From Bacteroidia bacterium (lineage in GTDB: Bacteria; Bacteroidota; Bacteroidia; Flavobacteriales; Flavobacteriaceae): a DNA stretch of 35,616 nucleotides. The stretch covers positions 1 to 35,616 of the forward strand of contig JAUIKV010000002.1 in the NCBI GenBank assembly GCA_030430615.1, in the 5' to 3' direction. The notes below the pieces were generated by a model. That model searched no databases, was not told where the DNA came from, and saw nothing but the letters and a program-made list of their open reading frames with translations. Numbering within the stretch: position 1 is the stretch's first letter; each line of letters starts with the position of its first letter. Both the position numbers and the translations under genes were made by a program. Below are positions 1 to 35,616 of this stretch, piece after piece.

Positions 1-608
1 TGTTTTTATCGGTTCCAACCCGGTTCACCGCTGCTACATAACAAAGATTCTCTATGGCTCTTGCCTTTAACAAGGTGTCCCATGCCAGCATTCGGGCATC
101 GGGCCAATTGGCCACATAGAGCAGCATGTCGAAGTTCTCGGTGTTTCTCGACCAGACCGGAAAACGCAGGTCATAACAAATCAGCGGACATATTCGAAAG
201 CCCCTGAATTCAAAAACCAGCCTTTCGGTTCCCTGTTCAAAAACCTTGTCCTCCCCGGCAAACGAGAAAAGATGTCTTTTGTCTGAATACTTCAATTCTC
301 CCTTTGGAAATGCTGCCACAAACCTGTTGTATAGCTTTCCATTTTCTTCGATCAGGACGCTTCCTGCCACCAGGCAGTCTTTTTTGCTGGCCCATTCTTT
401 CATCCAATTGACCGTCTTCCCGTCCATGGGTTCTCCAAGATTCACCCCCGTCATGGTGAAGCCCGTGGTGAAAAGCTCCGGGAGCAGCAATATGTCAATG
501 TCCTCCTGGATCCCAAAAATCTTATTGGAAAGCATCTCCAGGTTGTCGTCAATTCTCTCCCAGTGATTGTCGGTCTGGACCACTGTAATTGTCAATTCGT
601 TCTTCATC
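1..608 (-). CDS. Carbon-nitrogen hydrolase / omega-amidase (YafV-like), truncated by the window edge
   Basis: Reverse translation from ATG at 608: MKNELTITVVQTDNHWERIDDNLEMLSNKIFGIQEDIDILLLPELFTTGF...GFRICPLICYDLRFPVWSRN; nitrilase-superfamily E/K/C motifs. Adjacent to an aminotransferase, as is typical of omega-amidase/methionine transaminase pairs. Confidence 0.85.
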
Positions 609-631
609 CTTCAGTTCTAAAATAGTAATTT

Positions 632-1789
632 TCAAAGTCTCCTCAGGATCTCAGCCCCACGCAGCAGGGTTTCTTCACTTTTTGCAAAGCAGAATCTCAG
701 AATCCTGTTATCCGTTTTGTTCTGGTAAAAAGCCGATACCGGGATGGACGCCACCTTGTGCTCACGAGTTATGCGACTTGCGAGCTCCATGTCGCCTTCT
801 TCGCTTATAGAACTGTATCCCATAAGTTGAAAATAGGTTCCTTTTGAGGGAATAAACGAGAATCTGGATCCCTCCATCGCTCCCAGAAAAAGATTGCGTT
901 TTGCTTCAAAAAATCCAGACAGGTATTCGTAATTGTCTGGGTCCTTCAAATACTTGGAAATCGCTTTCTGCATCGGGTGATTGACGCTGAATACATTGAA
1001 CTGGTGAATCTTCCTGAATTCAGACATGAGTTCGCGCGGCGCGGCGCAATAACCCAGCTTCCAACCCGTGTTGTGAAAGGTCTTTCCGAATGAAGCTACG
1101 AGAAAGCTCCTGTCTGCCAGATCCGGGTAGCGAGCTACGCTGTTGTGCCTTGCTCCATCGTAGATCATGTGCTCATAGACCTCATCGCTCAAGATGATGA
1201 TGGAGCTGTTGGCGGTCAGTTCGCAGAGCTGCTTCATGTCCTGATCTGTCAATACCGAACCTGTCGGATTATGAGGTGAGTTGATGATGATCATCCGTGT
1301 CCTTTCGGTGATCGACTGCTTTACTTTCTGCCAGTCAATTGTAAAGGTGGGCAGTTCCATCTCAATTTCCACGGGAACTCCCCCGTTGGCTTCTACAGAA
1401 GGGGCATAGGAGTCATAGGCAGGCGCGAACAGAATCACTTCGTCGTTTTTCTGAACAGTAGCGGCAATCGCGGTAAAAATGGCCTGGGTCGCCCCGGCGG
1501 TTACGGTAATCTCCGTGTCGGGATCGTAATGGGTCTCGTATAATCGCTCCAGCTTTTCAGCTATGGCCTCTCTAAGGTCAAAAATCCCCGGCATGGGCGC
1601 ATACTGATTGTGACCCGTCTTCATGGCTTCATGAACAAGCTCGATCAATCGGGGTGAGGTCGGAAAGTCGGGATAGCCCTGGGACAGATTGATGGCTCCG
1701 TGCTCATGAGCAAGTTTGCTCATCACAGCAAAGATGCTCGTTCCCGCATGGGGGAGTTTGGAATCTAATCTGGCTTTATATGTGGGCAT
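632..1789 (-). CDS. Pyridoxal-phosphate aminotransferase, class I/II (methionine aminotransferase/YbdL-like)
   Basis: 385 aa; INLSQGYPDFPTSPRLIELV, SPHNPTGSVL, SFGKTFHNTGWKLGY (PLP lysine). Confidence 0.9.
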   Translation of the reverse strand: MPTYKARLDSKLPHAGTSIFAVMSKLAHEHGAINLSQGYPDFPTSPRLIELVHEAMKTGHNQYAPMPGIFDLREAIAEKLERLYETHYDPDTEITVTAGATQAIFTAIAATVQKNDEVILFAPAYDSYAPSVEANGGVPVEIEMELPTFTIDWQKVKQSITERTRMIIINSPHNPTGSVLTDQDMKQLCELTANSSIIILSDEVYEHMIYDGARHNSVARYPDLADRSFLVASFGKTFHNTGWKLGYCAAPRELMSEFRKIHQFNVFSVNHPMQKAISKYLKDPDNYEYLSGFFEAKRNLFLGAMEGSRFSFIPSKGTYFQLMGYSSISEEGDMELASRITREHKVASIPVSAFYQNKTDNRILRFCFAKSEETLLRGAEILRRL

Positions 1790-1799
1790 TTCGGGTTTC

Positions 1800-2540
1800 T
1801 CAAATGCTGGCCTTCAGGTACTCGCGATTCATTCTCGCGATATTGGTCAGGGATATGCTTTTGGGGCATTCCACTTCACAGGCCCCGGTATTGGTGCAAT
1901 TGCCAAACCCTTCCAGGTCCATCTGCTTGACCATGTTCAAAACACGATCCTTGGCCTCGACGCGTCCTTGCGGAAGTAGCGCGAATTGAGACACTTTGGC
2001 TCCCACAAACAGCATGGCAGAAGAATTCTTACAGGCTGCCACACATGCGCCGCAACCAATGCAGGTAGCGGCATCCATCGATAGGTCTGCGTCCAGCTTA
2101 GGAATCGGAATAGCATTGGCGTCCTGGGTGTTTCCAGAGGTGTTCACCGAGATATATCCTCCTGCCTGCTGGATTCTGTCAAAAGCCGAGCGATCGACGA
2201 TGAGGTCCTTGATCACAGGAAATGCTTTGGCCCTCCAGGGCTCGATATAGATCGTGTCGCCGTCTTTGAAGGAGCGCATATGCAACTGACATGCCGTAAT
2301 GGCCTTGTCGGGTCCATGAGGCTCTCCATTGATCTGTAGCGAACATGTTCCGCAAATGCCTTCACGACAATCGTGATCAAAAGCAACAGGCTCCTCGCCT
2401 TTTGCGATTAGACCTTCATTCAACACATCCATCATTTCAAGAAATGACATATGCTCTGAAATATCGGATACTTTATACTCGACAATGCCGCCTTTGTCAT
2501 GCGACCCTTTCTGTCTCCAGATTTTTAAGGTTAAATTCAT
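1800..2540 (-). CDS. sdhB: Succinate dehydrogenase/fumarate reductase iron-sulfur subunit
   Basis: 246 aa; [43 protein letters not shown] Fe-S motifs; adjacent to the flavoprotein subunit. Confidence 0.95.
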
Positions 2541-2549
2541 AGTGTCTTC

Positions 2550-4553
2550 TTATTTGTATGAACGTGTTTTCAATTCGATGTCCTTGAACTCAAGTGGCTC
2601 CTTGTGCAATTTGGCCTCACTGGGCTCCCCGGTGTATTCCCAGGCTGCCACGTAGGCGTAATTCTTATCATCTCTCAGTGCCTCTCCCTCGGGTGTCTGG
2701 TACTCTTCGCGGAAATGACCTCCACACGACTCGTTTCTCTCCAGGGCATCCTTGGCAAACAATTCGCCCAATTCCAGGAAGTCGGCTACCCGGCCTGCTT
2801 TTTCAAGTTCGGGGTTCAGCTCATCCAGGGATCCCGGTACCATGACATTCTTCCAGAAGTCCTCGCGGATAGCGCGGATTTCTTCAATCGCTTCTTTGAG
2901 CTGTTTTTCATTTCTCGACATGCCGACCTTGTCCCACATGACCTTGCCCAGCTTCTTGTGAAAGTAGTCAACCGAATGGGTTCCTTTGTTGTTGATGAAG
3001 AAATCGAGTCTTTCTTTTACATTCTTTTCGACGGCTTCAAACTCCGGGCTGTCAGTAGGAATCTTACCCGTTTGTATATCATCGGACAAATAGTCCCCTA
3101 TGGTGTACGGAAGAACAAAATAGCCGTCTGCCAACCCTTGCATTAAAGCGGAGGCTCCCAGCCTGTTTGCTCCGTGATCAGAGAAATTGGCCTCACCGAT
3201 GGCATACAAACCAGGTATCGTGGTCATCAGGTTGTAGTCTACCCAGATGCCTCCCATGGTATAGTGTGTTGCCGGGTAGATCATCATCGGGGTCTTGTAC
3301 GGATTCTCAGCCTGAATTTTTTCATACATCTGGAAAAGGTTCCCGTATTTGGCCTCCACGATGGCTTCACCTAGTTCTGTGATTTGCTGTTTGCTCGGGT
3401 TCTTCATTCCCTTGATCTTAGCCTGCTCTTTTCCGTATCGCTCGATAGCGCTTGAGAAGTCCAGGTAAACTGCCTCACCAGTCGCATTGACGCCATATCC
3501 GGCATCACATCTCTCCTTAGCAGCTCTTGAGGCCACATCCCTGGGCACGAGATTGCCGAAAGCCGGATATCTTCTTTCGAGATAGTAGTCGCGGTTTTCT
3601 TCAGGAATCTCAGTAGGCTTCAGCTTGCCCTGTTGGATGGCTTTGGCATCTTCCAGGTTTTTAGGCACCCAAATTCGTCCGTCATTCCTAAGGGACTCCG
3701 ACATCAGAGTCAGTTTCGACTGGTAGTCTCCAGAGCGCGGGATGCATGTCGGGTGAATCTGGGTGAAACATGGATTCGCGAAATAGGCCCCCTGTTTGTG
3801 AACCTTCCAGGCCGCTGTCGCATTAGCCCCCATAGCCATAGTCGACAGGAAATAAACGTTGCCATAACCTCCGGTGGCAATTACCACCGCATGGGCACTG
3901 TGTCTTTCAATCTCCCCGGTAACAAGGTCGCGGGCAATAATTCCTCTGGCTTTTCCGTCAACGAGAACGACGTCGAGCATTTCGTGACGGTTGTGCATTT
4001 CAATTTTGCCACGGGCAATCTGGCGGTTCATCGCCGAATAAGCCCCCAGAAGCAGCTGTTGTCCGGTCTGTCCCTTGGCGTAAAAGGTTCGCGAGACCAG
4101 GACTCCTCCAAAGGAGCGGTTGTCAAGAAGGCCCCCATAATCGCGTGCGAAAGGAACGCCCTGTGCCACGCACTGGTCGATGATATTCACCGACACCTCA
4201 GCGAGACGATGAACATTGGCTTCGCGGGAACGATAGTCCCCTCCTTTCACTGTATCGTAAAACAGGCGATAAACCGAGTCGCCATCTCCCATGTAGTTCT
4301 TCGCCGCATTGATCCCTCCCTGAGCTGCGATGGAGTGCGCGCGACGAGGCGAATCCTGGTAACAGAATGCCTTTACGTTGTATCCCAGACCTGCCAATGT
4401 TGCAGAGGCTGAACCGCCTGCAAGACCGGTTCCTACGACAATAATGTCAATATTCCTCTTATTGGCCGGATTGACAAGGTCAATATGATCTTTATGCGAG
4501 GTCCATTTATCCTTGATCGGACCCTTAGGTACTTTAGAATCTAGTTTTGCCAT
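2550..4553 (-). CDS. sdhA: Succinate dehydrogenase/fumarate reductase flavoprotein subunit
   Basis: 667 aa; [23 protein letters not shown]-binding motif, [29 protein letters not shown]. Confidence 0.95.
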
Positions 4554-4564
4554 GAAAGAAGATA

Positions 4565-5224
4565 TTAATGATTAAAGTGGTGGTATAATGCGATGAGGAT
4601 GAATCCCAATGGTACGGCATAGGAATAGAACTTGCCGAAAGCTTTGATAGACGGGGTGTATTTGTTGTTGATCCCCATCGACTGGAAGGCCGACTGGAAA
4701 CCGTGCGCCAAGTGACTGGCAAGCAACACAAAGGCAATTACATAGGCCCCCACCCTGAGTGGACTCACAAACTTGTGCTGCAGCTCCTCAAAGTATCGAT
4801 TTGGATCCTCAGGAAGAAACTCCACATATTTGTATTTCATTTCGGGAACCCAGAAGTCGATGAAGTGCAACACGAGAAAAGCCAGAATGACTGCCCCAGA
4901 CAGGATCATATTCCTGGAAGCCCAGCTCGCCCCGGCTGCTCCATTGTATTTTGCGTAAGGAACACCCCTTGATTTTTTGTTTTTGAGCTCCAGGACGAAG
5001 CCCATCACGAAATGGAAGACAACACCCAATATGAGCACTGGCTGAAGCGCGAACTGAATCAGCGGGTTTGTTCCCATAAAATGAGACAATTGATTGAAAA
5101 GCTTCTCACTAAAAAGGGAGGTGATGTTTACCGAAAGGTGAATGATCAGAAAAATGATAAGAAAAAGTGCTGAAAGCGCCATTGCCACTTTCCGGGCGAT
5201 GGAAGAAGATAGAAATCCGCTCAT
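4565..5224 (-). CDS. sdhC: Succinate dehydrogenase cytochrome b558 subunit
   Basis: Multi-TM protein upstream of sdhA; likely start at ATG 5224 ([33 protein letters not shown]); HFIDFW and [17 protein letters not shown] typical of b558 family. The ORF track start (5266) is probably too far upstream. Confidence 0.88.
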
Positions 5225-5346
5225 TTTACGTGGTTTAGAAATGGAATACAAATATACGCAAACCATCTATTTTTCTTAAGGCTCAGGGCATTATTTTCCG
5301 TTCAGGAATTCCTATATTTACGTCATTGTAAACTCAAACAAAACCT

Positions 5347-5916
5347 ATGTCAGATACCAAAACGCATGTGCTTGAACCGGGAAAATGGGTCGTGAGATAT
5401 GCGGATTATCTGTACAATTATGCCATCACGCGTGTCGACAACCAGGAAATCGCCAAGGACCTCGTGCAGGAGACCTTCTTGTCGGGCGTGAAAGGCAAGG
5501 ACAGTTTCAGGGGGCAGGCGGCTGAAAGAACCTGGCTGGTTTCAATCCTCAAAAGAAAGATCATCGATTACTATCGCAAGATCAATTCGGCCAAAGGGCA
5601 AAAAGAAGTCAGAATGAACTTCTATGAAGACGGGGAGCAAAAGGGAAACTGGATCGAGGAACGAGCGCCGCAATCCTGGGGCAACGAAGCGGATCAGGCC
5701 ATCGAGAACACCGAGCTCAAGGGTGCATTGGACCGTTGCATTGACAATCTTCCAGACAAATATCGCATCGTCTTCATGCTCAAAACAGTGCAACGATACG
5801 AAACAGAGGAAATCTGTAATGAACTGGGCATCACTCCGTCAAATCTTTGGGTGATCATCCATAGGGCCCGGACGCAGTTAAGGAAATGCATGGAAGAGAA
5901 TTGGTTCAAAAACTAA
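5347..5916 (+). CDS. RNA polymerase ECF-type sigma-70 family factor
   Basis: 189 aa; sigma region 2 (VDNQEIAKDLVQETFLSGVKGKDSFRG...AERTWLVSILKRKIIDYYRK) and region 4 (LPDKYRIVFMLKTVQRYETEEICNELGITPSNLWVIIHRARTQLRKCME). Confidence 0.93.
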   Translation: MSDTKTHVLEPGKWVVRYADYLYNYAITRVDNQEIAKDLVQETFLSGVKGKDSFRGQAAERTWLVSILKRKIIDYYRKINSAKGQKEVRMNFYEDGEQKGNWIEERAPQSWGNEADQAIENTELKGALDRCIDNLPDKYRIVFMLKTVQRYETEEICNELGITPSNLWVIIHRARTQLRKCMEENWFKN

Positions 5917-5920
5917 GGGA

Positions 5921-6187
5921 ATGGGAATGAAACTATCAATCAATTGTGACGAGGCGACTACGATTTGCGACAAAAGCCAATACAATGAAGCTTCTTTGTA
6001 TGACAGAATTCGTTTGTCGCTTCACCTTGCTTTGTGCAAGCACTGCAAGAAATACACCCGGCAAAACAGCCTCATGACAGATGTATACAAGCGTTTTGCC
6101 ACCCCTTGCCAGGGTTCTGACCAAATGCCCGAAGAGGAGAAAAAGGATTTGGAGGCCAAACTCCAGGAGGAACTCAACAAGAACTGA
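5921..6187 (+). CDS. Small putative zinc-finger/anti-sigma-like protein
   Basis: 88 aa, starts 4 nt after the sigma factor stop; LHLALCKHCKKY gives an HxxxCxxC motif as in ZAS anti-sigma domains; no obvious TM segment. Confidence 0.7.
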   Translation: MGMKLSINCDEATTICDKSQYNEASLYDRIRLSLHLALCKHCKKYTRQNSLMTDVYKRFATPCQGSDQMPEEEKKDLEAKLQEELNKN

Positions 6188-6211
6188 CACTTCCAAGACA
6201 GGCTTTGAATT

Positions 6212-7648
6212 ATGGAATTTATAGAAACCATAAAGCCCTTCACTTTAATAGCCTACTACATTTTTGTCAGTTTCGTGGTCTTGCTGATCATACTGGACAA
6301 CAAAAAGCCGGAAAAGGCATTTGCGTACATCTTCTTGATTCTTTTGGTCCCTGTCGCCGGTCTTGTCATTTATCTCTTATTCGGGGCACAGTACCAGAAG
6401 AAAAAGCTCTTTACAAAAAAAAGGTATTTCGACAAGGTTTATCTCAACAAGATCAACGAGGAGCAAAAAGAAGATGCTGATGTTCGCATTGACGATACCG
6501 ATGCGAAACTTCCAACTTTATTCTACAACATTGAGCAAGTAAGCTTTACACTCAACAATGAGATCACCTTGCTGAATAACGGTGAGGAAAAGTTTCCGGC
6601 TTTCATCAAGGAGCTTCAAAAGGCAAAAGAGAGCATTCACCTGGATTATTACATCATCCGGGAAAGTGACATCGCCCGACAAGTGATAGACATTTTGTGT
6701 AAAAAGTCTGAAGAGGGCCTCAAAGTGCGTGTGATCTACGATGATGTGGGAAGCTCGCTTACCCGATCTACGCTTGCTCGGATGCGCAACAGCGGCGTTG
6801 CCAGCTATCCCTACATGCCTGTAGTTTTTTCAAGGCTGGCTCATAAAGCCAACTACAGGAATCACCGCAAGATTGCCGTGATAGACAACGAAGTCGGCTT
6901 TGTCGGCGGCATCAACATCAACGACAAATACATCAACCCGAGCAAGAGTGGCCTGTATTGGAGGGATACCCATATCATGATCAAGGGAGAGGCTGTGATC
7001 GATCTTCAATATCTGTTCATCAGCGACTGGTACTTTGTAAGTGGTCAGAAGATCGAACTGGAAGAGGTTCGCTATCGAAACCTGAGCAAGATTCAGAGCA
7101 AAGTCCCGACCAGCATCCTCGGAAGTGACTACGGAAAGAACAATCAAACCATCAAGGAGGCTTTTTTCAGGATGATCACCGCTGCTCAGGAAGAAGTGTT
7201 GATCACAACCCCTTATTTCGTCCCGGATGAATCCATCATGAACGCCCTGAAGATCACAGCCAAAAGCGGGGTGAAGGTCTCCCTGATTCTTCCCGAAAAA
7301 CCCGACAGCAAAACTGCTTTTTACGCTTCGCAAACCTATTTCAAAGACCTTTTGAACAGTGGGGTGGAAATCAATTATTACACGCGGGGAATGATGCACT
7401 CGAAAATGATGATCATTGACGGTGCGGTGTCCACTGTGGGAAGCACCAATATGGATCAGCGCAGCTTCAACCTCAATGCCGAAGTCAATGCCTTCATGCT
7501 CAGCGAAAAAATAGCCCGGGACCTGAAATCGACCTTCATGAATGACCTCGAATACAGCTATCCCCTGACTGTTGAAATACTGAGGCGCAGAAAATGGTAC
7601 GTCAAGGTTATTTGCTCCATTGCCCGCCTTCTTGCGCCAATTTTGTAG
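6212..7648 (+). CDS. cls: Cardiolipin synthase (PLD family)
   Basis: 478 aa; N-terminal TM segments, two HxK motifs (NHRKIAVIDNEVGFVGGINI; MHSKMMIIDGAVSTVGSTNMDQRSF). Confidence 0.92.
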   Translation: MEFIETIKPFTLIAYYIFVSFVVLLIILDNKKPEKAFAYIFLILLVPVAGLVIYLLFGAQYQKKKLFTKKRYFDKVYLNKINEEQKEDADVRIDDTDAKLPTLFYNIEQVSFTLNNEITLLNNGEEKFPAFIKELQKAKESIHLDYYIIRESDIARQVIDILCKKSEEGLKVRVIYDDVGSSLTRSTLARMRNSGVASYPYMPVVFSRLAHKANYRNHRKIAVIDNEVGFVGGININDKYINPSKSGLYWRDTHIMIKGEAVIDLQYLFISDWYFVSGQKIELEEVRYRNLSKIQSKVPTSILGSDYGKNNQTIKEAFFRMITAAQEEVLITTPYFVPDESIMNALKITAKSGVKVSLILPEKPDSKTAFYASQTYFKDLLNSGVEINYYTRGMMHSKMMIIDGAVSTVGSTNMDQRSFNLNAEVNAFMLSEKIARDLKSTFMNDLEYSYPLTVEILRRRKWYVKVICSIARLLAPIL

Positions 7649-7656
7649 ATTTGAAA

Positions 7657-8298
7657 ATGGACTTTTTACCCGACCACATCGCCCGATATGCAGCAGACCA
7701 CAGCCAGAAGGAGCCCGAGCTTCTGGGGGAACTGTACAGGGAAACTTGGCAAAAAGCCCTTGTGCCCCGCATGATCAGCGGTCATTTTCAGGGGCGGGTT
7801 CTCTCAATGATCTCGAAACTCGTCCGCCCGAAAACCATACTGGAAATCGGCACCTATACGGGATACTCGGCCCTGTGCCTGGCAGAGGGAATGCTGGAAG
7901 ATGGAATCTTGCACACTATCGATCACAATGAAGAGCTCTTTGATTTCCAAAAGAAGTATTTCGACCGATCGCAATTCAAAGGTCTTATCCGGCAGCACGT
8001 CGGTGAAGCGTTGCAGATCATTCCGGGTCTTGAAGGCCCTTTTGATCTGGTGTTCATAGATGCTGACAAGGCGAATTACTCCAACTATTTCAAACTGGTC
8101 ATCGATAAAATGAATCCGGGAGGAATTCTACTGTCCGACAATGTGTTGTGGAGCGGAAAGGTAACCTCGGCTCCGGATGAAAAAGACATCGACACAAAAG
8201 AATTGATAAAGTACAACAAGCTTCTCAATGAAGATCCACGAATCGAGACCGTTCTGCTCCCTATTCGCGACGGTTTGACCCTGAGCCGCGTGAAGTAG
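7657..8298 (+). CDS. O-methyltransferase (SAM-dependent, COMT/caffeoyl-CoA type)
   Basis: Start at ATG 7657 (MDFLPDHIARYAADHSQKEPELL); LEIGTYTGYSALCLAEG, DLVFIDADKANYSNYF, PGGILLSDNVLWSGKV. Confidence 0.9.
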   Translation: MDFLPDHIARYAADHSQKEPELLGELYRETWQKALVPRMISGHFQGRVLSMISKLVRPKTILEIGTYTGYSALCLAEGMLEDGILHTIDHNEELFDFQKKYFDRSQFKGLIRQHVGEALQIIPGLEGPFDLVFIDADKANYSNYFKLVIDKMNPGGILLSDNVLWSGKVTSAPDEKDIDTKELIKYNKLLNEDPRIETVLLPIRDGLTLSRVK

Positions 8299-8350
8299 CT
8301 CAAAACCTTACCTTTTGAAAGGCAGTAAAAGGGTGCTGCTCACTGATTTC

Positions 8351-8373
8351 TTTTGATCATTGCTGTATCAAAA
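8351..8373. promoter_or_regulatory. Inverted repeat TTTTGAT-N9-ATCAAAA upstream of the export cassette (candidate operator)
   Basis: Sequence ttttgatcattgctgtatcaaaa: perfect 7-bp arms, 9-bp spacer, ending 7 nt before the candidate ATG at 8381. Confidence 0.35.
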
Positions 8374-8380
8374 GAAGACC

Positions 8381-9124
8381 ATGAAATCGAATCTTTACAG
8401 AGTACCTTCAGAATACAACTACGTCTGTCATCGATACACAAACAGAAATAAGAGCAGCGTATTATATCCCGTTCTGCTTATCACCGTAATAGCTTGCCTT
8501 ATTACCATGCCCTGGATTCAAATCGAATCAGTTACCACATCTCCAGGGATGATCTCTCCTCCCATTCACCCTTTTGAAGTCAAAGTGAAATCAAAAGGCA
8601 TATTGAAACTGTACCCATTTGAAGAAAATCGTTTTGTACAAAAGGGCGATACTCTCTTCTCTATCTGGATCGAAGCCCAAAGTAAAGAGGAGTTCAACAT
8701 CGCCCCCATTGATGGATACGTTCGGATGCTGAGAAATGAAATTGACAAGTCAGTTGTCGAAAGCGGTGAAATGATTCTGGAGATCCAGCCGGAACACGAA
8801 CTTGTTGTGAGATGCTATCTCTCGGGTGACGAAATTACTTCGGTCCAACCCAACCAGAATGTAGAGTTTCAGTTTCGGTCCTTTGGAAAGGAAAAAAATG
8901 GTACTCTTTCAGGAAAAGTCACCGGTATTCTACCCTCGATCAACAGAAATGATGAGAAGGCAATTTATGAGGTGAGGTGCTCGGTCGATACCCTTGAAAA
9001 AAATTTCCACGCCTATCAGTTGAAAGCAGGTATGACCCTGCTTGCCCGATTTCGGCCAGCCAGAAGGTCTGCTTTTGACATCATTTTGAAAGACGTTGAA
9101 GATAAAGATCGAAATCCATCATGA
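8381..9124 (+). CDS. HlyD-like membrane fusion/adaptor protein of a peptide exporter (short form)
   Basis: Start 8381 (MKSNLYRVPSEYNY) or 8360; single N-terminal TM (SVLYPVLLITVIACLITMPWI), lipoyl-like halves (SKGILKLYPFEENRFVQKGDTLFSI; APIDGYVRML...VVESGEMILEIQP); stop overlaps the PCAT start (ATGA). Confidence 0.82.
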   Translation: MKSNLYRVPSEYNYVCHRYTNRNKSSVLYPVLLITVIACLITMPWIQIESVTTSPGMISPPIHPFEVKVKSKGILKLYPFEENRFVQKGDTLFSIWIEAQSKEEFNIAPIDGYVRMLRNEIDKSVVESGEMILEIQPEHELVVRCYLSGDEITSVQPNQNVEFQFRSFGKEKNGTLSGKVTGILPSINRNDEKAIYEVRCSVDTLEKNFHAYQLKAGMTLLARFRPARRSAFDIILKDVEDKDRNPS

Positions 9125-11241
9125 AATCAGCTGACTCCTTCATTAAGGCAAGAAAGCTCAAAACCAGGCAGCAGGACTTCACGGATTGCGGTGCAGCATG
9201 TCTTGTTTCCGTGTGCAGGTACTACGGGTTGCATGTTTCCATCAGTCAGGTGCGGTCTATGGCCGGTACTGACCAGCAGGGCACCAGCATCATGGGCCTC
9301 CTGGAGGCTTCTAAAAAGCTCGGGTTCGACGCTCGGGGCGTTCAAGGGAATCAACAAAGTCTCTTCAAAATTCCCAAACCCGCTCTTGCCCATGTAGTGC
9401 TTAGGAACGGACGTCATCACTATGTCGTCATCTGTCAGGTAAAAAGAACATATATCAAGATCATGGACCCTGCCAACGGAAAGTTGAAACGAATGACCTG
9501 GGTAGAGTTCTCAGATATTTGGAAAGGCATTCTTTTGATCCTCTTGCCATCGGATTCCTTTGAGCCGGGAGCAAAAACCAGCCAGGTCTGGCCGTGGTTC
9601 TGGAGGCTGCTCAAACCTCATTACAGAATTCTCATTCAGGCCGTCCTGGGATCGTTACTCTATACCTTACTCGGATTCTCAACATCAGTCTTTATCCGAA
9701 ACATTACAGACAAAGTGCTGGTTTTCGGAGATTTGTGGCTATTGAAGACTATGGGGTTGGCCATGATTGTAATCCTAATCCTGCAACTCGCACTTAGTGT
9801 ATTTAAAGATGTGTTCATCATTCGAATTGGTCAGGAAATCGATGCCCGCCTGGTCCTTGGTTATCAGAATCACCTGTTTCGGCTCCCTCAACGATTCTTC
9901 GACACGATGAAAATCGGTGAAATCATCTCTAGAGTAGGAGATGCAATTAAAATTCGAATGTTTATAAGTCACACCGTGATGTCTCTGACTGTGAATGTGT
10001 TCATCGTGATACTATCCTACCTTTTGATCCTGTACTACAATTGGCAGATAGGCTTGTTCCTGATTGCAATGATCCCGATGTACTGCGCAGTTTTTCTCCT
10101 TACAGACATTTTCAACAGAAAAACCGAAAGAAGAGTGATGGAGGCGTCCGCTCAGCTTGAAAGCCATCTGGTGGAGTCTCTACAGGGCATCCGCACGCTC
10201 AAATTTTTTGGTGCGGAATCCTATGTGCTGGAGAAAACAGAAGTGAAATTCCTATCGTTACTGAGGGCCGGTTACCGCTCCTCTCTCAACCAGGTGTTCG
10301 CACAGAGCAGCTCTTTCGGTATCCAAAATCTATTTACCACCGGGCTTCTTTGGTTGGGATCCTTCTATGTACTTGATTCCCATTTGACGACCGGTGAGCT
10401 TCTGTCAGTATATGCGATTCTAGGATATCTTACCGGGCCCATTGCAGCTGTCGTCTCCTCAAATAAAAGCATTCAAAACGCTCTCATTGCTGCAGACAGG
10501 CTTTTCGAAATCACTGACCTCGATACGGACCAACCCAAAGAGGGGGTGTCTTTAAGTGAAAACGGGAGTGGAGACGTTGTTTTCGATCGAATCGACTTCC
10601 AATACAAACCCGGACTGAAAGTGCTCAACAAGTTTAGTGCAAACATCCGCGCCGGAGAGATCACCGCGATCCAAGGTGAGAGTGGGTCCGGAAAATCAAC
10701 CATTCTAAACCTTTTGCAAAGAGCATATCCCATCGACAATGGTACTATAAAGATAGGGGGCACCGATCTGAGATATATCAACGACGCAAGTCTCAGAAAA
10801 GTGATTTCAGCTGTTCCTCAAAACATTGAATTGTTCTCGGGTACCATTGCAGAAAATATTGCTTTGGGCGATTCCAGCATGGACCTGAAAAGAGTTTTGG
10901 AAATCATAAATCTCCTGGAAATGGAGGATTTTATCGAAAACCTCGAACACGGCTGTCACACTCTGATCGGTGAGAGCGGGGTCAGTCTTTCCGGCGGCCA
11001 AAGACAACGCATCGCTATTGCGCGGGCCCTTTATCGAAAACCCCAAATCCTTTTGCTCGACGAACCCACCTCTTCTTTGGATGGGCAATCCGAGAAGTCA
11101 ATGATTCGCGCTATTGAAAGTTTGAAAAGAGAAGGAAAAACCGTCATTATCGTCTCTCATCGAAGGAGCACTCTCGCAAAGGCAGATCGCATTTTAGTCA
11201 TGGAAAAAGGAAAGATATCTCAAGAACAAAAAGCAATTTAA
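9121..11241 (+). CDS. Peptidase-containing ABC transporter (PCAT; C39 peptidase - TM - NBD), double-glycine peptide processing and export
   Basis: 706 aa; C39 domain QQDFTDCGAACLVSVCRYYGL, RHHYVVI, IMDPANG; Walker A GESGSGKST, signature LSGGQRQR, Walker B ILLLDEPTSSLD. Confidence 0.96.
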   Translation: MKSADSFIKARKLKTRQQDFTDCGAACLVSVCRYYGLHVSISQVRSMAGTDQQGTSIMGLLEASKKLGFDARGVQGNQQSLFKIPKPALAHVVLRNGRHHYVVICQVKRTYIKIMDPANGKLKRMTWVEFSDIWKGILLILLPSDSFEPGAKTSQVWPWFWRLLKPHYRILIQAVLGSLLYTLLGFSTSVFIRNITDKVLVFGDLWLLKTMGLAMIVILILQLALSVFKDVFIIRIGQEIDARLVLGYQNHLFRLPQRFFDTMKIGEIISRVGDAIKIRMFISHTVMSLTVNVFIVILSYLLILYYNWQIGLFLIAMIPMYCAVFLLTDIFNRKTERRVMEASAQLESHLVESLQGIRTLKFFGAESYVLEKTEVKFLSLLRAGYRSSLNQVFAQSSSFGIQNLFTTGLLWLGSFYVLDSHLTTGELLSVYAILGYLTGPIAAVVSSNKSIQNALIAADRLFEITDLDTDQPKEGVSLSENGSGDVVFDRIDFQYKPGLKVLNKFSANIRAGEITAIQGESGSGKSTILNLLQRAYPIDNGTIKIGGTDLRYINDASLRKVISAVPQNIELFSGTIAENIALGDSSMDLKRVLEIINLLEMEDFIENLEHGCHTLIGESGVSLSGGQRQRIAIARALYRKPQILLLDEPTSSLDGQSEKSMIRAIESLKREGKTVIIVSHRRSTLAKADRILVMEKGKISQEQKAI

Positions 11242-11254
11242 TCGTATCACACGC

Positions 11255-11611
11255 ATGAATACCTTGAAACAAATCGAACAACTCCGAAAATTGCACGGCA
11301 TGATCAAACTTGAGTCTACAGGAAGCCCTAAAATGATGGCGAAAAAGATGCATGTCAGCGAAAGACAGCTCTACAATCTGATCGATCAACTTCGAACGAT
11401 GGACGCTCCAATTCGCTTCAACAGGCGTGCAAACACCTACTTCTACGCGCATGATTTTGAACTCCTGGTGAATATTTCGGTTAAGATAATCCAAGGGGAT
11501 CAGGTTCTTCAAATCTACGCAGGAGAAAATCAATACTCAATTTTTAGCTCCCTGCAAGGTTCGTGCAGCAACGAAAACTATCTTGGCCATGTCATGACAG
11601 CTGTAAGTTAA
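11255..11611 (+). CDS. Small helix-turn-helix protein, putative regulator of the peptide cassette
   Basis: 118 aa; GSPKMMAKKMHVSERQLYNLIDQLRTMDAPIRFNRRANTYFY resembles an HTH_11/WYL-type N-terminal wHTH; co-directional, 13 nt after PCAT. Confidence 0.75.
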   Translation: MNTLKQIEQLRKLHGMIKLESTGSPKMMAKKMHVSERQLYNLIDQLRTMDAPIRFNRRANTYFYAHDFELLVNISVKIIQGDQVLQIYAGENQYSIFSSLQGSCSNENYLGHVMTAVS

Positions 11612-11644
11612 ACCCGATCTTTTTTAGATCATAAATCTGCAACT

Positions 11645-11821
11645 ATGAAACAAACGCAATTATTGAAAATGAGAGAACTCAACAGAAATGAACTTTTGGA
11701 AATCAGAGGTGGCAACCCAATCTTGGTCGGATTGGGTGTGCTCACCACCCTGATCAGCCTGGGAAAGGCGGCAGATCAGGTTGGCCAATGGTTCGTGCAA
11801 GGGTGGAACAACCCAAAATAA
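11645..11821 (+). CDS. Double-glycine leader peptide precursor 1 (58 aa; bacteriocin/signal-type)
   Basis: Not in the ORF track (below size cutoff). MKQTQLLKMRELNRNELLEIRGG|NPILVGLGVLTTLISLGKAADQVGQWFVQGWNNPK; LNRNELLEIRGG is a canonical GG leader; next to a C39 PCAT. Confidence 0.85.
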   Translation: MKQTQLLKMRELNRNELLEIRGGNPILVGLGVLTTLISLGKAADQVGQWFVQGWNNPK

Positions 11822-11834
11822 AAAAGCGAAAAAG

Positions 11835-12011
11835 ATGAAAATGGATGTATTGAATAGAAACGACCTTATTGCCCTGTCTCAATCAGAGCTGTTCGAGATA
11901 ACAGGAGGTGGAGGTCCAATAAGCGAAGCTCTCGAATGGTATTACAAGACAATGGGAAGCTTTTACAGGGGTTTGTGGGATGGACTCACAGGAGCCGATC
12001 CAAAACTTTGA
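11835..12011 (+). CDS. Double-glycine leader peptide precursor 2 (58 aa; bacteriocin/signal-type)
   Basis: MKMDVLNRNDLIALSQSELFEITGG|GGPISEALEWYYKTMGSFYRGLWDGLTGADPKL; the listed ORF start 11781 lies inside precursor 1, so the real start is most likely 11835 (or 11841). Confidence 0.85.
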   Translation: MKMDVLNRNDLIALSQSELFEITGGGGPISEALEWYYKTMGSFYRGLWDGLTGADPKL

Positions 12012-12016
12012 AGACA

Positions 12017-12262
12017 ATGAAAATAATAAACTCAAAGATCTGGATCTATCTTTTTTTGCTGGTAGGTATTGGGAATTTTTTAATGATGATCGATACGCTT
12101 TTGTCCTCTGGAGATCAGGCGTTTTCAATTTTCTCGATTCCAACAAACAAATGGACGAATGTCGCCTTTTTTGCCACTATTGCTTTCTTCCTGATCTATT
12201 CAGGAGTCTATCAGAACAAGAAAATGAACGAAAAAACACAAAACGAAGATGCTACTGACTGA
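12017..12262 (+). CDS. Small two-TM membrane protein, candidate immunity protein
   Basis: 81 aa from ATG 12017: MKIINSKIWIYLFLLVGIGNFLMMIDTLLSSGDQAFSIFSIPTNKWTNVAFFATIAFFLIYSGVYQNKKMNEKTQNEDATD; starts 5 nt after precursor 2 and overlaps precursor 3. Confidence 0.65.
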   Translation: MKIINSKIWIYLFLLVGIGNFLMMIDTLLSSGDQAFSIFSIPTNKWTNVAFFATIAFFLIYSGVYQNKKMNEKTQNEDATD

Positions 12263-12425
12263 AAACTTAGGCTTGCGCTCGCTCGAGCAGGACAAACTCA
12301 TTCGAATTACTGGAGGGGCGGAACCTGCGGAAGGTTCTTATGCGGCTGGCTATGCCATTGGCAGGTGGTTCAACCAAATGTTCCAAATTTGGCACTATGG
12401 ATTGACGCATTTGAACGACCGATGA
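12249..12425 (+). CDS. Double-glycine leader peptide precursor 3 (58 aa; bacteriocin/signal-type)
   Basis: Not in the ORF track. MLLTENLGLRSLEQDKLIRITGG|AEPAEGSYAAGYAIGRWFNQMFQIWHYGLTHLNDR; GG leader; overlaps the upstream ORF by 14 nt. Confidence 0.83.
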   Translation: MLLTENLGLRSLEQDKLIRITGGAEPAEGSYAAGYAIGRWFNQMFQIWHYGLTHLNDR

Positions 12426-12437
12426 GGTTCCAAAAAT

Positions 12438-12467
12438 CTGCCGGGTTGAATTTGGCCCGGCAGTTTT
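12438..12467 (+). terminator. Rho-independent-like terminator ending the peptide cassette
   Basis: CTGCCGGG-ttgaatttgg-CCCGGCAG followed by TTTT, just after precursor 3. Confidence 0.65.
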
Positions 12468-12525
12468 CGATAAATGTTTGCCGATCTAGGGATTCCTTTT
12501 AACGAATGGACCCTTTTAAAATGTG

Positions 12526-13821
12526 TCAGGATACTTTTAATAGAAAGTAGTTTCTCTTTCCCCTTTGTAAAAGTATGAACTGGTTGGCAATCAAATCGTT
12601 TTCCGAAAGGATAAAGCCTTCTTGTACCTTCTCTTTATTGATCGAAATTGAATTTTCCTTGAGGGCGCGCCTGGCTTCTCCATTTGACTTCAGGAAACCT
12701 GACTTTTCATTGAGCGCATCAACAACATCGATTCCGTTTTTCAGGTCAGCTCTGGAAAGATCTGCCTGGGGAACACCTTCAAAAATGTCCAAAAAAGTTT
12801 GCTCATCCAAGGATTTCAAATCTTCCGCAGTAGATCTTCCGAACAGGATGCTGGAAGCCCTCACTGCATTTTCCCAAGCCGCTCTGCCATGCGTCATGAC
12901 GGTTACCTCCTCGCCGATTCGCTTTTGAAGCAATCTCAGGTGCGGAGCCTTCTTGTGCTCTTCTATTAGCTCCTCAATCGTCGCCTTGTTGAGGAAGGTA
13001 AAGATCCTGACGTAATTCTCGGCGTCCTCATCAGAAGCGTTTAACCAATACTGGTAAAATTTATATGGGGAAGTCCTCCTTGCGTCCAGCCAAATGTTTC
13101 CCCCCTCGGTCTTGCCGAATTTGGTGCCGTCGGCTTTTGTCACCAACGGGCTGGTCAGTGCAAAGGCTTTTCCCTGAACCTTTCTTCGAATCAATTCGGT
13201 TCCCGTCGTAATGTTGCCCCATTGGTCACTTCCTCCAATTTGCAGTTTGCAATCGTAATGCGTGTAAAGATGGAGAAAGTCATATCCCTGGACGAGCTGA
13301 TAGGTGAATTCGGTAAAGCTCATCCCTTCCTTTGATTCTGAACTGATCCGGTTTTTAACCGAATCTTTTGCCATCATGTAATTCACTGTGATGTGCTTTC
13401 CGATGTCCCTGGCGAATTCGAGGAAAGATAGATTCTTCATCCAGTCGTAATTGTTCACCATCTCAGCTGAATTCTCAGCTTCTGCAGAGAAATCTATGAA
13501 TCGCTCGAGCGTTTTCTTAACACCCTGAATGTTCTTGTTCAGGGTTTCCTCATCCAGCAGATTTCGTTCATTGGACTTTCCTGAGGGATCTCCTATCATC
13601 CCCGTAGCCCCTCCAACAAGTGCTATGGGTTTATGCCCCGCTCTCTGAAGATGCATAAGGAGAATGATCTGAACCAGGCTTCCGATATGCAGAGAATCTG
13701 CTGTGGGGTCAAAACCGATATAAGCGGAAGTCGACTCTTTCTGAAGCTGCTCCTCGGTACCGGGCATAATATTGTGCAAAAGCCCTCTCCATCTCAACTC
13801 TTCAACGAAATTCTCTGTCAT
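12526..13821 (-). CDS. tyrS: Tyrosine--tRNA ligase
   Basis: [21 protein letters not shown]...[17 protein letters not shown] (HIGH-like), [13 protein letters not shown] (KMSKS-like); start likely 13821 rather than 13857. Confidence 0.95.
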
Positions 13822-13917
13822 TTTCACAAAAATTTCAGCAAATATAAAAAAGATCATCTCAAGAACTTCTAATCATTGGGTTTATTCTGGTACCTGTATA
13901 TTGACTATTTTCGTATC

Positions 13918-14925
13918 ATGATTCTAGTCACGGGTGGAACTGGTTTGGTCGGATCTCATTTGCTTCACTTCCTTTCGAGGGAGCACAGTGAAATACGAGC
14001 GATTTACAGAAGGACGAGCGACCTCAACGGCGTTAAGAAGATTTTTAGCTTCTATGGAGGAGACAGCGAGAGCTTCTTTGAAAAAATTCGTTGGGTAGAA
14101 GCGGATCTTTTGGATCTGTCAGCGCTTGAAGATGCTTTCCGGGACGTTACGCATGTTTACCACTGCGCGGCTCTTGTTTCTTTTATCACTTCGGATTATC
14201 ATAGAATGCGGCGCGTCAATATAGAAGGTACGACCAACATTGTCAATCTCTGCATATCAAATCGGATTCAAAAACTCTGTTATGTTAGTTCTGTTGCTGC
14301 CATCGAAAATCGCGGAGAAGGTGAGGTCACAAATGAATCAGACCATTGGACCAACACAGCTGGCAAAAGTGGGTATGCCATTACTAAATACGGGGCTGAG
14401 ATGGAGGTTTGGAGAGCTTCGCAGGAAGAAGTTCCGGTCGTTATTGTGAATCCCGGTGTGATATTGGGTTCTGGGTCCTGGCACAAGGGAAGTGGCACTC
14501 TTTTCAGCCGTGTTGCCGGAGGTCTTCCTTTCTATACGACGGGTGTTACGGGTTTTGTTGATGTTCAGGACGTGGTGAGAATCATGATTTCTTTGATGGA
14601 AAGCGACATACAAAATGAGCGATTTATCCTCGTTGCGGAAAACCTGACCTATCGGGATGTGCTTTTCAAAATAGCCGACAGCCTGAAAAAACGGAAACCG
14701 GGCATCAAAATAAACAGATGGATGACGGAATTCATTTGGAGATTCGAATTGCTGAAGAGTAAAATTACGCTATCCCCTCCCCTGCTTACCAAACATACGG
14801 CACGCTCCTCGGTATCAAATCATCCTTTCTCCTCTCAAAAAATAATCGACACTTTGGGTTGTTCTTTTGCGAAAATGGATGATTGTATCGATCGCGTAGT
14901 GAAAAACTACAAAAGTGATCATTGA
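13918..14925 (+). CDS. NAD(P)-dependent epimerase/dehydratase (extended SDR)
   Basis: MILVTGGTGLVGSHLLHFLS; YxxxK motif (SGYAITKYGAE). Confidence 0.88.
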   Translation: MILVTGGTGLVGSHLLHFLSREHSEIRAIYRRTSDLNGVKKIFSFYGGDSESFFEKIRWVEADLLDLSALEDAFRDVTHVYHCAALVSFITSDYHRMRRVNIEGTTNIVNLCISNRIQKLCYVSSVAAIENRGEGEVTNESDHWTNTAGKSGYAITKYGAEMEVWRASQEEVPVVIVNPGVILGSGSWHKGSGTLFSRVAGGLPFYTTGVTGFVDVQDVVRIMISLMESDIQNERFILVAENLTYRDVLFKIADSLKKRKPGIKINRWMTEFIWRFELLKSKITLSPPLLTKHTARSSVSNHPFSSQKIIDTLGCSFAKMDDCIDRVVKNYKSDH

Positions 14926-14931
14926 GGAGTT

Positions 14932-15351
14932 CTAGTACTCAATTTCTTCAATTCTCTTCAAGCTGTCTGCAGGCATACGGTCTCTGCGCTTGCTGGCATT
15001 TATGGCCGAATCCCGCTCGTTCTCATATTTTTCGTGAAGAGCCTCCAGCCTGCGTTCTATTTCTTCAAACATTTCTTCATATTCCACAGCCTGGGAAGTG
15101 TAATAAATATTACTAATGGCGAAGCGAGTGCTGTCTATGCCGTACTTTTCGTAAACCAGGGACATGTAATTCCGGTCTTTTTCACTGTTCTTATTCCTAA
15201 GATTCGAGGTTCCAACGGCCAGGTGCATCTCATAAATGAGATCAATCATGGTGTCTCTGGGAATCAGATTCTCAGGTTTCTCATAGTTCACCTTGCTTTC
15301 ACAGGAAATGATGAGCAGGAATGCCAGTATGACCAATACTTGTCTCTTCAA
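14932..15351 (-). CDS. DUF4296-like lipoprotein
   Basis: 139 aa; lipoprotein signal MKRQVLVILAFLLIISCES; NLIPRDTMIDLIYEMHLAVG pattern. Confidence 0.75.
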   Translation of the reverse strand: MKRQVLVILAFLLIISCESKVNYEKPENLIPRDTMIDLIYEMHLAVGTSNLRNKNSEKDRNYMSLVYEKYGIDSTRFAISNIYYTSQAVEYEEMFEEIERRLEALHEKYENERDSAINASKRRDRMPADSLKRIEEIEY

Positions 15352-15373
15352 TTTTGTCGGTGTCTTTTTTCTA

Positions 15374-16714
15374 TCAACGGTTAAACATCAAGCGACGACC
15401 TTTCTCATCTTCGTAGAAAACACCTTCTTTGAATACCAGGTTTCCGTTGACAAAGGTATGGGTCACCGAAGACGTAAAGGACTGGCCCTCAAAAGGCGAC
15501 CAGCCGCATTTGTAAAGAATATTCTCAGGATTGACCGTTTGGGACATATTTGGGTCCACTATTACCAAATCGGCAAAATACCCTTCCCTAATGAATCCTC
15601 TTTTCTCAATTCGAAACAATCTAGCTGGATTGTGACACATTTTTTCGACCATTTTTTCCAAAGTGATCTTTCCTTCTTTAACCGCCTCCATCATAACGAC
15701 TAAAGCGTGCTGAACCAGAGGGCCTCCACTCGGTGCCTTTGTGTATACCTGGGCCTTTTCTTTCAGGGTATGAGGGGCGTGATCCGTGGCTATAACGTCT
15801 ATCCGATCGTCTAAAAGGGCTTTCCAAAGCCCAGCTTTGTCTTTTTGTGACTTCACGGCTGGGTTCCATTTGATGAGGGAGCCCTTTTCCTCGTAGTCAC
15901 GATCATCAAAGGTCAAATGATGGATACAAACCTCTGAAGTGATGCGCTTTTCTTCCAGCGGTATTTTGTTGGTGAACAACTCGGTCTCTTTTGCCGTTGA
16001 AAGGTGAAAAACATGTATGCGCGCACCTGTTTTTTTAGCCAGTTCGACGGCTCTGGAGGAAGAAAGATAACAAGCCTCCTCGCTTCGAATGACAGGGTGC
16101 AGCTCCATGGGTATATCATCACCATATATGCTTTTTTGCTTGTCTAAATTATTTTTTATAGTTGTCTCGTCTTCGCAATGAAGGGCGATTAGAAGATCCG
16201 TGGAAGAAAATATTTTTTCAAGGGCCACCTCATCATCGACGAGCATGTTGCCCGTTGACGACCCTAAAAACAATTTTATGCCCGCGACATTTCTCCCATT
16301 CGTCTTCAGGAGCTCCTCCAGATTGTCATTTGTGCCTCCAATCATAAAAGAGTAGTTCGCAAGAGAAACTTTTTGCGCTATTTTGAACTTATCCTCGAGT
16401 AATTCCTGGGTTGTGGCGTTCGGAACCGTGTTGGGCATTTCGATGAAGGATGTGATGCCTCCTGCAACTGCGGCCTTCGATTCTGAGCCGATATCCGCCT
16501 TGTGAGTAAGACCTGGTTCCCTGAAATGCACCTGATCGTCGATGACTCCCGGCATCAAATATCGATTCTTTGCATCAATGATCATGGTGTTTAGAGGAAT
16601 GTTATCAATGCGTTCGCCAATTTGCTTGATAATATCACCTTCTACGAGGACGTCCCGTTTTTCGACAGATCCTTCATTGACTAGCCTTGCGTTTTTTATC
16701 AATACTCCGTTCAT
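15374..16714 (-). CDS. pyrC: Dihydroorotase (amidohydrolase family)
   Basis: 446 aa; VIDDQVHFREPGLTHKADIGSESKAAVAGGITSFIEMPNT, ATDHAPHTLKEK. Confidence 0.9.
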   Translation of the reverse strand: MNGVLIKNARLVNEGSVEKRDVLVEGDIIKQIGERIDNIPLNTMIIDAKNRYLMPGVIDDQVHFREPGLTHKADIGSESKAAVAGGITSFIEMPNTVPNATTQELLEDKFKIAQKVSLANYSFMIGGTNDNLEELLKTNGRNVAGIKLFLGSSTGNMLVDDEVALEKIFSSTDLLIALHCEDETTIKNNLDKQKSIYGDDIPMELHPVIRSEEACYLSSSRAVELAKKTGARIHVFHLSTAKETELFTNKIPLEEKRITSEVCIHHLTFDDRDYEEKGSLIKWNPAVKSQKDKAGLWKALLDDRIDVIATDHAPHTLKEKAQVYTKAPSGGPLVQHALVVMMEAVKEGKITLEKMVEKMCHNPARLFRIEKRGFIREGYFADLVIVDPNMSQTVNPENILYKCGWSPFEGQSFTSSVTHTFVNGNLVFKEGVFYEDEKGRRLMFNR

Positions 16715-16722
16715 ACTGGTGT

Positions 16723-17466
16723 TTATGCGGTTTTTTGAACCTTGCTGCCCTTGGGCAGTCCGGCCATTCTCATTCTAATAATGCCAAAAATGGCCTCTGT
16801 GATTATGGTTTTGCTCATCTTTGATTCTCCTTCGGTTCGGTCAGTGAATATCACAGACACTTCCTGGATATTGAAACCATGTTTCCAGGCTTTGAATTTC
16901 ATTTCAATCTGAAAGGCGTAACCCACGAACTTTATTTTATCTAACTCTATGGTTTCCAACACTTTTCTACTCCAGCATACAAATCCTGCGGTAGTGTCGT
17001 GATAGGGAATCCCAGTTACAATCTGTACGTATTTCGAGGCAAAATAAGAGAGAAGAACACGACGCATCGGCCAATTCACCACATTCACACCCCTGGAATA
17101 CCTGGATCCTATCGAAACATCGGCCCCATCCCTGGCACATTTATCATAAAGACGAACGAGATCTTCGGGATTATGAGAAAAATCTGCGTCCATCTCAATT
17201 ATGTAGTCATAATTTCTTTCAAGGGCCCATTTGAAACCGTGAATGTACGCCCTTCCTAGCCCGTTCTTTTCTTTACGGATTTCCAAATAAAGGCTTTTTG
17301 GAAACTCTTCTTGAATTTTTCTGACAATATCAGCGGTTCCATCAGGAGAGCTGTCGTCTACGACCAGGATATCAAAAGATTTTTTTTGGGAAAAAGTGGC
17401 TCTGATGATCTTTTCAATGTTTTCCTTTTCGTTATACGTAGGAATAATGACCAGAGTGTCGTGCAT
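16723..17466 (-). CDS. Polyprenol monophosphomannose synthase-like GT2 glycosyltransferase
   Basis: 247 aa; VIIPTYNEKENIEKII, DILVVDDSSPDGTADIV, EMDADFSHNPEDL. Confidence 0.9.
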   Translation of the reverse strand: MHDTLVIIPTYNEKENIEKIIRATFSQKKSFDILVVDDSSPDGTADIVRKIQEEFPKSLYLEIRKEKNGLGRAYIHGFKWALERNYDYIIEMDADFSHNPEDLVRLYDKCARDGADVSIGSRYSRGVNVVNWPMRRVLLSYFASKYVQIVTGIPYHDTTAGFVCWSRKVLETIELDKIKFVGYAFQIEMKFKAWKHGFNIQEVSVIFTDRTEGESKMSKTIITEAIFGIIRMRMAGLPKGSKVQKTA

Positions 17467-17540
17467 AATACCGAGATTGTACCCGCAAAGTTAAGATAAT
17501 TAATTACTAATTTTGTGTTAAGATTATCCGCCAGATCCTG

Positions 17541-19214
17541 ATGAAATCTCCAAAGCGTCTATTTCTCTTTTTTCTCCTTTTGTTCTTTGTTGTCAACCTC
17601 TTGCAAAGCGCATATACCGGACTGCTGGAGGATGAAGCTTATTATTGGGTCTGGTCGAATCACCTCGCCTGGGGCTATTTCGATCATCCACCGCTTGTCG
17701 CTCTTTTTATTTGGCTTGGAAGCCTTGTTTTTGAAGGCGAGCTGGGCGTTCGTTTAATGAGCGCTTTCAGTTTCACCCTGGTGCTCTGGTTCATGTGGAA
17801 AACAATTGAAGAGCCAGGCAAAGAACAACATGTGAGGCTGTTCTTCATTCTTGTGATTTCTCTTGTATTGATACAGGTTTACGGTTTTATCAGCACTCCC
17901 GATACTCCTTTGCTGCTTTCTACCGCGGTTTTCTTTTATCTGTACAAGCGATTTCTTCAGGACGATACGCTGAAAGAGAGCCTTCTGCTGGGGTTTTCCA
18001 TGGCCGCCCTACTTTACAGCAAATATCATGGGGTCCTGATTATTGGGTTTGTCGTGTTGTCCAATCTCAGGATGCTTTTGAACCCCAGGTTTTGGATCGC
18101 TGCTTTTTTTGGATTTGTGCTATTTATACCTCACCTGGTCTGGCAGTATGAAAATGGTTTTCCTTCCTTTGTTTACCATCTCAAAGACAGGGCCTACAAG
18201 CCCTATGAGCTCGGCTTCACCCTGAATCATCTTCTCAATGTCATCGTCGTTGCTGGAATTACATTTCCCGTTATTTATGCTGCTTTTTGGAAGAAAAAGG
18301 CAAAAAACCTGCTCGAAAGGTCCTTTAAATTCTCTGTTTATGGTTTTGTCCTGTTTTTCCTTCTGACCTCCTTCAGGTCTCAGCCTCAGGCCCAATGGCT
18401 GGCTGCCATGCTGATCCCATTGGGGATATTCATCTTCCCGTATTTTATCCATAACGAAGGGGCAAGAAAATGGTTGTATCGATTGGGTCTGGCTCAATTG
18501 GGTTTGGTTGTAATTGCCCGAATTCTACTAGCGGTTCCCGCTGCTTCTCCAGTAGTCCTGGAGCCCCATTGGGCTGATCTGTGGGTTCCCGCGGTAAAGG
18601 AAAAAACCAACAGTTTGCCACTTGTGTTTGTAAACTCGTACCAAAATGCCTCCATATATAAATTCTACACAGGCATTGACACGCATTCTTATGGAATACC
18701 CAGAGGAAGAAAGAGTCAGTATGCCTTGCTTGGCACCGAAGAAGCTATTCAGGGGCGATCCGTACATGCAATAGGTAAACAATTGACCGAGCATTCCTTT
18801 TTGATCCGCAAGATGGATCAGGACCTATATGGTTATGCTATTGACCCTTTCAGGAGCTTCCAGAACATCCAATGCATAATCGAGCTGGAATCCCTTGAGA
18901 TGAGACCCGGTCAGGACGTCCGAATTCCTTTCAAGCTCATCAATACATATGATATGACCCTGAATTTTGAAAGTATCAGACTAATGGGGGTCTTCCAAAA
19001 CCGAAAAAAAATTGTTCTCGAAGAATTTGAACTTGGTTTTCCTGATCTAAAAAGTATGAAAGCTAAGGAAACGCTCGAACTGGAGGCGGTTTTCAGAGTC
19101 CCTGACACGCTGCAGAAACCCGGGGTCACATTCAGGGTTGGAGCCTCTTTCAATAATCTGCCGGCTGGAATCCAAGGAAATAAAGTTTTAGTAAATTTCG
19201 TGCCGAGTAAATAA
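17541..19214 (+). CDS. ArnT/PMT-like membrane glycosyltransferase (GT39/GT83-type)
   Basis: 557 aa multi-TM; LLEDEAYYWVWSNHLAWGYFDHPPLVALFI typical of ArnT/PMT_2. Confidence 0.88.
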   Translation: MKSPKRLFLFFLLLFFVVNLLQSAYTGLLEDEAYYWVWSNHLAWGYFDHPPLVALFIWLGSLVFEGELGVRLMSAFSFTLVLWFMWKTIEEPGKEQHVRLFFILVISLVLIQVYGFISTPDTPLLLSTAVFFYLYKRFLQDDTLKESLLLGFSMAALLYSKYHGVLIIGFVVLSNLRMLLNPRFWIAAFFGFVLFIPHLVWQYENGFPSFVYHLKDRAYKPYELGFTLNHLLNVIVVAGITFPVIYAAFWKKKAKNLLERSFKFSVYGFVLFFLLTSFRSQPQAQWLAAMLIPLGIFIFPYFIHNEGARKWLYRLGLAQLGLVVIARILLAVPAASPVVLEPHWADLWVPAVKEKTNSLPLVFVNSYQNASIYKFYTGIDTHSYGIPRGRKSQYALLGTEEAIQGRSVHAIGKQLTEHSFLIRKMDQDLYGYAIDPFRSFQNIQCIIELESLEMRPGQDVRIPFKLINTYDMTLNFESIRLMGVFQNRKKIVLEEFELGFPDLKSMKAKETLELEAVFRVPDTLQKPGVTFRVGASFNNLPAGIQGNKVLVNFVPSK

Positions 19215-19256
19215 GGCAAAACCAATCAATGAGAACATTTGTAAACTTCCGGTTCA

Positions 19257-19919
19257 ATGTTTGAGGGTCTCGAACGCATATCGTCTACGAGCGACTGGGT
19301 GACGGTTTTTTTCGTCGTTGTACTTATTTTGATCGCTGTGATTCAATATAATTTCAGCGAGAGATTCTCAAAACTTTTCTCTCTGGTTTATTCAGATAAA
19401 TACTACACTGATTTTATCAAAACCCGCCCTCTTAATTTCAATATATTCCATCTTATCTTCTTTTTTGTCATTCTTTTTAACATTTCAATGCTCATTTTTT
19501 TCGTTTTCAGGGCCTATCAACCATCTTTTTACGACAATGAGCTGAACTTCTTTCTGACCATTAATGCGGCAGTCATATCGTTTGTTGCAATTCGATATAT
19601 GACTGGGAGAATGATAGCAGGAATGTTTAACCTATCTGAAGAACAATCGTATTTCACCTTTCTCAAAATCAGTAATTTGTGTTTGATTTCAATACTCATT
19701 TTTCCTTTGTTGATTTTGAGCAACTACAGCGCGGGCTTATTTCATAAGTTTTTGATAACTTTCACAATAACAGCGGCTTTGGCGATTACATTATTTCGTT
19801 ACTTTGTAGTAATCAAAAATGAAAAGCTGGGCTTTAACAACTTGTTTTATTTATTTTTGTATCTTTGCGCCCTTGAATTGTCCCCCTTGATAGTTGTTTA
19901 TAAGTTGTTTGTTGATTAA
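19257..19919 (+). CDS. DUF4271-like membrane protein
   Basis: 220 aa multi-TM protein directly upstream of hemD, as commonly seen in Bacteroidetes. Confidence 0.75.
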   Translation: MFEGLERISSTSDWVTVFFVVVLILIAVIQYNFSERFSKLFSLVYSDKYYTDFIKTRPLNFNIFHLIFFFVILFNISMLIFFVFRAYQPSFYDNELNFFLTINAAVISFVAIRYMTGRMIAGMFNLSEEQSYFTFLKISNLCLISILIFPLLILSNYSAGLFHKFLITFTITAALAITLFRYFVVIKNEKLGFNNLFYLFLYLCALELSPLIVVYKLFVD

Positions 19920-19930
19920 CAAAAAATGAT

Positions 19931-20674
19931 ATGAGAGTAAAGACTATTCTAGTTTCGCAGCCTGCGCCCAAGGCCAAACAATCTCCTTACTTCGACTTGA
20001 TGAGCAAACAAAAAGTGAAAATCGACTTCCGGTCTTTCATTCACGTTGAAGGAGAAACTTCCAGAAGCGTCAGAAATCAGAAAATTGACTTTTTAGAATA
20101 CACAGCAGTCATCTTCACGAGCAGAAATGCCGTGGATCATTACTTTAGGCTGGCTGATGAAATGCGTGTGAACATTCCAGACGACATGAAGTATTTCTGT
20201 CTTTCTGAGGCCGTTGCGTTCTATCTTCAGAAGTACGTGGTATACCGCAAAAGAAAAATCTATGTTGGTGTTCGGACATTCGACGAACTCATGCCAATCA
20301 TCAAGAAGCACAAGAACGAAAAGTTTCTGCTTCCTAGCTCAGACAAAGTCAAAGAGACCATGATCGACAAAATGGACAGCCTCAATGTCGAGTGGAAAAG
20401 AGCAATCCTTTTTAGAACGGTTATCAGCGACCTGTCGGACCTGGAAAACGTTTTTTACGACGTCCTGGTTTTCTTTAGTCCAAGTGGAATCCAATCACTG
20501 TTCCACAATTTTCCAGAATTCAAACAAAATAATACGCGCATCGCGGTCTTTGGCAATTCGACAGTCAGAGCTGCTGAGGAAGCGGGTCTTAAAATCGACA
20601 TTGCCGCTCCATCCGAGGAAACGCCATCGATGACTATGGCTCTTGAAAAGTACATCAAGACAGTGAACAAATAA
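19931..20674 (+). CDS. hemD: Uroporphyrinogen-III synthase
   Basis: 247 aa; TILVSQPAP...YTAVIFTSRNAVDHYF...DVLVFFSPSGIQSLF...IAVFGNSTVRAAEEAGL. Confidence 0.85.
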   Translation: MRVKTILVSQPAPKAKQSPYFDLMSKQKVKIDFRSFIHVEGETSRSVRNQKIDFLEYTAVIFTSRNAVDHYFRLADEMRVNIPDDMKYFCLSEAVAFYLQKYVVYRKRKIYVGVRTFDELMPIIKKHKNEKFLLPSSDKVKETMIDKMDSLNVEWKRAILFRTVISDLSDLENVFYDVLVFFSPSGIQSLFHNFPEFKQNNTRIAVFGNSTVRAAEEAGLKIDIAAPSEETPSMTMALEKYIKTVNK

Positions 20675-20700
20675 AAAAAGCGCCAATTGGCGCTTTTTTT
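20674..20700. terminator. Bidirectional Rho-independent terminator between convergent hemD and recA
   Basis: aaaaaaGCGCCAATTGGCGCtttttttt; perfect palindromic stem with A and T tracts. Confidence 0.88.
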
Positions 20701-20715
20701 TGTTTGAAACGTTGT

Positions 20716-21720
20716 TTAACTCTCTTTGATAACCTCGATTATCTTTGCCTCAAGCTCTTCGGCTAATTCCGGATTATCTTCGATCAATGACTTTACGGCA
20801 TCTCGGCCCTGACCCAGTTTGGTTTCTCCATAGCTGAACCAGGAACCACTTTTTTTGATGATCCCGTGATCGACACCGAAATCCAGGATTTCTCCAATTT
20901 TAGAAACGCCTTCTCCGTACATAATGTCAAATTCAGTGGTTTGGAACGGAGGAGCCACCTTGTTTTTGACAACTTTGACCTTCGCCCGATTTCCCATGAC
21001 GCGGTCACCGTCTTTTATCTGGGTCTTGCGACGAATATCCAAACGAACAGATGCATAGAATTTTAGAGCATTTCCACCCGTTGTGGTTTCGGGATTGCCA
21101 AACATCACTCCGATCTTCTCACGCAACTGATTTATGAAGATCACCGTGCAATTCGTTTTATTGATTGTTCCAGTCAATTTTCTCAATGCCTGTGACATCA
21201 GTCGAGCGTGCAATCCCATTTTGGAATCCCCCATCTCTCCTTCAATCTCGCTTTTAGGAGTAAGCGCCGCGACGGAGTCAATAATCACGATATCAACGGC
21301 ACCGGAACTTATCAAGTTGTCCGCTATTTCAAGCGCTTGCTCTCCATAATCAGGCTGGGAAATGATCAGGTTGTCGATGTCTACTCCCAATTTTTCAGCG
21401 TAAAAGCGATCAAATGCGTGCTCAGCATCTATAAATGCCGCAATTCCTCCAGCTTTTTGAGCCTCAGCCATGGCGTGTAATGCCAGAGTCGTTTTACCCG
21501 ATGATTCAGGACCGTAGATCTCGATCACCCGACCGCGAGGATATCCTCCTACTCCCAGGGCTAAATCGAGCCCGAGTGAACCTGATGGAATGACTTCAAT
21601 ATTTTCTGAAGCAACATCTCCCATTTTCATAACCGAGCCCTTTCCATAGGTCTTGTCAAGTTTGTCGAGAGTCAGCTGCAGAGCCTTCAATTTCGCTAAT
21701 TTTTCTTTGTCTTCTGCCAT
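20716..21720 (-). CDS. recA: Recombinase A
   Basis: 334 aa; [66 protein letters not shown]. Confidence 0.98.
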
Positions 21721-21878
21721 AGTTTAATACTGAATTTCTAGAATTTTTCTTTAAGGTAAAGGAGAAGCTAAAATAACTATTTTTAACTCTATTGAATGCT
21801 ATTGAATACATTCTTATCAACAACTCCGGAGGATCACACTGAGCGCAGCGTTTCCTAAATATTAATCTATTTAACTCC

Positions 21879-22334
21879 CTAAAGTAAACCCGGCCTGCGC
21901 ATCATGTACACATGGGGAATGCCATCCTCGATATACTCCTCTTCGGTGTTGGTGAAACCCAACTTCTCATAGAACTGAACCAGGTATTTTTGCGCGCCTA
22001 TTTTGATCTCCGAATCGCCAAACAAGACTTTCATCTTTTCAATCGTTCCCAGCATCAGGGCGTAACCGGTGCCGTCTCCACGATGCTTCGAATCAACCAC
22101 TACCCTTCCCACAGCAGGTTGTTCATAATAATCACCAGGTGCGAAAATGCGAGTGTATGCAACGATTTTCCCTTCATTGTTTTGACCGAAGAAATGATAC
22201 GCTAAGCGATCTTTTCCATCGAGTTCAGGGTAAGGGCAATTTTGCTCAACTACAAAAACATTGATCCGAAGTTGAATGATGTCGTGCAACTCGTCAATTG
22301 TCAGCTCTTTGAAAGTTTTGAGGGTCCATGTCAT
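21879..22334 (-). CDS. GNAT family N-acetyltransferase (ElaA-like)
   Basis: MTWTLKTFKELTIDELHDIIQLRINVFVVEQNCPYPELDGKDRLAYH; start 22334 (or 22349) removes overlap with the upstream CDF gene. Confidence 0.88.
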   Translation of the reverse strand: MTWTLKTFKELTIDELHDIIQLRINVFVVEQNCPYPELDGKDRLAYHFFGQNNEGKIVAYTRIFAPGDYYEQPAVGRVVVDSKHRGDGTGYALMLGTIEKMKVLFGDSEIKIGAQKYLVQFYEKLGFTNTEEEYIEDGIPHVYMMRRPGLL

Positions 22335-22359
22335 AGTTCTGTTCTGCATAAAAATCACG

Positions 22360-23268
22360 TCAGTCTTGAATGATGAAACTCTTGTGATCGTCTCGATCAT
22401 ATTCGGGTTGCAGATTCGCATGCCTGATATCGAACTTCTCGGCGAGAATTTGTTCCACTCGTTTACAAATTAAATCAAACTCGGATAACTTGATGTCTTC
22501 CTTAAACTCAATATGGGCCTCAAAATGAATGTCCTTGTCATTGAGGTGCCAAACGTGAACGTGGTGAATATTCTCTATCTCATTGATGATGAGAATTTCC
22601 TTTTGAATGTCTTCGATATTGATGTTTTCAGGGGCAAACAACATCAGAATTTTCAGCGAGTCAAGAAATATTTGCCAACCCATGAATAAAAGGTATACTG
22701 AAATCACCATTGTCAGGATCGCATCCAACCAGTAAATTCCATAAAATTTCATCAGTATGCCCCCAACCAATACAGCAACAGAGGTTAAAAAATCAGATAT
22801 AAGATGCAAATAGGCAGCCCTCATATTGATGTTGTGATCTGCGTCTTTTTTGAGAAGCAAAACACTTATCCCATTTCCCGCTATGGCAATCAAAGCCAGC
22901 CAGATCACGATTTCGCTCATTATTTCCTGGGGCTCAGACAGTCGCTTAACTGCCTCAATTGCCAGGAAAATAGCGATTGCAATGAGAGCTGCCGAATTAA
23001 TGAAAGCGGCAATAATCTCTGCTCGTTTAAAACCATAAGTTTGATACTGAGTTTGTTTTTTCTTATTGCTGAGAAAATTGGCCCCATAACTTATAATCAA
23101 TGACAGAACATCGGAAAGGTTGTGAACAGCATCCGAAATCAAGGCCAGACTTCCGGAAATCACTCCGCCAACGATTTGGGAAATCGTTATGAGAATGTTC
23201 AGAAATATGGAAAACAACAGTCTATTACCCGAAAGAGTATCGTGATCATGTGAGTGGTTGTGCCCCAT
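22360..23268 (-). CDS. Cation diffusion facilitator family transporter (CzcD-like)
   Basis: 302 aa; MGHNHSHDHD, SLALISDAVHNLSDVLSLIISYGA, HVWHLNDKDIHFEAHIEF. Confidence 0.93.
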   Translation of the reverse strand: MGHNHSHDHDTLSGNRLLFSIFLNILITISQIVGGVISGSLALISDAVHNLSDVLSLIISYGANFLSNKKKQTQYQTYGFKRAEIIAAFINSAALIAIAIFLAIEAVKRLSEPQEIMSEIVIWLALIAIAGNGISVLLLKKDADHNINMRAAYLHLISDFLTSVAVLVGGILMKFYGIYWLDAILTMVISVYLLFMGWQIFLDSLKILMLFAPENINIEDIQKEILIINEIENIHHVHVWHLNDKDIHFEAHIEFKEDIKLSEFDLICKRVEQILAEKFDIRHANLQPEYDRDDHKSFIIQD

Positions 23269-23277
23269 GGGATAGGC

Positions 23278-23715
23278 TTAACAGTTACTTGCCGGAATCT
23301 TGTCTATGCGCCTTTTATGACGACCTCCTTCAAAGTCGGTATTCAAGAATGTGTTTACGAATTGTAAAGCGTCATCCTGCGAGACAAATCGTGCCGGAAT
23401 ACTCAGAATATTTGCATCATTATGCTGACGAGCCAGTGCAACCAGCTCATCATTCCAGCAAAGCGCAGCTCTGATGTTTTTGTGGTGATTTGCCGTCATC
23501 GCAGCTCCGTTTCCACTGCCACATAGTATGATTCCAAGATCTGCCTCACCTGATTCCACAGCATCCGCTACCGGGTGAATCGCATCTGGATAATCCATGC
23601 TCGCATCCTCATCCGTACCAAAATTTAAAACTTCAATACCTTGATTTTTAAGTAGTTTTACGATTTCAAACTTATAAGAAGTTCCTGCATGGTCATTTCC
23701 GATAGCTACAGTCAT
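23278..23715 (-). CDS. rpiB: Ribose 5-phosphate isomerase B
   Basis: 145 aa; IGNDHAGTSYKFEI, GIILCGSGNGAAMTANHHKNIRAALCWN. Confidence 0.95.
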   Translation of the reverse strand: MTVAIGNDHAGTSYKFEIVKLLKNQGIEVLNFGTDEDASMDYPDAIHPVADAVESGEADLGIILCGSGNGAAMTANHHKNIRAALCWNDELVALARQHNDANILSIPARFVSQDDALQFVNTFLNTDFEGGRHKRRIDKIPASNC

Positions 23716-24235
23716 GGTGAGTCTTTTTTACAAAATTACATTTATTAAAGAAATAAACACAATAATAGACGATTGTTAATTCAAAACCATATATCCCTGA
23801 ATTTTAATTCCTTATTTATTCATTCAATTGTTAATTAAAACAACATCAAAACTGACAAAAAAATTTTGCAGATTCAGAATAAAAGACCATTTGAAAATAA
23901 TAATGACTTGAACAAATATTCTTGTTGATTATTTATTCGAAATTATCCACAGTTTTTCTTAGGTTAATAACACATTCTTTAAAGAAATTTATACCCAAAA
24001 GTTAGTTAAAATGGATGTTAACAGAGTGTGAATATCCAGAATCATAATGATGATAATAAGAGGGTTACAGTATTTGTAAGTGTTAACAATTATTCAAAAC
24101 TGATATATCAAAATTTCAACAGGAAAAATTGTTCCATAAATTAACATACTATAATACCATACCATACGACTTTAAAAATTATTTAAAAAAAATATAAATA
24201 TGATATACGTGTTGATAAGAAAGAGAAATCCGTTT
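23716..24235. other. AT-rich divergent intergenic region, candidate replication origin (oriC)
   Basis: Perfect DnaA box TTATCCACA at 23943-23951 (+), one-mismatch box TTATCAACA (as TGTTGATAA) at 24210-24218 (-), A/T-only-like stretch at about 24168-24200, flanking genes diverge (rpiB -, rnr +). Confidence 0.45.
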
Positions 24236-24400
24236 TTAAACTTCAACGGATTCAGCAGTTAAGTGAATAATTGAGGCAGTGCTATCAACCTGGGAAGTTT
24301 CAACTTTTTTGAAGGTGTAGTCAATGCTCTTCTTTGTAATGAAAAGACTGATCGCGAAGATTACGGCGCAAAGAATAATTATTTTATAAATTGCCTTCAT
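24236..24400 (-). CDS. Small hypothetical single-TM protein (54 aa)
   Basis: Reverse ORF not in the track: MKAIYKIIILCAVIFAISLFITKKSIDYTFKKVETSQVDSTASIIHLTAESVEV; N-terminal TM, soluble tail. Confidence 0.5.
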   Translation of the reverse strand: MKAIYKIIILCAVIFAISLFITKKSIDYTFKKVETSQVDSTASIIHLTAESVEV

Positions 24401-24543
24401 ATACAGTAAAGACGAAATAAATCTTAAAACGTTACAAAAATGTTAAAGAATTATTTTCCAGGGTATATACAGGGATACGAATTCAACGAAATAACATCGA
24501 AATTGGATAAATTATGAGTAATTTGCACGATTAAACAAACTCG

Positions 24544-26697
24544 ATGGGCAGGCAAAGAAAATCCAAAATAAAAAAGAAGGGAAATACAATTAAAAATCTG
24601 AATCAGAGAATTTTACAGGTTTTCTACAATAACCCAAATAAGAATTTCAACCACAAACAAATAGCTGCAAAGCTCGATATTCAGGACTCCGATGGAAGAA
24701 ACCAGATCATCAGATCCCTGAAAGAAATGGAAGCTGCAGATCGGCTTGATGAAGTAACGCGTGGAAAGTACGTTCTTGTCAAGCAAACTCATTATCACGA
24801 GGGAATTGTCGATATAACCGCACGCGGCAATGCTTACGTGGTTTGCGATGATCTTGAGCATGACGTTTATGTACCTTCCCGAAATCTGAATCATGCCCTG
24901 AACAAAGACCTGGTAAGGGTTTATGTTTATAAAAGGAGAAAAAACAGCAAGCTGGAAGGGGATATTGTAGCTATTCTGGAACGTTCAAAATATGAATACG
25001 TCGGTGTACTTCAAAAGAATAACGACTATGGCTTTGTAGTTCCAGATGATCCGAAGATGTATTCTGACATTTTCATCGGTCCCGAGAATCTGTTGGAGGC
25101 CAAGGACGGGGATAAGGTTTTGGCTAAGCTGACGGATTGGCCGCAAAAGTCGAAGAATCCTTTTGGAGAAATACTGAAAGTTCTCGGGAAACCGGGAGAT
25201 CATGATACAGAGATACACTCGATTCTTGTGGAATACGGTCTTCCGTATACGTTTCCTGATCATGTAGAAGAGTTCGCTTCGAGCATTCCCATCGAGATCA
25301 GTGAAGAAGAGGTTAGCAAAAGAAGGGACATGCGCAAGGATCTGACTTTTACGATTGACCCAACTGATGCCAAAGATTTTGACGACGCCCTTTCTTTTAA
25401 GGTTTTAAAAAATGGGAATTTTGAAGTTGGCGTCCATATTGCTGATGTTTCCCATTACGTAAAAGAGAATACGGTGTTGGAGGATGAAGCCTTCCAGCGT
25501 GCGACATCGGTGTATCTGGTCGATAGGGTAGTTCCGATGCTCCCTGAAATTCTCTCTAATAACGTTTGTTCACTAAGACCCAATGAAGAAAAGCTCACCT
25601 TTTCTGCCGTGTTTGAAATGAATCAAAAAGGTGATGTCGTTAATTCATGGTACGGAAGAACTGTCATTTATTCAGATCAAAGATTCACTTATGATCAGGC
25701 GCAGCAGATTATAACTGGAGAGTCTTTACATCAGAATGAAGCACTTAATTTTGCGATAAAGACACTCGATTCACTTGCTAAGAGGATGAGGAAAAGACGA
25801 ATGAGTCATGGTGCAATTTCTTTTGATAAGACTGAAGTGAAATTCAAGTTGGATGAGAACGCGAATCCTATTGGAGTTTTTGTCAAGGAATCGAGGGATG
25901 CCAACAAATTGATTGAAGAATTCATGCTCCTGGCAAATCGAAAAGTTGCAGAATTCATCGGGAAAAAGAAAAAAACATTTGTTTACAGGGTTCATGACGA
26001 GCCAGACATAGACAAACTGGCGGCACTTCAAGGGGTGATCACCAAGTTTGGATACAGAATTGACACCCGCTCCAGGGACACTACTTCGCAATCTTTGAAC
26101 AAGCTTCTGGCTGACGTACACGGCAAACCGGAATCGAATATGATTGAAACCCTGGCGATTCGCTCGATGAGCAAAGCTGTGTATACTACAGAGAACATTG
26201 GTCACTACGGTCTTGCTTTCGATTATTATACGCATTTCACATCTCCTATCCGGAGATATCCCGATGTCATGGCACATCGGCTTCTTCAGCATTACCTGGA
26301 CGGTGGAAAATCAGTGAAAGCAGATAAATACGAAGACAAATGCGATCACTCTTCCGAGCGCGAAATCATGGCGAGTAAGGCTGAAAGAGATTCAATCAAA
26401 TACATGCAGGTGAAATACATGCAGGATCATCCCGAACAGGAGTTTGAAGGTGTGATATCTGGTGTTACTGAATGGGGTATTTATGTAGAAATCATCGAGA
26501 ACAAGTGTGAGGGAATGGTCCGAATCAAGGACATTAGCAGTGATTATTTTATTTTCGACGAACGTCAATACGCTTTGATTGGTCAGGCCAAAAGAAAGAT
26601 GTATCAACTGGGGGATAAGGTTGTTGTGACGGTAAAGAACACGGATTTAGAGCGAAAACATCTGGATTTTAACCTGGTTGAAGACGACGAACTGTAA
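24544..26697 (+). CDS. rnr: Ribonuclease R
   Basis: 717 aa; TIDPTDAKDFDDALSF (RNB active site), HYGLAFDYYTHFTSPIRRYPDVMAHRLL, C-terminal S1 domain. Confidence 0.96.
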   Translation: MGRQRKSKIKKKGNTIKNLNQRILQVFYNNPNKNFNHKQIAAKLDIQDSDGRNQIIRSLKEMEAADRLDEVTRGKYVLVKQTHYHEGIVDITARGNAYVVCDDLEHDVYVPSRNLNHALNKDLVRVYVYKRRKNSKLEGDIVAILERSKYEYVGVLQKNNDYGFVVPDDPKMYSDIFIGPENLLEAKDGDKVLAKLTDWPQKSKNPFGEILKVLGKPGDHDTEIHSILVEYGLPYTFPDHVEEFASSIPIEISEEEVSKRRDMRKDLTFTIDPTDAKDFDDALSFKVLKNGNFEVGVHIADVSHYVKENTVLEDEAFQRATSVYLVDRVVPMLPEILSNNVCSLRPNEEKLTFSAVFEMNQKGDVVNSWYGRTVIYSDQRFTYDQAQQIITGESLHQNEALNFAIKTLDSLAKRMRKRRMSHGAISFDKTEVKFKLDENANPIGVFVKESRDANKLIEEFMLLANRKVAEFIGKKKKTFVYRVHDEPDIDKLAALQGVITKFGYRIDTRSRDTTSQSLNKLLADVHGKPESNMIETLAIRSMSKAVYTTENIGHYGLAFDYYTHFTSPIRRYPDVMAHRLLQHYLDGGKSVKADKYEDKCDHSSEREIMASKAERDSIKYMQVKYMQDHPEQEFEGVISGVTEWGIYVEIIENKCEGMVRIKDISSDYFIFDERQYALIGQAKRKMYQLGDKVVVTVKNTDLERKHLDFNLVEDDEL

Positions 26698-26746
26698 CAA
26701 ATGAAAAGGACTCTGGTCTAATGATTGAACAATTTAAATTGAAACG

Positions 26747-27412
26747 ATGAAGAAAGTATTAATTATGCTGTTGGTTACAACTGCAGCTTTTGCACAGGAC
26801 AGAATTGAAAAGAACCTTGGAGATTTTACTGAATTGAAAACCTACAGGGGTCTCCCGGTGGAGTTGATCAAATCAGATAATCCAAAATTGATTATCGAAG
26901 GGAATAAGGCCTCCTCGGTAACAGTGAAGAACGCCAATGGGGTTCTTAAGCTGAGTTTGAAAATTGAGAATACTTTCTCTTCGGATGAAGTCATGGTCTA
27001 TCTGCACTATAAGGATCCTGTTTCTGTGATTGACGGAAATGAAGGCTCTAATATTTATTCCAATGAGGTTATCGCGCAAGACAAAATAGTGGTGAGGGCG
27101 CAGGAAGGAGCACGAGTCAAGCTGGAACTGGACGTCAAAAACCTTGAAGTTGTAACTTCTACAGGAGGTTACGTCAATCTGAGTGGAAAGGCCGAAACCC
27201 AGGATGTGAAGGCGAATACAGGAGGTATTTACAAGGGTGCCATGTTGAAAACAGAACATACAAAGATCAATGCTGCTACAGGAGGAAATGCCGAGGTTTT
27301 TGCATCCAAAAGCGTAGATGCGAAAGCTTCAACCGCGGGAATAATTGAGATTAAAGGCGATCCCGAACAAGTGAGTCGGAAGGAGTCCACAGGTGGAAAT
27401 ATCAATGATTAA
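26747..27412 (+). CDS. GIN domain (DUF2807-like) secreted beta-helical protein
   Basis: 221 aa; signal peptide MKKVLIMLLVTTAAFAQ; repeating [S/N/A]TGG/STAG turns (TSTGGYVNLSG, NTGGIYKG, ATGGNAEV, STAGIIEI, STGGNIND). Confidence 0.82.
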   Translation: MKKVLIMLLVTTAAFAQDRIEKNLGDFTELKTYRGLPVELIKSDNPKLIIEGNKASSVTVKNANGVLKLSLKIENTFSSDEVMVYLHYKDPVSVIDGNEGSNIYSNEVIAQDKIVVRAQEGARVKLELDVKNLEVVTSTGGYVNLSGKAETQDVKANTGGIYKGAMLKTEHTKINAATGGNAEVFASKSVDAKASTAGIIEIKGDPEQVSRKESTGGNIND

Positions 27413-27463
27413 GACACAAAGTGTCGAATTTATTGCTAACTTTGTGCTTTAAATCAATGCGTA

Positions 27464-27658
27464 ATGATGTTACAGGCAATTTTTTTAGGTATGGTTGGCC
27501 CTTGGCAATGGATTATCATCGGTCTGGCCATTCTTTTGCTTTTCGGAGGAAGAAAGCTACCTGAATTGATGAAAGGGTTGGGAACGGGCATTAAAGAGTT
27601 TAAAAATGCTACCAACACCGAAGGTGATGAAAGCCCTAAAGCAGAAGAAAAGAAGTAA
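27464..27658 (+). CDS. tatA: Sec-independent protein translocase TatA/E-like
   Basis: 64 aa; PWQWIIIGLAILLLFGGRKLPELMKGLGTGIKEFKN. Confidence 0.92.
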   Translation: MMLQAIFLGMVGPWQWIIIGLAILLLFGGRKLPELMKGLGTGIKEFKNATNTEGDESPKAEEKK

Positions 27659-27676
27659 GTCTTCAAACGGAGATAT

Positions 27677-27716
27677 AAAAAAAGCCTCAAACGTATTCGT
27701 TTGAGGCTTTTTTTAT
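27677..27716. terminator. Bidirectional Rho-independent terminator
   Basis: aaaaaaaGCCTCAAACG-tatt-CGTTTGAGGCttttttt between convergent tatA and the SPFH gene. Confidence 0.9.
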
Positions 27717-27717
27717 G

Positions 27718-28626
27718 CTATTTGTTATTCTTATTGCTAGCCTCATTGATTTTGTTTGCCGCCAGCAGGGATGCGGTCATGTCGTTTAGCATGGTACTGG
27801 CAGCATTAGGATTATTGGGCAGCAATATGAGGTTGCTGCTGCTCTCCGAGCCCACGGCTTGCAAAGTGTCGTAATGCTGCGTGATTACGATCAAAGCAGA
27901 TGCCTCCTGTGGGTTTATGCCGGCCTTGTTGAGTGTGTCGACACTTTCTTCCAGGCCTTTGGCGATTTCCCGGCGTTGATCTGCGATCCCCCTACCTTGG
28001 AGCCGCTTGCTTTCCGCTTCGGCGCGAGCGCGTTCAACAATCAGAATTCTTTGCGCATCACCTTCGTGTTGAGCAGCTATTTTTTCACGCTCCGCCGCAT
28101 TGATTCTATTCATGGCTTGCTTTACTGAGTGATCCGGATCGATGTCTGTCACCAAGGCCTTAATAATATCGTATCCGTATTCCAGCATGGCCTCTTTCAA
28201 ATCTCTTTTCACTGCGAATGCGATGTCATCTTTTTTCTCGAAAACATCGTCCAGGAGCATTTTAGGGATCTCAGCGCGCACCAGGTCAAAAATATAGGCT
28301 GTCAGTTGCTCATGCGGGTTTTGAAGCTTGTAGAAAGCATCATAGACCTTTTCCCTCAGAATCTGATATTGAACGGAAATCTTCATATTGACAAAAACGT
28401 CATCCTTGGTCTTGGTTTCAACCACGACGTCGAGCTGCTGAATTCGCAAACTCAAACGAGCTGCTATTCTGTCAACGATTGGAATCTTGAATTGAAGACC
28501 GGCAAAACGTATGCTTTTGAACTTACCAAAACGTTCAATGATAAAGGCTGATTGCTGTTTTACTATAAACAACCCGAACACCAGCAAAATCAATATAAAT
28601 ACCAAAAAAGGGATCAATGTAATCAT
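27718..28626 (-). CDS. SPFH/band 7 (stomatin/QmcA-like) protein
   Basis: QQSAFIIERFGKFKSIRFAGLQFKIPIVDRIAARLSLRIQQLDVVVETKTKDDVFV; start 28626 (MITLIPFLVF) more likely than 28653. Confidence 0.9.
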   Translation of the reverse strand: MITLIPFLVFILILLVFGLFIVKQQSAFIIERFGKFKSIRFAGLQFKIPIVDRIAARLSLRIQQLDVVVETKTKDDVFVNMKISVQYQILREKVYDAFYKLQNPHEQLTAYIFDLVRAEIPKMLLDDVFEKKDDIAFAVKRDLKEAMLEYGYDIIKALVTDIDPDHSVKQAMNRINAAEREKIAAQHEGDAQRILIVERARAEAESKRLQGRGIADQRREIAKGLEESVDTLNKAGINPQEASALIVITQHYDTLQAVGSESSSNLILLPNNPNAASTMLNDMTASLLAANKINEASNKNNK

Positions 28627-28736
28627 CAGTTGTATGGATAAAAATGAGAACACTAAAGATACGGAATTTCAAAGCAATGGCGAGTCGATTCGCCGGTGAA
28701 TGGAAATTTCCTATTTTTGTGAACAAAGCTCTAAAT

Positions 28737-29102
28737 ATGAAAAGATTCTTAACCTACGCAGGGATATCAATTGTCATTGTTTTTCTGATCTATGTCCTGT
28801 TCATTTATTTCTTTACCTTCAGTGAAGGGTACCGGGCAGGTGAGCTCATTAAGATATCCAAGCGTGGCGTAGTCTTTAAAACCTGGGAAGGAAGACTGAG
28901 CCAGGGTGTTTCCGAGGAACAACAGTTCAATTTTTCGGTGCAGAAGAGCGACAAGGAGGTTTTGGAACAATTGAAAGCCCTTCAGGGTGAGCGCGTAAAA
29001 GTGACTTACATTGAGCGTTTTGGCACTTTTTACTGGTTGGGAGACACCAAGTACTACGTCAAAGATGTCGAAAAACTCAGTTCAAAGAAGAATCCTGAAT
29101 AG
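28737..29102 (+). CDS. Conserved membrane-anchored protein of unknown function
   Basis: MKRFLTYAGISIVIVFLIYVLFIYFFTFSEGYRAGELIKISKRGVVFKTWEGRLSQG; single TM plus OB-like tail. Confidence 0.75.
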   Translation: MKRFLTYAGISIVIVFLIYVLFIYFFTFSEGYRAGELIKISKRGVVFKTWEGRLSQGVSEEQQFNFSVQKSDKEVLEQLKALQGERVKVTYIERFGTFYWLGDTKYYVKDVEKLSSKKNPE

Positions 29103-29121
29103 CAAAAACCGCGGTAGCGAT

Positions 29122-30654
29122 CTATTCTACAGGGAGTTTCTCGGTGGCTGTTTGTATTCTTGCGATAGTTTCTTCTCTTCCAATCATTTCGCAGATGTCA
29201 AAAAGATGGGGTCCCTTTAGGGCTCCCACCAAGCTCAATCGAAAAGGCTGCATGACTTTTCCAAACCCAATCTCATTTGATGTGATCCAATTCTTAACGT
29301 GATCCTCAATGTTTTTTGAAGTGAAGTCTTCCAATTCGCTGAGAATATCGATAAGTTCATGCATAAGAGCATCTGTATCCTCTTTCCAGCCCTTTTTAGC
29401 CGCTTTTGTATCATAACTCTCAGGTGCTTTAAAGAAATAGTCGCCAAGCTCCCAAAAGTCCTTCACAAAAGTCGCACGCTCCTTGATCAGCTCTATGGCC
29501 CGGGCAACGTAGTCTTGATCAAAACCGTGACCCTTTCCGAGGTGATTTTCCAATTCGGGCATAAATGTGGCAGCAAGTATTTTGCTATCGGTATTTACCA
29601 GGTACTGGTGCTGAAACCAATTGGTCTTTTCAACGTCAAACTTGGAACCTGATTTTCCAACCTTTTTGATGTCAAAGGCCTGAATCAAATCCTCCAGGCT
29701 GAATATTTCCTGTTCGGTTCCCGGGTTCCATCCCAAAAAAGCCAGCATGTTGACAAAAGCTTCTGGAAAGTACCCGTCTTCCCTGTAGCCCCTGGAAACC
29801 TCTCCCGTTTTTTCATTGGTATAAGCTAAAGGAAACACAGGAAAACCTAATTTATCTCCGTCTCTTTTGCTCAGTTTCCCTTTTCCTGTGGGTTTAAGAA
29901 TCAAAGGCAAATGTGCGAATTCAGGAGTCTCCCATTTAAATGCTTTGTACAACAGCACATGCAGCGCGAGCGAAGGCAACCATTCCTCCCCACGTATAAC
30001 ATGGCTGATCTCCATCAGGTGATCATCCACTACGTTGGCCAGGTGATAGGTAGGCATCCCGTCTGATTTAAAAAGAATCTTGTCGTCAAGCGTATTGGTA
30101 TCGATGACGATCTTTCCGCGAATCAGATCCTGAAGCTCTAAATTCAGGTCTGTGGGGGTTTTGAAGCGGATAACATACTTTTCACCGTTCTCAATCCTTT
30201 TTTTCACCTCAACTTCACTAAGGGACAATGAGTTGACCAGTTTTTCACGATTATGCCAGTTATAGATAAAAGTCTTTCCTTTTTCCAGGTGATCCTTACG
30301 GTGAAACTCAAGTTTCTCAGCAGTGTCGAAGGCGTAATAGGCTTTACCCTCATCTACCAGTCGATCGGCGTACTGCTTGTAAATGTGCTTGCGCTCAGAT
30401 TGCCTGTAGGGACCAAAACCCTGATCTTTCCCCGGGCCTTCATCATAGGGAATTCCGCTCCAGTTAAGAGAATCAATGATGTAGTTTTCAGCATTGGCTA
30501 CATAGCGGTTCTGATCAGTGTCTTCTATTCTTAGAACAAAACTACCCTGATTCTGTTTGGCGAACAAGTAGTTGAACAAGGCGGTTCTGACACCTCCCAT
30601 GTGCAGGGGTCCTGTGGGGCTGGGAGCAAATCGAACGCGAACGGGTCTTGACAT
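29122..30654 (-). CDS. gltX: Glutamate--tRNA ligase
   Basis: MSRPVRVRFAPSPTGPLHMGGVRTALFNYLFAK, GKLSKRDGDKLGFPV; start 30654 from the RVRFAPSPTG context. Confidence 0.96.
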   Translation of the reverse strand: MSRPVRVRFAPSPTGPLHMGGVRTALFNYLFAKQNQGSFVLRIEDTDQNRYVANAENYIIDSLNWSGIPYDEGPGKDQGFGPYRQSERKHIYKQYADRLVDEGKAYYAFDTAEKLEFHRKDHLEKGKTFIYNWHNREKLVNSLSLSEVEVKKRIENGEKYVIRFKTPTDLNLELQDLIRGKIVIDTNTLDDKILFKSDGMPTYHLANVVDDHLMEISHVIRGEEWLPSLALHVLLYKAFKWETPEFAHLPLILKPTGKGKLSKRDGDKLGFPVFPLAYTNEKTGEVSRGYREDGYFPEAFVNMLAFLGWNPGTEQEIFSLEDLIQAFDIKKVGKSGSKFDVEKTNWFQHQYLVNTDSKILAATFMPELENHLGKGHGFDQDYVARAIELIKERATFVKDFWELGDYFFKAPESYDTKAAKKGWKEDTDALMHELIDILSELEDFTSKNIEDHVKNWITSNEIGFGKVMQPFRLSLVGALKGPHLFDICEMIGREETIARIQTATEKLPVE

Positions 30655-30737
30655 GGTGTAAAATTTTGGCAAAGATAGCGTCAATATTTGTTTTTTCACA
30701 GGAAGAATAAATTGTAGATTTAGACAGGTAAAGAAGT

Positions 30738-31391
30738 ATGAATTGGTTATTTTCAATAACGTGGATTTTTATCCTGTTCACCTCAGTTTATTCCCAGAAC
30801 AAGCATCAGATAATGGTTGTTAATTTTCAAAACGAAGCAAGTGTGGTCTTCATGGGAAATTCCATCATCGAAGGCTGGGAGCAGTCTGACCCCGAATTTT
30901 TCTTAAACCCCAAAATGATAAATAGAGGAATTGGAGGGCAAACGACCCCTCAGATGCTGTTGCGCTTCGAACAGGATGTTCTAAATGCGAACCCCCAGGC
31001 GGTCCTTATATTGGCCGGTACGAATGACATCGCAGGAAACACGGGTGAGATCACCCTTTTCGAGATCCGTGACAACATAGCCAAAATGGCTCAGATGGCG
31101 ATGGAGAATAATATTAAGGTTATCGTCTGTTCGGTGCTGCCCGCATTCGATTATCCCTGGAGGCCAGGTCGGCGGCCAGACCAAAAAATCCCGGAGTTAA
31201 ATGCCTTGTTAAAGGAATTGGCAGTGGAGCAAAATCTTTTTTACCTGGACTTTTTTGCTGCTATGGCTGACGAAAGAAACGGACTTCCCAAGAAATTGGC
31301 AGGGGATGGAGTTCACCCAACCCCAGAAGGATATTCGGTGATGAAGGACTTGACCGTTGAAGCACTCAAAGAACTGAAATTGCTTCCATGA
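30738..31391 (+). CDS. SGNH/GDSL hydrolase family lipase/acetylhydrolase
   Basis: 217 aa; signal peptide, VVFMGNSIIEGWEQ, NRGIGGQTTPQMLLRF, VLILAGTNDIAGN, GDGVHPTPEGYSVM. Confidence 0.92.
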   Translation: MNWLFSITWIFILFTSVYSQNKHQIMVVNFQNEASVVFMGNSIIEGWEQSDPEFFLNPKMINRGIGGQTTPQMLLRFEQDVLNANPQAVLILAGTNDIAGNTGEITLFEIRDNIAKMAQMAMENNIKVIVCSVLPAFDYPWRPGRRPDQKIPELNALLKELAVEQNLFYLDFFAAMADERNGLPKKLAGDGVHPTPEGYSVMKDLTVEALKELKLLP

Positions 31392-31689
31392 GGGCTTTTT
31401 GCCGGTTCCGATTATTATTACAGAACCCGCGGTGGGTTTGGGGGGAGGCTTCGCTTTGGCATACTTTCACAAAAGAAAAGGGGAGCAGGGAGATCGTCCC
31501 AAAGGCCTGAGCCCAACCGTAAGCTTTGCGGCAGGTGCATACACATCAAACGACACCTGGTTTGCCGGAGGCACAGGATTTCGGTATTTCCTGGCCAAGC
31601 AGTATGGCTTGCACGCCTGAGTCGACATTTCACGTGGTCCGGAGATTTGGGCCTGGAATATTACCGTAGGGAGCTATTGGTGGAGGTGA
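31381..31689 (+). pseudogene. Remnant of an outer-membrane beta-barrel (BamA/surface-antigen-like) gene
   Basis: Frame reads FLPVPIIITEPAVGLGGGFALAYFHKRKGEQGD...TSNDTWFAGGTGFRYFLAKQYGLHA*VDISRGPEIWAWNITVGSYWWR*; no N-terminal region and an in-frame TGA at 31618-31620. Confidence 0.72.
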
Positions 31690-31770
31690 TATTAGGAACA
31701 ACCGCTTTTTAACATTTCGATAAAATCGCTTTAGGGAGATTAATTGTACTTTAGGCCAAGCGATTGAAAG

Positions 31771-34700
31771 ATGAACAATTACAGGCAAATACACGAAAAG
31801 CTTAGAAAATTCATTCGAAAGTTCTACGTAAATGAGATCATTCGGGGAAGCATCTTATTCCTGTCGCTGGGCCTCATTTATTTTCTCTTCACCTTGTTCA
31901 TCGAACATACGCTTTGGTTGGGAACCCTGGGCCGCACAGTTTTATTTTGGCTCTTTATATTGACAGAGTTCTTTCTTCTTGCTCGCTTTATTGTAATCCC
32001 CGTCTTAAAACTTCTGGGACTTAAAAAGGGCATATCAGATGACGAGGCCTCCCTGATCATTGGAAAACATTTTCATGAGGTAGAGGACAAATTGCTCAAC
32101 ATCATACAGCTGAAGGGGGAGAATGCTTCAACGGACCTTTTAGAGGCAAGCATCGAGCAAAAGGCCGCCGAATTGAAACCGGTACCTTTTCGGAGCGCGG
32201 TCAGGTTTAAGACAAATGTAAAATACCTAAAGTACTTGTCCCTTCCTTTACTGATTGTGCTGGGGATATGGTTTACGGGAAACAAGTCATTTTTCACGGA
32301 GAGCCTGAATAGGGTGGTCCATCACCAAACTGTATTCCTTCCACCCGCTCCTTTTCATTTTGAGATTGTGAATGAGGAACTGAGAACCATTGAAGACGAG
32401 AGCTTCACGCTCCGATTCGTCACAGAAGGAGACATTGCTCCGGAAGTTGTCAGCATTTCCTATTCCGGAGAAAGCTATTACCTCAATCGATCGGATGAAG
32501 GGGAGTGGGAATATACCTTTCAGTATCCGTCCGAAAACCTGGATTTTGTGCTTCAGGGAAACGAGGTGAAGTCGCGCCCTTATACGCTGACGGTGATCAG
32601 GGCCCCAAAGATTACGGACTTCATGATGACATTGGAATATCCGAAATATATCCAGCGTGAGGGAAGTAAAATCAGCAATACGGGAAATGCCGTAGTACCC
32701 GAAGGAACTCTCGTAAAATGGGAAGTTTCTTCGAAGAATGCTGAGGAGTTGAACTTCTGGACCACGGGGCAGAACGGCCAGGATGAGGCTCGTTCTTCTG
32801 AGAAGATGAAAAGAGAAGATGACGGCCCTTTTGTTTTCGAGAAGAACATTACAAGACCCATTCAATATCAGGTGTCGTCATCAAATGCCGAACTGCGAGA
32901 TTTTGAGACTTTGAGTTACCAAATTGAGGTTGTCAGGGACGAGTACCCCAAGATATTCGTGAGATCGGACATCGACAGCACGAGCAGGGGCCCGGTTAAT
33001 TTTGCGGGTCAGCTGACTGATGATTACGGTGTTTCAAGGTTGCAGGTTATCGCTAAGAACATGCAGACGGGCAAGCAGAGCATCGGTAAGATTGAAACTG
33101 GAAGATCAGATTTTGAGGAATTCTTCTATATTTTCCCGCAGGGGATTCTGCTTGATGAAGGAGCCTCCTATGAAGTTTATTTTGAAGTATTTGACAATGA
33201 CGGCATCAACGGATCGAAGCGCACCGTGTCCCAGTCTTTCTTTTACAGGAACCGCTCAGAAGAGGAGCTGGAAAGAGAAATACTTGAGGAACAGGAACAG
33301 GGCATAAAGAGCCTTGAAGGCTCTAAGGATGAAGGAAACGACCTCGAAGAAGAGATGGAAGAACTTTCAGATAAATTGAGGAGTCAGGAGAATTTAGACT
33401 GGAACGATCAAAATGAATTGGACGATTTTCTCGAGCGTCAGAAAAAATACCGGGAAATGATGGAGAAAAATTCCGAGAAGATGCTTGAAAATCTGAAGGA
33501 AATGGATGAAGAGGACAATCCCCTGCTCAATGAGAAAAAAGAGGAGTTGCAAGAGCGTTGGGAGGAGATGAAAGATTTGAGATCCAAACAGGATTTGATC
33601 AGGGAGTTGGAGGAGCTGGCAGATAAGCTTGAAAAGGAAGAGCTTCTTGATAAGCTGGAGAAACTTGAGGAACAAAGCAAACAGGAGAAGCGATCCCTGG
33701 AGCGCATCCTTGAGTTGACAAAACAGTTTTATGTAGAGAAGAAGACGGCCCGTATCATGGAGCAATTGGAAAAGTTATCAGAAGAACAACTCGATTTATC
33801 CACGGAAGAATACAACAACGCAGACAACCAAGATAAATTGAATCAAAAGTTCGATTCTATACAACAGGAATTCAACGAGCTTCGGGAGCAAAATGAAAGC
33901 CTGAAGGAACCCATGTCTATTCCAGACACGGAGGCGGATGAGAAGTTGATTGACATGGAGATGAATCAGGCAAGGGAGGAGTTGGAAAAAAGTGAAAAGC
34001 AAGAAGGTTCAGAGCAGAAGGAATCTTCCAAAAGCGCCAAAGAAAAGCAAAGGTCAGCTTCGAGAAGGATGAAGGAGCTGAGCAATCAGATGCAATCGGG
34101 AATGATGGCCATGGAGATGCAGGCGATTGAAGAAAACATCGAGGATTTGAAACTCATTCTCAAAAATCTTGTGACCTTTTCGGAGGATCAGGAGGATTTG
34201 ATGGTGAACCTGGAAGAGGTATCAGACAGAAATGCAGACTTTCCAGCACTTCTCAAGGAGCAGATCAAACTGAAAGAGCATTTCGAACACATAGATGATT
34301 CGCTTTACACTTTGTCTCTTCGGCTGGTGCAACTCACATCGGAGATCGAAAAGGATTTGACAAATGCCCACTATAATCTGAATCGTTCTCTTGAGAACAT
34401 GTCTGAAAACAGAATACAGCAAGGGCGGGGAAATCAACAGTACACCATGACAGCGGCGAACAATCTTGCCGACATGTTGAGCGGGATGCTTGAATCCCTT
34501 CAGAATCAGCAACAGATGGGTTCGGGTCAGGGGAGTGGCAAGGAGCAAATGAGTTTGCCAGACATCATAAAGCAGCAGCAGGGAATGATGGAGAAAATGG
34601 AGCAGGGCATGGAAAAACAGGGGAAAGAAGGAAAGCAAGGGCAGGAAGAGATGAGCGGGGAACAGTTTCAATTGTTCCAGGAGCAGCAGATGCTTCGCGA

Positions 34701-35070
34701 AAAGTTGAAGGAACTTTTAGACCAGCAGGGGTCAGGAGGCAAGGAAGGAAAGCAGGCTCTAGACGCGATGGAAGAGCTGGAGAGAATGCTCTTGGAAAAG
34801 GGATTTACCAAGGAAACACTGGAGCGGATGCAAAAGCTGGAATATGAATTGTTGGAATTGGAGAATGCCAGCTTGAAAAAGAAAAAGGACAATAAGCGTG
34901 AAGCAACAACGAATTTTAAAGAGTTCGATCCCGGGAAGCAGCAGGAGATTCTTTGGAAGAAACTGAAAGGAGAAGAAAAGGAGCTTTTGCGAAGAGAGAA
35001 TATCCGCATGCAACCGGATTATCAGAAGAAAGTGAAGAATTATTTTGATGTCAAATCTGATTCTATTTAA
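31771..35070 (+). CDS. DUF4175-like large membrane protein with coiled-coil Q/E/K-rich C-terminal region
   Basis: 1099 aa; two N-terminal TM segments, long low-complexity coiled-coil segments. Confidence 0.8.
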   Translation: MNNYRQIHEKLRKFIRKFYVNEIIRGSILFLSLGLIYFLFTLFIEHTLWLGTLGRTVLFWLFILTEFFLLARFIVIPVLKLLGLKKGISDDEASLIIGKHFHEVEDKLLNIIQLKGENASTDLLEASIEQKAAELKPVPFRSAVRFKTNVKYLKYLSLPLLIVLGIWFTGNKSFFTESLNRVVHHQTVFLPPAPFHFEIVNEELRTIEDESFTLRFVTEGDIAPEVVSISYSGESYYLNRSDEGEWEYTFQYPSENLDFVLQGNEVKSRPYTLTVIRAPKITDFMMTLEYPKYIQREGSKISNTGNAVVPEGTLVKWEVSSKNAEELNFWTTGQNGQDEARSSEKMKREDDGPFVFEKNITRPIQYQVSSSNAELRDFETLSYQIEVVRDEYPKIFVRSDIDSTSRGPVNFAGQLTDDYGVSRLQVIAKNMQTGKQSIGKIETGRSDFEEFFYIFPQGILLDEGASYEVYFEVFDNDGINGSKRTVSQSFFYRNRSEEELEREILEEQEQGIKSLEGSKDEGNDLEEEMEELSDKLRSQENLDWNDQNELDDFLERQKKYREMMEKNSEKMLENLKEMDEEDNPLLNEKKEELQERWEEMKDLRSKQDLIRELEELADKLEKEELLDKLEKLEEQSKQEKRSLERILELTKQFYVEKKTARIMEQLEKLSEEQLDLSTEEYNNADNQDKLNQKFDSIQQEFNELREQNESLKEPMSIPDTEADEKLIDMEMNQAREELEKSEKQEGSEQKESSKSAKEKQRSASRRMKELSNQMQSGMMAMEMQAIEENIEDLKLILKNLVTFSEDQEDLMVNLEEVSDRNADFPALLKEQIKLKEHFEHIDDSLYTLSLRLVQLTSEIEKDLTNAHYNLNRSLENMSENRIQQGRGNQQYTMTAANNLADMLSGMLESLQNQQQMGSGQGSGKEQMSLPDIIKQQQGMMEKMEQGMEKQGKEGKQGQEEMSGEQFQLFQEQQMLREKLKELLDQQGSGGKEGKQALDAMEELERMLLEKGFTKETLERMQKLEYELLELENASLKKKKDNKREATTNFKEFDPGKQQEILWKKLKGEEKELLRRENIRMQPDYQKKVKNYFDVKSDSI

Positions 35071-35088
35071 GCACTTAAAAGCACCCAT

Positions 35089-35502
35089 ATGATTGATTTC
35101 AATTACCTGGATAAGTTTCAACTATCTAATGAGCAGGAAGTTAGGGGTTGGTTAGCGTTTGTTTTGGACGAAGAAGACAGGGAGCTCGGTGAAGTGAGCT
35201 ACATCTTTTGCGATGATGATTATCTTTACGACATTAATGTTAAATACTTGAAGCACAACACTTTGACAGACATAATAAGTTTTGATTACAGCCTTGGGAA
35301 AGTGGTGTCAGGTGACATATATATTTCCGTGGAACGTGTAGAAGAGAATGCAAGGGATCGAGAAATTGAGTTTGCCGACGAATTGCACAGGATCATGGTT
35401 CATGGATTGCTGCACTACATAGGTTACAAGGACAAGACGGAAGCTCAAAGGAAGACGATGAGAAAGAAAGAGGATTATTATTTATCTTTGCGAACTTTTT
35501 AG
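35089..35502 (+). CDS. ybeY: rRNA maturation RNase YbeY
   Basis: 137 aa; LKHNTLTDIISFDY, HRIMVHGLLHYIGYKDKTEAQRKTM (zinc site HGxLHxxGYDH-like). Confidence 0.94.
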   Translation: MIDFNYLDKFQLSNEQEVRGWLAFVLDEEDRELGEVSYIFCDDDYLYDINVKYLKHNTLTDIISFDYSLGKVVSGDIYISVERVEENARDREIEFADELHRIMVHGLLHYIGYKDKTEAQRKTMRKKEDYYLSLRTF

Positions 35503-35508
35503 AATTAA

Positions 35509-35524
35509 TGTTTCACGTGAAACA
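35509..35524. promoter_or_regulatory. parS: parS centromere-like site (ParB/Spo0J binding)
   Basis: TGTTTCACGTGAAACA, perfect 16-bp palindrome identical to the widespread bacterial parS consensus; intergenic between ybeY and mnmG. Confidence 0.92.
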
Positions 35525-35532
35525 ATCGGGCA

Positions 35533-35616
35533 ATGAATGTATTTGAAATGACATATGATGTAATCGTGGTTGGAGGTGGCCATGCCGGCAGCGAAGCGGC
35601 AGCCGCTGCAGCTAAC
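35533..35616 (+). CDS. mnmG: tRNA uridine-5-carboxymethylaminomethyl(34) synthesis enzyme MnmG (GidA), N-terminal part, truncated by the window edge
   Basis: MNVFEMTYDVIVVGGGHAGSEAAAAAAN, the characteristic N-terminal FAD motif. Confidence 0.93.
   Translation, partial: MNVFEMTYDVIVVGGGHAGSEAAAAAAN

Follow-up and report, generated by a model that had tools for sequence, protein, structure and literature searches.

Which role may be played by an operon that combines three small double-glycine (GG) peptides with an exporter in a Gram-negative bacterium is the question raised by this locus, which lies in the 35,616-nucleotide stretch of contig JAUIKV010000002.1 analysed here as a whole (the window). 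The gene content, the synteny, the selection on the peptide cores and the intact catalytic motifs are directly observed. The explanation that accounts best for them, to which we give a probability of roughly 0.58, is a resident export operon for unmodified, cysteine-free class IIb-like peptides, accompanied by a candidate immunity protein.

Layout of the operon and its exporter

The locus is a C39-PCAT double-glycine peptide operon of a Bacteroidota, as the earlier note had recognised, with its closest named relatives in the Flavobacteriaceae. All of the open reading frames listed in that note are present and run in the same direction, forming one operon at 8348-12463 (adaptor, PCAT, winged-HTH protein, three GG precursors, 81-aa protein and terminator), in which the adaptor and PCAT genes overlap at ATGA and the 81-aa gene overlaps GG3 by 14 nt:

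8348..8376, no strand: inverted repeat TTCTTTTGAT-N9-ATCAAAAGAA, possible operator
8381..9124, + strand: HlyD-family adaptor, 247 aa (HlyD_3, E 9.5e-14; alignment with full-length relatives)
9121..11241, + strand: PCAT with C39 peptidase, ABC membrane domain and ATPase, 706 aa (domains, motifs)
11255..11611, + strand: putative regulator, winged-HTH protein (HTH_11-like), 118 aa (HTH_11 matches of relatives; AF2 winged helix)
11483..11524, + strand: site of the leader-like motif, HTH residues 77-90 (KIIQGDQVLQIYAG), degenerate in the window
11525..11608, + strand: C-terminal tail of the HTH protein, 28 aa, with the motif LQGxCS...YL
11616..11630, no strand: small inverted repeat GATCT-TTTTT-AGATC in the HTH/GG1 gap
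11645..11821, + strand: GG1 precursor, 58 aa (predicted core 35 aa, 11714-11818)
11835..12011, + strand: GG2 precursor, 58 aa (predicted core 33 aa, 11910-12008; a shorter one is possible, given GGGG)
12017..12262, + strand: small membrane protein, 81 aa, candidate immunity protein
12249..12425, + strand: GG3 precursor, 58 aa (predicted core 35 aa, 12318-12422)
12438..12463, + strand: intrinsic-terminator-like hairpin

The Peptidase_C39, ABC_membrane, ABC_tran and HlyD_3 domains all score above their Pfam cut-offs, and the motifs of the PCAT are intact, as had been claimed, including the catalytic Q17/C23/H100/D116 and the Walker/LSGGQ motifs (GESGSGKST, LSGGQ). This is the only C39 domain that was found in the genome assembly of the window. 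The top NCBIfam model, TIGR01193, which covers one curated PCAT subfamily and not the whole class, is matched with 461.6 bits, below its curated cut-off of 523.85. The nearest solved peptide exporters, PCAT1 (PDB 4RY2) and ComA (PDB 8HF4), have the same domain order, and both come from Gram-positive bacteria, where ComA transports a pheromone.

The operator-like repeat and the hairpin with a T run after GG3, both named in the earlier note, were likewise confirmed. The arms of the repeat (8348-8357/8367-8376) are complementary at 10/10 positions and stop 4 nt upstream of the adaptor ATG; in the related L098, the repeat is kept with one mismatch in the 3' arm and a loop one base longer. As a family-wide site this repeat is not supported, since the cassettes of other genera carry different repeats or none. 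The GATCT-TTTTT-AGATC repeat is conserved in L098, and, like the window with its hairpin at 12438-12463, L098, L132 and L070 have one behind GG3, with differing stem sequences.

Conservation at the tyrS locus

The earlier description of the cassette as inserted among housekeeping genes is misleading, as the same OMT/tyrS site is occupied throughout the genus and the G+C content matches that of the surroundings. The order of the seven genes is identical beside tyrS in 7 other genomes of the genus; an eighth genome holds GG1-GG2-81aa-GG3, with the gene set interrupted by a scaffold gap, and a ninth retains GG3 alone. Homologous GG open reading frames, on whose presence beside related PCATs the earlier note had staked its reading beforehand, were found there, and HlyD-PCAT-HTH-GG cassettes occur in many genera of the Bacteroidota. 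In the PCAT tree, the tyrS-locus exporters, which may have a single origin, fall outside a 100/100 clade that holds all the other-locus exporters of the PCAT group.

When the window is compared with L098, every small open reading frame has a pN/pS of 0.14-0.28. Purifying selection is strong on the peptide cores (pN 0.03-0.06) and much weaker on the leaders (pN 0.15-0.26). The synteny and this selection on the cores show that the small genes are genuine and that the cassette is a resident of one chromosomal spot; chance open reading frames are rejected on these grounds, as is a recent horizontal insertion on those of the genus-wide synteny and the ordinary G+C content. It is also very improbable that the cassette is a decaying relic, as might be thought from L225, whose OMT-tyrS interval holds GG3 alone and whose genome yielded no C39 domain, given that the genes of the window are all open and under purifying selection, and that the full set is kept in the 7 other genomes.

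Predicted role of the peptides and their route of export

The leaders of GG1-GG3 lie near the L-12/E-8/L-7/GG consensus, which is the known leader consensus of C39 substrates (PMC6363468), with an ambiguous exact cleavage point in GG2 because of its GGGG run. None of the three cores contains cysteine, and their predicted charges are near neutral by count (about +1, -1 and -1 for GG1, GG2 and GG3), in contrast to most bacteriocins, which are cationic. The motif GxxxG, which short glycine-rich cores also yield by chance, is conserved in GG2 (G[LI][WY]DG) and GG3 (GYA[IV]G) and is missing from the GG1 core. No modification enzyme was found in the cassette, so the cores are probably unmodified, and adjacent GG-leader peptides with a dedicated PCAT and no such enzyme are the pattern expected of class IIb. 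In Pfam and NCBIfam profile searches, the window peptides all fell below every curated bacteriocin cut-off, with a weak match of GG1 to the lactococcin G-beta model (E 0.023), and it is for this reason that the set is described as class IIb-like rather than assigned to the class IIb bacteriocins. Among the related cassettes, one peptide, from L140, exceeds the TIGR03949 cut-off (31.4 vs 21.5), and others lie near the lactococcin G alpha/beta models.

On the reading favoured here, the C39 domain would bind the leaders of GG1, GG2 and GG3 and cleave behind the double glycine, after which the PCAT, aided by the short HlyD-type adaptor, would export cores of approximately 35, 33 and 35 residues. 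These would most likely be used as a class IIb-like multi-peptide antibacterial, from which the 81-aa membrane protein would protect the producer, and the operon would most likely be regulated by the winged-HTH protein. The 81-aa protein, conserved in position across the genus and with no plasmid-borne copies found, is a plausible candidate for immunity.

Similar arrangements are known in the Gram-positive operons of lactococcin G / enterocin 1071 and lactobin A / cerein 7B, which share the GG leaders and the PCAT with an HlyD-like accessory protein, as well as adjacent small peptides encoded with no modification enzyme, the small membrane protein beside the precursors and GxxxG in two cores; weak profile matches link the window peptides to these families, but the curated cut-offs are not reached. 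Those operons encode two peptides and a kinase/regulator pair, whereas here a Gram-negative Bacteroidota has three conserved peptides, with near-neutral cores, and a winged-HTH protein. The class II microcins of Enterobacterales are Gram-negative GG peptides that are also exported by a PCAT and an HlyD-type adaptor, from which the present system differs in its winged-HTH protein and hairpin-less adaptor; no match to microcin peptides was obtained here. The bacteroidetocins are likewise GG-leader peptides with a C39 PCAT in Bacteroidota (PMC6671954), but in their regions the peptide contains two or more cysteines and is accompanied by a five-TM protein and, in most cases, a thiol oxidoreductase (PMC6671954). 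Membership was rejected, given that the cores have no cysteine and the cassette no oxidoreductase; a five-TM protein is absent as well.

On the other hand, the three cores may be signals, a pheromone or density cue, acting on a conserved receptor encoded elsewhere, with the HTH protein tuning the output. Across the genus, the GG2 and GG3 cores have approximately 71-75% identity, with GG3 the best conserved, compared with approximately 51% for the exporter and 40% for the 81-aa protein, which is what a signal would lead one to expect, as is stable inheritance at a single site; had the 81-aa protein and the peptides been closely matched as an immunity pair, its divergence beside conserved cores would also not have been expected. 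However, three dissimilar peptides exceed the needs of a signal, the peptides of relatives resemble class IIb bacteriocins, and a histidine kinase, a response regulator and a peptide importer are all missing from the cassette; no sensor kinase/response regulator of the ComAB/BlpAB type was seen in the translations of the cassette or of the flanking window open reading frames. Signalling is a minority reading, and a killing role is favoured, because the peptides of relatives match class IIb models and the cassette lacks a histidine kinase and response regulator. Unlike many bacteriocin loci, the cassette stays at a single site, which was counted against an antibacterial use.

The cassette had also been called complete, which is too strong, given that it holds no outer-membrane channel gene and that the adaptor, aligned with full-length relatives, keeps its lipoyl halves and has lost the TolC-contacting coiled-coil hairpin, so that export across the outer membrane is uncertain. 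The hairpin is absent from the adaptors of window/L222, of L227/L230/L166 and of L224 (176 aa, a membrane helix and barrel only), and is retained in L223/L226/L228; it was apparently lost more than once within the genus, and the hairpin-less adaptor looks like a new variant. These losses, together with the strong conservation of the cores, could mean that secretion has been given up and that the peptides reach only the periplasm or envelope of the producer, acting on or building something there. This is unlikely, since genus members with full-length adaptors hold the same peptides, whose job then does not depend on losing the hairpin, and hairpin-free adaptors could contact a TolC-like partner by another route.

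The winged-HTH protein and its tail

HTH_11 is matched at E<0.01 by 51/66 relatives of the HTH protein, while that of the window alone falls below the cut-off. Its AF2 model is a winged helix (pLDDT >90), for which a fold search returned generic winged helices only (best E 0.013), and a sequence search found no solved relatives of the family. A C-terminal WYL-like effector domain is absent; in its place are a short tail and a beta hairpin that is only weakly predicted.

Across Bacteroidota, the cassette HTH proteins end in a segment that fits the GG-leader consensus (hydrophobic residues at -12/-7/-4, Glu at -8 and GG), as though imitating the export tag of the GG peptides, and these tails often outscore every one of the 877 GG sites of large proteins encoded nearby. 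This segment, the most unusual trait of the family, was overlooked in the earlier note. An intact [GA]G tail is linked to the presence of a C39 gene at the locus level (52/60 vs 7/15, p = 0.002), a comparison confounded by kinship, and at the genome level the difference is not significant (15/20 vs 3/7, p = 0.18). Within the genus of the window, AG or SG has come to replace the double glycine. For the HTH protein of the window itself, a leader that could be cleaved is not supported, given AG in place of GG, Q at -8 and a full score within the null.

Given the leader-like tails of the family, the C39 domain of the exporter may serve the regulator as a docking site or may cut it, and an AG or SG site might permit docking without cleavage. 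More tentatively, at odds that are less than even, the HTH regulators could be C39 clients, held or cut while the exporter is idle, with which the precursors compete for the groove, so that transcription would read out the occupancy of the exporter. The precursors with long leaders of the nitrile hydratase family, which are cleaved by a C39 domain (PMC6363468), also have a long leader before the GG site; here, in contrast, a DNA-binding winged helix precedes it, and what follows GG is a short, variable stretch.

The export of GG peptides is already a known kind of system, of which the regulator tail looks like a new variant. The many double-glycine peptide cassettes of Bacteroidota are mostly unnamed by the curated profile libraries searched, and the three cores conserved throughout this genus provide a set that is open to synthesis and testing. 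The missing adaptor hairpin poses the question of the route by which such peptides leave a Gram-negative cell and, should the HTH tail prove to be a true ligand of C39, transporter load would be coupled to transcription in a new way.

A resident operon beside tyrS

The operon is composed of seven co-directional genes, and the gene overlaps described in the earlier note were correct:

Features of the operon in the window
8348-8376, inverted repeat at the operon start
8381-9124, HlyD-family adaptor
9121-11241, C39 peptidase-containing ABC transporter (PCAT)
11255-11611, winged-HTH protein
11645-11821, double-glycine precursor GG1
11835-12011, double-glycine precursor GG2
12017-12262, 81-aa membrane protein
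12249-12425, double-glycine precursor GG3
12438-12463, terminator-like hairpin at the operon end

The adaptor exceeds the Pfam cut-off for HlyD_3, and the PCAT those for its C39, ABC membrane and ATPase domains; the catalytic and ABC motifs of the PCAT are intact, as had been claimed, with the C39 residues Q17, C23, H100 and D116 present. No other C39 domain was detected in the assembly, whose completeness is 84%. The spacer between the HTH gene and GG1 contains a short inverted repeat (11616-11630) whose loop is rich in T; it could be an attenuator or a second operator and is kept in a close relative, L098.

This relative, a Flavobacteriaceae MAG found through a pattern scan of GTDB genomes, has all seven genes, with a PCAT 85% identical to that of the window. 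Nine loci of the window's genus were read besides the window, and seven of them have the complete set in the same gene order (L222, the same locus as L098; L223, which matches L132; L224; L226; L227; L228; and L230, the same as L070). L229 has GG1, GG2, the 81-aa gene and GG3 adjoining a scaffold gap, while L166, seemingly from the same genome, has HlyD, PCAT and HTH, cut at a gap. L225 has GG3 only (5963-6139), between the O-methyltransferase gene and tyrS, and no C39 domain was detected in its genome, G578; this lone gene is possibly a relic, or may use another exporter or reflect an incomplete assembly. GG3 is present in 10 of the 22 genomes of the genus, counting the window's own, and in five of the six good ones.

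The cassette had been described as inserted among housekeeping genes, but a recent insertion is contradicted by its constant site and by a G+C similar to that of the surrounding DNA. Given that tyrS adjoins the cassette or its remnant in all nine loci, the cassette is a resident of this site; the other flank, where present, has the O-methyltransferase itself or has it a few kilobases away.

Peptides and their probable role

The leaders of GG1-GG3 fit the consensus read by C39 domains, that is, Leu-12, Glu-8, Leu-7, a hydrophobic residue at -4 and Gly-Gly (PMC6363468). No modification enzyme is found in the cassette, cysteine is absent from all three cores, and the peptides of related cassettes match class IIb bacteriocin models, one of them above the curated cut-off. 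For these reasons, a class IIb-like antibacterial function, with the 81-aa protein as candidate immunity, is the favoured reading of the sequences, at a probability of roughly 0.58. GG1 matches the lactococcin G-beta model weakly, and all three peptides fall below every curated family cut-off.

Between the window and L098, pN/pS is 0.22 for GG1, 0.26 for GG2 and 0.17 for GG3; the 81-aa gene has a value of 0.14 and the HTH gene one of 0.28. For the same pair, pN is 0.03-0.06 in the peptide cores and 0.15-0.26 in the leaders. Mean identity to the window across the genus (our own averages, with L222 left out) is approximately 71% for the GG2 core, 75% for GG3 and 60% for GG1, against some 51% for the PCAT, 48% for the HTH protein, 40% for the 81-aa protein and 32% for the adaptor. 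The immunity candidate thus drifts faster than the peptides it would be expected to match, which counts against the antibacterial reading, as do the near-neutral cores and the stable locus. A signalling role for the peptides is rather unlikely, and their delivery to the producer's own envelope is more doubtful still.

Other loci present further precursors. Six or seven are arrayed beside one PCAT in L106 (4974-7866), L109 (5188-7601) and L111 (4920-6760), with near-identical leaders of the MKNLENYGVQELNATEMNEINGG type and diverse, glycine-rich cores. Short ORFs with WIKGGEVGA or WLKGGEVGA, possibly another GG-type peptide family, lie near HTH genes with no full PCAT nearby (L080, 5682-5837; L082, 569-715). 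The contig of L104 bears the name Algicola, which the tree labels place in Pseudoalteromonadaceae. Its PCAT is almost the same as the one in Allomuricauda (L105), and the name could be a homonym or an error.

A leader-like segment in the putative regulator's family

Related HTH proteins were gathered from PCAT loci and elsewhere. Towards the C-terminus, the majority carry a segment of the type ELDATEIRSVSGG, NNEVTEIFGG or LKPQELMNINAG, after which a short tail of 0-40 residues remains. A 14-column matrix, built from 172 distinct GG leaders with HTH proteins excluded, scores highest at a single position, around residue 90, in the majority of the PCAT-linked HTH proteins, and approximately one half to two thirds of them exceed the 99.9% point of the background (20,000 stretches of 110 residues drawn at random from other proteins). 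With the two glycines omitted, 11 of 20 representatives sharing <50% identity outscore all 877 GG dipeptides of large proteins from the same loci. GG or AG occupies the site in 52/60 linked and 7/15 unlinked proteins (p = 0.002), some unlinked members carrying GG too, and HTH genes are enriched with C39 (20/29 C39-bearing genomes versus 45/172, p = 1.7e-5); the genome-level association of the tail with C39 genes is not significant. As all these HTH proteins are related by descent, none of these counts and scores is independent. AlphaFold2 models the winged helix at pLDDT >90 and the motif region at approximately 54-70, as a weak beta hairpin, unlike the helix of bound leaders.

In the window's genus, IYAG stands at this site (IYSG in L228), and the tail beyond it has a conserved QGxCS...YL motif. 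The window protein has Gln in place of Glu-8 and retains hydrophobic residues at -15, -12, -7 and -4, the positions recognised by C39 being -15/-12/-7/-4 (PMC7018657). Taken alone, it is indistinguishable from background with the full matrix and weakly above it with a 12-column matrix (p 0.03). As the GG motif is required for binding and cleavage (PMC7018657), cleavage at these sites is unlikely, and docking is hypothetical.

Adaptors without a hairpin

The full-length adaptors of related cassettes have ~380-390 residues, and those of L223, L226 and L228 are complete. The coiled-coil hairpin that separates the two lipoyl halves is gone from the window and L222 adaptors, those of L227, L230 and L166 have lost both hairpin and lipoyl halves, and that of L224 (176 aa) is reduced to the membrane helix and barrel. 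One genus has three hairpin-less forms, of 247-261, 212-224 and 176 aa, against 377-392 aa in sister species.

Hairpin-less adaptors
window, 8381-9124
L222, from 2539
L224, 2963-3493
L227, 9184-9858
L230, 6485-7123

Since the hairpin of HlyD-type adaptors touches the outer-membrane channel, either an alternative contact would exist or the peptides would stop in the periplasm. In L171, an ORF resembling a TolC-type outer-membrane protein (5495-6832) lies immediately upstream of the adaptor; the window cassette has none.

No comparable regulator with such a tail was found in a small literature sample. GG-peptide export operons in Gram-negatives are of a known kind; in our reading, this one is set apart as a new variant by the tail of its regulator and by an adaptor lacking the hairpin.
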